Below are positions 1 through 43,898 of a DNA stretch of 43,898 nt, in pieces. Positions within the stretch are counted from its first letter, which is position 1, and every line of letters starts with the position of its first letter. A program made the translations under genes and the position numbers. This stretch comes from Melioribacter sp. (GTDB taxonomy: Bacteria; Bacteroidota; Ignavibacteria; Ignavibacteriales; Melioribacteraceae): assembly GCA_003155655.1 (NCBI GenBank), contig PMDS01000013.1:1-43898 (forward strand). The letters run 5' to 3'. Under the pieces are notes generated by a model. The model saw only the letters and a program-made list of their open reading frames with translations, was not told the DNA's origin and made no database searches.

Positions 1-24
1 TTCCAATGACAAATCTGGGTTAAA

Positions 25-1164
25 TTATACAATTTCTTTTGGCAGTTGGATTGTAAATATGGTCCTTGATTTGTCATCTGAAATAAAATTAACAGCTCCA
101 TTCAAATATTGCTCTACAATTAATTTTACACTGTAAAGACCAATGCCCCTGCCTTTTTTTCCTTTAGTGCTGAAATATCTTTGGAAGAGCTGTAATTGTA
201 TTCTCTCGGGAATAATATTTTGACTTTTTACATTGAATGAAATTTTCTTCATCTCTAAAGTGGAAAAAATTAACACTTCCTGATTATTGTCTGAAGCTTC
301 CAGGGCATTTTTAACTAAATTGCCTAGCGAGCGGATAAGTAAATTTGTATCAGTAAATATTTCAACATCCCGATCAAGGTATTGCACGGTAAATTTTTTA
401 TTTTTGGTCAATTTATGATTTTTATATATATCATGAATCACTTTAAGAATATTATTCACGTGCTCAAGATGAAAATTAACTTCTAGGGTCCCATCTTCGG
501 CATTTCTTAATTTCAGTTGCGAAATTATTTCTTCAACCAGTTGATTAGAGGAAGTAATCAAGGCTTTGGTCAATTCCTGCTTTTCTTCCTCATTTTGACT
601 TTCAGGCAAAATTTCTGCAAGTCCCTTAACTGCTGCGGCTGTATTTAACACATCATGGAAGAATATTTTCTCCAATGCTTCGCGTCTTTTTTCATCCGAA
701 ATATCTCGAATTGCAAACATTGTATATATATTATCGTCTATCCTAATCGGTTGAGTTCTCACTGCGAAGTCAAAAGATTCATCTTTGCCGTTAATGTTTG
801 AAATGAGTCTGCATTCTTCATCTGCTGTTACTCCAAGATCAATAGTTTTTTTTATTGATTTTCCCGCACCACATTCTTTACAAAATTGAGATGTTCCGCA
901 GCCACCTTCCATTTCTTCCGAGTGGATGCATTTGAATGCTTCACCTGTACGTTTACCGACAATATCTAAATAATTATGAGTATTAAAAGTTTTTAACGCT
1001 TTTAAATTAAAAGCCACTATCTGGCGGTGTTGATTGAGTATTAAAGCTAATTCGGGAAATCCCTCGAGAAGTTGACAGATAAGAGCATTGTTTCTAAAGT
1101 TATTAATTTCTTTAAGCATCTCTTCAAACGGAAGACGTTCTGGTGAATCAAAATATGTATCCAT
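25..1164 (-). CDS. PAS-domain sensor histidine kinase
   Basis: This is a probable soluble two-component sensor kinase of 379 aa with no visible membrane segment. Residues about 35-155 form a PAS-like sensor. It contains a cysteine group (C79, C89, C95, C98, ending CKEC) that could bind a metal or an iron-sulfur cluster or sense redox. The dimerisation/phosphoacceptor helix has FFHDVLN with H170. The ATPase domain shows the N-box NLVKNALEA (282-290) and the G-box GRGIGLYS (339-346). A GAGG ribosome site lies upstream of the ATG. The gene is not beside a response regulator, so its partner is unknown. Kinase class is confident; ligand and target are not. Confidence 0.85.
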   Translation of the reverse strand: MDTYFDSPERLPFEEMLKEINNFRNNALICQLLEGFPELALILNQHRQIVAFNLKALKTFNTHNYLDIVGKRTGEAFKCIHSEEMEGGCGTSQFCKECGAGKSIKKTIDLGVTADEECRLISNINGKDESFDFAVRTQPIRIDDNIYTMFAIRDISDEKRREALEKIFFHDVLNTAAAVKGLAEILPESQNEEEKQELTKALITSSNQLVEEIISQLKLRNAEDGTLEVNFHLEHVNNILKVIHDIYKNHKLTKNKKFTVQYLDRDVEIFTDTNLLIRSLGNLVKNALEASDNNQEVLIFSTLEMKKISFNVKSQNIIPERIQLQLFQRYFSTKGKKGRGIGLYSVKLIVEQYLNGAVNFISDDKSRTIFTIQLPKEIV

Positions 1165-1184
1165 TATATTATTGTTCTACCTCA

Positions 1185-1658
1185 TTAAAAATAAACCCTG
1201 GCACCAATAGCACAGTCCAAATGTAATGATGTTTCAGGAAACAAATTAAAAACGGGTGCAATTTCAAGAAAGATATCCAGGGGCGCCGCTCTGTCCATCC
1301 ATAGAACTCCAATTACTCCGCGTGCACCCAAAACACTTTTTTCACTATTCCCAAAATGAATCCTGCCGCCAAAACCATAGTAAGTTGAAAAATAATTATA
1401 ATCCGGAAAAATACTTTTTCCATGAAATAGATAGTCTGCGTGTAATGAAAAAGCCTTGCTGGGATTTATAAATGAATAGGCTAAGCCAAAGTCTAAAGCA
1501 TTATTTTGAGAAAGCCAATATTTTCCGCTAAAACCGGTAGGTTCTCCTAACATTACTCCTATCCCCGCACCTTTATCTTGCGCACAAAGGCTGGAATATG
1601 CAAAAATGGCAATTGTGTATAATAACAAGCTGTTTTTAATTAACTTTTTCAGGGTCAT
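1185..1658 (-). CDS. small outer-membrane beta-barrel-like protein
   Basis: This is a hypothetical exported protein of 157 aa. The frame stays open further upstream, but the ATG at 1656-1658 has a good GAGGAG site and begins a classic signal peptide (MTLKKLIKNSLLLYTIAIF, cut after about SSLCAQ). The mature part alternates short hydrophobic and polar strands rich in Gly, Tyr and Phe, and the chain ends in Tyr-Phe. A C-terminal aromatic residue is typical of outer-membrane barrels. It would make roughly an eight-strand small barrel. No specific function is recognised. It lies 20 nt upstream of the histidine kinase on the same strand, so the two may be cotranscribed. Confidence 0.7.
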   Translation of the reverse strand: MTLKKLIKNSLLLYTIAIFAYSSLCAQDKGAGIGVMLGEPTGFSGKYWLSQNNALDFGLAYSFINPSKAFSLHADYLFHGKSIFPDYNYFSTYYGFGGRIHFGNSEKSVLGARGVIGVLWMDRAAPLDIFLEIAPVFNLFPETSLHLDCAIGARVYF

Positions 1659-1785
1659 ACTCCTCAATAATTGATTATTGAAATTAAAATTCAGTGTAAT
1701 TATTGATGTAAAATATATCTTTCTACTATTATTATCGAATATTAGTAAATTTGTTCCACCCAATTTTCTGCGGATAGAGGAAATG

Positions 1786-3288
1786 ATGATTGAAAAAAAA
1801 ATACCGTCCATTAAAGAAATGGTTACAGAATATTCTTCATCTTTTAATACTGAAAGAAATGAGACTGCCGTCATTTTAGCTGCCGGGCATGGTAAACGGA
1901 TAAAATCTAATACTTCCAAAATGCTGCATAAGATTTGGGAAGTTCCTACAGTAGAAAGAGTAACAAACGCCTGCCAAAAAGGCTTGAATAATTCCAATAT
2001 AATTATCGTGGTTGGGATTAAGGCAGATGATGTTATGAGAGGAATTGGGAAGAGAAATTTTACTTCATTTGCTTATCAGGAAGTTCAAAATGGTACGGGG
2101 CATGCCCTTCAGGTGGCGATGGAAAATATTCCCGGGAAAAATTATGATGGCACTGTCTATGTTTTCCCGGGGGATATGGGCTTGCTTGATCCGGAGACGG
2201 TAAGATTTTTTAAGAATGAATTCGAAAAATCTGATGCCGATATGATGGTACTGACCGGCATTTTTGACGGGAAAATTGAAGATAATTATTATGGCAGAAT
2301 TGTAAGGGTAAAGAACGAAAATGCAAAAGGAAGCAAATTAAGTGACTTGAATAAAGTGATAGAAATACTTGAATATAAGGATATACTAAATCTGGATGAA
2401 AAGAAATTGTATAGTGTTCAATCTAAGGGAACAAAATATAAATTCTCGCAAAAGGAATTAATTGATAATCGTGAATTTAATTCAGGAGTTTACGCTTTCA
2501 AGTTCAAGCCTTTGATGGAATTGATTGATAAGATCCAAAGCAACAATGTGCAAAAGGAAATTTACCTTACGGATTTAATTGCTCTGTTTAATAATAGTGG
2601 TTATAATGTTGAAGCTGTTTTTCCAAAAGATCAATATGTATTAATGGGATTTAATAATAAGTCGGTTCTGCAAGAGATGAACGCCATTGCAAAAAAAATG
2701 GTCTACAATAAATTAAAAGATGTGATCACAATTGATGACCCGGACGATTTTTTTGTTGATGAAAGTGTAGTTGAAGAAATATTAAATATGGATGCAGACG
2801 GAAAAATTCTTGATATTAAAATCTGCAAAGGTGCTTATGTAGGTAAAGGGGTAAAACTGAACTTAAATGTTTCTATCGGGAAAAATGTTCTTTTGAAAGG
2901 AGACATTCACTTTGGAAAGAATGTTACTCTTCATGAAAATACACAGATCACATGTTTTTACGGACAATCAGTTCAACTAAATGATTATGTGGAGATATTT
3001 CCCGGGAATATTATTAAAGGGAATGTTTCTATTGGGGCGAATTCAAAATTAGAATCATGGGTTAGAATTACCGGCAGTGATCAATACCCGGCTAGAATTG
3101 GTAATGATGTTTCTATAAAGGGAACAACTTATATATTTGGTTCACAAATTGAAGATCACATTTTTATAGAGCAGTCCGTTCTTATTAGAAAAAAAGTTTC
3201 AAAACCTGCTGGGATTAAATCAGAGATTTATACTGTAAAATATTATTTGCCGGCTCCGGAAGGCGAAGAAGCTGTTAGAAATTTATAA
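1786..3288 (+). CDS. GlmU-like nucleotidyltransferase with left-handed beta-helix tail
   Basis: This 500-aa protein probably makes a UDP-amino sugar. The N-terminal half has the GlmU-type signature LAAGHGKRI followed by SKMLHK, then QNGTGHALQ, the metal-site PGDMG, YYGRIVR, FNSGVYAF and KEIYLTDLI. These are the uridylyltransferase motifs in the usual order. The C-terminal part (about 350-480) has hexapeptide repeats of a left-handed beta-helix. The GlmU acetyltransferase catalytic motif (GAGTITCNYDG in the usual enzyme) is not seen, and the protein is about 40 aa longer than typical GlmU. I therefore infer uridylyltransferase activity but doubt the acetyltransferase. The frame is open from 1678, but GAGG at 1777-1780 fits the ATG at 1786 best. 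Confidence 0.75.
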   Translation: MIEKKIPSIKEMVTEYSSSFNTERNETAVILAAGHGKRIKSNTSKMLHKIWEVPTVERVTNACQKGLNNSNIIIVVGIKADDVMRGIGKRNFTSFAYQEVQNGTGHALQVAMENIPGKNYDGTVYVFPGDMGLLDPETVRFFKNEFEKSDADMMVLTGIFDGKIEDNYYGRIVRVKNENAKGSKLSDLNKVIEILEYKDILNLDEKKLYSVQSKGTKYKFSQKELIDNREFNSGVYAFKFKPLMELIDKIQSNNVQKEIYLTDLIALFNNSGYNVEAVFPKDQYVLMGFNNKSVLQEMNAIAKKMVYNKLKDVITIDDPDDFFVDESVVEEILNMDADGKILDIKICKGAYVGKGVKLNLNVSIGKNVLLKGDIHFGKNVTLHENTQITCFYGQSVQLNDYVEIFPGNIIKGNVSIGANSKLESWVRITGSDQYPARIGNDVSIKGTTYIFGSQIEDHIFIEQSVLIRKKVSKPAGIKSEIYTVKYYLPAPEGEEAVRNL

Positions 3289-3296
3289 AAAGAAAA

Positions 3297-3321
3297 AGGC
3301 AATCCATCGGATGAATTGCCT
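3297..3321 (-). terminator. Rho-independent terminator of rpsT
   Basis: A 25-nt hairpin has a 7-bp stem AGGCAAT/ATTGCCT, extended by 3 more pairs after one mismatch, with a CGG loop. On the minus strand it is followed by a T-rich run (TTTTCTTTTT) and lies 29 nt past the rpsT stop. The plus-strand side lacks a T tract, so it mainly serves rpsT. Confidence 0.75.
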
Positions 3322-3349
3322 GTACTAAAAAAATGATTGTCTGTTAAAA

Positions 3350-3613
3350 TTATTTTGGTGTCGCTAATTTATTTACATGTTTGGTAATTGCAGATTTCTT
3401 TCTTGCAACTGTATTTTTATGTAATCTGCCTTTGGATGCTGTTTTATCTAAAAAAGCAACTGCTTCTTTCAAATATTCCTGAGCCTTGGCACTGTCTTCA
3501 GTATCGTAAACTTTTTTAATAAGTGTTTTAACTTTTGATAAAGCTGTTTTATTTCTCTCAGCTCTTCTTTTTGTTGATCTTACTCTTTTTTTCGCCGATT
3601 TGTGATGCGCCAT
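3350..3613 (-). CDS. rpsT: 30S ribosomal protein S20
   Basis: Small-subunit protein S20 (bS20) binds 16S rRNA early in 30S assembly. The 87-aa product has the family length and its very basic start, MAHHKSAKKRVRSTKRRAER. It also has the conserved later segments KTLIKKVYD, AVAFLDKTASKGRLHKN and ARKKSAITKHVNKL. It is monocistronic, ends at a strong hairpin terminator and is transcribed divergently from queE across a 130-nt gap. Recognition is secure. Confidence 0.97.
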   Translation of the reverse strand: MAHHKSAKKRVRSTKRRAERNKTALSKVKTLIKKVYDTEDSAKAQEYLKEAVAFLDKTASKGRLHKNTVARKKSAITKHVNKLATPK

Positions 3614-3647
3614 TAATATAAAACCTTATTTTATTGAAAATAGTGAG

Positions 3648-3679
3648 TAAATATAGCATTCAAGGGTAAACAAATCAAA
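3648..3679 (-). promoter_or_regulatory. candidate rpsT promoter (Bacteroidota type)
   Basis: On the minus strand a TTTG (3676-3679) is followed after 20 nt by TATATTTA (3648-3655), one mismatch from the Bacteroidota -7 consensus TAnnTTTG. It lies about 35 nt before the rpsT ATG. This is motif matching only. Confidence 0.35.
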
Positions 3680-3718
3680 CAATAGTGTTATTAACTTTTT
3701 TCTATTATTAACTGTTAT

Positions 3719-3726
3719 TATCTTTG
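3719..3726 (+). promoter_or_regulatory. candidate -7 promoter element for queE-queD
   Basis: TATCTTTG matches the Bacteroidota -7 consensus TAnnTTTG exactly and lies 17 nt before the queE ATG. No convincing -33 TTTG is seen at the expected distance, so support is weak. No preQ1 riboswitch-like sequence is visible in this leader. Confidence 0.3.
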
Positions 3727-3743
3727 CCCCTATTTTAGAAATA

Positions 3744-4394
3744 ATGTCTGTTTTTATGCTTAAAGTAAATGAAATATATTACTCAATACAAGGGGAAAGC
3801 TCCAGGGCCGGTCTGCCATGCGTTTTTGTACGCCTTACCTACTGTAATTTACGCTGCTCTTATTGTGATTCTGAATATGCTTTCTTCGATGGAAACGAAA
3901 TGTCTGTTGATTCAATTATTAATGAAATTAAAAAATTTAATTGTAATCTTGTAGAAATTACCGGGGGAGAACCTCTATTCCAAAAAGAATCACTGGACTT
4001 GATGAAACTATTGTGTGATGAAAACTTTGAAGTTATGCTGGAATCCAGCGGCAGCCTGCCTATAATGGATGTTGATAAACGCGTAATGATTATTATGGAC
4101 CTTAAATGCCCATCAAGTAAAATGATGAAAAAGAATATGTACGGGAATCTTGATAATATTAAGCCGGCTGATGAGATAAAATTTGTGATAGGTACTGAGG
4201 AAGATTATAATTGGGCAAAAGATATTATTGTTAAATATAACATAACTAAAAAATGTTCAGTATTATTTTCTGTCGTTTTTGGTGTGTTGGAGCCGTTAAA
4301 ACTTGTTGAATGGATATTGAGAGATGATCTTAAGGTAAGATTTCAACTGCAGATGCACAAATTTATTTGGGAACCAACAGCAAAAGGTGTTTAA
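3744..4394 (+). CDS. queE: 7-carboxy-7-deazaguanine synthase
   Basis: QueE is a radical SAM enzyme that rearranges 6-carboxy-5,6,7,8-tetrahydropterin to 7-carboxy-7-deazaguanine in queuosine/7-deazaguanine synthesis. The 216-aa protein has the N-terminal substrate motif YSIQGES (13-19), the cluster-binding CNLRCSYC (C34, C38, C41) and the SAM-binding TGGEPL (73-78), all typical of compact QueE. ATG at 3756 (MLKVNEIYY) is an equally good start. The stop codon overlaps the queD ATG by one base (TAATG), so the pair is translationally coupled. QueC and QueF are not in this window. Confidence 0.93.
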   Translation: MSVFMLKVNEIYYSIQGESSRAGLPCVFVRLTYCNLRCSYCDSEYAFFDGNEMSVDSIINEIKKFNCNLVEITGGEPLFQKESLDLMKLLCDENFEVMLESSGSLPIMDVDKRVMIIMDLKCPSSKMMKKNMYGNLDNIKPADEIKFVIGTEEDYNWAKDIIVKYNITKKCSVLFSVVFGVLEPLKLVEWILRDDLKVRFQLQMHKFIWEPTAKGV

Positions 4395-4813
4395 TGAAAA
4401 TAGCCAAGGAATTTACCTGGGAAATGGGGCACAGGCTTTCTTTCCATGCAGGAAAATGTAAAAATCTGCATGGGCACTCTTACAAATGCTGGGTTGAATT
4501 ATCCGGCAGTCCAAATTCCAATGGGATGGTACTGGATTATTATGAACTTAAAAAAATTGTTGAACCAATTCTTGATGAATTAGATCATTCATTCATGGTT
4601 TATAAAAATGATAAAGAATTAATTAATGTATTGGAAAAATTAAATTCCCGTTTTGCTGTTGTAGATTTTGAAACAACTGCAGAAAATATTTGTTTATACC
4701 TGCTTAATAAAATTAAATCTGCTAATCTGCCCGACAATATTCAATCAATTAAGATGCGGGTTTTGGAAACAGAAAATTCCTACGCTGAACAAGAAATAGA
4801 ACTTTCTAAATAA
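4394..4813 (+). CDS. queD: 6-carboxy-5,6,7,8-tetrahydropterin synthase
   Basis: QueD converts 7,8-dihydroneopterin triphosphate to the carboxy-tetrahydropterin used by QueE. The 139-aa protein shows the PTPS-fold zinc histidines H13 (MGHRL), H26 and H28 (NLHGHSY), the catalytic C22 (GKCKNLHGH) and LDHSF with H65. A late glutamate in ETENSYAEQ fits the substrate site. The frame extends upstream inside queE, but the ATG fused to the queE stop is the natural start and gives the family length of about 120-140 aa. Confidence 0.92.
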   Translation: MKIAKEFTWEMGHRLSFHAGKCKNLHGHSYKCWVELSGSPNSNGMVLDYYELKKIVEPILDELDHSFMVYKNDKELINVLEKLNSRFAVVDFETTAENICLYLLNKIKSANLPDNIQSIKMRVLETENSYAEQEIELSK

Positions 4814-5096
4814 TTATTCTGCTCTTTCTTCAGACACGATTTATGGCATTTGAATAAAGCAGATTTTATGCTAAATTACTTTCAATGACGGGAGGGTTTC
4901 TGTGGTGTTTAATTTTTACCCTTTTCTTTTAACTCGCATTTCATCAAAAAGATTTTTTTTGTTATAGAATAAATTTCCTTTGCTGCTAAAAATTTATAAG
5001 GAACTTTAATAATAATTAACTATTAACAATAAATATCAGTGTGCTCTTTTTCAAAATTTTATTAAGCGTTATAAGTCTTATTAAAAGAGGTATAAA

Positions 5097-6161
5097 ATGA
5101 AAAAGATTCTTTTTTGTATTTTAATTTTAAGTTCAGCCAGACCAGTATTAAATAATCCTATTGCAATACCCTTCGTATATATATCGGAATTTACATTTGA
5201 CGCCAACAATAAATGGATAATAGAATTACGGAGCGGAGTAGGTCTAAATTTTGGCTCTAATCTTATTGATAGTATTTGTGTCTTTACATCAGCTGGTTAT
5301 TCTAAAATTAGATTGAGTGATGTTAAATTTATCAATAACACAGATCTTTTTGTTATAACTTCTGACAATTTTATAAGTCCCTTAATAATTAATAAGAATG
5401 GCGACAAAATCAAAATCATTTCATTCCCCAGCCAAATCAAGTATTATCTTAAAGTTGACTCACTAATTTTTGGTAGTTATCCGGGATCATGCATCGATAA
5501 TATTGATCCTGGTTATTCGCTTATTAGAATAGGATATTCCCCGGCTATTTTTTGTAAATGTAATAAACCTTCAATTGGATTAATGAATCCTTCAGGTGTT
5601 GGTTGTTTTGCTACCTTGAATGGTTTTATGTTTGATAAAAATCATATTCTTGTTAGAAAGCAAAGTTTTGATCTTGATAACCAATTAAAAGTCGATGGCA
5701 GCGGAAGATTCACAACAAAAGTATTTAGCCGATGGTTAAGGACAAATAAAATAATGCAGATGGGCTATTATGATGTATTAATTGAACCGCTGGATCTAAA
5801 CCTTGAACCGGATTCTATATACGAGAAAAATATATATCTTCTTTCCGATTATATTGTTAGTGTAGAAAAAAACATTGAACTGGACTTTGAATTGCAAATA
5901 AGGAATTATCCAAATCCATTTAATTCAACAACTAATTTCTTCGTGAAGATTCCAACCGGATTGCAAGGAAAAGCCGGGCATATAAACATATACAATGTTA
6001 ATGGGCAAAAAATTTTTTCAATAGAGCTATCCGACAAATCCCTTTACCAGTGGTATGGAAAAGATAATAACGGCAAAACGGTTGCATCCGGGATATATTA
6101 TTATCAGCTTGTTATAGATAGTAAATCATACAAAAATGGTTCAATGATTCTGCTTAAGTAA
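5097..6161 (+). CDS. secreted protein with T9SS C-terminal sorting domain
   Basis: This is a 354-aa exported protein of unknown function. It starts with a short signal peptide (MKKILFCILILSSARP). The last 80 or so residues are a type IX secretion sorting/FlgD-like Ig module, with NYPNPFNSTTNF, INIYNVNGQKIF, the Trp-Gly-Asp/Asn stretch (YQWYGKDNNGK) and ASGIYYYQLV. The middle part has no recognised domain, and its cysteines (CIDN, CKCNK, GCFA) may form disulfides. A GAGG site precedes the ATG. It overlaps the next gene by one base (TAATG). Export across the outer membrane and surface anchoring or release are inferred from the tail. Confidence 0.85.
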   Translation: MKKILFCILILSSARPVLNNPIAIPFVYISEFTFDANNKWIIELRSGVGLNFGSNLIDSICVFTSAGYSKIRLSDVKFINNTDLFVITSDNFISPLIINKNGDKIKIISFPSQIKYYLKVDSLIFGSYPGSCIDNIDPGYSLIRIGYSPAIFCKCNKPSIGLMNPSGVGCFATLNGFMFDKNHILVRKQSFDLDNQLKVDGSGRFTTKVFSRWLRTNKIMQMGYYDVLIEPLDLNLEPDSIYEKNIYLLSDYIVSVEKNIELDFELQIRNYPNPFNSTTNFFVKIPTGLQGKAGHINIYNVNGQKIFSIELSDKSLYQWYGKDNNGKTVASGIYYYQLVIDSKSYKNGSMILLK

Positions 6162-6733
6162 TGAAACAGCTATCAACTGTAATTTTAATATTCTTTGGCT
6201 CAAGTGTTGTCTTATGTCAGGGAATTGATTTTTATAAGGAAGACATTGTATTCAAAGTAAATAATGGATATTTATATGTTGATGGATATTATTGGTTTGC
6301 AAATACTTCCAATGAGAAAATAGGAAGCGCAATCTATTTTCCGTTTAGAGATATTAATGAAAGCGGGGCAGTTGATTCAGTGTCTGTGTACAGAATCCCG
6401 CAAGGTGAATTTCAACAAATAAATGACTTAAATAACTTCGGTTTTTCTTTCAGGATGGAGCTTTCTGCCAAAGATACATCTACTTATCAAATTAGCTATC
6501 GTCAAAAAATAATCGGTGACAGCGCAAAATATATTTTACGCTCAACCCAGAGCTGGAACAAACCTCTTAAGGCAGCGGAATATAAATTAATAGTTAACCC
6601 AAATATTGACGTAATAAGATTTTCCTACGAACCAGATAATATTTATAATATTGACGGCAAAAAGATATATTACTGGAAAAGAAATGATTTCTTACCCGGG
6701 TGTGATATGATTTTTCATTTTAGAAATAATTAA
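6161..6733 (+). CDS. hypothetical exported protein
   Basis: I do not recognise this 190-aa protein. It begins with a signal peptide (MKQLSTVILIFFGSSVVLC) whose end, VVLCQG, could also be read as a lipobox-like cysteine. The remainder is strand-rich with many Tyr/Phe/Asn residues and looks like a single beta-sandwich. The start codon overlaps the stop of the T9SS-tailed gene (TAATG), so the two are coupled and probably act together at the cell surface. It has no T9SS tail itself. Confidence 0.65.
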   Translation: MKQLSTVILIFFGSSVVLCQGIDFYKEDIVFKVNNGYLYVDGYYWFANTSNEKIGSAIYFPFRDINESGAVDSVSVYRIPQGEFQQINDLNNFGFSFRMELSAKDTSTYQISYRQKIIGDSAKYILRSTQSWNKPLKAAEYKLIVNPNIDVIRFSYEPDNIYNIDGKKIYYWKRNDFLPGCDMIFHFRNN

Positions 6734-6774
6734 ATGTGTTTGTAAATTGGCAACAGAACTTAAAGATAATTAAT

Positions 6775-7563
6775 ATGGATATTTCTAAACATAATTTGCT
6801 TAATGTACCGCTTTTTAGAACAGATTTATTTTTACCAAAATATAAGCCATTGCAAAAAGATAATTGGCGTATACAACATATGGGATTAGGCTTTGATCAT
6901 GGCTATTTTTCAGATGTATGGGCTGTTGAAAACATGCCGATCCTTATGCGCCGGAATAAGGATAATAATGAGAAATGGGAATCCTGGATGTCTATTTGCC
7001 CTCATGAGCTTGAAAGCCAGGAATTGTGCTGCAAATACGCATTTGGCAAAGTTGTAATTATGGGGCTTGGTATGGGATGGGTGGCTATTAACACTGCTTT
7101 TAATCATCAGGTCGAAAAGGTTCTTATTATAGAAATTGATAATGAAGTAATTGAGATTTTCGAAGAATCCGGCGCTTTTGATGATGTTCCGCATGAGATA
7201 CAAAACAAAATAATAATTGTTAAAGCAGATGCTTTTAAATGGAAGCCGGATTCAGACAAAATTAACCTGCTTTATGTTGATATCTGGAAAAACCTGGTTG
7301 AACCTCAGACTATTGAAGATGTTCGCATAATGCAGCAAAATATAAATGCAGATAAAATTTATTTCTGGGGTCAGGAATTATTCTTTTTTAAGGACTTTAT
7401 TGATTCCGGATTAAATGAAAATGAAATGAATTATAACTTCCTTAGAAATACAGTTGAGAAAATGAATCTGCCCTTACTTCTGCCTGAAGATATTGATTAT
7501 CCTTCAATGGTTGTTAAAGCAGGAAAACAAAGAATAAAAAGAGGACTGCCTCTTTTAAGATAA
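6775..7563 (+). CDS. Rossmann-fold methyltransferase-like protein
   Basis: This 262-aa protein resembles class I SAM-dependent methyltransferases or spermidine-synthase-like folds. The SAM-binding glycine loop is KVVIMGLGMGWVA, followed by an acidic strand end (LIIEIDNEV) and a motif-IV-like LLYVDIW. The substrate is unknown, and no specific family signature is visible beyond the fold. A GTG at 6736 would add 13 residues; the ATG at 6775 (MDISKHN) is a more natural start. It follows the two exported proteins on the same strand, but a common function is not evident. Confidence 0.6.
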   Translation: MDISKHNLLNVPLFRTDLFLPKYKPLQKDNWRIQHMGLGFDHGYFSDVWAVENMPILMRRNKDNNEKWESWMSICPHELESQELCCKYAFGKVVIMGLGMGWVAINTAFNHQVEKVLIIEIDNEVIEIFEESGAFDDVPHEIQNKIIIVKADAFKWKPDSDKINLLYVDIWKNLVEPQTIEDVRIMQQNINADKIYFWGQELFFFKDFIDSGLNENEMNYNFLRNTVEKMNLPLLLPEDIDYPSMVVKAGKQRIKRGLPLLR

Positions 7564-7683
7564 AAGTTTATCTGGATAGCAGCTGTTCAAAATAATTGAT
7601 GCCCTTTAGTCAACTTTTTATCATGTAAAAATTGTTTTGGTTAATAGAGATGCGACATTAATTATATATTGCGGAAAACATTT

Positions 7684-8079
7684 ATGGCAATGACATCAAA
7701 TAAAAAATTTAAGACGGTTGATGAATATATCAATGCTTTTCCTCCAAAAATTAAAAATTATTTAAATGATTTGAGGAAAACAATCAAACAAGCCGCGCCG
7801 GATGCAGAAGAGCTAATAAGCTATAATATGCCCGCATTCAAATTCTATGGCATTTTGGTTTATTACGCAGCTCATACAAATCATATAGGGTTTTATCCTG
7901 CATATAAAATTGTAAATGAGGTTTTTAAGGATAAATTAACTGACTTTGAGACTTCGAAGGGTACAATTAAATTTCCTTATGATAAAAAGATGCCATTGCA
8001 ATTAATCAAAGAAATTGTAAAATATAAAACAAAACTGAATTTGGAAAAAGTAAAATCTAAAAGGAAAAAGAATAAATAA
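7684..8079 (+). CDS. DUF1801 (YdhG-like) domain protein
   Basis: This is a small cytosolic protein of 131 aa in the DUF1801/YdhG-like family. Conserved features are TVDEYINAFP, LRKTIKQAAPDAEELISYNMPAF, a Tyr-rich HIGFYPA strand and the FPYDKKMPLQLIKEIVKYK tail. Some members have been linked to iron handling, but the biochemical role is unsettled. A TTG at 7669 would add five residues; the ATG at 7684 has GCGGAAA upstream and is preferred. The basic end (KSKRKKNK) could touch nucleic acid, which is inference. Confidence 0.75.
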   Translation: MAMTSNKKFKTVDEYINAFPPKIKNYLNDLRKTIKQAAPDAEELISYNMPAFKFYGILVYYAAHTNHIGFYPAYKIVNEVFKDKLTDFETSKGTIKFPYDKKMPLQLIKEIVKYKTKLNLEKVKSKRKKNK

Positions 8080-8322
8080 ATTCCGGTCTAACAAAAACGT
8101 ATTTGCCTGCTTTAATTTACAATGAGCAATCGGGTAAAGTATCAAAATATTAATGTAAGTTAAAGTTACAAAAAAATGGATCTGCCTTTACTTTGGCAGG
8201 TAAATATCGATAATCTATCAATAGCTATTATAGTAGACAAGCAAGGTATTAAATGAACAGTGAAATAATAGATAAAAGTATGTCGAAAAAACAATTTTCA
8301 TAATTAACAATTAGGGTAAAAA

Positions 8323-8682
8323 ATGGTTACCAAAGAAACTATAGACTCTGCATTAACAGCTCATTCTTTATGGAAAAAACGTCTTCAAGAAGCTATTGAT
8401 AAAGGAACATCGGAATTCAAAGTTAGTGTAGTAGATAAAGATGACGGCTGCCAATTTGGGCAATGGCTTTATAGCCTAACTGAAGAAGAAAAAAAGAGCG
8501 GAGATTTTATTAAAGTCAGAGATTTACATGCAGAATTTCATAAAACAGCTGCTAGAATTCTTGAGCTGGCAGTAAGCGGTAATAAAGAAGAAGCTGTGAA
8601 AAAAATGGAATTTGGAGGCGGATATGGTAAAATTACTGGAAAACTTGTTATTGCCTTGAATGAATGGAAAAGTAAATTATAA
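8323..8682 (+). CDS. stand-alone CZB zinc-binding domain protein
   Basis: The 119-aa protein consists almost entirely of a chemoreceptor zinc-binding (CZB) domain. Its 3His-1Cys site is visible as H14 (TAHSLWKKRL), C43 (DGCQFGQWL), H69 and H73 (DLHAEFHK). In the family, zinc on this site moves with oxidants such as HOCl or with free zinc and controls chemoreceptors or diguanylate cyclases. Here there is no fused output domain and no chemotaxis gene nearby, so it may act in trans. The 3' end overlaps the convergent sirtuin gene by 6 nt. Confidence 0.82.
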   Translation: MVTKETIDSALTAHSLWKKRLQEAIDKGTSEFKVSVVDKDDGCQFGQWLYSLTEEEKKSGDFIKVRDLHAEFHKTAARILELAVSGNKEEAVKKMEFGGGYGKITGKLVIALNEWKSKL

Positions 8683-9426
8683 TTGTTGTTCCTTAATTTT
8701 TTTTATCTCTTCCAATAGTTGCGGCAAAATTTCTCCTGACTTCCCAAATATTGAATAATCTGCGCTTCGTGATAGTTCAGTTGGTTCAATATTAATCTCT
8801 ACAACGTATGAACCGTTATGTTTTGCCTGCATAGGAATGTAAGCTGCAGGGAACACTACTGCAGACGTTCCAACAACAAAACAAATATCGCTCCAGGCTG
8901 CCGTTTTTTCACCTCCGCTGTATTGATCTTGCGGCAGCATTTCTCCAAACCATACTACATCAGGGCGGACAAGTCCGCCGCATTTTTTACATTTAGGGGC
9001 TGTATATGTTATTTCTAAATCCGGTGAGTTATAAAATGTATGACAATTAACGCAGAAATTTCTTTCGATGTTACCGTGCAGTTCAAATATCTTTGTAGAG
9101 CCTGCACGCCTGTGAAGGTTATCAATATTTTGAGTTACAACTGTCACATCATAATATTGTTCTAATGCTGCAATTGCATTATGCCCGGGGTTAGGCTGGC
9201 AGTTATGAACAATTTCTCTTCTATGCTGATACCATTCCCACACAAGATCAGGGTTGCGCATAAATGCATCAAAATTTGCAAGCTCTTCAGGCTTCATTTT
9301 ATTCCAGATTCCGTCAACCCCGCGGAAAGTGGATATACCGCTTTCCGCAGAAATTCCGGCTCCGGTAAAAAAGACTATCTTTTTTGCCTTTTGTAATCTT
9401 TCTATAAATTCTTTTTTTAATTGCAA
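8677..9426 (-). CDS. cobB: SIR2-family NAD-dependent protein deacylase
   Basis: This sirtuin removes acyl groups from protein lysines using NAD+. The 249-aa protein shows GAGISAESGI (22-31), TQNIDNLH (98-105), catalytic H117 in FELHG, the zinc cysteines C125/C128/C146/C149, and the NAD-binding VVGTS and EINIEP strands. Y66 and R69 (WYQHRR) match the Tyr-x-x-Arg pair of SIRT5/CobB-type enzymes that accept succinyl or malonyl lysine. The start is TTG directly after the TPR-gene stop, so translation is probably coupled. It is the last gene of the upxY-exoribonuclease-TPR-sirtuin run. Confidence 0.9.
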   Translation of the reverse strand: MQLKKEFIERLQKAKKIVFFTGAGISAESGISTFRGVDGIWNKMKPEELANFDAFMRNPDLVWEWYQHRREIVHNCQPNPGHNAIAALEQYYDVTVVTQNIDNLHRRAGSTKIFELHGNIERNFCVNCHTFYNSPDLEITYTAPKCKKCGGLVRPDVVWFGEMLPQDQYSGGEKTAAWSDICFVVGTSAVVFPAAYIPMQAKHNGSYVVEINIEPTELSRSADYSIFGKSGEILPQLLEEIKKIKEQQL

Positions 9427-10215
9427 TTAATTCTTGTTCTTAATTTCTTCCCATAATTTTTTTGCGTCAACAAGACGGTTATCATCATCCTGATTTTGTT
9501 TCTGGCAATTAAAAGCTTTTGTAAGCATTTCTCTGGCAGTTTTGTAATCATCTTCACGCTCAAGAGAAATTGCGTAATCCACATAGAACATCAAGTATGT
9601 TGGATAGAGTGCAATTGCTTTTTTGTATTCCTCAAGCGCAACTTCATTATCTGCCCAGCCAAGACCAAGCACAGCGCGTGCGGGTTTCCACTTTTCACTT
9701 GTCTTTGCGTGAGTTCTTGCTAAAACATAATGGGCAACACCTTGAAGAAAATTTCCTCCATTATTTAACTGGATTGCTTTTTCAGCATCAGCTCTAACCT
9801 GGTTTACAACCCCTGCAACTGAAAAAATACCTTTGAATAATGCTACCCTGCCGTTGGCAATAGCCCGGCGCAGATAGCCGGCAGAACTATTGGGATCTTT
9901 ATTTACGGCTTTTTCTGCATATTCTAATCCTTTTTGATAAACTACAAGCTGGGCATCTTTTTGGTCACCATTTTCAGTTGGCATTTTTTCAGCTAGCTCT
10001 ACATAAGTTCTTGATAAACGCCAGAGTAATTCAAAATTGGTGGCATCAATTTTTTCAGCTTTTTTGAACACCTCAAGAGCTTTTTCGTTATTAAATTGTT
10101 TGTAATACTTTTCTCCCTCATCAAGAAGAGCATCAATTGATTGGGCGCTCATTCTTATTAATGATGTTAGCATTAGAATGAAAATTAAAAGGAAAAATTT
10201 GTTCGCGTTTTTCAT
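9427..10215 (-). CDS. exported TPR-repeat protein
   Basis: This 262-aa protein has a signal peptide (MKNANKFFLLIFILMLTSL, cut near MSAQ). Helical tetratricopeptide-like repeats follow, for example LLDEGEKYYKQFNNEKALEV, FELLWRLSRTYVELAEK and EVALEEYKKAIALYPT. It is probably periplasmic and serves as a protein-interaction scaffold, but no partner is evident. A GAGGAAA ribosome site precedes the ATG. It abuts the sirtuin gene with no gap and lies 35 nt after the exoribonuclease gene. Confidence 0.8.
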   Translation of the reverse strand: MKNANKFFLLIFILMLTSLIRMSAQSIDALLDEGEKYYKQFNNEKALEVFKKAEKIDATNFELLWRLSRTYVELAEKMPTENGDQKDAQLVVYQKGLEYAEKAVNKDPNSSAGYLRRAIANGRVALFKGIFSVAGVVNQVRADAEKAIQLNNGGNFLQGVAHYVLARTHAKTSEKWKPARAVLGLGWADNEVALEEYKKAIALYPTYLMFYVDYAISLEREDDYKTAREMLTKAFNCQKQNQDDDNRLVDAKKLWEEIKNKN

Positions 10216-10250
10216 GAAAAATTTCCTCGTTTTGTTTGTAAATAAATTAT

Positions 10251-11225
10251 TTATAATTCTTTTTCGTTCTGATTCTTTCCGGGTATATAAAGTGCGGTAT
10301 TGGCAAGAGGTAAAAATCTTGTCCAGCTGCCGCTTTTATTCTTATCTGCTTCTATGGCATATTTATATGCATTGGTTTTTGCACTTAGTTCATCTGCCTG
10401 GTAAAGAACAATTGCTTCCAGGGTTTTAGGTTCAACTGGGGAGGCAAACTCCAACTTTCCTTGATGACTTAGTACAAGGTGAATTAATTGATTTTTTAAT
10501 CCTTCAGGGAAATCTGGAATTAATGAAGCAGTTTTTTCGATTTCAATTGCGCCAATGACTATATGCCCAATAAGCTTTCCTTTGTCGGTATAATCAAAGG
10601 TGGTTGCATAAGCTAGTTCTTCTGTCTTGCCGTAATCATGCAGCAAAGCGCCGGTAATAAGAAGATCGCGGTTAATATCGTTATGGACATTGCACATTAA
10701 ATCGCATATGCGTACAATTTCCAGGGTATGTTCAAGTAAGCCATGTATATAAGCGTGATGCCAGCCTTTACCCGCGGGTGTAAGTGAAAAGTTTTTTAAA
10801 TTTTCTCCGGTAAGAATAACATTGAGCAATTTATTTAAATACGGATTCTTAATAGAAGCAATTGCACCTTTTAATTCCTCAAGCATATCATCAAACGCGC
10901 GGCGGGATATTGGAAGAAAATCTTCCGGACGGATATTCTCATTTTCCTGAGCCAGTCTTATTTTGTCAATCTTTATTTGCGGAGAGCCGTTAAACTCTTC
11001 TATAATTCCGGCAACTTTTACTATGCTTCCTTCTTTTAATTTATTTGTAAATTCATCTACCTTGTCCCACACTTTTGCAGGAAGTGCAGTCGATTTGTCC
11101 CGCAATTCAAGGTCAAGGTAACTTCTTCCGTTCTTTGCGTTTTTTGATTGGCTTTTATTAACTATTAAGAACAATGTAAATTCATCGCCAATGGAATATT
11201 CATTTAATTCTTTTTGGTCTATCAT
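10251..11225 (-). CDS. YhaM-like 3'-5' exoribonuclease (OB-fold plus HD domain)
   Basis: The 324-aa protein has an OB nucleic-acid-binding domain (about 10-95, containing KNGRSYLDLELRDKS) followed by an HD metal-hydrolase domain. In the HD part H166 (GLLEHTLEI), H196-D197 (GALLHDYGKTEE) and a late HLVLSHQGK fit the metal ligands. This layout is that of YhaM/Cbf1 exoribonucleases, which trim RNA (and single-stranded DNA) from the 3' end with Mn2+. Length matches (about 310-330 aa). The position between upxY and the TPR gene suggests an operon. YhaM-type activity is inferred from architecture. Confidence 0.82.
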   Translation of the reverse strand: MIDQKELNEYSIGDEFTLFLIVNKSQSKNAKNGRSYLDLELRDKSTALPAKVWDKVDEFTNKLKEGSIVKVAGIIEEFNGSPQIKIDKIRLAQENENIRPEDFLPISRRAFDDMLEELKGAIASIKNPYLNKLLNVILTGENLKNFSLTPAGKGWHHAYIHGLLEHTLEIVRICDLMCNVHNDINRDLLITGALLHDYGKTEELAYATTFDYTDKGKLIGHIVIGAIEIEKTASLIPDFPEGLKNQLIHLVLSHQGKLEFASPVEPKTLEAIVLYQADELSAKTNAYKYAIEADKNKSGSWTRFLPLANTALYIPGKNQNEKEL

Positions 11226-11285
11226 ATTAATGAGGCTTAGTTAATTAATGCTCAATTTACTAAAAAATAATTTGAAGGCGAAAAA

Positions 11286-11807
11286 TTAGTTGTTAAGTAA
11301 TTTAATAACACTTTCCTTTGGAAGGCGGACCATTACTGAACATTTTATTAAATCAACGGAAACAGCCAGCCATTTATCTTCCTGCTGACCTGTTACAACT
11401 CCAATTACGCCTGTAAATGGACCATCGGCAATTTTTACCTTTGTACCGATCGCAATTTTTTTACTGACAAAGACTTCGGGGGTTGATGTTAATAAACTTT
11501 TTAAGTTTTCCACCTGCCAATCGGGAATTATTGAAGGCTTTCCTTCGAATGAAATGCATCTGACAATGGCGCTTTGTGTAAGCGAGATTAAACGTTCCTT
11601 TTCATTTGCCCGTATAAAAATATAACCGCGAAAGATTGGTTCAGTAACCTTCTTTTTTCTGTCACTCCACTTTTTAATTTGTGTTAATGTTGGCAGGTAG
11701 TGTTCTATTGATAATGCGTTAAGTTGAGCTGCAGCTTTGAATTCCTGACGGGGCTTTGTGTATAAAACAAACCAATGCTTTACATTTGAAAGACTTGAAC
11801 TTACCAT
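11286..11807 (-). CDS. UpxY/NusG-family transcription antiterminator
   Basis: This specialised NusG paralogue has 173 aa. An N-terminal NGN domain (HWFVLYTKPRQEFKAAAQL, then IFRGYIFIRA) is followed by a C-terminal KOW domain (VKIADGPFTGVIGVVTGQ). In Bacteroidota, UpxY proteins ride RNA polymerase to let it read through long surface-polysaccharide operons. No such operon starts next to this one, although a sugar operon lies about 9-18 kb away. The frame is open from a TTG at 11819; the ATG at 11807 (MVSSSLSNV) is preferred. An AT-rich TATAAT lies just upstream, but no matching -35 box is seen. Confidence 0.82.
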   Translation of the reverse strand: MVSSSLSNVKHWFVLYTKPRQEFKAAAQLNALSIEHYLPTLTQIKKWSDRKKKVTEPIFRGYIFIRANEKERLISLTQSAIVRCISFEGKPSIIPDWQVENLKSLLTSTPEVFVSKKIAIGTKVKIADGPFTGVIGVVTGQQEDKWLAVSVDLIKCSVMVRLPKESVIKLLNN

Positions 11808-11899
11808 ATTTTGAGCCAATTATACGCTTGACAAACCAAATGCTGTTTATTTGATAAATTCGTCATGTCCTGTTTTGCCTCCTTTTTGGCAGCAGTGAT

Positions 11900-11930
11900 G
11901 TTATTAAAATGTTAATAACATGTTAATAAC
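11900..11930. repeat. AT-rich palindrome with extra half-site
   Basis: GTTATTAA-AATG-TTAATAAC is a perfect 8-bp inverted repeat around a 4-nt spacer (11900-11919), directly followed by another ATGTTAATAAC. It sits between the restriction gene's 3' end and upxY, about 95 nt upstream of upxY. It could be an operator for a dimeric regulator or an island border; there is no direct evidence for either. Confidence 0.4.
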
Positions 11931-12014
11931 AACCGGTTGAAAATCTGATTCAGTAGCCATATCATGTTTCTTTATTGTCATGTAATCTAGGGTATGCTTT
12001 GAAGGAATTTCTTT

Positions 12015-12797
12015 TTATTGATAGGTTTTATCATATATTTTCAAAAAATCTTTAAGAAGTAGGGCTGAAAATACCGTCGCCGTCCCATGCTCAATCCTTT
12101 TAAATTGATCTGATCCACGTTCAATCCAATGAATACCATCGAGAATAAATATTTTATATGCTTTTCCAGTAGAATTCGTTGCCAACGCCATACCATCATC
12201 GAATGCTCTTCCTTGATTTCCACCTGTAGATGATAGAAATTTAGCTTCACCAACAACATAATTCTTTCCCGACTTAGCGACTAAATCTGGCCTTTTTGAT
12301 ATTCCTATTCCCATTTCAGTATTGCAAAAATTTCTTGCGTCAAGCTCTGTCGCATCAAGTATTATTATTCCTTTTGAAGAGGCTCTAAATTGTTTTATGT
12401 CTGCAAATTTAAATTCTTTTCTTATCCATTCTGTAAATTGATTTCCTCGCCGTGTATTCGCTTCTTTTGGCTGTGTAATTCCTTCGATAACATTGTCAAT
12501 CCCCATTCCATACAATCGATTAGATATTCTTTTTACTGTTTTTGGATTTCGAGCAATCGCAGTTCTATCTCTTCTCAAAAATCCAACATATGAGTCTTTG
12601 TACGGAAACTTTTCTAAATCGAGCAGTTTATTGAGAAATACAATATTGTTCTTCTTTTTAAAAGATCGTTTAATTTCATCCAAGATAGTTTCGTCAACAT
12701 CTCTTTCACCCTCTTCGTGAGGATAAATCTTTTGAAGTTTATCGAGGTAATCTTCAGATGTAACCAAGTTCAAAGTGCGGGAAGACCATTGATTCAT
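12015..12797 (-). CDS. type II restriction endonuclease (PD-(D/E)XK fold)
   Basis: This is the probable cutting half of a type II restriction-modification system, 260 aa. The nuclease core is visible as R169-P170-D171 (SKRPDLVAK) and E184-A-K186 (VVGEAKF), the PD...ExK spacing expected of this fold. It is preceded by a helix with TRRGNQFTEWIRKEF, as in several type II enzymes. The first 43 coding nucleotides overlap the end of the methyltransferase gene, and an AAGGATC site lies before the ATG. Recognition sequence and named subfamily cannot be told from sequence alone. No nonsense or frameshift is seen, so it looks active. Confidence 0.75.
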   Translation of the reverse strand: MNQWSSRTLNLVTSEDYLDKLQKIYPHEEGERDVDETILDEIKRSFKKKNNIVFLNKLLDLEKFPYKDSYVGFLRRDRTAIARNPKTVKRISNRLYGMGIDNVIEGITQPKEANTRRGNQFTEWIRKEFKFADIKQFRASSKGIIILDATELDARNFCNTEMGIGISKRPDLVAKSGKNYVVGEAKFLSSTGGNQGRAFDDGMALATNSTGKAYKIFILDGIHWIERGSDQFKRIEHGTATVFSALLLKDFLKIYDKTYQ

Positions 12798-13818
12798 ATT
12801 GATCCTTTTTTTCTAAGACTTCTGAATATTCAAAATTAGTCAATCTTTTTTTGCAAATAGAAATAGCTTGTTTCGAAGAATCTATTCCTATCCAACTCCG
12901 ATTAAGTTCTTGTGCTGCGAACAAAGTTGAGCCAGAACCACAAAATGCATCAAGTATCAAATCCCCAACATTTGAAGAGGTCGAAACTATCATTTTTAAC
13001 ATGTCTAAATTTTTTTCTGTTGGATATTGCGGACTTTGGGGATCTTTATAAGTCCATATATCTTGTAATTTAATGCCGGCTTTCATCGTATCATCAGCGT
13101 AAATCTTTTTACGTGGATTTCCAGTAGATGACCATTCAATTAAGCCCTGCCGATCCAATTCATCTAAAATTCTTGGATCATATCTCCAATGTCTTCCTTT
13201 CGGAGGCAACATTCCTTTCCAAGACTTTCCAGTAGCGCCACGTTTTGTTTCACCAGGTGCATGAAGAGGTGTTGTTGTATATCTTCGATTATTGCTATCA
13301 ATAGAACGAAATCGTTTATCATTAGTAAATATATTTATTTTTTGACGAGGATCATTCCATATATAATTCTTTGATTTTGAATAAAATAAAATCATGTCTT
13401 TAATATTACCAAAACCTTTACGGGAAAAATTTTTGGGATTGCATTTTATCCGAGTAATATCATTAATGAAATTTTTATAACCAAATATTTTATCCATAAG
13501 AACTTTTACATAATGACCCATCTTGCTATCAATATGTAAATAAATTACCCCATCATTCGCCATTATTTCTCTAATTCGAATCAATCTGCCAGATAAAAAT
13601 CGCAGATAATCCTCTCCAGTGAGTGTATCTTTATATGCAATTTTCCCGCCATTAATGCGACTAATTGTCGAAAATCTCTCTTCTGAAAAAGTAAAATCCT
13701 GTTTTGTGCCATAGGGTGGATCGATATAAACTAATTTTACTTTCCCGTGAATTTCTTTATTTGATTCAAGGGAAATCAGAACATCAAAGTTATCTCCATA
13801 AATCAAGCGATTGCTCAT
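12754..13818 (-). CDS. beta-class DNA adenine/cytosine-N4 methyltransferase
   Basis: This is the modification enzyme of the restriction-modification pair, 354 aa. The catalytic DPPY motif is N-terminal (33-36) and the SAM-binding FCGSG is C-terminal (292-296, in LILDAFCGSGSTLFAAQEL), with the target-recognition region between. That order defines the beta group (N6-adenine or N4-cytosine). DPPY is slightly commoner among N6-adenine enzymes, so an adenine product is likely but not certain. AAAGGAT precedes the ATG. Placing the methylase upstream of and overlapping the nuclease would favour protection first. Confidence 0.88.
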   Translation of the reverse strand: MSNRLIYGDNFDVLISLESNKEIHGKVKLVYIDPPYGTKQDFTFSEERFSTISRINGGKIAYKDTLTGEDYLRFLSGRLIRIREIMANDGVIYLHIDSKMGHYVKVLMDKIFGYKNFINDITRIKCNPKNFSRKGFGNIKDMILFYSKSKNYIWNDPRQKINIFTNDKRFRSIDSNNRRYTTTPLHAPGETKRGATGKSWKGMLPPKGRHWRYDPRILDELDRQGLIEWSSTGNPRKKIYADDTMKAGIKLQDIWTYKDPQSPQYPTEKNLDMLKMIVSTSSNVGDLILDAFCGSGSTLFAAQELNRSWIGIDSSKQAISICKKRLTNFEYSEVLEKKDQYESMVFPHFELGYI

Positions 13819-13822
13819 ATTT

Positions 13823-14212
13823 TTATCCTTTCGGATTTATAAGATTTTTATAACTTAAATTTTCTTCATAATGCACAAACATTATTTCAAAGCATTCTTT
13901 ATCTTCGTCTTCTCTTGAATTATTACGGAATTGAAACTCATTGCAACTGTGACTAAAATATTCTGGGCTGACATAATTAGTAATCCCAAAATTGCCTCGC
14001 TTTAATAGGCTCCAGAAATTTTCAATATTTGTTACATGAATTGAACCGCCTCTAACATATTCTTTTCTGCAATGATTTACAACATCGTGTTTCGAAAATT
14101 CGTCATTCAATCCATTATATGCAGTCTGTTCATCTGTCATAACGGTAGAATAGTTAGAAACATTTTCTCTATTAATTTCATTAAGAGGTTAGCTATCAAC
14201 TTTATCGACAAT
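13823..14212 (-). pseudogene. IS1595/ISXO2-type transposase remnant (C-terminal part)
   Basis: Only the 3' part of a DDE transposase survives. The intact stretch from 14140 begins MTDEQTAYNGL and has VVNHCRKEYVRGG, IHVTNIENFWSLLKRGNFG and EFQFRNNSRE. These are hallmark blocks of the ISXO2-like catalytic domain, including the TDE aspartate and the NIE(N/G)FWS glutamate. In the same frame upstream I read PLNEINRENVSNYSTV and, beyond a TAA (14189-14191), IVDKVDS, then another stop. The N-terminal half and the upstream end are missing. It is inactive and lies directly upstream of the restriction-modification genes. Confidence 0.85.
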
Positions 14213-14275
14213 TCAGGAATGGTGCTTAATTCGCCTTGTCATTCAATCATTTGAAAGATTTAAGCTTGTCATACT

Positions 14276-15760
14276 TTAATAGAGGCACTCTCTTATCATT
14301 TTTACAAGTTGTTCCTGATCAACAGGTTTGGCAATTACTTTATCTACGCCAAGTTTTATATACTTTTTCGTAATCTCGTCATTTAACCTGGCGGATATAA
14401 CAATAATAGGTACTGTTTTATTTGATTCCTTCTTTTGAATTGCTTCAACCAGTTGAATGCCGTTCATTAAGGGCATAGAATGATCTGTTATAATTATGGT
14501 TGGCAAGAGCTCTTTATAATGACCTATTGCATCATAGCCGTTATCAGAAAATTTAACTTCAAAATTAGGGAGTGCATGTTCAATAATTTTTTTATAAAGT
14601 GTTCTAATTCCAGGATCGTCTTCAACAATGAGAACAAGATTTTTTGCTTCAGGTATGGTTATATGAAATTCGCTTCCTTCATCTATTTGAGAATAAAACC
14701 AAATTTGCCCGCCGTGTTTATCAATAATTTCTTTAACAAGAGTAAGACCAAGACCCGTTCCTTTTTCACCAGCTGTTCCAATTAAAACAAATTTTTGATC
14801 TATCTTGAATAATTTGCTTTGGTTTTCTTCCGCTATTCCAATTCCTTCATCTTTTACAACAATTTCTATCATTCCTTCTTTAAATCGGCTCGCAGAAATG
14901 TGAACTTCCTTACCCTCATTTGTAAATTTTATTGCATTGCTTGTCAGGTTTACAATTGCCTGACTTATCAGGCGTTCATCCGCATTAATGTAAAGGTCCG
15001 GAGGAATATCAGTTCTTACGTCAATGTTTTTGCGTACGGCATCCCCTGTAAGCGGTGCAATTGCAGTGGAAACAATTGTTTTTACATTGAGGCGCACCGG
15101 TTCAACTTTGATTCTTCCGGTTTGAAGACGTGACCAATCCAATAGATAGTTAATCATTTGAAGCTGCGTTTTGGATGAATCATAAATGTATTGCAAGTAT
15201 TCATTCTTTTCTTCTAAAGCAATATCAGGTTCATTTAATAGTATTTCGGAAAATCCTAATAGAGTGGTAAATGGTGAACGTAGATCGTGAGAGATTATGG
15301 AGATGAACTTATCTTTTTGTGAATTAAGATCCTTTAAGTTATCCCTCGATTTCTGAAGTTCAAACTCGCTTCTCTTGATTTCAGTAATATTTAATACAAT
15401 ACTTTTTTGTGATAAAATAAATGAGTCGTTTGGCGAACGGTCAATGTTTAAAAATTCCTTAACCCAAACCTGCTCTCCATTTTTCGCATTAAGACGGTAT
15501 GTAAGTTCAAGAACATTTTTATTTTTGTTACTTTCAAATTCCGCTAGACTTTTTTTAACTGAGGCGCAATCCTCCTCACAAATAAGAGAGTAATAACCAT
15601 CTGGGAAATTTTTAATTTCTGTAGGAGAATAACCTGTAGTTTGTTCAACCGAATCTGATATAAAATCTTCTGAAGAATCACTTTTTACAGAAAAGAAATA
15701 ATTGCAGAGCTTGTTGTTAAGTCCTTTTAGAACTTCTAGATTGATGTTGTTATCTGTCAT
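14276..15760 (-). CDS. PAS hybrid histidine kinase with C-terminal receiver
   Basis: This cytosolic signalling protein has 494 aa. Domains in order are a PAS/PAC sensor (about 15-130), a HisKA helix with H158 (SIISHDLRSPF), and a HATPase with N275 (NLTSNAIKF) and GTGLGLTLVKE (334-344). A receiver domain (374-494) follows with acidic pair D381/D382, phosphoacceptor D426 (TDHSMP) and K478 (AKPVD). No membrane helix is seen. It lies 87 nt downstream of the NtrC-type regulator on the same strand and could feed into that pathway; the partner is not proven. Downstream is the transposase remnant. Confidence 0.9.
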   Translation of the reverse strand: MTDNNINLEVLKGLNNKLCNYFFSVKSDSSEDFISDSVEQTTGYSPTEIKNFPDGYYSLICEEDCASVKKSLAEFESNKNKNVLELTYRLNAKNGEQVWVKEFLNIDRSPNDSFILSQKSIVLNITEIKRSEFELQKSRDNLKDLNSQKDKFISIISHDLRSPFTTLLGFSEILLNEPDIALEEKNEYLQYIYDSSKTQLQMINYLLDWSRLQTGRIKVEPVRLNVKTIVSTAIAPLTGDAVRKNIDVRTDIPPDLYINADERLISQAIVNLTSNAIKFTNEGKEVHISASRFKEGMIEIVVKDEGIGIAEENQSKLFKIDQKFVLIGTAGEKGTGLGLTLVKEIIDKHGGQIWFYSQIDEGSEFHITIPEAKNLVLIVEDDPGIRTLYKKIIEHALPNFEVKFSDNGYDAIGHYKELLPTIIITDHSMPLMNGIQLVEAIQKKESNKTVPIIVISARLNDEITKKYIKLGVDKVIAKPVDQEQLVKMIRECLY

Positions 15761-15847
15761 GCCCGTCGCAATTAGGTAAGAACCAAGTCAAATATATAAA
15801 ATTAAACTTTATGATGCATTCACTAATAGAATTCTTCAGGTTTAATT

Positions 15848-17221
15848 TTAGTCTTCATCCCCTTTTAAAGATTTGGTGGGAATGCCAAGTTCATCCATTT
15901 TACGGTAAAGAGAAGACAAGCCTATTTCAAGAGCTTTGGATGCCTCTTCTTTGTTGTAGTCAAATTTTCTAATTGTTTTTAGGATGTGTTCTTTTTCGAA
16001 ATCTTTCATTGCGTCTTTTAGCGGGTTTGGATATCCAGCTGAAAGATTTCCAATGCGCAGGTGTTCGGCTAAGTCGTTTACTGTAATGTATTCGGTGGTG
16101 GCAAAAATTAATGCTCTTTCAATAACATTCTCTAATTCTCTAACACCTCCGCGCCAATCATGCGAGAGTAAAAGCTTCATCGTTTCATTATTAACTCCAA
16201 CTACCCTTTTTCCCATTTCTTTCGAAAATTTTTCTATAAAATAATTTACTAAAAGAGGAATATCATCCTTGCGTTCATTAAGTGTTGGAAGTTTTATTTC
16301 AACAACATTTAGCCGGTAATAAAGATCTTCGCGGAATTCATTACTTTTTGTTCTTTCAAAAAGATCCTGGTTGGTTGCTGCTATAATTCTAACATCCGTA
16401 CTTACAGCTTTTACGCCTCCAACTGGAAGAAATTCCCGGTCTTCTATAGCGCGCAAAAGTTTAACCTGCAGATTTAAAGGTAATTCGCCAATCTCGTCCA
16501 AAAAAAGCGTTCCGCCGTCCGCCACCTTAAACAAACCCTGTTTGTCATCAGAAGCACCGGTAAATGATCCTTTTTTATGTCCAAATAGTTCGCTTTCAAT
16601 TAAATTCTCCGAGATTGCACCGCAGTTTATTGGGAGAAATATTTTATCTTTTCTTAAACTGTTGTGATGAATTGCTTTTGCAACAAGTTCTTTGCCCGTT
16701 CCGCTTTTTCCATATATCAAAACGTTGCTGTTAGTTGGCGCCACTTGTGAAATAACGCTGAATACTTTTTTCATTGAATCGCTTTTGCCTATCAGATTTG
16801 TAAAACCGGTATCAGATGAAATTTTTTGGCGAAGAATTTTATTTTCAGTTGCCAGCTTTTTGTAATCAATTAATCTCTTTACCCGCAGTATTACGTCATC
16901 AAATTCAACTGGCTTTATTAAATAATCATAAGCGCCCTGCCTCAAAGCGTCAATTGCAGTCTTAACAGATGCATATGCAGTCATTATAATAAAAAAAGTT
17001 TCGGGAGAAATTTTTGATGCTGCTTCAAGTAGCTGTATACCGTCAAACTTTGGCATTTTTATGTCTGTAATTACAATATCATATGTTGTTTCTTGAATTT
17101 TTTGAAATGCCTCTTCACCGTCGCCGGCCACTTCAGTTATATATCCTTCTTCTGATAACAAAATTTTAAGTGAATCCCGTATAGGCTTTTCATCATCAAC
17201 TATCAATATTTTTGCAGACAT
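15848..17221 (-). CDS. NtrC-family sigma-54-dependent response regulator
   Basis: This is a transcription activator for sigma-54 RNA polymerase, 457 aa. The receiver domain carries D53 (TDIKMP). The AAA+ domain has Walker A GKSGTGKE (171-178), the sigma-54 contact loop as GSFTGA (218-223; Ala to Ser at the second position, a known variant) and Walker B GGTLFLDEI (236-244). A Fis-type helix-turn-helix (EASKALEIGLSSLYRKMDEL) ends the protein. GGAGAA precedes the ATG. The upstream kinase gene is 19 nt away, making a clear two-component pair. I found no convincing -24/-12 promoter in the window, so targets are unknown. Confidence 0.93.
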   Translation of the reverse strand: MSAKILIVDDEKPIRDSLKILLSEEGYITEVAGDGEEAFQKIQETTYDIVITDIKMPKFDGIQLLEAASKISPETFFIIMTAYASVKTAIDALRQGAYDYLIKPVEFDDVILRVKRLIDYKKLATENKILRQKISSDTGFTNLIGKSDSMKKVFSVISQVAPTNSNVLIYGKSGTGKELVAKAIHHNSLRKDKIFLPINCGAISENLIESELFGHKKGSFTGASDDKQGLFKVADGGTLFLDEIGELPLNLQVKLLRAIEDREFLPVGGVKAVSTDVRIIAATNQDLFERTKSNEFREDLYYRLNVVEIKLPTLNERKDDIPLLVNYFIEKFSKEMGKRVVGVNNETMKLLLSHDWRGGVRELENVIERALIFATTEYITVNDLAEHLRIGNLSAGYPNPLKDAMKDFEKEHILKTIRKFDYNKEEASKALEIGLSSLYRKMDELGIPTKSLKGDED

Positions 17222-17240
17222 CTTTTCTCCGTTTACTTTC

Positions 17241-18740
17241 TTATTCTATTACTACAGGCAAAATAATTGTAAATGTACTTCCCAATTTTAATTTACTTTT
17301 TGCTTTAATTTCGCCTTTAAATCGTTTAATTATTCCATAACTTACCGATAGCCCCAGTCCTGTGCCTTTACCAACATCCTTTGTTGTAAAGAAAGGATCA
17401 AATATTTTTTCTAAAGTTTGGGCATCCATTCCGCATCCGTCATCTGTCAGTTCAATATAAATATTTTTATCATCAAAATTCGATTTGACTGTTATTGTGC
17501 CGTTGCCTTCAATTGCATCAAGAGCATTAATAAGTATATTAACAAATACCTGAAGAAGCTGGTCTGCTGCAACATTGACATTTGGCAATACATTTTTTAA
17601 CTCAGTCTCAAATTTTACTTTTCGTACACGTTTATCATATTTAACAATTCCAATAGCAGTTTTAACAATATCTGTAATATCCTGTATTGCTGTTTCATAA
17701 CTTGGAGGGCGGGAGAAATCAACTAGTTCGCGTACAATCTTTGTAATTCTGTCTATGTTCTCCTTTATGTTAACCAGCTGTTCGCTTATAAACGGATCCT
17801 GACTCTTTCTTTGCAGGATTTGAACAAGAGAAGATATTGAAGTCAGAGGGTTCCCGATTTCGTGTGCAACACCGGCTGCAAGTTGTCCGATTACGGCAAG
17901 TTTTTCTGATTGATCTATTTGTGCCTGAAGCCTTTTAAATTCAGTATAATCTTTAATAATTATTGACCGCCCGGAATATTCCTTGTTTGTACCCGGAAGT
18001 GTTGAAACGCTGAGACGGACACTGATTATTTCTCCACTTTTAGTCTTTCTTTCAGTATCAAGAATTTTTGTCTGACCATTCTGTTTAACTTCGTTCTTTA
18101 TCAACTGTAGTTCCTGCACGTATTTTTCACCTTCGGGTAATAGAAAGGAAGAAGACCTTCCAAGAACTTCCTGCTCTTTGTAGCCAAATATCTTTTCAGC
18201 GCCCCTATTCCAGGCTATAAAAACTTCATTATTGTCAACCATCATTATAGCCTGGTCCGAAGTGTGCAAAATGTTTTTAAGATACTGACTGTTGAGTTCA
18301 AGTTTTGAAGCAAGACGATCCCGGTCTCCCTTCATCTCTTTCATTTTTGTTTCCTGGTGCAGCATACTATACCGCGCAAAAATCTGCTCAATCAATTCAT
18401 CAAAGAATCCGAGCAGTATTACGGGATCAATATTTCCCATTGCATCATTTTCAATAAAGTTGAATACAGTAAACCTTGCCTGGCTGAACATCTGGCTTGC
18501 TTCCAAAAGGTTCATATTTGCACTTGAGAACAGTGTGTATATATCAATTAAATATTGATCGGCAGATTTATAGTCGCTCTGTTCTATCACTTCTATAAAA
18601 GTATTTAAGCTGTTTTCAACAAAAGTATGGGCTTGTGATGCAGAAAGCTTATCTTTAACAATTGGTAAAAGCTTTGCTGTCCAGTTTTCAACAATAGAGT
18701 CGAAGTATTTTTTTAGCAGTTCTATTAATAATTTTTTCAT
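17241..18740 (-). CDS. sensor histidine kinase with RsbRD-like N-terminus and PAS domain
   Basis: This NtrB-like partner of the adjacent NtrC-type regulator has 499 aa from the ATG at 18740; a GTG at 18800 would add 20 residues but is less likely. The N-terminal 130 residues are all-helical and resemble an RsbRD/globin-like sensor, with WTAKLLPIVKDKL and FVENSLNTFIEV. A PAS domain (about 160-265) follows with AWNRGAEKIFGYKEQEVLGR. The HisKA motif is VAHEIGNPLTSI with H293. The ATPase has an N-box (INALDAIEGN) and GTGLGLSVSYGI. No membrane helices are seen, so the signal is probably cytosolic. Confidence 0.88.
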   Translation of the reverse strand: MKKLLIELLKKYFDSIVENWTAKLLPIVKDKLSASQAHTFVENSLNTFIEVIEQSDYKSADQYLIDIYTLFSSANMNLLEASQMFSQARFTVFNFIENDAMGNIDPVILLGFFDELIEQIFARYSMLHQETKMKEMKGDRDRLASKLELNSQYLKNILHTSDQAIMMVDNNEVFIAWNRGAEKIFGYKEQEVLGRSSSFLLPEGEKYVQELQLIKNEVKQNGQTKILDTERKTKSGEIISVRLSVSTLPGTNKEYSGRSIIIKDYTEFKRLQAQIDQSEKLAVIGQLAAGVAHEIGNPLTSISSLVQILQRKSQDPFISEQLVNIKENIDRITKIVRELVDFSRPPSYETAIQDITDIVKTAIGIVKYDKRVRKVKFETELKNVLPNVNVAADQLLQVFVNILINALDAIEGNGTITVKSNFDDKNIYIELTDDGCGMDAQTLEKIFDPFFTTKDVGKGTGLGLSVSYGIIKRFKGEIKAKSKLKLGSTFTIILPVVIE

Positions 18741-18932
18741 AATGTCATCTTGGAAATTAAAGACCGGCCAAGGGAGGATTTCCTTTATTAAAATGCACAC
18801 AAAAATAAAGAATGATGGTCTCTTTTGAAAGGTTAATTGGTTAGTTTAATCAGATATAAGCAGGGAACAGAAAAAATTGTATTATGTATAAGATTTGATT
18901 TACTTATTTTTAAATAACCATCAGGGGCTAAA

Positions 18933-20537
18933 ATGAAAAAAATTTTATTTGGCATTTTTATCATTATTCAAATTTCATCCACGGTCTGGGCGTCTGATGA
19001 AATTATATTGAAACCAACCATGGATAATGTGAAAGTTTTTCTTAGGGGTGCACAATTAAGCTATTCGGCAAAAACTAAAGTTGACAAGGGAATTAATGAT
19101 CTTGTATTTAATGCACTTGCTTCAAACATTAATAGCAACAGTATAAATGTTTCAGCGAAAGGTGATGTGGTTATAATGTCTGTAGTTCAACGTTTTGACT
19201 ATATGCGCCCGCAGGAAAAAAATTCAAAAATTAAATTGCTGGAAGATTCACTGGAAACACAAAATAAATTATTGGCGTTTAATCATAACGATAATGACGT
19301 TCTGAAATATGAAACCGATTTGATACTTGCCAACAAGAATATTGGAAATGAAAAAATCGGCGTCTCTGTATCAGAATTACAGAAAATGGCAGAGTTTTAT
19401 AGAAAACGTCTCGGGGAAATTAAAGCTAAAATGTTTGATCTCTCTTTGACAGAGAAAAAGATTCAAAAAAATATTGATAGAATTCAAGCTCAGTTAAAAG
19501 AGTTAAACGACCAGCTCAATAAACCAACAAATGAAGTTATTGTAACTCTTTCTTCCAACTCATACCAAACGGTGGAAGTTGATTTATCATTTTTGATTTA
19601 CGATGCAGGCTGGCAGCCGGTTTATGATATAAGGGCAGATAAATTAAATTCTCCTGCTGCGTTGAATTATAAAGCAAACGTTTGGCAGAACTGCGGTTTT
19701 GACTGGAAAGATGTTGATATTGTTCTTTCTACAAGGAACCCAAATGTTAATAATGAAAAGCCTGAATTACATCCATGGTTTATTGATTTTGAGCACCCGG
19801 TGTTATACCGTGAAATGAAAAGCGGGGCAATGAAAGCACAAATTAGTCAGGAAATTAGAGTTACTGCTAATGAAGCAGCTGCTCCTCAAGCTAAATCAAT
19901 GGCAGATTTTTTTGAAGCTGTTGAAACACAACTAGCTGTTGAATTTACTCCAACCATAAAATACTCAATTCCCGCTGATAATAAACCGCATGCAGTAGCT
20001 CTTCAAAATTATTCTATTCCGGCTAAGTATGAATACTATGCCGCCCCAAAATTTGATACAAATGCTTTTCTAGTTGTGCAATTAACTAACTGGACTTCTT
20101 ACAACCTGCTTCCGGGACAAGCAAATATTTATTTCGAAAATTCTTTTGTAGGACAGACGAATATTAATCCGCAAACAACAAATGATACTTTGTCAATTTC
20201 ATTGGGAAGAGATCCGAACATTTCTGTATCAAGAGAAGTACTGAAAGATTTTTCAGAAGATAAATTTTTAAGCAGTAATGTTGAAAGGACATTTGCTTAT
20301 GAAATTAAAATAAAAAACAACAAGAAGCTTCCGGTTAAAATATGGGTTGAAGATCAAATTCCGCTTTCCAAGAATGAGGATATTGTTGTTAAATTGATTG
20401 AAACATCCGGTGCAGGTTATAAAACTGAAGAGGGAAAACTTAAGTGGCTGGTTGATGTTGATGCTGGAAAATCGGTTGTGAAAAAATTGGTTTATTCTGT
20501 AAAGTATCCAAAAGATAAAAGAATACAGGGATTATAA
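18933..20537 (+). CDS. MuiA/DUF4139 family exported protein
   Basis: The 534-aa protein has a signal peptide (MKKILFGIFIIIQISSTVW, cut after about VWAS). It shows the mucoidy-inhibitor MuiA layout: an N-terminal DUF4140-like part (VKVFLRGAQLSYSAKTKV), a helical coiled-coil (about 100-190, KIQKNIDRIQAQLKELNDQL) and a DUF4139 beta domain (SFLIYDAGWQPVYDIRAD, VWQNCGFDWKDVDIVLSTRN). Members are envelope proteins of unclear mechanism. It is monocistronic and convergent with the hydroxylase gene, with a strong hairpin between. CAGGGG precedes the ATG. Confidence 0.85.
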   Translation: MKKILFGIFIIIQISSTVWASDEIILKPTMDNVKVFLRGAQLSYSAKTKVDKGINDLVFNALASNINSNSINVSAKGDVVIMSVVQRFDYMRPQEKNSKIKLLEDSLETQNKLLAFNHNDNDVLKYETDLILANKNIGNEKIGVSVSELQKMAEFYRKRLGEIKAKMFDLSLTEKKIQKNIDRIQAQLKELNDQLNKPTNEVIVTLSSNSYQTVEVDLSFLIYDAGWQPVYDIRADKLNSPAALNYKANVWQNCGFDWKDVDIVLSTRNPNVNNEKPELHPWFIDFEHPVLYREMKSGAMKAQISQEIRVTANEAAAPQAKSMADFFEAVETQLAVEFTPTIKYSIPADNKPHAVALQNYSIPAKYEYYAAPKFDTNAFLVVQLTNWTSYNLLPGQANIYFENSFVGQTNINPQTTNDTLSISLGRDPNISVSREVLKDFSEDKFLSSNVERTFAYEIKIKNNKKLPVKIWVEDQIPLSKNEDIVVKLIETSGAGYKTEEGKLKWLVDVDAGKSVVKKLVYSVKYPKDKRIQGL

Positions 20538-20546
20538 ATAGAGAAA

Positions 20547-20575
20547 GCAAGGGCTGGTTCTAAATCAGCCCTTGC
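20547..20575 (-). terminator. terminator at the end of the sugar operon
   Basis: A perfect 10-bp stem GCAAGGGCTG/CAGCCCTTGC encloses a 9-nt loop. The hydroxylase stop codon lies within it. On the minus strand it is followed by TTTCTCTATTT, so it ends the long minus-strand operon. It also lies 10 nt after the DUF4139 stop and may act weakly in that direction, though no T tract follows there. Confidence 0.75.
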
Positions 20576-21365
20576 GATAACTTCTGAATGCAAAAATGAA
20601 TTGCTTTAAATAATTATCCGGGAAAAAAGTCTTCAATCCATAAACTTCAGCACGTTCATTTGTTAAATAGGCAGTCCCAAAAATCCAATCCCATATTGCC
20701 AGCTTAGTTGAAAAATTTCTGTTGCGTCCTTTACCAGTTGTGTGATGGATTCTGTGCATTTCCGGACCGTTAATAAATTTTTGCAGGATACCTGTTTGAA
20801 CATTGATGTTTGAGTGGATATACATTCCCCACACAGCGCTTATTACACCTTTGTAAGCAATTACCTCATTCGGCGAACCAAGAATAACTATTGGAAGAAA
20901 TTCAATAGTTTGGTTGATCAGAATTTCAAATGCATGTGAGCGGGAACCTGAAAGCCAGTCAACTTTTTTAGGAGAATGATGTGCTTCGTGCAGTCTCCAT
21001 AAATACTTATTATTGTGCTGCCAGCGGTGCATCCAGTAAATATAGAAATCGTGCGTAATTGTAAAAATTATTAGCTGGATCCAGATGGGTATTGCAGTGA
21101 ATAAATGAAGTCTTGAGAGTCCGGAAGTTTTATCAATAGTACTTATTATAAACGTAAAGATTATTATTCCAAGGATGTAACTCTGTGCAATTGTATAAAG
21201 TGCAAGATCATTAAAAAATCCTTCCCGTAAAACCCCTTGTCCTTTATTATATGGAAATAATCTCTCAAGCAATATAAATAGTACAGCAGCACAAATTATA
21301 ATTGAATACGAAACCGCTTTATAATGAGGAATTGACGCAAGGCTATTCCAGATTTCGCTCAACAT
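20565..21365 (-). CDS. fatty acid hydroxylase/sterol desaturase-family membrane protein
   Basis: This is an integral membrane di-iron oxygenase-type protein of 266 aa with about four hydrophobic segments. Its histidine clusters are HDFYIYWMHRWQH (H105, H113, H117), HEAHH (H126, H129, H130), H144, H184 and HRIHH (H204, H207, H208), the eight-His pattern of the superfamily. The family hydroxylates or desaturates lipids such as carotenoids, sterols or fatty acids. The substrate cannot be told here. It is the last gene of the sugar operon, 3 nt after the synthase, so a lipid or polyprenyl-linked role is possible but speculative. Confidence 0.85.
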   Translation of the reverse strand: MLSEIWNSLASIPHYKAVSYSIIICAAVLFILLERLFPYNKGQGVLREGFFNDLALYTIAQSYILGIIIFTFIISTIDKTSGLSRLHLFTAIPIWIQLIIFTITHDFYIYWMHRWQHNNKYLWRLHEAHHSPKKVDWLSGSRSHAFEILINQTIEFLPIVILGSPNEVIAYKGVISAVWGMYIHSNINVQTGILQKFINGPEMHRIHHTTGKGRNRNFSTKLAIWDWIFGTAYLTNERAEVYGLKTFFPDNYLKQFIFAFRSYRKG

Positions 21366-21368
21366 AAT

Positions 21369-22262
21369 TTAAACTGTAATATTTGTTTTAACTTTTCTAA
21401 GTTTTTCGATGTTTTTGTGCTCACCAGGATAAACTTTCTTAATTCCATCTCCCATTGCTTTTTCAATATCACGGATGTCTTTTACAAGCCTTCTCATTCC
21501 GTCAATTTCAACAGAGGCGGCCTGATCCGTTCCCCACATTGCGCGGTCAAGAGTTATGTGTCTTTCTACAAAACTTGCACCAAGGGCTATTGCTGCAAGA
21601 GTAGGAGCCAGACCGGTTTCGTGACCTGAATAACCTATTGGAATTCCGGGGAATCTTGCTTTGTAATTTAGAATAACATTTAAATTCAGTTCTTCAAGAG
21701 AGCAGGGATAATTTGAAGTTGCCTGGGCTATCATTAAATTTTCAATATCAAGCAATTTAACAGCAGTTTCAACTTCTTCTATTGTTGACATGCCGGTTGA
21801 AAGCAATATTGGGCGCCCGGTAGTTTTGATCCTTTCAAGCAAAGGGAGATCAGTTACAGAAGCAGACGGAACTTTGTATATGATTGGTTTGAATTTTTCC
21901 AGGAAATCAACCGAATTTACATCCCACGGCGAAGCAAACCAGTCTATATTTTTATCTTTGCAATAACTGTCGATCTCAAGATATTCTTCAAAACCAAATT
22001 CCACTTTGTGTCGGTACTCAATGTATGTAATTCTGCCCCAGGGGGTTTCTCTTATTATCTCCCATTGGTCTTTAGGAACGCAGATTTCCGGTGTACGTTT
22101 TTGAAATTTGACTGCATCACAACCGGCGGAAACTGCGCCATCAATTAATCTTTTTGCCAGGTCCAATGAACCATTGTGGTTAATGCCAATCTCAGCAATA
22201 ATATATACAGGTTCGTCTTCGCCAATAAATCTACTGCCAATTTTAACTTTGCCCGGTTTCAT
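21369..22262 (-). CDS. NeuB/SpsE-family ulosonic acid synthase
   Basis: This TIM-barrel enzyme condenses phosphoenolpyruvate with an aldose or aldose-phosphate to make a sialic-acid-like ulosonate. The 297-aa protein shows YIIAEIGINHNGSLDLAK, GCDAVKFQKR, VPSASVTDLPLL, LSTGMSTIEEV and GYSGHETGL, which are NeuB hallmarks. Most family members are about 340 aa with a C-terminal antifreeze-like SAF domain; this one ends right after the barrel. The KdsC-like phosphatase is 11 nt upstream, the pairing used in KDN-9-phosphate pathways, so a phosphorylated acceptor is plausible. AAAGGG precedes the ATG. Confidence 0.9.
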   Translation of the reverse strand: MKPGKVKIGSRFIGEDEPVYIIAEIGINHNGSLDLAKRLIDGAVSAGCDAVKFQKRTPEICVPKDQWEIIRETPWGRITYIEYRHKVEFGFEEYLEIDSYCKDKNIDWFASPWDVNSVDFLEKFKPIIYKVPSASVTDLPLLERIKTTGRPILLSTGMSTIEEVETAVKLLDIENLMIAQATSNYPCSLEELNLNVILNYKARFPGIPIGYSGHETGLAPTLAAIALGASFVERHITLDRAMWGTDQAASVEIDGMRRLVKDIRDIEKAMGDGIKKVYPGEHKNIEKLRKVKTNITV

Positions 22263-22273
22263 TATAACCCTTT

Positions 22274-22795
22274 CTATTTCTTTTTTGATTTTGCTTCAAT
22301 TATAAGTTCTGCAAGATCACGAAAAGCTCCCTGACCACCTTTGCTTTCCAGAATTAAATCAGCGGCATCTTTTGCAAATCTGGTTGCATCTTTTGGACAT
22401 GCGCTCAAACCAACTGACTGCATTATTTCAAGATCATTAGTATCGTCACCAATGTAAGCAATTTCATCTTTAGAAAGATTTTTTCGTTTGCATATCTCAT
22501 CAAGATTCTTTTCCTTTTCCTGCGCTCCAAGATGCAATTCATCTATTTTTAATTTTATAGCGCGGCTTCGTACAATCTCTGTATTTTCGCGTGTTATGAT
22601 TCCGGTTTCTACATCAACCAATTTTCTCAAACGCTCAACGCCCATTCCATCTCTGATAGAATATCTTTTAAGTTCTTCTCCCTTTCCTGAATAATAAACA
22701 CCGGTATCTGTAAGAACGCCGTCAACGTCTGTTAAAAGCAGCTTAATTTTCTGAGCGCGCTTCAACAACTGTTTCTTTGTTAATTTTTTTTTCAT
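22274..22795 (-). CDS. KdsC-like HAD phosphatase
   Basis: This is a C0-type haloacid dehalogenase-superfamily phosphatase of 173 aa with no cap domain, usually tetrameric. It has the nucleophile motif LLTDVDGVLTD (D23, D25), a KRYSIRDGMG substrate loop, TRE (68-70) and the metal motif YIGDDTND (114-121). The family removes phosphate from Kdo-8-P, KDN-9-P or Neu5Ac-9-P. Adjacent to the NeuB-type gene, its likely substrate is the phosphorylated ulosonate made by that enzyme. The exact sugar is unknown. Confidence 0.9.
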   Translation of the reverse strand: MKKKLTKKQLLKRAQKIKLLLTDVDGVLTDTGVYYSGKGEELKRYSIRDGMGVERLRKLVDVETGIITRENTEIVRSRAIKLKIDELHLGAQEKEKNLDEICKRKNLSKDEIAYIGDDTNDLEIMQSVGLSACPKDATRFAKDAADLILESKGGQGAFRDLAELIIEAKSKKK

Positions 22796-22845
22796 AATTA
22801 ATTCATCAGATGTTATTGACAGCTGTTATAAATTATTTATTATTA

Positions 22846-23649
22846 TTACCATGCAGTCCATCCGCCATCAACAACAAGGTTTGCGCCTGTCATGTAACTT
22901 GAAGCATCACTAGCAAGAAAAATAAGCGCACCTTTGTAGTCGGATGGTTTAGCCATTCTGCCCAAAATAGTTTTTGCAGAATATTTCCGGATGAAAAACT
23001 CATCCTGGCTGTTTTCTACACCTCCGGGAGTTAATGTATTAACGCGCACTCCATTACTTCCCCAGTAAGCTGCAAGATATTTGGTAAACATTATTACTGC
23101 ACCTTTAGTGGCAGAATATGCCGGTGGTTTGTAAAAGGATTGTGTGCCATCTACTTTTTTATAAAGAGATTGATCCGGGGCAGTAATTCCATATGTTGAT
23201 GCAATATTGATGATGCTTCCTTTTTTTTGAACAGACATTACATTTCCAATAATCTGTGAACATAAAAAAACACCTGTTAAGTTCACATCAATTGATTTTT
23301 GCCAGAGTTCCAGGGGATAGTTCTCAAACTTTGACTGTTCGCTAGCTGCTTTGGGATCTTCAAACATGTCATTAATAGCGGCATTGTTAACCAGTATGTC
23401 AATGTGTCCAAACTTTTGTATAACTTTATCCCGTAAACCATTTACCGACTCAGGGCTTGTAACATCAAGAGAAATACCCATTGATTCAGTTAGCAGAGTA
23501 AGTGCAAATTCTCCGCATTTATCAGCATCTAAATCTGCCGCAATAACATTTGCTCCTGCCTCACTTAATGCCCTGCAATGTTCCTTACCAATAAGACCAA
23601 GCGAACCGGTAACGACTGCCGTTTTGTCTTTAAGAGAAAATAATTCCAT
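22846..23649 (-). CDS. SDR-family oxidoreductase
   Basis: This is a classical short-chain dehydrogenase/reductase of 267 aa. The nucleotide site is TGSLGLIG (14-21) with an acidic strand end (AADLDADK) that favours NAD(H). NNAA lies at about 88-91, and the catalytic set is S151, Y178 and K182 (YSATK). VDGG near the C-terminus is typical. In this operon it probably oxidises or reduces the sugar intermediate at one carbon, perhaps making the keto group that the neighbouring aminotransferase would use. The substrate is inferred only. GGAAAT precedes the ATG. Confidence 0.88.
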   Translation of the reverse strand: MELFSLKDKTAVVTGSLGLIGKEHCRALSEAGANVIAADLDADKCGEFALTLLTESMGISLDVTSPESVNGLRDKVIQKFGHIDILVNNAAINDMFEDPKAASEQSKFENYPLELWQKSIDVNLTGVFLCSQIIGNVMSVQKKGSIINIASTYGITAPDQSLYKKVDGTQSFYKPPAYSATKGAVIMFTKYLAAYWGSNGVRVNTLTPGGVENSQDEFFIRKYSAKTILGRMAKPSDYKGALIFLASDASSYMTGANLVVDGGWTAW

Positions 23650-23732
23650 TAAATATTTCCAAATAAAAAATTTATTTAAGCTATAATAATTTAACTTATC
23701 TTAGGGCTAATGGCTAACAGCTAAAAACTTAT

Positions 23733-24317
23733 TTACCACGCGTAACCAATATCGAACCTGACCGCGGGTACATTTCCATCATATGAATGGAATGCATTTT
23801 TGGAATTAGAAACAAAATAGTGGTCAATTCCGATTCCGAGTCCCATTGCAAAATCTTCTCCAGGAAACCATTGCCAGCCTAGTAGAACACCTATAGAAGA
23901 CACTAGTACATTTGAACTTGAACCGGAAGTTGAAAGTGAATTAAAAGAGAAATTTGGAGCTATATAAAATCCGCGCAGCGCTTTTTTTGAAGGATGGAAT
24001 CTTATCTCTGCATTTACTCCAAATCCATTTATGTCTTTTAATGTAGGAAATTGAATTCCTCCGCCAATTGCAATATTATTATCAATTTTATGGAAGTAAC
24101 TTAAATTATAAAACAGGAAAAATTTCAGGGGGTTAATTACGAACATATTTGTACGCGGGGTGATGTCTTCAGTCTTTGATATTATTACCGATTCAGTTGA
24201 ATCTTTTACACCTTTGGAATCAACAGTAACTTTTTTCTCAGTAGTCTTGTTTTGCGCAATAGAAATTTGATATGAGCAAAATAAAATAAAACTTGTAGCT
24301 AATATTAGTTTTTTCAT
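23733..24317 (-). CDS. outer-membrane beta-barrel-like protein
   Basis: This 194-aa exported protein has a signal peptide (MKKLILATSFILFCSYQIS, cut near IAQN), a short charged linker and then alternating strands such as NIAIGGGIQFPTL, AEIRFHPSKKALRGFYIAPN, GVLLGWQWF and AMGLGIGIDHYF. The chain ends in Tyr-Ala-Trp, so it looks like a small barrel. The function is unknown. A strong AAGGAG site precedes the ATG. It sits between the aminotransferase (0 nt) and SDR genes, which is odd for a biosynthetic operon. It is not closely similar to the barrel at 1185-1658. Confidence 0.7.
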   Translation of the reverse strand: MKKLILATSFILFCSYQISIAQNKTTEKKVTVDSKGVKDSTESVIISKTEDITPRTNMFVINPLKFFLFYNLSYFHKIDNNIAIGGGIQFPTLKDINGFGVNAEIRFHPSKKALRGFYIAPNFSFNSLSTSGSSSNVLVSSIGVLLGWQWFPGEDFAMGLGIGIDHYFVSNSKNAFHSYDGNVPAVRFDIGYAW

Positions 24318-25652
24318 TTATCTCCTTAATGGCTTCATGTTAAAATTATCAACTTTCCTAAAAACAGGCTGTACAGGTTCGCCCTTTAGCATTTCCTTTA
24401 ATTTATTTTCTGAAACAGCCTTCTTTAATATATTTAATGATTCTTCCAAAGCCAGTAGAGTGTATTCAACATCGGCATCGCTATGAGAGAACGACATGTT
24501 ATGAAATCCCTGCCATAAAATTCCGCGTTTAATCATTTCCTGCTGCATAAGGGATTTTTGAATTAAAGGATCTCCTCCTTTTACGTTAAAAGTTGCCATC
24601 GAGCGCCAATTGTAGCCTATAGCGTTTGTATATTCCATCCCAAGTTTTTGAGCAATTGAATTATACCCGTTTTTCAACTTAGCACCTTGTGTATTTAAAT
24701 ATTGCGGAACGTTCTTTTCTATTAGCTCTTCTATAGTCGCTTTTGTAGCTGCAAGTGAAAGCGCTTCACCGCCAAACGTAGTATAGAAGAAAATATCTTC
24801 GTCTGCAAGATCCATTATTTTTCTTTTACCGGTTAAGATTGAAATAGGCATACCGTTGGCAACAGCTTTTGAATATGTTGCGAGATCGGGAGTTATACCA
24901 AAATATTCCTGCGCTCCGCCAATAGCCATTCTAAAGCCTGTCCACATTTCATCAAAGATTAATACTATACCTTTTTCATTACAAAGATCTGCAAGTTTTT
25001 GCAAAAAATTATCTTTTGGTTCTGTAAATACAACCGGCTCCAGAATTATTGCCGCAACGTCGTCATCAATTGAATTTTTTACGGAATCAATATCATTATA
25101 ATTAAACGTATAAGATATTGCCTGCACTGCTTCGGGTATTCCATGATTGCGCGCAGTAACAGAAATATACCAGTCATGCCAGCCGTGATAACCGCAGCAT
25201 AAAATTTTATTTTTATTTGTATAAGCGCGTGCAAGCCGTACGGCAGCGCTTGTTGCATCTGCACCGGTCTTACTGTAACGGACAGCTTCAGCGTTTGGAA
25301 TTATTTTATGAATCATCTCTGCAACTTCTACTTCAAGCGGGTGCATCATTGAAAAGGTAATTCCATCTTCCAGCTGTTTTTTAATTGCGTTATCAACTTT
25401 TGGATATGCATAACCGAGTGATAGCGGACCAACACCCATCATGTAATCTATATATTCATTTCCGTCTGCATCCCAAACATGAGAGCCTTTCCCTTTAACC
25501 AAATATTTGGGTGCAATACCTTTTACCCATTGCCCCGGACCTTTAGCTAGAGTTTGAGTTACTGATGGAATTAATCCAACTGCGCGGTTATATAATTCAT
25601 CCGATTTTTTTATTTCAGGGTAGTCGTTATTTAAAGATATTTTATTGGGCAC
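24318..25652 (-). CDS. GSA-aminomutase-like class III aminotransferase
   Basis: This PLP enzyme of 444 aa is related to glutamate-1-semialdehyde 2,1-aminomutase. Conserved points are YIDYMMGVGPLSLGYAYP, SKTGADATSAAVRLARA, CCGYHGWHDWY, the PLP-ring aspartate D234 in LIFDEMWTGFR, the Schiff-base lysine K262 (ATYSKAVANG) and TTFGGEALS. True HemL enzymes have DEVMTGFR; the DEMWTGF variant and the operon suggest a sugar aminotransferase rather than haem synthesis. It would add an amino group to a keto sugar. The start is GTG with GGAG upstream. Confidence 0.87.
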   Translation of the reverse strand: MPNKISLNNDYPEIKKSDELYNRAVGLIPSVTQTLAKGPGQWVKGIAPKYLVKGKGSHVWDADGNEYIDYMMGVGPLSLGYAYPKVDNAIKKQLEDGITFSMMHPLEVEVAEMIHKIIPNAEAVRYSKTGADATSAAVRLARAYTNKNKILCCGYHGWHDWYISVTARNHGIPEAVQAISYTFNYNDIDSVKNSIDDDVAAIILEPVVFTEPKDNFLQKLADLCNEKGIVLIFDEMWTGFRMAIGGAQEYFGITPDLATYSKAVANGMPISILTGKRKIMDLADEDIFFYTTFGGEALSLAATKATIEELIEKNVPQYLNTQGAKLKNGYNSIAQKLGMEYTNAIGYNWRSMATFNVKGGDPLIQKSLMQQEMIKRGILWQGFHNMSFSHSDADVEYTLLALEESLNILKKAVSENKLKEMLKGEPVQPVFRKVDNFNMKPLRR

Positions 25653-25969
25653 GGTTTTCTCCAGCGTTTAGATATTAGTCTTTAGCTATTAGTAAAAATT
25701 TTAGTTTGCAGCGAATTCAACATTTTCTTGATTTCGTTTATTTCTTTAATTAATACTTCGCTTAATTCTTTTTTTATAAATTCTAAATCAGTTACCAAAA
25801 TTAATAAATAGTCTACTTCACTGGCGGAACCGGCAGCAATGCTTAAATACTTTGCCAAATCTTTAGGTGTTTGCTTACCGCACTCTTCTTCAATATTTGT
25901 CAGAACGGAAATAACTGCTCTTCTTAGTTAAGATGTAATTCCTCACAATTCTTTTTTAGGAAACGATTT

Positions 25970-25979
25970 AGTTATCTTA
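25970..25979. repeat. target-site duplication, left copy (element A)
   Basis: AGTTATCTTA, identical to 26231-26240. Read on the minus strand it encodes part of the duplicated YKIT of the interrupted gene. Confidence 0.85.
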
Positions 25980-26230
25980 CTCACCTTACTCATAATTTAA
26001 TTCATAACCATGTCCTTCAGGACGTGGAGTGTAACCAAGTAAAAAAATCCGGGCTTTAGCCCAAATAAAATAGATGAAGATTTAAGCTAATAACGAAATT
26101 ATGTTTCTATTAAACAAAGAGTTGGGCTAAAGCCCTTTTCTTTTTTTTGTTGTCTTTTGTCACCACCGTAAACGGTGGAGTTATGAAGTTTTAAAATCAA
26201 TTGACGTAAATACCATTTTTGCATAACGTG
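25980..26230 (-). mobile_element. non-coding insertion element, copy A
   Basis: This roughly 251-bp element has imperfect terminal inverted repeats: CTCACCTTACTCA at the left, and TGCATAACGTG plus AG at the right, about 10 of 13 matching. It is flanked by a 10-bp direct repeat. It has no transposase and no convincing ORF. Inside are four hairpins: CCATGTCC-TTCA-GGACGTGG (26008-26027), GGGCTTTAGCCC (26051-26062), GGGCTAAAGCCC (26124-26135) and CCACCGTAAACGGTGG (26162-26177). It is about 95% identical to copy B in reverse orientation. It behaves like a MITE mobilised in trans; the hairpins also recall REP-type repeats. The family is not assigned. Confidence 0.85.
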
Positions 26231-26240
26231 AGTTATCTTA
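26231..26240. repeat. target-site duplication, right copy (element A)
   Basis: AGTTATCTTA, identical to 25970-25979, marks the other edge of element A. Confidence 0.85.
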
Positions 26241-26320
26241 TAAATTTCTATTGCAAATTTATGTGACCGTTCCCAAACAATTAATTTTTTATAATCCCTC
26301 ATATACCCTCCATTAATGAG

Positions 26321-27220
26321 CTAACTGCTAATAGCTTTTGTTATCTTTTCCGCAATTTGTTTTGAAGTAAATCCTTCATATTCTAACACGTCATTTAGAA
26401 GTCCCGGTTTGAACCACTTATTCATCAATGCAAATGGAAGGACTTTTGCAGTTTTGTTATTTCTTAGCAATACTTCTGCAAGTATGGTATATAATCCTCC
26501 GGTAATAAAATGATCTTCTATGGTAACAATTAATTTGCATTCATCTACTGTTTTCAGAATTGCATTTTCATCAATTGGTTTTGGTGTTCTTATGTTTATT
26601 AATCTTACAGAAAATCCTTGAGATTCTAAAATTTCCTTTGCCCGGAAAGCCTGTGTAAATAAAAATCCATGAACAAGAATTGCCACATCGGTTCCTGAAC
26701 CAAAAGTTTCAGCTTTGCCGATTTCAAAATCAGAATGTTCAACAACAGCTTTAACGGTGTTATAACGCATATAAAATGGAGAAGGACTTTCAAAAACTTT
26801 TCTTAAGCCTTTTAACATGTCTTCTTCATCGGCAGGTGAAAAAACATTTACGTTTGGTATTCCGCGCATTATAGAAATATCTTCCAGGGCTTGATGTGTT
26901 GGACCATTGCCGTCGGAAAGGAAGCCGGGTACTGCCCCAACAATCTTTACAGGAAGATTACCAATGCCAACATCTGTACGAATAAATTCAAATGCGCGCA
27001 TTGTTAAAAAGGTTGTTAATGCATGTACAATTGGAGTACGTCCACGGAGTGCCAACCCTGCCGCCATCCCAATCAAAGTCTGTTCAGCTATTCCAACATC
27101 AATAAAATTATTCGGGATAAGAGGGGGTAAATCTCTAAACGCCGCACGGTTTTCAGATGTCATGATAAGGAAGCGATCATCTTTATTAATAAGGTCTATT
27201 ACAATATCTGAGTATGTCAT
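26321..27220 (-). CDS. transketolase, C-terminal subunit
   Basis: This is the pyrimidine-binding/C-terminal half of a two-gene transketolase, 299 aa. It has the catalytic glutamate E46 (VGIAEQTLIGMA), PGFLSDGNGPTHQALEDISI, SPADEEDM and a C-terminal transketolase domain (GTDVAILVHGFL, TIEDHFITGGL). It needs the N-terminal subunit encoded 1 nt upstream. Split transketolases of this size are common in surface-polysaccharide clusters and archaea. Here it could move a C2 unit to or from a sugar in the operon's pathway rather than act in the pentose phosphate cycle. GAGAT precedes the ATG. Confidence 0.9.
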   Translation of the reverse strand: MTYSDIVIDLINKDDRFLIMTSENRAAFRDLPPLIPNNFIDVGIAEQTLIGMAAGLALRGRTPIVHALTTFLTMRAFEFIRTDVGIGNLPVKIVGAVPGFLSDGNGPTHQALEDISIMRGIPNVNVFSPADEEDMLKGLRKVFESPSPFYMRYNTVKAVVEHSDFEIGKAETFGSGTDVAILVHGFLFTQAFRAKEILESQGFSVRLINIRTPKPIDENAILKTVDECKLIVTIEDHFITGGLYTILAEVLLRNNKTAKVLPFALMNKWFKPGLLNDVLEYEGFTSKQIAEKITKAISS

Positions 27221-27221
27221 T

Positions 27222-28127
27222 TTATCTCGCTACAATAGTTTCAGAAGTTAATTTTGCTTTTTTGTTGCCATGCAATTCATTTAGAAGCTGTTCAATCTCT
27301 TCTTCTTTAAAGTTTACAAACCACCGGTCTGCCCTTTTTTCGATACTTGGCAGTCCTTTACCACGAACTGTCTCTGCAATAACTACAGAAACCTTTCTTT
27401 TTTCAAACGGGAATTTTTTGAAAGTATTATTCATCTGGCTGAATTTATGACCGTTGATAGTTTTGACTTTGCAGCCAAAAGCTTCAAATTTTTTATCAAG
27501 CGGTTCAAGCGGAATTAAATCTTCAGTTGGCAAATTTGCCTGGAACTGATTACGGTCAACTACAATTAATAGATTATCTAATTTTTTTGCTGAGGCAACC
27601 AAAAGTGCCTCCCACATGGAACCTTCATTTAATTCGCCGTCACCAACAACTACAACAATTTTATTCTTTTGTTTACGGAATTTACAGTCTAAAGCTACAC
27701 CCATAGCTACGGATAGATTATGACCGAGAGAACCGGAATGGAATTCAATTCCCGGAATATTCCTGTTTGGATGCCAGTAAATAAAATCATTTGTCTTAAG
27801 GTGATTTTTTAAGCGTGCTTCATCCAGCCAGCCAAGTTCTACATAAGTACTATACAAAGCTGGAACGTCGTGCCCCTTTGAAAGGAAAAAATAATCACGG
27901 GCGGGGTCTTTAAAATTATCAGGTGAAACGTTTAAAAATTCTTTGTACAGGTAGACAATCAAATCTGCGCATGAAAGCGATGCCCCAATAAAACAGCCGC
28001 CATTGCCGCTCATTCGTATAATATGTTCGCGGACACGCAGAGCCATTTTTTTCAATTCATTGTTCTGCCGAAAAGTATCTTTTCCTTTTTTAGATTTTGG
28101 TTTTTTAACAGGTTTTAGTTTTTTCAT
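27222..28127 (-). CDS. transketolase, N-terminal subunit
   Basis: This is the thiamine-diphosphate-binding half of the split transketolase, 301 aa. It has FLSKGHDVPALY, SGSLGHNLSVAMG, the ThDP/Mg motif GDGELNEGSMWEA (162-174) and VVDRNQFQ. The N-terminus is unusually basic (about 20 residues rich in Lys/Pro) compared with typical subunits. Its start overlaps the stop of the cytidylyltransferase gene (ATGA, 4 nt) and it is followed after 1 nt by the C-terminal subunit, so all three are tightly coupled. Confidence 0.9.
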   Translation of the reverse strand: MKKLKPVKKPKSKKGKDTFRQNNELKKMALRVREHIIRMSGNGGCFIGASLSCADLIVYLYKEFLNVSPDNFKDPARDYFFLSKGHDVPALYSTYVELGWLDEARLKNHLKTNDFIYWHPNRNIPGIEFHSGSLGHNLSVAMGVALDCKFRKQKNKIVVVVGDGELNEGSMWEALLVASAKKLDNLLIVVDRNQFQANLPTEDLIPLEPLDKKFEAFGCKVKTINGHKFSQMNNTFKKFPFEKRKVSVVIAETVRGKGLPSIEKRADRWFVNFKEEEIEQLLNELHGNKKAKLTSETIVAR

Positions 28128-28924
28128 TTTTTTGAGAGTTTGTTTTTGTATTCGTCAATGTTTTTTAATTCGTTAAGATGTTCTTCATACCAATATTTAC
28201 CAAGGTACTTTTTGTTAATTGCTGCAATTTCCGGCTTTTCGTTAAGTAAATTTAAAATATCATTCATTGTAAAAATAGGATTGCTAGGATAAAGTTCCGC
28301 GTAGACTTTTCTTACAAATTCATAGTCTTCAGGGAAATCAATTGTCCAGCGCTGGGTTGTCGAATAATCAAGACCTGTTTCCCAGGTAACATTGCCGATA
28401 GAAAAGTGGTCTTTATTTTCCCAGATGAATGGCGTTGTATGCTCGCGTTCAAAATCTTTTGTTGCATCTTTCCAGGCGCATTCAATTGCCTCAAAAGAAA
28501 ATATTTCAACATCATTTCCATCGGGATAAGTTGCCGGGTGAAGATTACTGACGTAATCAAATTCATTTGAGTTGATATATTGCTGTAACACTTTATCTAT
28601 AATCACCGGGTCTATAAGAGGGCAGTCCGATGGTATTTTTACTACGGCATCGGCGCCATATTTTTTCCCAACCTGGTAATGGCGGTCAAGAAGATCGGTT
28701 AAATGCCCGCGGAAACAATCATAATTATTTTCAAGACAAACTTTTTCAATTTCATCATCATCAGGGTTGGTTGATGTTGCAACAACAATATTCCCTGCCA
28801 ATTTTGCCGCATGAACTCTTTCAAGCATTTGTACCAGCATTGGTTTACCAAGAATCGGCAGAATTACTTTCCCAGGCAGCCGGGTTGAGGACATTCTTGC
28901 TTGTATTACAGTTACAATTTTCAT
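28124..28924 (-). CDS. SpsF-type cytidylyltransferase
   Basis: This 266-aa nucleotidyltransferase is of the SpsF/NeuA-like group. It has VTVIQARMSSTRLPGKVI (nucleotide-binding loop with the R-x-x-S-x-R-LPGK pattern), NIVVATSTNPDDD, VVKIPSDCPLIDPVII and the metal aspartates in this segment. Family members make CMP-activated ulosonic sugars or other NDP-sugars. With a NeuB-type synthase and a KdsC-type phosphatase in the same operon, the likely reaction is CTP plus ulosonate to CMP-ulosonate. There is no separate NeuA/KdsB in the window. Confidence 0.87.
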   Translation of the reverse strand: MKIVTVIQARMSSTRLPGKVILPILGKPMLVQMLERVHAAKLAGNIVVATSTNPDDDEIEKVCLENNYDCFRGHLTDLLDRHYQVGKKYGADAVVKIPSDCPLIDPVIIDKVLQQYINSNEFDYVSNLHPATYPDGNDVEIFSFEAIECAWKDATKDFEREHTTPFIWENKDHFSIGNVTWETGLDYSTTQRWTIDFPEDYEFVRKVYAELYPSNPIFTMNDILNLLNEKPEIAAINKKYLGKYWYEEHLNELKNIDEYKNKLSKK

Positions 28925-28942
28925 TATACAAAAAACTATCTT

Positions 28943-29155
28943 TTATTTTGGCTTATCAGTTTCTTCTTCTTCCATCTTTTTAACTTTTTGTTCAACAACC
29001 TGTTCAATTGCAGAACGTTGTTCCTTATCATAGAATTCATAAGTTGCAGCATATAAATTAAGGCTGCCGCTATTTCTCATCCTCTTTGCAATCCAGACTA
29101 CTCCGCAAAAAAACGCGGCAAAAATAAAAAGGGCGAGTATTAAATCAGTATCCAT
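28943..29155 (-). CDS. small single-pass membrane protein
   Basis: I do not recognise this 70-aa protein. One hydrophobic helix (LILALFIFAAFFCGVVWIA, residues 5-23) is followed by a basic turn (KRMRNSG) and a charged helical tail (EQVVEQKVKKMEEEE). It sits 14 nt after the transferase gene and 18 nt before the cytidylyltransferase gene on the same strand, with GGTAAGG upstream of the ATG, so it is probably real. It might tether an enzyme of the operon to the membrane; this is inference. Confidence 0.55.
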   Translation of the reverse strand: MDTDLILALFIFAAFFCGVVWIAKRMRNSGSLNLYAATYEFYDKEQRSAIEQVVEQKVKKMEEEETDKPK

Positions 29156-29169
29156 GCCTTACCAAAAGA

Positions 29170-30180
29170 TTAAGCAGTTTTCAAATCGAATGCTTCGCGA
29201 ATCTTATCATACTCAATGCTTGGTCCCTTTAGCAGGTGCATGCCAATTCTTGCAATTCTTTCTGCAGAAGTACCGTTGTTTTGAAGAGGAAGCAGTTGTT
29301 TCAATTCATCTATATCAAATTTAGAGTATACAATTTTTCCAAGTGCTAAGCCTACGTAAACCACGGATGAATATTTTGTAATAAGTACATCGCAGTTTGC
29401 AATCATGTGGTCTGTAATGCCATTTGTATATACAAGGGCTCCCGGTGCATATTTGTTAATTTCGTGTTCAGCACGATTAAAATTTTCATGTGGATGCAGC
29501 TTAAAAATCAGGGGCTTCCCATCTGCTATGCCGACACATTGCTCAATAAATTTTTTCCTGTTCTCGTATCTGTAAGTTTCACGCATGTCCGAAGTACAGA
29601 CAAGTACAAAATTTTTATAAGGGAAATCGTTATTCTTTACAAGATGTATATTGTCAAAATTTGGAATACCGGTCACAATTATTTTTTCTTCATTTGCTCC
29701 CTTACGTATAAATAAATTTTTATATCCGTAAGAAGCCACACAAAATAAAGTGTACATGTTCGAAATACCCATTGTAGATGTGCTTGCTATCCAACGGGGC
29801 AGCTTTAAATATTTTACGAGGTAGAATATCAAATTTTCAGGATCGGTCATCCCTTCCTGAACAAGAATTACCTTTTTATTCCTGATATTTTGCTGAAAGA
29901 TCAGATCAGCACATGTATAAACTAAATCATAATTATGCTTAATTCCCCTGTAATCAACCTGCAAATTATTATTATGCAGATATTCCTCTGTTTTTTGCCG
30001 AAAATGTCCGTTAAGTATTGAAAAACCAAGAAAGCCTTTACCAACTAGATAATTTATTAATCCATCACCATAGTAAGGAGTAAAGTAGCAATCATATTCT
30101 TCAAAATGCTTGGAAATTTGGTGCATCATTGAAGTTTGGTTGAGTGAACCGCAAATGAAAAGAATTTTTTTTCTACCCAT
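29170..30180 (-). CDS. GT-B-like glycosyl/glycerophosphotransferase
   Basis: This 336-aa protein resembles the CDP-glycerol glycerophosphotransferase/capsule-synthesis group. Features are an N-terminal Rossmann start (KKILFICGSLNQTSMM), VTGIPNFDNI, LIFKLHPHENFNRAE (the HPHE block seen in these transferases) and a C-terminal donor-binding-like DVLITKYSSVVYVGLALGK. The acceptor and donor are unknown; it is a good candidate to transfer the operon's activated sugar. ATG at 30207 would add nine residues. The candidate promoter at 30219-30226 fits the 30180 start better. It is the first gene of the operon. Confidence 0.68.
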   Translation of the reverse strand: MGRKKILFICGSLNQTSMMHQISKHFEEYDCYFTPYYGDGLINYLVGKGFLGFSILNGHFRQKTEEYLHNNNLQVDYRGIKHNYDLVYTCADLIFQQNIRNKKVILVQEGMTDPENLIFYLVKYLKLPRWIASTSTMGISNMYTLFCVASYGYKNLFIRKGANEEKIIVTGIPNFDNIHLVKNNDFPYKNFVLVCTSDMRETYRYENRKKFIEQCVGIADGKPLIFKLHPHENFNRAEHEINKYAPGALVYTNGITDHMIANCDVLITKYSSVVYVGLALGKIVYSKFDIDELKQLLPLQNNGTSAERIARIGMHLLKGPSIEYDKIREAFDLKTA

Positions 30181-30218
30181 AGTTTTTAAGAAAATAGAAT
30201 TTACCATTTAGTGAACAA

Positions 30219-30226
30219 CAAAGTTA
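30219..30226 (-). promoter_or_regulatory. candidate -7 promoter element of the sugar operon
   Basis: On the minus strand TAACTTTG matches the Bacteroidota -7 consensus TAnnTTTG. It lies 38 nt before the ATG at 30180. No clear -33 TTTG is seen at the expected distance, so this is tentative. Confidence 0.3.
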
Positions 30227-30406
30227 CTAACTATAAATATTTAATTCTTTGGTCTTTTATTAAGAAATTGTTAAAATAAATAAAATCTAACTAGTCTTTT
30301 TATTTTGATTTTAAATTTAATTATTTCTTTATTGAAAAGGGCGATAAGACTATGCTTTTGTTCAAATGTTATAATATATTTTTTTTTATTGCACATGAAT
30401 TATTAA

Positions 30407-30760
30407 CTCATGTTACGCAAAAACGGTATTTACGCCAATTGATTTTAAAACTTCATAACTCCACCGTTCAGAGGCTGTGTGATAATTAAGATTTTTTGAA
30501 AAAATGTTTCGATTTCTTTTTAAAAACAAAACTAAAATTCTCTTAACCCCCTATTTTCACACAGGCTCTTCACCGTGGAGACAAAAGACAACAAAAAAAG
30601 AAAAGGGCTTTAGCCCAACTCTTTGTTTAATAGAAACATAATTTCGTTATTAGCTTAAATCTTCATCTATTTTATTTGGGCTAAAGCCCAGATTTTTTTA
30701 CTTGGTTACACTCCACGTCCTAAAGGACATGGTTATGAATTAAATTATGCGTAACATGAA
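30407..30760 (+). mobile_element. non-coding insertion element, copy B, with nested insertion
   Basis: This is a second copy of element A in the opposite orientation. The terminal inverted repeats are near perfect: CTCATGTTACGCA (30407-30419) and TGCGTAACATGAA (30748-30760). A direct repeat AATTATTAA flanks both ends (left copy 2 nt away), probably the target duplication. The central 140 nt or so, from ACAAAAGACAAC to GGGCTAAAGCCC, is identical to copy A except for one A in a homopolymer. The CCACCG...CGTGG hairpin is split by a 98-bp insertion. It lies in a non-coding gap between the transferase and YwqK-repeat genes. Confidence 0.85.
30471..30568. mobile_element. 98-bp nested MITE-like insertion
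   Basis: Terminal inverted repeats GAGGCTGTGTGA (30471-30482) and TCACACAGGCTC (30557-30568) match at 11 of 12 positions. They are flanked by a 4-bp direct repeat TTCA (30467-30470 and 30569-30572). Deleting insertion plus one TTCA restores a 16-nt hairpin of the same length as in copy A (CCACCGTTCACCGTGG versus CCACCGTTTACGGTGG). It has no coding capacity. The parental transposon family is not assigned. Confidence 0.85.
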
Positions 30761-30789
30761 TTATTAAAGTATTTCTGAATAAAGAAAGT

Positions 30790-32076
30790 TCAATTTTGTT
30801 TTTGTAATTCACCATTAATATATTCAGCCTCGTGAACAATTTTGCCGGCAGGGTCATAAGAGAGGCATTTCCCGTCCAGCAAATTATTTTTATAAACAAA
30901 AAGATCTGAAATGTTCCCGTTAGTGTAGTAATATTTTGCTATTCCGTTTTTAAGCCCATTTGAATAATCAACTTCGGCTGTAAGCCTTCCATTTTTCAAA
31001 TAAATTTTTGCCGTCCCATTCAACTTATCGTTTCTGAAATGTTGTTCTGACTCCACTTCTCCATCCGGATAAAAAGTCTTTGCAAAACCTTCGCGCAGGC
31101 CGCCGGAATAATTTTCCTCCGCTGTTTTGATTCCTTCGCGGTTGTATTTTATTGATAATCCTTCTTTCAATCCTTTAATGAATGAAACAATTTCTGAAAG
31201 AGTGCCGCCATCATTATAGAATTTACATTCACCTGCAATAATTCCACTTTTGTAATTAGTTTCTGATTTCAGGAATCCGCTTACATAAAATTCTCTTATC
31301 AATCCTTCAAGCTTACCATCTTTGAATTGTACCTGTCTTTTTAAAGTCCCTTCATCATAATGTTCTTCAAAATTCTCCTCAATTTTGCTTGTCTTAGCTC
31401 CATAATCGAATCTTTCTCTTTTTATAATTTGTCCTTTTTCATAAGTATCAATAACACTTATCTTTCCATCCGGATAATAAAAGTATGAAGTGCCGTCAAG
31501 CAGGTCGTTTTTGTATTTTGCTTCAAGAGCAAGCGTGCCGTACTCGGTGTAAACTTTACTCACACCGTCAAGTTTATCATTAACGTAATTACGCTCAACT
31601 TCAACTTTGCCATTTTCAAAATATATAGTAGATATTCCGTTTAGCCTGCCATGATAATAATTCCAAATTGCTTCAAGTGCGCCTTTCTTATAATAGGTTT
31701 TGCTTGCACCCTCCTGTATGTCGTCCATGTAATTAGGTTCAGCCCAAAGTTCACCGGTTTCATAATACCATTTTGATATTCCTTCCAATTTACCTTTGCT
31801 GTAATTCCACTCCATACTTTTTTTACCGTTTTCAAAAGACCATGTGGATAACCCTTCCTCTTTTCCATTTTCAAAATTCCATTCCTTCCAAATTTTTCCG
31901 CTTTCATAATATTCTTTATAAATTCCGTTACGCAAGCCGTTTGTGTAGAAACCTTCCGACTTCAATTTACCATTGCTGTAATATTCTTTTTTTTTCTCCG
32001 TTTGCTGCGCATATAATCCCCCTGAGGCGATAACAAATAGGAGAATATATAAAATATGGCGGTTTATTTTTATCAA
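30790..32076 (-). CDS. exported YwqK/MORN-like repeat protein
   Basis: This 428-aa protein has a signal peptide (MIKINRHILYILLFVIASG, cut near LYAQ). About 16 tandem repeats of roughly 23 residues follow, with a pattern like G.W..Y(Y/F).NGK....E..Y..GKL(D/E/N)G; examples are STIYFENGKVEVERNYVN and AKIYLKNGRLTAEVDYSN. Databases often call this repeat the 'YwqK family antitoxin', but no toxin gene is adjacent and the exported, repeat-only form argues against that role here. It is likely an envelope beta-solenoid. The start is TTG; an in-frame stop upstream rules out longer forms. Confidence 0.82.
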   Translation of the reverse strand: MIKINRHILYILLFVIASGGLYAQQTEKKKEYYSNGKLKSEGFYTNGLRNGIYKEYYESGKIWKEWNFENGKEEGLSTWSFENGKKSMEWNYSKGKLEGISKWYYETGELWAEPNYMDDIQEGASKTYYKKGALEAIWNYYHGRLNGISTIYFENGKVEVERNYVNDKLDGVSKVYTEYGTLALEAKYKNDLLDGTSYFYYPDGKISVIDTYEKGQIIKRERFDYGAKTSKIEENFEEHYDEGTLKRQVQFKDGKLEGLIREFYVSGFLKSETNYKSGIIAGECKFYNDGGTLSEIVSFIKGLKEGLSIKYNREGIKTAEENYSGGLREGFAKTFYPDGEVESEQHFRNDKLNGTAKIYLKNGRLTAEVDYSNGLKNGIAKYYYTNGNISDLFVYKNNLLDGKCLSYDPAGKIVHEAEYINGELQKQN

Positions 32077-32174
32077 TTGAGCGTCATTTTTTCCATAACT
32101 AAATTAAACACAAAAAAAGTTAATGTGAAATGGCTATTAGTTGATTAAATTATGCCCAACAAAATGGGACGTTC

Positions 32175-32576
32175 ATGTTTACAACCAAGATTAAGATTTA
32201 TTTTTATGATGCAGACCCGGCAGGTATTATTTTTTATGCCAGTTTATTCAAATACTGTCACGCGGCGTATGAGGATTTTATGAGAAGTCTGCACACTGAA
32301 CGTGATTTCTTTTTTGATAAAGAGTATGTTTTGCCAATAATGCATGCAGAGGCGGATTATGTTAGACCTATCAAAGTTGGCGATGAACTGCGTGTTGATG
32401 TTGTTGTTAGTTCTCTAAGAGAATCTTCTTTTGAATTGAGCTATAAGTTTTATAAATCAGATAACCAGTTTACTGCTATTGCCAAGACAGTTCATGTTTG
32501 TGTGTTAAAGAATGAATTTAAAAAGATTGCTTTACCGCAGGATTTTTCTGATAAATTGAAGGCTAATCAGGGCTAA
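32175..32576 (+). CDS. hotdog-fold acyl-CoA thioesterase, probable DHNA-CoA hydrolase
   Basis: This is a 133-aa 4HBT-family thioesterase. The catalytic block is YFYDADPAGIIFYASLFKY with a downstream HAAYEDFM helix. YVRPIKVGDELRVDV is the typical second strand pair. Its 3' end overlaps menE by 14 nt in convergent orientation. The menaquinone pathway needs a 1,4-dihydroxy-2-naphthoyl-CoA hydrolase between MenB and MenA, and no other candidate is in the cluster. I infer that role from position; the fold alone would also fit other aromatic acyl-CoA thioesterases. Confidence 0.75.
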   Translation: MFTTKIKIYFYDADPAGIIFYASLFKYCHAAYEDFMRSLHTERDFFFDKEYVLPIMHAEADYVRPIKVGDELRVDVVVSSLRESSFELSYKFYKSDNQFTAIAKTVHVCVLKNEFKKIALPQDFSDKLKANQG

Positions 32577-34029
32577 TCTTTTTTAATAGAATTTCGCGAT
32601 TAACCTTTCCCATCTCATTTTTGGTAATATTATTCAAAAAGAATATTTTTTTTGGAATTTTATAGCCTGATATTTTACCCTTCAAATAACTTTTAATTTC
32701 TTTTTCAGAAATACCTTTTCCAACAATTGCAGCGCAAACAATTTGTCCCCACTTTTTATCTTCTACCGGGAATACATATACATCTTTGACCTTTGGAATA
32801 GATTTAAGAGCAGACTCAACTTCTTTTGCGCTTACATTTTCCCCTCCCGAAATAATTATCTCTTCTCTTCTTGTTTTCACAAAAAGATATCCATCGTTAT
32901 CAAGCCTTCCAAGATCACCGGTAGAAAACCATGTGTTTGTTTTATTGGTTTTAACAATATGTTTCTTATCATAATAATATTTGAACAACGAAGGGGTTTG
33001 AATAAAAATCTCTCCGGCTCCATCGTCTTCTCTTTTATATGCATATTTAATTTTGATTTTGTTTTTATATATGGGTTTCCCGGAAGACGCTGCCTTCAAC
33101 ATTAAATTGCGCGGATGCAGTATAGTAACCATTGAACATGTTTCGGAAGATCCGTACACTTTTACAACCGGCCAGCCTTTGGCAAATGAGTCAAGAGATA
33201 ATTGTGCTTCCGAGGGTCCGCCGCCAAGAAATGAATATTTAAGATTTTTATTGGGAGCTGTATTTTCATTAATCAGCTTAAAAAGTGTTGTGGGTACAAA
33301 AGAAATGTGAGAGGGATTAAAATGCTTTAATCCATTTACAAAATGCTTATGATTAAGCGATTCCGGGAATGCAACAGCACTGCCAGCTACTAAAGACCGG
33401 CATAGAATCATAAACCCACCGATGTGGTATAGAGGCAATCCGGCAAGCCACAAATCTTTTTGTGATAGATCAGCAAATGAGTCAATTGCTTTTACACTCT
33501 CAAATAATGAATTAAATGTATGAACGACAGCCTTTGGTCTTCCGCTGCTGCCGGATGTAAATAAAATTAATGCCGGATTATTAGCTTTATATGAAAAAGG
33601 GATGCGATTGGATTTTGAAATTTCAGTATCCGGAATTATCTCATTAGTGCAAAATATTTTTTGTTGAAACTGAATGGAAGAATATTTCTGTTTTAAGGTT
33701 TCATCAATAAGTAAATATTTAATATCAGCTTGTTTCAATTTTATTTTAATTTCAACATCTGTCTCGCGAAAACTTAACAAGATTGGCACAGCTCCAATAA
33801 ACCAGAGGGAATTAATCACTTTGAAAAAATTAACATCATGACCAAACAAGATTCCGACATGATCTTTGCTGCGAACTCCCAGGCTATATATAATGTTTGC
33901 GTATTGCAGGCATTCATTATAAAGCTGTCTGTAGGTTATTATTCTTTCGTAACTTACTAATGCAGTCCTTTTAGGGAAACGAAAGGCCTGCTGGATTAGC
34001 CAGTGTTCTTTATTGTTTATTGAAATCAT
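32563..34029 (-). CDS. menE: o-succinylbenzoate-CoA ligase
   Basis: This adenylate-forming enzyme activates o-succinylbenzoate with CoA and ATP. The 488-aa protein has the AMP-binding P-loop LILFTSGSSGRPKAV, the GLPLYHIGGF block, VYGSSETCSMV, WFSTGDLGRLD and a late GKVNRE with the catalytic lysine region. It is the last gene of the men operon. The start overlaps menC by 4 nt. The sequence is somewhat divergent and, on its own, would read as a generic acyl-CoA ligase; the gene order makes MenE the secure call. Confidence 0.92.
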   Translation of the reverse strand: MISINNKEHWLIQQAFRFPKRTALVSYERIITYRQLYNECLQYANIIYSLGVRSKDHVGILFGHDVNFFKVINSLWFIGAVPILLSFRETDVEIKIKLKQADIKYLLIDETLKQKYSSIQFQQKIFCTNEIIPDTEISKSNRIPFSYKANNPALILFTSGSSGRPKAVVHTFNSLFESVKAIDSFADLSQKDLWLAGLPLYHIGGFMILCRSLVAGSAVAFPESLNHKHFVNGLKHFNPSHISFVPTTLFKLINENTAPNKNLKYSFLGGGPSEAQLSLDSFAKGWPVVKVYGSSETCSMVTILHPRNLMLKAASSGKPIYKNKIKIKYAYKREDDGAGEIFIQTPSLFKYYYDKKHIVKTNKTNTWFSTGDLGRLDNDGYLFVKTRREEIIISGGENVSAKEVESALKSIPKVKDVYVFPVEDKKWGQIVCAAIVGKGISEKEIKSYLKGKISGYKIPKKIFFLNNITKNEMGKVNREILLKKISPD

Positions 34030-35093
34030 TTGAATATTAAATCAAATAGTGGGGGATAAAAATGCGGGTCAAAAGAAATATATCCATTAATTGTTTCATA
34101 AAAGTCCGTGCAAATATCATTTGCAAAAATGTTTGATATATCGAGACCGTGAGCATATAAATGGCCGGTCAAAGCTGCAAGCATTACAAGCGCGCTTTTA
34201 CCGACAGCGCTCTCAAACGATGAAGAGATAATAATTCTTTTCCCACAGTTTTCAAATTCTTTAATAAAATCAACCGCACCAATTAGTGCGCCTAATATTG
34301 TTGGCTTAAAAATGATAAAATCAATTTTGCTTTGTTGTATTATCTGTTTTGCTTCGTTTATTGAATGAAAAGATTCATCAACAGCAATTGGAATTGGAGA
34401 GCTTTCAGCCAGTGAGCTAATATTTAATATGCCTTTACACGGCTCTTCAATGTATTGTATATTAAACATGTTTAATAAAAAAGAATATTTTACTGCAGCT
34501 TCCAAACTCCATTTCCCGTTTACATCCAGCCGCAGGTTTATTGTATCACCAAATTTCTCATGTATATTTTCAATTAACCTGAAATCATCTTCAAATGATT
34601 CACGTCCAATTTTTATTTTAAATGTTCGAAATCCTTTTCCATATTTTTTCGATATACTACTAATTATATCTTCTTGTTTACCAAAACCCATTACAGCATT
34701 AACAGGGATATTAGAATTGAACTTTCCTAAATGTTCAACTAAAAAATCTTTTTCGCGCCGAACTATAAGATTTAATATTACCTGTTCAAGAGCAAAGCGA
34801 AGTGAGGGAACAAGCTTGAATTCAGATAGGAACTCACTAATTGAATGGAGGTCGTCTTTAAAGCTGAAGCCTTGCAATTGAAATCGCAGTCCTTTTAAGA
34901 TTGTTTCAACATCATCAAATGTTTCACTGCTAAATCCGGGAAGAGGAGAACATTCAGCATAAGAAATGTTTTCTTGCTCATCCATCATTGAAATAATAAA
35001 ACCTTTTCTTTCAGTTATTATATTAGACGAATTTTGAAATGGTGCATTCAGTTTGAGCAGGAAAGGAAAGTATTTAAATTGTTTAACAATCAT
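34026..35093 (-). CDS. menC: o-succinylbenzoate synthase
   Basis: This enolase-superfamily dehydratase turns SHCHC into o-succinylbenzoate. In the 355-aa protein the catalytic lysine pair lies in FRTFKIKIG. Metal-ligand strands are RLDVNGKWS, IQYIEEPC and IAVDESF, with a second lysine in DFIIFKPTILG. The order matches the muconate-lactonizing subgroup. It overlaps menE and menA by 4 nt each, so translation is coupled. No unusual features are seen. Confidence 0.92.
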   Translation of the reverse strand: MIVKQFKYFPFLLKLNAPFQNSSNIITERKGFIISMMDEQENISYAECSPLPGFSSETFDDVETILKGLRFQLQGFSFKDDLHSISEFLSEFKLVPSLRFALEQVILNLIVRREKDFLVEHLGKFNSNIPVNAVMGFGKQEDIISSISKKYGKGFRTFKIKIGRESFEDDFRLIENIHEKFGDTINLRLDVNGKWSLEAAVKYSFLLNMFNIQYIEEPCKGILNISSLAESSPIPIAVDESFHSINEAKQIIQQSKIDFIIFKPTILGALIGAVDFIKEFENCGKRIIISSSFESAVGKSALVMLAALTGHLYAHGLDISNIFANDICTDFYETINGYISFDPHFYPPLFDLIFK

Positions 35094-35989
35094 AGAAGAA
35101 TGCCTGCTGCAAAGAGCAAGCCATATAAAGCGGAAAGTTTGGCTGTAAGTTCCAGTGTTTTATTTAATTCGCTGCCCCGCAAAGTGTAAATCATTTTTAT
35201 TAGTTTTACCGCAAGAGGCAAACTTAAAACGGGAAGAAAAACTGAAACTTCTTTTTTGAACGTAAAGTAAACAACAAAAAGAATTGTATACGAAATAATC
35301 ATAAATGATAAATACTGCAAACGTCCGAAATTTTCTCCAAAAATTACTATAAGAGTATTTTTTCCATTTGAACCGTCTTCTTCCCGGTCGCGGTAGTTAT
35401 TAACAACAAGAATATTAGTAATAAGTGCGCCTACAGGAATTGAAGCCCAGAACGACATAGCAGTGATTGTATTTGACTGAGCGTAGTATGTCCCCATGGT
35501 TCCAACAAATCCAAAGAATATGAAAACTGCAATATCACCCAGACCATGATAAGCCAAGGGAAACGGACCCGCTGTGTAAGCAATACCTGCAAGAATAGAA
35601 ATAACCCCGATAGTAAAAATGAAAATACCTCCAAGGTAAACAAGGATCATTCCGAGCAAAAAGCTCAGTCCGAATGTAAAATAAATTCCAATCCACAGTT
35701 CACGTTTAGTAAGAATACCTGATGCAGCTGCGCGTGTTGGTCCGAGTCTTTCTTGTTTATCTGAACCATGTATAAAATCAAAAAGGTCATTTACGAAATT
35801 TGTTCCTATTTGAATTAACATTGCGCAAAGCAAAGCAAGTAATGCTGTTAATGGTTTGAACACGCCATCATGCATCGCAATTGAAGTGCCTACAAGAACG
35901 GGAACTATTGAAGCAGCCCATGTTCGCGGACGGCTGGCAAGAATCCACGCATCAAATTTTGAAATTATTCCGGTTTGTGTTTGTATCAT
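35090..35989 (-). CDS. menA: 1,4-dihydroxy-2-naphthoate polyprenyltransferase
   Basis: This is an integral membrane UbiA-family prenyltransferase of 299 aa that attaches the polyprenyl tail to DHNA. The first aspartate-rich motif is NFVNDLFDFIHGSD; the second is in VVNNYRDREEDGSNGKNTL. Eight or so hydrophobic helices are visible. The start (ASRPRTWAASIVPVLVGTS) is typical of MenA. It lies within the operon between menB (30 nt) and menC (4-nt overlap). Confidence 0.93.
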   Translation of the reverse strand: MIQTQTGIISKFDAWILASRPRTWAASIVPVLVGTSIAMHDGVFKPLTALLALLCAMLIQIGTNFVNDLFDFIHGSDKQERLGPTRAAASGILTKRELWIGIYFTFGLSFLLGMILVYLGGIFIFTIGVISILAGIAYTAGPFPLAYHGLGDIAVFIFFGFVGTMGTYYAQSNTITAMSFWASIPVGALITNILVVNNYRDREEDGSNGKNTLIVIFGENFGRLQYLSFMIISYTILFVVYFTFKKEVSVFLPVLSLPLAVKLIKMIYTLRGSELNKTLELTAKLSALYGLLFAAGILL

Positions 35990-36019
35990 AATAAGTAGAG
36001 TTCTTAAATAATAAAAGAG

Positions 36020-36853
36020 TTATGGCACACGTGGAAATTTTTTAAAATCAGGCTTTCGTTTTTCATTGTATGCGTTTTTTCCTTCCTGCGCTTCTTCACT
36101 CATATAATAAAGTAAAGTTGCGTTTCCTGCCAGTTCTTGAATTCCTGCCTGTCCATCAAGCTCTGCATTGAATGCAGATTTTAGTAATCTAATAGCAAGA
36201 GGGCTCTTTTCAAGAATTTCTTTAGCCCATTGTACACCCTCAGCTTCAAGCTGATCAACAGGAACAACTTTATTTACGAGACCCATCTGCAAAGCTTCCT
36301 GTGCATTGTACTGACGGCATAAAAACCAGATTTCCCGTGCTTTTTTTTGTCCAACAATACGTGCAAGATAACTTGCGCCAAATCCGCCGTCAAAACTTCC
36401 TACTTTAGGCCCAGTTTGGCCAAATAAGGCATTATCAGCAGCAATGGTTAAATCACATACAACGTGAAGTACGTGACCGCCACCAATTGCATATCCTGCA
36501 ACAAGGGCAATAACAGGTTTTGGAATACTTCGGATTTGTTTTTGGACGTCAAGAATGTTTAAGCGCGGTACACCATCTTTTCCAATATAACCTTTGCTGC
36601 CGCGTATAGATTGATCCCCGCCGGAGCAGAAAGCGTATTTTCCATCTTTTGCAGGACCCTTGCCTGTTAGAAGAATAACTCCAATACTTGCATCTTCACG
36701 TGCGTCGGCAAAGGCATCATAAAGTTCTAGTGTTGTTTCGGGTCTAAAAGCATTTCTTTTTTCCGGACGGTTAATAGTTATTTTAGCAATACCGTCAGAT
36801 TTTTCATATATGATGTCAGTAAATTTTTTTGCAACAGTCCAGCTTATATTCAT
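36020..36853 (-). CDS. menB: 1,4-dihydroxy-2-naphthoyl-CoA synthase
   Basis: This crotonase-family enzyme cyclises o-succinylbenzoyl-CoA. The 277-aa protein has [11 protein letters not shown], the oxyanion block [50 protein letters not shown] and a C-terminal [11 protein letters not shown] tail, all characteristic of MenB. It lies 9 nt after menH and 30 nt before menA. Recognition is secure. Confidence 0.96.
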
Positions 36854-36862
36854 GCCTGCCTT

Positions 36863-37681
36863 TTAAAGTACATTTAAAAATTCCAGAGTAAATTTAGTAA
36901 AAAGCTCCGGTTTTTCTAAATGAACATTGTGTCCGCATTGACTAACCACTTTATGCTCGGAATTTGGAAATTTCTTATTCATCTCTTTATTTATCCCGGT
37001 ATATTTTTTATCAAGGCTTCCGCTTAAAAGCAAAACTGGAAAAGTGAGAGAAGTCAGCAAATCCCAATAGCTTTTCATCAATCCTGTGCTGAAACCCGAT
37101 AGAATATTTGATAATCCTGTAACACTATTTTGACTTCTTTTGTTCTTTTCCTCGTTGTAATTCGGCAGTTTTTTTAATGATTCAAAAAGGGGTGTACTGA
37201 ACCAGAAATCCATGAATGAATCAACTCCGTCATTTTTAATTTTTTCAACCAGCAGCAAATCAACTTCAACCCGTTCTTTTTGATCGCAAATGTTATCAAT
37301 GCCGGCAGTTGTACTTTCTAATAATTCTGCAGAGATTTCATCCGGAAATTTAAGTGAATATGAAAGAGCAGCCCGTCCTCCCATTGAGTATCCGACGAAA
37401 ATTATCTTTCCAAGATTTAGCTGAGAAAAAATTGTATGTAAATGATTGACTATAGCTGTACATGTATATTGACTTTGATCTATCGGTGAATCCGTCTCAC
37501 CATGACCAATTAAATCGATGGCTATAGGAAGATAATTTTGCGGAAGTTTATCAAAAATAAACTTCCAATCATTCGCACATCCGGTAAATCCATGAAGGAA
37601 AACAATTGGTGTCTTATTTTGATGAAGTTCATTTTCATTAATAAGCAGGTTGAACTGAATATCATCAACTGATAATTTCAT
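36863..37681 (-). CDS. menH: SHCHC synthase (alpha/beta hydrolase)
   Basis: MenH eliminates pyruvate from SEPHCHC to give SHCHC. The 272-aa protein is an alpha/beta hydrolase with the HGFTG oxyanion loop, nucleophile elbow GYSMGGRAAL (the serine), an aspartate in LLLSGSLDKKY and a late histidine in VVSQCGHNVHLEKPE. The extra helical cap (about 130-190) is usual. Its start overlaps menD by 17 nt. Outside this operon it could be taken for a generic hydrolase; position makes MenH likely. Confidence 0.9.
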   Translation of the reverse strand: MKLSVDDIQFNLLINENELHQNKTPIVFLHGFTGCANDWKFIFDKLPQNYLPIAIDLIGHGETDSPIDQSQYTCTAIVNHLHTIFSQLNLGKIIFVGYSMGGRAALSYSLKFPDEISAELLESTTAGIDNICDQKERVEVDLLLVEKIKNDGVDSFMDFWFSTPLFESLKKLPNYNEEKNKRSQNSVTGLSNILSGFSTGLMKSYWDLLTSLTFPVLLLSGSLDKKYTGINKEMNKKFPNSEHKVVSQCGHNVHLEKPELFTKFTLEFLNVL

Positions 37682-39437
37682 TTATATATGAATCTATTTT
37701 GTTTGCAACACTCATCCAATACTTTTCTCTAAGTAACCTGGATTTTTTTGCGTCCGTCTTGATTTCAAAAACCGAAAGAATTTTTTTACCAGCTGACGAA
37801 GATAGTTTTTGATTTAGCTCTTTCCAGTTTTGGATCCTAATGAATTGACATCCATATGCTTTAACTAATTTGGAGAAATCAAGTTCCAAAGGAGTTGAAA
37901 ATTTTTCCTTAAAGAACTGCCGGTATCGGGCAATTGGCAGAGATTCAAAAATTCCTCCGCCGGAATTATTAATTAGTACGATTTTTAGAGGTATTTTGTA
38001 TTTAACAGCGTTATAAATACCGTTGAAATCATGGAAAAATGCAAGATCACCAATTAGTAGATATGTAGGCTCTTTTGAAGCTTTTGCAATGCCGAGAGCT
38101 GTAGAATTAATGCCGTCAATACCACTTGCTCCACGGTTGGTATAAACGTGTATTTTTTTATTGTTTTTCGAAACGAAAAAGTCGATGTCGCGGATTGGCA
38201 AAGAATTGGATACCATCAAGTTGGAATTATCAGGCAAAGAAGAAATCAGTTCTGTGGCAATTCTTCCTTCAAAAGGGAACTGTGCGCCTATGATAATTTT
38301 CTTTTTTAGTTCCTCTGCAATATTATTCATTACATTGTAGTCAATTAACCAGCAGCTATCCCGCCCATTTTTATTTTTTGATGATTGAATGATTGATTCA
38401 CAGAATTCCGACGGATCAATTTTCAAAATTGTCTTGGCAGTTAAAGATGGGTCATTCCTGTCACCAAATTCATTAACCAGAATTTTTTCAGCCCTGGATT
38501 TCTTAAAAAATTCCAAAAGTACATTTGCAATCGGTGTGCTTCCGAATTGAATTATTAAGTCCGGGTCAAAATATTTCTGAAAATCTTTCGCTCTTACAAG
38601 TGCAGTTAAATTGTCTATTACATTTATATTCTTTTTATTCCCAAATCTAAGAGAAGATGAGCCGTCAATATATACCGGGTAACCAAGCAATTTTGAAAAT
38701 TTTGAAAGCAATGTTGGGAAATTTTTATCATATAAGTTCACACTGGCAATAATAAGTCCGCGTTCAATTTTTGAAAACTTCTTTGCAAGTGAATCAAAAT
38801 TAATACCGGGTTGCTTTTGAGCAGGCAGTACAAAAGAGGAATTTGTAAAAACTTTTTCTATAAGTTTTACATCCACTATGTCAGTATAAGTTTTAGGTTC
38901 GAACGGTTTTTCAAATGGAAAATTGAGATGGACCGGTCCCATGTCATCATAAATTGAAAAACGAATGGCATCTTCAGCTAATTTTTTAACGTATGGAAGT
39001 TTTTTCAAATCCGGGAGCCCTGCATTTGCAAAGTACCGGATATGATTTTTATAGATGTTGCGCTGGTTAATTGTTTGATTTGCACCTTTATTATATAGTA
39101 CAGACGGACGATCGGCAGTGCAGATTATTAAAGGAATTCGCCGGTAAAAAGCTTCAATAATTGCCGGGTATAATTCTGCTACCGCAGTACCTGAGGTTGT
39201 TACAATGGCTACAGGTGTCTGTGTCTTTTTTGCAAGTCCCAATGCGAAAAATGCAGATGATCTTTCATCAACAATAGAAAATGTTTTTATTTTAGCGTTT
39301 GAAGAGAATGCAAGTGTAAGTGACGTGCTGCGGGAACCAGGTGAAATGCAGACGTAATGTACTCCAAGATCGGCAAGCCTTTGAACAAAAAGGTCGCACC
39401 AGATAATGTTACGATTTACTGAAAGTTTCATTTTCAA
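37665..39437 (-). CDS. menD: SEPHCHC synthase
   Basis: MenD is the thiamine-diphosphate enzyme that adds a 2-oxoglutarate-derived unit to isochorismate. The 590-aa protein has an N-terminal YVCISPGSRSTSLTLAF, the catalytic glutamate region VDERSSAFFALGLA, VTTSGTAVAELYPA, and a C-terminal ThDP/Mg motif (LLIGDLAFFHDFNG, then VLINNSGGGIFESLPI). Length is typical (about 550-590 aa). The start overlaps menF by 29 nt; the ATG at 39431 is an alternative two codons later. Confidence 0.95.
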   Translation of the reverse strand: MKMKLSVNRNIIWCDLFVQRLADLGVHYVCISPGSRSTSLTLAFSSNAKIKTFSIVDERSSAFFALGLAKKTQTPVAIVTTSGTAVAELYPAIIEAFYRRIPLIICTADRPSVLYNKGANQTINQRNIYKNHIRYFANAGLPDLKKLPYVKKLAEDAIRFSIYDDMGPVHLNFPFEKPFEPKTYTDIVDVKLIEKVFTNSSFVLPAQKQPGINFDSLAKKFSKIERGLIIASVNLYDKNFPTLLSKFSKLLGYPVYIDGSSSLRFGNKKNINVIDNLTALVRAKDFQKYFDPDLIIQFGSTPIANVLLEFFKKSRAEKILVNEFGDRNDPSLTAKTILKIDPSEFCESIIQSSKNKNGRDSCWLIDYNVMNNIAEELKKKIIIGAQFPFEGRIATELISSLPDNSNLMVSNSLPIRDIDFFVSKNNKKIHVYTNRGASGIDGINSTALGIAKASKEPTYLLIGDLAFFHDFNGIYNAVKYKIPLKIVLINNSGGGIFESLPIARYRQFFKEKFSTPLELDFSKLVKAYGCQFIRIQNWKELNQKLSSSAGKKILSVFEIKTDAKKSRLLREKYWMSVANKIDSYINEIIS

Positions 39438-40809
39438 AAAGGGAAAGTATTGGTTTTAATTTCAATGCTGTTTCATTGAATTCAGAAGCCGGATCAGAAC
39501 CATTAACAATTCCACACCCGGCATAACAGCGCAATTTATTCATACTTAATATAGCAGAACGAATTCCAACTGCAAACTCGCAATTAGTTTTATTCAGCCA
39601 GCCTATAGCGCCGCCATATAGTCCTCTCTCAAATTTTTCCAGGTTGTTTATGGCTTCCAAAGCTATATTTTGAGGATAGCCGCACACTGCCGGCGTTGGG
39701 TAAATATTCTCGAAAAGCGAAAAAACAGTTACTCCCTTTCTTAACTTTGCACGTATTCTTGAATGTAAATGCTGTATGTTGGAAAATTTTTTTATTAATG
39801 GTTTAGAGTCAAAAAGAATTTTCTCTGATAGAGGTAAAAGCCGATTAATTACAAAATCCAGAACGTTTTTATGTTCTTCAAGATTTTTCATGTCGTTTAA
39901 CAGTGTATTTTCGAGAGATTTATCATCATCTTCGCCATGACCTCTATTAATGGACCCTGCCAGTGCATCTATCTCAACAAAACCATTCTGAATTTTAAAA
40001 AGTCTTTCCGGCGAAGCGCCAAAAAAAACAGATTTTTCTTCCTTGAAAGCAAACGTATAACAATTGTTGTAATTGCTTTCTAATTGTTTCAATATTGGTA
40101 CAATGTCAGGCTGGTCTCTAAAATCAATTTCTATGGTACGGGCAAGAACTATTTTTTTGACTTTTCCATCAGAGATTATTTTCAGAGCAGCATTAATTTG
40201 GGAGTTCCATTCTTCAATTTTACCTGGTGGAATTATATCATGTCTTTTAATGTTATTACCAGTATAGTCACTATTAATACCGGATACCGGGTAATGAGGA
40301 GACAAAAATTGTTCAATTTCTTCGGAGTATTTGCGCTCATTTTCACAAGGCAGCTTAAGGTTGACCGACAGATAATGCTCATCACCGGATTTTAATAATA
40401 GAATTTTAGGAATAAACCAATTTGATGTTTCAAAATCATTCCATATCGATTCCTTTTTGTTTGAAGGAAATTTTATTCCGGCAACAAATAAAGGATGTTT
40501 CGAATCAATATTTGCATTCCTATTGGTTAAAACCGAGGTTGATATTTTCATAAAATCCTGGTCAACCAGATTAAATTTTTGAGAATCGCCGTATGAATTT
40601 CGAAAAACCTGACCGCAGGCAATAAAGGAATATTTTTCTTTTGGAAAACTCCAGTAGAAAAATTTCTGCTTTGAGTTTAATATTTCCTGTGCTCTAAGAA
40701 AATCCTGGTAATTGATAGTTTGAGTGTAGCTAATAATTGAATAGGAACCAGATTTTGGATTTTTTACATTGGAAATAAATTCACAAAATTTCTCTTTATC
40801 AAAAAGCAA
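39409..40809 (-). CDS. menF: isochorismate synthase
   Basis: This chorismate-binding enzyme makes isochorismate, the entry to menaquinone. The 466-aa protein has KKIVLARTIEIDF, FFGASPERLF, EIDALAGSINRG, HLHSRIRAKLRKG, PTPAVCGYP and ERGLYGGAIGW, the family's active-site blocks. It is the first gene of the seven-gene operon. The start codon appears to be TTG (an in-frame stop lies just upstream and no early ATG exists), with no clear ribosome site. That may limit translation of the pathway's first step. Confidence 0.93.
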   Translation of the reverse strand: MLFDKEKFCEFISNVKNPKSGSYSIISYTQTINYQDFLRAQEILNSKQKFFYWSFPKEKYSFIACGQVFRNSYGDSQKFNLVDQDFMKISTSVLTNRNANIDSKHPLFVAGIKFPSNKKESIWNDFETSNWFIPKILLLKSGDEHYLSVNLKLPCENERKYSEEIEQFLSPHYPVSGINSDYTGNNIKRHDIIPPGKIEEWNSQINAALKIISDGKVKKIVLARTIEIDFRDQPDIVPILKQLESNYNNCYTFAFKEEKSVFFGASPERLFKIQNGFVEIDALAGSINRGHGEDDDKSLENTLLNDMKNLEEHKNVLDFVINRLLPLSEKILFDSKPLIKKFSNIQHLHSRIRAKLRKGVTVFSLFENIYPTPAVCGYPQNIALEAINNLEKFERGLYGGAIGWLNKTNCEFAVGIRSAILSMNKLRCYAGCGIVNGSDPASEFNETALKLKPILSLFENETFSKS

Positions 40810-41133
40810 AATTAAACCTGGTTATATTTATTAATACATTATTTAATATAAACCATGTTTATTTTATATCAAACTGCTTAATATTTGTAATTTACAGATA
40901 TTATTGATAAATAGGACACTTAATATTTTAATTGCATTATATTATAAAAAAATATTAAAGTTAGGGTATAAACCGGCTAAATTTTAAAAAGCGATTTATT
41001 TCAAATATTTCAGAAATTATTTTTAACCTTGAATATGTAATAAAAAATAAAAATACTTTAAACGATTATGCTGCATAGATAGTCCAATGGGAGAGTTAAA
41101 AGTCTATTAACATATCAGAAGGGAATGATTCTT
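40810..41133. other. AT-rich intergenic region between menF and the marR-type gene
   Basis: About 320 bp of very AT-rich, non-coding DNA separates the divergent menF and MarR-type genes and must hold both promoters. I see no ORF, hairpin or RNA gene in it. It would be the natural binding region if the MarR protein controls the men operon, but no clear inverted-repeat operator stands out. Confidence 0.5.
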
Positions 41134-41559
41134 ATGATGCACGACAAAAAACAAGTAGCGTTAGATTTATTCGAAAAATTATCGAAAGCATATGATAAAG
41201 CACATAAAGTTCAAGCCAAACAAATGTTCGAGGAAAATCTAACAGCTCCTCAGTTTGGTGTACTTGAAATTATTTACAAATCCGGTCCTATTCCGTTGAA
41301 AAAAATTGGCGAGGAAATGATGGTTACAGGAGCCAACATAACCTGCGTAATGGACAATTTGGAAAAAGAAGGATTTGTAAAAAGAATATACTCAAAGGAA
41401 GACCGCAGGGTTATTCTTGCTGAACTTACTGCAGCAGGTAAATCCAAAATAGAATCTATAATGCCAGGTTATGTGGAAAACATGACATCTTTTATTTCGG
41501 TTCTAAATGAGCATGAGTTAAAAGAGTTGACGAAATATTTAACCAAACTTGTTGCTTAA
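41134..41559 (+). CDS. MarR-family transcriptional regulator
   Basis: This winged-helix regulator has 141 aa. The fold is visible as LTAPQFGVLEIIYKSGP, LKKIGEEMMVTGANITCVMDNLEKEGFV (recognition helix) and RIYSKEDRRVILAELTAAGK (wing with the D-x-R motif). It is flanked by dimerisation helices. The frame allows an ATG at 41125, but AGAAGGG at 41118-41123 is too close to that one and fits 41134. It is divergent from menF and overlaps prmA convergently by 4 nt. Ligand and targets are unknown. Confidence 0.87.
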   Translation: MMHDKKQVALDLFEKLSKAYDKAHKVQAKQMFEENLTAPQFGVLEIIYKSGPIPLKKIGEEMMVTGANITCVMDNLEKEGFVKRIYSKEDRRVILAELTAAGKSKIESIMPGYVENMTSFISVLNEHELKELTKYLTKLVA

Positions 41560-42410
41560 ATTTCTTTTAATTTAAAAACAAGCGAACACCATTCATCTGC
41601 AAGGGATTTGTCAATAACGACGAAATTCAGGGATGCGTATATTTCAATTATATCTTTCTCGTCTGTAAGTAAAAGACCGGAAAGAATAAGAGTCCCATTA
41701 TTTTTAAGTTTCTTTTTTAAGGAATCGGCAATTTCCAGAAGAATATGCTTGTTAATATTAGCAAGAATCAAATCAAATTCATCTTCTGCAACGTTTTGTA
41801 ATTCACAAAGCCTTATTTCAACTTTATCTTGAAGATTATTAGCTTTTACATTTTCGGAACCATTTAGCAGGCACCACTCATCATTATCAATTCCAATTGC
41901 TTTATCGGCGCCCAGCATAACTGCGCATATTCCCAGAACGCCTGTACCGGAGCCGACATCAAGAACTTTATCTTTTTTCTTAACATATTTTTCAACAAGC
42001 TGCAGCACAAGCCTTGTTGTTGCATGTTCACCGGTTCCAAATGACATTTTAGGATCAATAGTTATCACAATTTGCTCTGGTTTTGGAGTATAATTCTTAA
42101 AGGTTGGTTTAATAACTATTTTTTCAGTTACTTCAATTACACGAACGTTCTTTTCATATTCTTCATTCCAATTTTTATCTTCTAAAGATTTTTCGTCAAT
42201 TGAAAAAGTATCTATTAATTTTTCCTCAACCATTTCTTCAAGAATTTTTTTAACATCATCAATAGAAACCTGTTTTGATGAATCACAAAAAAGAACTAAA
42301 CCCGCATCAGTTTCATTGATGCCATTCAGATCAAGCTGCCAGAGCAGTCCGCTTGTTAATTCATTGTTAACCGGTTCTGTTATTACTGTGTATTCTATAT
42401 AATTTTTCAT
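41556..42410 (-). CDS. prmA: ribosomal protein L11 methyltransferase
   Basis: PrmA trimethylates L11 on lysines and the N-terminus. In the 284-aa protein an N-terminal substrate-binding domain (about 1-100, with KNWNEEYEKNVRVIEV) is followed by a class I SAM domain. That domain has KMSFGTGEHATTRLV, KVLDVGSGTGVLGICAV, IGIDND and DLILANINKHILLEIA; the NIN motif follows the family's NILA-type motif IV. Length is usual. It sits 11 nt downstream of the carboxypeptidase gene, in a likely two-gene unit. Confidence 0.95.
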   Translation of the reverse strand: MKNYIEYTVITEPVNNELTSGLLWQLDLNGINETDAGLVLFCDSSKQVSIDDVKKILEEMVEEKLIDTFSIDEKSLEDKNWNEEYEKNVRVIEVTEKIVIKPTFKNYTPKPEQIVITIDPKMSFGTGEHATTRLVLQLVEKYVKKKDKVLDVGSGTGVLGICAVMLGADKAIGIDNDEWCLLNGSENVKANNLQDKVEIRLCELQNVAEDEFDLILANINKHILLEIADSLKKKLKNNGTLILSGLLLTDEKDIIEIYASLNFVVIDKSLADEWCSLVFKLKEI

Positions 42411-42421
42411 CTGACGATAAT

Positions 42422-43840
42422 TTAATTTTGGTTGTAAATAATTTCACAAAGACTATCCTGAATTTGGCGCGCCCGCTCCGCACTGCCAACGTAATTTTGA
42501 ATCATAATTGAAAATGCGATTATATGGTTGTTTTTACTTTGTATGTAGCCCGAAAGCGTACTTACACCTGAAAGTCCTCCTGTTTTAGCATGTACTTTTC
42601 TTGCAACGTTTGTATTTTTCATACGGTTACTTAAAGTGCCGTCAATGCCTGAAATTGGAAACGAATCATAAAGTCTTTGAAATATTTTAGGCTGTTGGTA
42701 ATACACGTATTTCAGCACGTTTAAAATTAATTGCGGGGAAACCAAATTATAAAATGACAACCCGGATCCGTCTACAAGACGGTAATCTTTTGCCTTCAAT
42801 CCGGCAAGACTTATCAAACTGTCAATCATGGCAATCCCATTTTGGGCAGTGGCATGTCTTCCAAAATATTTTGAAGCCAGTGCGCGTAAAATAAGTTCAG
42901 CGTAGAGATTATCGCTTACTTTATTTGTTTGAACAATAACCGGCATAATATTGTGTTCAATTGAAAAGATCTTTTTTGATTCTATGGGTAGAGAGAGAGT
43001 ATCAATATTCCCATGGAAGGAAATTCCATTCCGTATAAAACTTTCCTTTGTAAGATTTAGGAAATATTGATTTGCGTTAATAATAACCAATGAAAGTGTA
43101 TCAGGCTCTGATGATACAGGAAGATTTCCCTTTAAGTCAAAAACATTGCCATTGTTTAATTCCCTTGCTGCAAAAAGAGTTTCAGCCCCGGATTGAACTG
43201 TAAGAGAGAAATTTTTCACTTTGCAGTAACCTGTTTGAGGAATCATTTTAATATTTGCAGGAGTTCCAATTTCACCCGGTCTGGCAATAATCTTGATTGT
43301 ATTTCCATTGATTGTTAAAGGAGAAATGTAAGGTATATCATCATCCCACATCCAGCCTTTGCCCCAGTAAAGAGAATCCATTGCAGAAATATCCGCATAC
43401 AAATTACCTACAACTTCTTTTACACCAAAATTTTTTATCTGCTTAACAAGTGAATCCAGGTTTTTTATTGTGAAAGCGGGATCGAAGTTGCCTTTAAAAA
43501 AAATATTCCCATGCAATATTGAATCTTTAATTTCGCCTGAGTGATAAACAGAAGTTGAAAAATTATAATCTTCACCAAGGAATAAATAGGCGGCAGCAGT
43601 TGTTAGAATTTTTTGATTCGAAGCCGGGCGGAACAATAATTCGGGGTTGTGCCGGTACAATAATTTATTTTCTGTCAAATCATAAATTGAAATACCTGCC
43701 TGCGCGGTATTGAATATATCTTTGATCAGTAAATTGTCTATTTGAGTTGAATTTGCAATAGATGCCTGTTGTAATGAGGCGCAGGAAGAGAGTATGATTA
43801 AGATTAAGAGTAAGAAAAATATTTGGAATAATTTTGCCAA
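42422..43840 (-). CDS. dacB: PBP4-type D-alanyl-D-alanine carboxypeptidase/endopeptidase
   Basis: This peptidoglycan hydrolase is of the class C/PBP4 (S13) type, 472 aa. It trims D-Ala from stem peptides or cuts cross-links. The catalytic motifs are SxxK at S74-x-x-K77 (RPASNQKILT), SDN in VSDNLYAEL and KTG in HAKTGGLSG. The N-terminus is a lipoprotein signal (FFLLLILIILSSCAS, C20), so it is membrane-anchored. The start is TTG because an in-frame TAA lies immediately before it and no nearby ATG exists. Just upstream is a truncated copy of this gene's codons 33-47. Confidence 0.92.
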   Translation of the reverse strand: MAKLFQIFFLLLILIILSSCASLQQASIANSTQIDNLLIKDIFNTAQAGISIYDLTENKLLYRHNPELLFRPASNQKILTTAAAYLFLGEDYNFSTSVYHSGEIKDSILHGNIFFKGNFDPAFTIKNLDSLVKQIKNFGVKEVVGNLYADISAMDSLYWGKGWMWDDDIPYISPLTINGNTIKIIARPGEIGTPANIKMIPQTGYCKVKNFSLTVQSGAETLFAARELNNGNVFDLKGNLPVSSEPDTLSLVIINANQYFLNLTKESFIRNGISFHGNIDTLSLPIESKKIFSIEHNIMPVIVQTNKVSDNLYAELILRALASKYFGRHATAQNGIAMIDSLISLAGLKAKDYRLVDGSGLSFYNLVSPQLILNVLKYVYYQQPKIFQRLYDSFPISGIDGTLSNRMKNTNVARKVHAKTGGLSGVSTLSGYIQSKNNHIIAFSIMIQNYVGSAERARQIQDSLCEIIYNQN

Positions 43841-43845
43841 TTAAT

Positions 43846-43896
43846 TTACCATTTAGCAGTGTTAAATATATCTTTAGTCAGCAAACTATCTATTTG
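43846..43896 (-). pseudogene. truncated duplicate of the dacB N-terminal coding region (partial, runs off window)
   Basis: Read on the minus strand, the window's last bases encode QIDSLLTKDIFNTAKW and then stop. The intact gene has QIDNLLIKDIFNTAQ at residues 33-47, so 13 of 15 positions match. The copy diverges just after NTA and stops 5 nt before the TTG start of dacB. The rest lies beyond the window, so I cannot tell whether it is a short tandem duplication or the end of a longer broken paralogue. Confidence 0.7.
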
Positions 43897-43898
43897 AG

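Follow-up and report, generated by a model that had tools for sequence, protein, structure and literature searches.

To our knowledge, the described routes to sialic-acid-like sugars start from UDP-GlcNAc, GDP-GlcNAc, mannose-6-phosphate or arabinose-5-phosphate. The KDN pathway relies on a NeuB synthase, a KdsC-like phosphatase and CMP transfer. In the 8-amino-Kdo route, KdnB and KdnA oxidise and aminate a Kdo hydroxyl, on a Kdo backbone and with enzyme families other than those described here. The available part of the text on the Bacillus subtilis sps legionaminate genes (PMC7439481) describes a NeuB-type synthase, SpsF and an adjacent TagB-domain protein, together with a nucleotide-sugar dehydratase, SpsM.

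The operon described here comprises nine genes, assigned to families by Pfam and NCBIfam scans, at 20565-30207 on the minus strand of the window (the whole stretch of 43,898 nucleotides that was analysed). It probably serves to make and activate a sugar resembling sialic acid by a hitherto undescribed route, which has a transketolase and an aminotransferase of its own; this sugar is perhaps put onto a membrane lipid. The synthase, phosphatase and CMP transfer are shared with the KDN pathway, but the operon adds a dedicated transketolase, a class-III aminotransferase, a short-chain dehydrogenase/reductase (SDR), a transferase and a membrane hydroxylase. Oxidation and amination are shared with the 8-amino-Kdo route; however, the operon has NeuB, an SDR and a class-III aminotransferase, and KdsA is encoded separately in genome G000. 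As in the sps genes, NeuB-type, SpsF and TagB-like proteins are present, but no nucleotide-sugar dehydratase was found among the ten proteins scanned (Pfam, NCBIfam). In the open-access PubMed Central literature, no paper was found on this gene combination, nor any linking nonulosonic acids with ornithine lipids. The features, in order of reading, are as follows.

29170..30207, minus strand: GT-B fold transferase, TagB/TagF-like, candidate CMP-ulosonate transferase (profile scans, structure model, motifs)
28124..28924, minus strand: SpsF-type cytidylyltransferase (PF02348, CTP_transf_3, 110 bits)
27222..28127, minus strand: split transketolase N-terminal half, TkN, ThDP-binding (PF00456, Transketolase_N, 95 bits)
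26321..27220, minus strand: split transketolase C-terminal half, TkC (PF02779, Transket_pyr, 90 bits; PF02780, Transketolase_C, 62 bits)
25682..26320, minus strand: broken four-helix-bundle gene (23S_rRNA_IVP-type), a passenger, its reading frame split by a repeat
24318..25652, minus strand: class-III PLP aminotransferase, PRK06209-like (PF00202, Aminotran_3, 180 bits)
23733..24317, minus strand: open reading frame without a family in Pfam and NCBIfam scans, not conserved with the rest of the unit
22846..23649, minus strand: SDR (adh_short_C2, 167 bits; Ser151, Tyr178, Lys182)
22274..22795, minus strand: KdsC/KDN-9-phosphate-phosphatase-like HAD hydrolase (NF058599, TIGR01670)
21369..22262, minus strand: NeuB-type ulosonate synthase (PF03102, 259 bits versus a cut-off of 22)
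20565..21365, minus strand: membrane fatty-acid-hydroxylase-type enzyme, OlsE-like (PF04116, FA_hydroxylase, 106 bits)

All genes named in the first-pass annotation were found on the minus strand with matching families, and profile matches bore out its combination of the triad of synthase, phosphatase and CMP-transferase with an SDR, an aminotransferase and a transketolase in two halves. Its extent of 20565-30180 was kept at the start but not at the end, which lies at 30207, because the first gene is the GT-B transferase. This transferase had been overlooked, as had a fused replacement of the split pair and lipid-pointing neighbours in some relatives. The passenger gene, located between TkC and the aminotransferase, has an intact counterpart at the same place in locus L034 (PF05635, 139 bits). 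The 23733-24317 reading frame was present in only one of 23 relatives (L031), and also in L094. Scans of promoters (28 found versus 38.9 in shuffles) and terminators (9 versus 7.6) gave no excess.

A search for the same gene set in the neighbourhoods of other genomes, which the first-pass annotation had proposed, showed recurrence of both the gene complement and its arrangement in different phyla, indicating that the unit is not a chance assembly. Loci were picked by similarity to the aminotransferase (best 80 of 520 stretches, plus further genomes), so that the conservation reported here is conditional on that gene. Of 117 loci, 79 were retained after 38 had been dropped for short flanks; loci with identical aminotransferase segments were also removed, and L142 and L145, which carry a fused operonic transketolase, had flanks too short to be included. 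Counts were taken from six-frame profiles, "not found" meaning below the score limits set; greedy ORF calling had garbled GC-rich loci in an earlier neighbourhood listing. SpsF, SDR and NeuB were located beside the aminotransferase, on one strand, in 71 of the 79 distinct full-flank loci, among the matches listed, and these 71 core loci were found in Bacteroidota and some other phyla. Also among the matches listed, the core loci contained the transferase in 70 cases, the hydroxylase in 60 (not found in 11), KdsC in 57 (not found beside NeuB in 14) and the TkN and TkC pair in 53 (missing in 18).

The set is carried by environmental bacteria, cultivated as well as uncultivated; it occurs in records of Stygiobacter, Melioribacter, Ignavibacterium and Chitinophagaceae, among them L091 from the cultivated Stygiobacter electus. 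Records whose titles name KSB1, Nitrospiraceae or Desulfobulbaceae contain the set in full or for the most part, and the gammaproteobacterium Methylomagnum has the same unit without the hydroxylase. In L167, L169 and L132, the unit is split into two blocks (transferase-SpsF-TkN-TkC-aminotransferase and SDR-KdsC-NeuB-hydroxylase), both retained in each genome. Eight loci fell outside the core; L131 has an adjacent NeuB and the other seven do not. The latter were considered as a separate module, which was rejected, as all seven genomes, and G167, have NeuB elsewhere. Aminotransferase relatives with 38-46% identity, on two haloarchaeal plasmids and one Neorhizobium plasmid, were accompanied by other gene sets. 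Across 164 Ignavibacteriales genomes, aminotransferase and NeuB occurred together in 82, the aminotransferase alone in 3, NeuB alone in 5 and neither in 74; these genomes are not independent, which a genus-level table lessens. The set was also considered as a replacement for Kdo and this was rejected, KdsA being present in 146 of the 164 genomes, including G000 (C111).

The transketolase pair contains all three expected domains, ThDP-binding, pyrimidine and C-terminal (PF00456, PF02779 and PF02780). TkN retains the GDGE..EG motif, whereas SGH, as found in housekeeping transketolases, is replaced by GGCF in 82 of 82 sequences, with F46 in all 82 at the position of the SGH histidine (two housekeeping sequences compared). 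The fused form retains this histidine in 13 of 13 sequences. Transfer of a C2 unit from a ketose to an aldose is the reaction predicted from sequence for this enzyme; TkC scored slightly higher against the NCBIfam dxs model (170 bits) than against the transketolase model (154 bits), and therefore another donor, such as pyruvate, may be used. The Carboxydothermus split transketolase likewise consists of two chains and includes the solved chain closest to TkC (6yaj), a likeness judged on TkC alone; unlike it, the pair described here is in an operon with NeuB and SpsF.

When the operon lacked the pair, the genome had a fused enzyme elsewhere in 11 out of 13 cases. This unlinked enzyme showed 59-62% identity to the fused enzyme encoded within the operon of L145 and 52-56% identity to its L142 counterpart, and in both of these loci the fused form is located between SpsF and the aminotransferase. 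The split form was found in 41 and the fused form in 41 of the 164 genomes, never both together, and one or the other was present in 75 of 85 aminotransferase-positive versus 7 of 79 aminotransferase-negative genomes (37 of 38 versus 2 of 30 at the genus level). A dedicated transketolase thus goes with the gene set, split here and fused in other lineages, and its place in the set, as originally proposed, is upheld by this mutual exclusion and co-occurrence. Neither form was found at the thresholds used in ten of the 85 genomes, seven of which are less than 90% complete. In G006, the locus is cut by the end of a contig, which still contains TkC; all that was found in G057 (99% complete) is a split pair that is weaker and unlinked, and in G360 (92% complete) neither form was found.

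We consider it quite improbable that the transketolase belongs to general metabolism and sits in the operon by chance, the pathway consisting of the remaining genes. The 18 core loci without the pair, among the matches listed, would fit such a reading, as would G035 (99% complete), in which the fused enzyme is the sole PF00456 match at E<=1e-10 and may therefore also serve central metabolism. However, 36 of 38 Ignavibacteriales genomes, G000 included (C78), encode a canonical enzyme of about 670 aa separately, the mutually exclusive forms track the aminotransferase, and in L142 and L145 the fused form lies between SpsF and the aminotransferase. That the dedicated enzyme is the sole housekeeping copy was rejected on the same count of canonical enzymes, which were lacking in G015 (81% complete) and G035.

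The NeuB protein was aligned with the solved SpsE, PseI, NeuB and 6ncs chains. With 297 aa, it has no C-terminal antifreeze-like (SAF) domain in the Pfam scan, a domain that is common in the family but not universal; 6ncs is similarly short (290 aa). It scored below the equivalog cut-offs for N-acetylneuraminate synthase (TIGR03569, 262 versus 400 bits) and pseudaminate synthase (TIGR03586, 207 versus 340 bits). The closest solved chain to the SpsF-type protein was 6oew, "Cytidylyltransferase", which, like 6ncs, is presumably of Leptospira origin. There was no occurrence of transketolase in the available part of the text of a Leptospira paper (PMC3438082). The best NCBIfam match of the aminotransferase was PRK06209, "glutamate-1-semialdehyde 2,1-aminomutase" (392 bits, below the cut-off of 486), and S261-K262 was invariant in 13 sequences. 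The catalytic residues of the SDR were conserved as well (S151 in 118, Y178 in 117 and K182 in 118 of 118 sequences).

The HAD protein exceeded the cut-off of TIGR01670 (139 versus 107 bits) and narrowly missed that of NF058599, the KDN-9-phosphate phosphatase model (162 versus 180 bits); its closest structure matches were 3e81 and related chains, which we take to be the Bacteroides KDN-9-phosphate phosphatase. This proximity to KDN enzymes, as well as the presence of sugar C-6' aminotransferases (7lld) among the class-III matches, would suit a KDN-like route with late amination, in which NeuB acts on mannose-6-phosphate, KdsC dephosphorylates the product, the SDR and aminotransferase turn a hydroxyl of the finished ulosonic acid into an amine by oxidation and amination, much as KdnB and KdnA do with Kdo, and the transketolase merely supplies a sugar phosphate. 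We regard this as unlikely: it leaves unexplained a dedicated transketolase that tracks the aminotransferase across genera, and KdsC was not found beside NeuB in 14 core loci, among the matches listed.

Structure comparison of the transferase model (pLDDT 93) gave a GT-B fold and nothing finer. Both fold lists were led by 2-epimerases (up to Z 18.2; NeuC 5zlr, Z 17.4), and TagF (Z 14.9), polysialyltransferase 5wc6 (Z 14.2), MurG and PglA also matched. Profile matches, all weak, were to Epimerase_2 in 46 and Glyphos_transf in 36 of 55 members, and Q117-E118-G119, H238-P239 and S280 were invariant in the 55 sequences. If the epimerase matches were taken at face value, the first gene would be read as a 2-epimerase of the NeuC kind, and the whole operon as a variant of the ordinary Neu5Ac route. 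This seems very improbable to us: the fold is common to many glycosyltransferases, including those named above, Glyphos_transf also matches 36 of the 55 members, and a ManNAc route would require no transketolase, aminotransferase or SDR. Moreover, YSS and HP motifs occur in this protein, and we liken them to those of TagF and polysialyltransferases. The motifs of bacterial sialyltransferases (GT38/52/80) are given as D/E-D/E-G and HP in the available part of PMC2169525; the transferase matches this pattern in part, having EG and HP but Q rather than D/E at the first position. According to the part of PMC7439481 available, B. subtilis SpsB, with a TagB domain and the same motifs, was not required for legionaminate transfer, which counts against the proposed transfer step.

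The sole NCBIfam match of the hydroxylase was OlsE (NF052566; 112 bits, far below the cut-off of 475), and its four checked histidines were retained in 85 of 85 sequences. OlsF adjoins the unit in 12 of the 71 core loci, among the matches listed; of the 28 genomes with both OlsF and the aminotransferase, 18 have the two no more than 15 kb apart. The OlsE-like hydroxylase and nearby OlsF suggest that the envelope acceptor is a lipid. Compared with the ornithine lipid enzymes OlsE and OlsF, as described in the available part of PMC11631085, the likeness is thus of family and, in some loci, of neighbourhood, but the OlsE score is far under its cut-off and OlsF showed no association with the aminotransferase at the genome level (28 of 85 versus 19 of 79; 164 genomes; p = 0.23). 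OlsF as an obligatory partner was rejected on this ground. An assignment of a neighbouring calcineurin-like phosphoesterase as PlcP found no support, its NCBIfam matches being weak and of other kinds.

Overall, we lean towards reading the operon as a route devoted to an ulosonic acid that is CMP-activated and probably carries an amino group, made via a transketolase-derived NeuB acceptor, and consider this somewhat better than an even chance. The pathway-specific transketolase would move a two-carbon unit to give a ketose, probably phosphorylated, which the class-III aminotransferase and SDR would convert to an amino-aldose (ketone to amine and primary alcohol to aldehyde). NeuB would then join this amino-aldose with PEP to form a 3-deoxy-2-ulosonic acid phosphate, from which the KdsC-like phosphatase would take off the phosphate before SpsF forms the CMP sugar. 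The GT-B protein may transfer the latter onto an envelope acceptor, possibly a lipid, and the OlsE-like hydroxylase may act on this lipid or on the sugar. Every substrate, the order of the first two steps, the acceptor and the hydroxylation are put forward as predictions from enzyme families; an acceptor made by C2 transfer, amination and oxidation, as suggested in the first-pass annotation, is compatible with the data.

More speculatively, and with considerable doubt, the product could be a new class of membrane glycolipid, in which a transketolase-built, CMP-activated amino-ulosonic acid is placed by the TagB/TagF-like transferase onto a lipid hydroxylated by the OlsE-like enzyme, giving phosphorus-free zwitterionic or acidic lipids in several phyla. 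The lipid-type neighbours suggest a head group that could be sought by lipidomics, and because split and fused forms exclude each other, the role of the transketolase step can be tested directly. If the proposed route is true, sialic-acid-like sugars would have a new point of entry, with the backbone supplied by a dedicated transketolase.

Read along the minus strand from 30207 to 20565, the operon starts with the genes of a GT-B transferase (GT) and an SpsF-type cytidylyltransferase. Next come the N- and C-terminal halves of a split transketolase (TkN and TkC), a class-III aminotransferase (AT), a small ORF and an SDR; a KdsC-type HAD phosphatase, a NeuB-type synthase and, last, a membrane protein of the fatty-acid-hydroxylase type complete it.

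Small ORF between the aminotransferase and SDR genes, minus strand, no known family

The first-pass annotation had described this gene set correctly, except that it missed the leading transferase gene and placed the end elsewhere than at 30207. By aminotransferase similarity, the closest named records among the best 80 of 520 stretches were Melioribacter, Stygiobacter and other Ignavibacteria. A repeat occurs in two inverted copies (window 25981-26235 and 30404-30759; arms of 167 nt, 97% complementary, and 65 nt, 94%). Between TkC and the aminotransferase, one copy interrupts a gene of the four-helix-bundle (23S_rRNA_IVP-type) kind; the second is upstream of the operon. At window 12015-13818, reading of the translations alone pointed to a DNA methylase-like gene and, after it, one resembling a restriction enzyme.

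With the aminotransferase as anchor, 117 distinct loci were collected from these 80 stretches and further genomes; 79 had full flanks (at least 4.5 kb upstream and at least 5.5 kb downstream). SpsF, SDR and NeuB genes were found on the aminotransferase's strand within 9 kb in 71 of the 79. These 71 core loci also contained the transferase (70), the hydroxylase (60), KdsC (57) and TkN with TkC (53), in the recurrent order GT-SpsF-TkN-TkC-AT-SDR-(KdsC)-NeuB-hydroxylase. Other neighbours were a calcineurin-like phosphoesterase on either strand (22 loci), the ornithine-lipid enzyme OlsF and a small-multidrug-resistance-type membrane protein (12 each), and an LPG-synthase-TM protein (5). All or much of the unit was present in records, mostly metagenome bins, titled Chitinophagaceae, Kapaibacterium, KSB1 (lacking transferase and hydroxylase), Nitrospiraceae and Desulfobulbaceae (lacking the hydroxylase). 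A Methylomagnum ishizawai plasmid carries GT-SpsF-TkN-TkC-AT-SDR-NeuB-HAD, followed by LplT and OlsB-like and OlsA-like genes. Pairwise distances of the operon's nine genes were correlated (r = 0.54 to 0.86, in a comparison without an unlinked control gene).

Small passenger genes, namely a four-helix bundle, an IS200-like Y1 transposase, PDDEXK_3 and a weak PIN match, were seen inside relatives' operons (loci L034:8397-8750, L034:11081-11533, L191:8823-9197 and L099:12625-13080). The aminotransferase is preceded at loci L138, L171, L173 and L192 by a tandem run of two or three genes from one cluster, the one tested belonging to the Uma2 family; judged by length, L138 and L171 come from a single Thermochlorobacteriaceae contig.

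Across 164 Ignavibacteriales genomes, the aminotransferase was present in 85 and NeuB in 87: both occurred in 82, the aminotransferase alone in 3, NeuB alone in 5 and neither in 74. Eight genomes without NeuB at the aminotransferase locus (G043, G122, G115, G160, G167, G171, G311 and that of locus L132) encode it elsewhere (63-69% identity), as SDR-KdsC-NeuB-hydroxylase (3), KdsC-NeuB-hydroxylase (3) or NeuB-hydroxylase (1); in the remaining genome, no other pathway gene lies within 1.5 kb of it. The unit can therefore split into blocks that remain within one genome. At L054 of the window's own genome, G000 (contig C16, 6248-10852), a second NeuB (about 71% identical) is flanked by a calcineurin-like phosphoesterase and OlsF, with none of the other pathway genes; a second NeuB near OlsF was also observed in G073:C3 and G421:C61, and not in G010 or G005.

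In some Ignavibacteria, TkN and TkC are absent between SpsF and the aminotransferase. A Transketolase_N search of 57 genomes revealed a second, divergent fused transketolase (about 660 residues) in 11 of the 13 genomes with such an operon; of the other two, G057 carries a weaker split pair that is unlinked, whereas G019 (86% complete) has neither. The unlinked fused enzyme is 59-62% and 52-56% identical to the in-operon fused enzymes of loci L145 and L142, respectively, 28-30% identical to the window's split enzyme and about 25% to two housekeeping enzymes compared. Among the 164 genomes, 41 had the split form, 41 the fused form and none both; a dedicated form was present in 75 of the 85 genomes with the aminotransferase versus 7 of the 79 without it (Fisher 1e-26), and in 37 of 38 versus 2 of 30 genera. 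Ten genomes have the aminotransferase but neither form: seven of them are less than 90% complete, and in G006 the locus is cut by a contig end still holding TkC; neither explanation applies to G057 and G360. A separate canonical transketolase (about 670 aa) occurs in 36 of the 38 Ignavibacteriales genomes of the Transketolase_N search (contig C78 in G000), the exceptions being G035 and G015. From the genome- and genus-level association, the split/fused exclusion and the separate canonical enzyme, we conclude that the dedicated transketolase belongs to the pathway.

The ThDP motif of TkN is intact (D163, G164, E165, E168 and G169 in 82/82). TkN reads GGCF (82/82) where the two housekeeping sequences read SGH, and at their EDGPTH the split form has [GA]NG[PA]TH and the fused form GPGKSH. 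Since these motifs, which set the two dedicated forms apart from the housekeeping enzyme, presumably line the substrate pocket, and since TkC slightly favours the dxs model over the transketolase model (170 versus 154 bits), the usual substrate is probably not that of the dedicated enzyme, which might use a donor such as pyruvate.

Catalytic residues were also retained in the SDR (Ser 118/118, Tyr 117/118, Lys 118/118), in NeuB (E24, Q54, K55, S155, Y185, H214 and E233 in 115/115) and in the hydroxylase (four checked histidines in 85/85). A Pfam scan found no second domain in NeuB, and among solved chains 6ncs (290 aa) has this short form too. The top-scoring model for the phosphatase was KDN-9-phosphate phosphatase, below its cut-off (162 versus 180 bits), which suggests, by sequence, a phosphorylated NeuB product.

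The transferase model, built from 55 sequences, has a GT-B fold (pLDDT 93). Among solved chains, 2-epimerases are the closest (Z up to 18.2), followed by glycosyltransferases that share the fold (PglA 15.0, TagF 14.9, MurG 14.5, a polysialyltransferase 14.2, TarL 14.1), and sequence models matched weakly on both sides (Epimerase_2 in 46 and Glyphos_transf in 36 of 55 members). The invariant Q-E-G and H-P of the 55 sequences resemble the D/E-D/E-G and HP motifs described for bacterial sialyltransferases in PMC2169525. According to PMC7439481, TagB-domain proteins are proposed as candidate transferases of such sugars, but SpsB of Bacillus proved dispensable. We favour a CMP-ulosonate transferase, with an epimerase as the rival reading.

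The unit has only one transferase gene. A single-sugar glycolipid would be a plausible product. The hydroxylase's sole NCBIfam match, OlsE, was far below cut-off; the OlsF member tested scored 718 bits (curated cut-off 620). Of the 28 genomes that have OlsF together with the aminotransferase, 18 place the two at most 15 kb apart, yet over the 164 genomes OlsF showed no association with the aminotransferase (28/85 versus 19/79, p=0.23).

Among known routes, the Kdo pathway was ruled out, KdsA being encoded separately, and a legionaminate or pseudaminate route of known type was ruled out because the operon has no nucleotide-sugar dehydratase. The operon resembles the KDN route in its synthase and phosphatase, but its phosphatase falls under the KDN cut-off. 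A separate cluster of G000 (L055, contig C133) combines a NeuB of full length (352 aa) and an SpsF-like protein with two products assigned from reading translations, an aminotransferase of the DegT type and a protein resembling a dehydratase; it is perhaps a separate pseudaminate-type route.

Full-text searches of open-access PubMed Central returned no paper combining the terms searched for. The initial proposal of an undescribed pathway using a split transketolase is supported in part, as far as these searches reach. The operon represents a real and widely conserved pathway with a dedicated transketolase, which probably leads to an ulosonic acid by a predicted chemistry.
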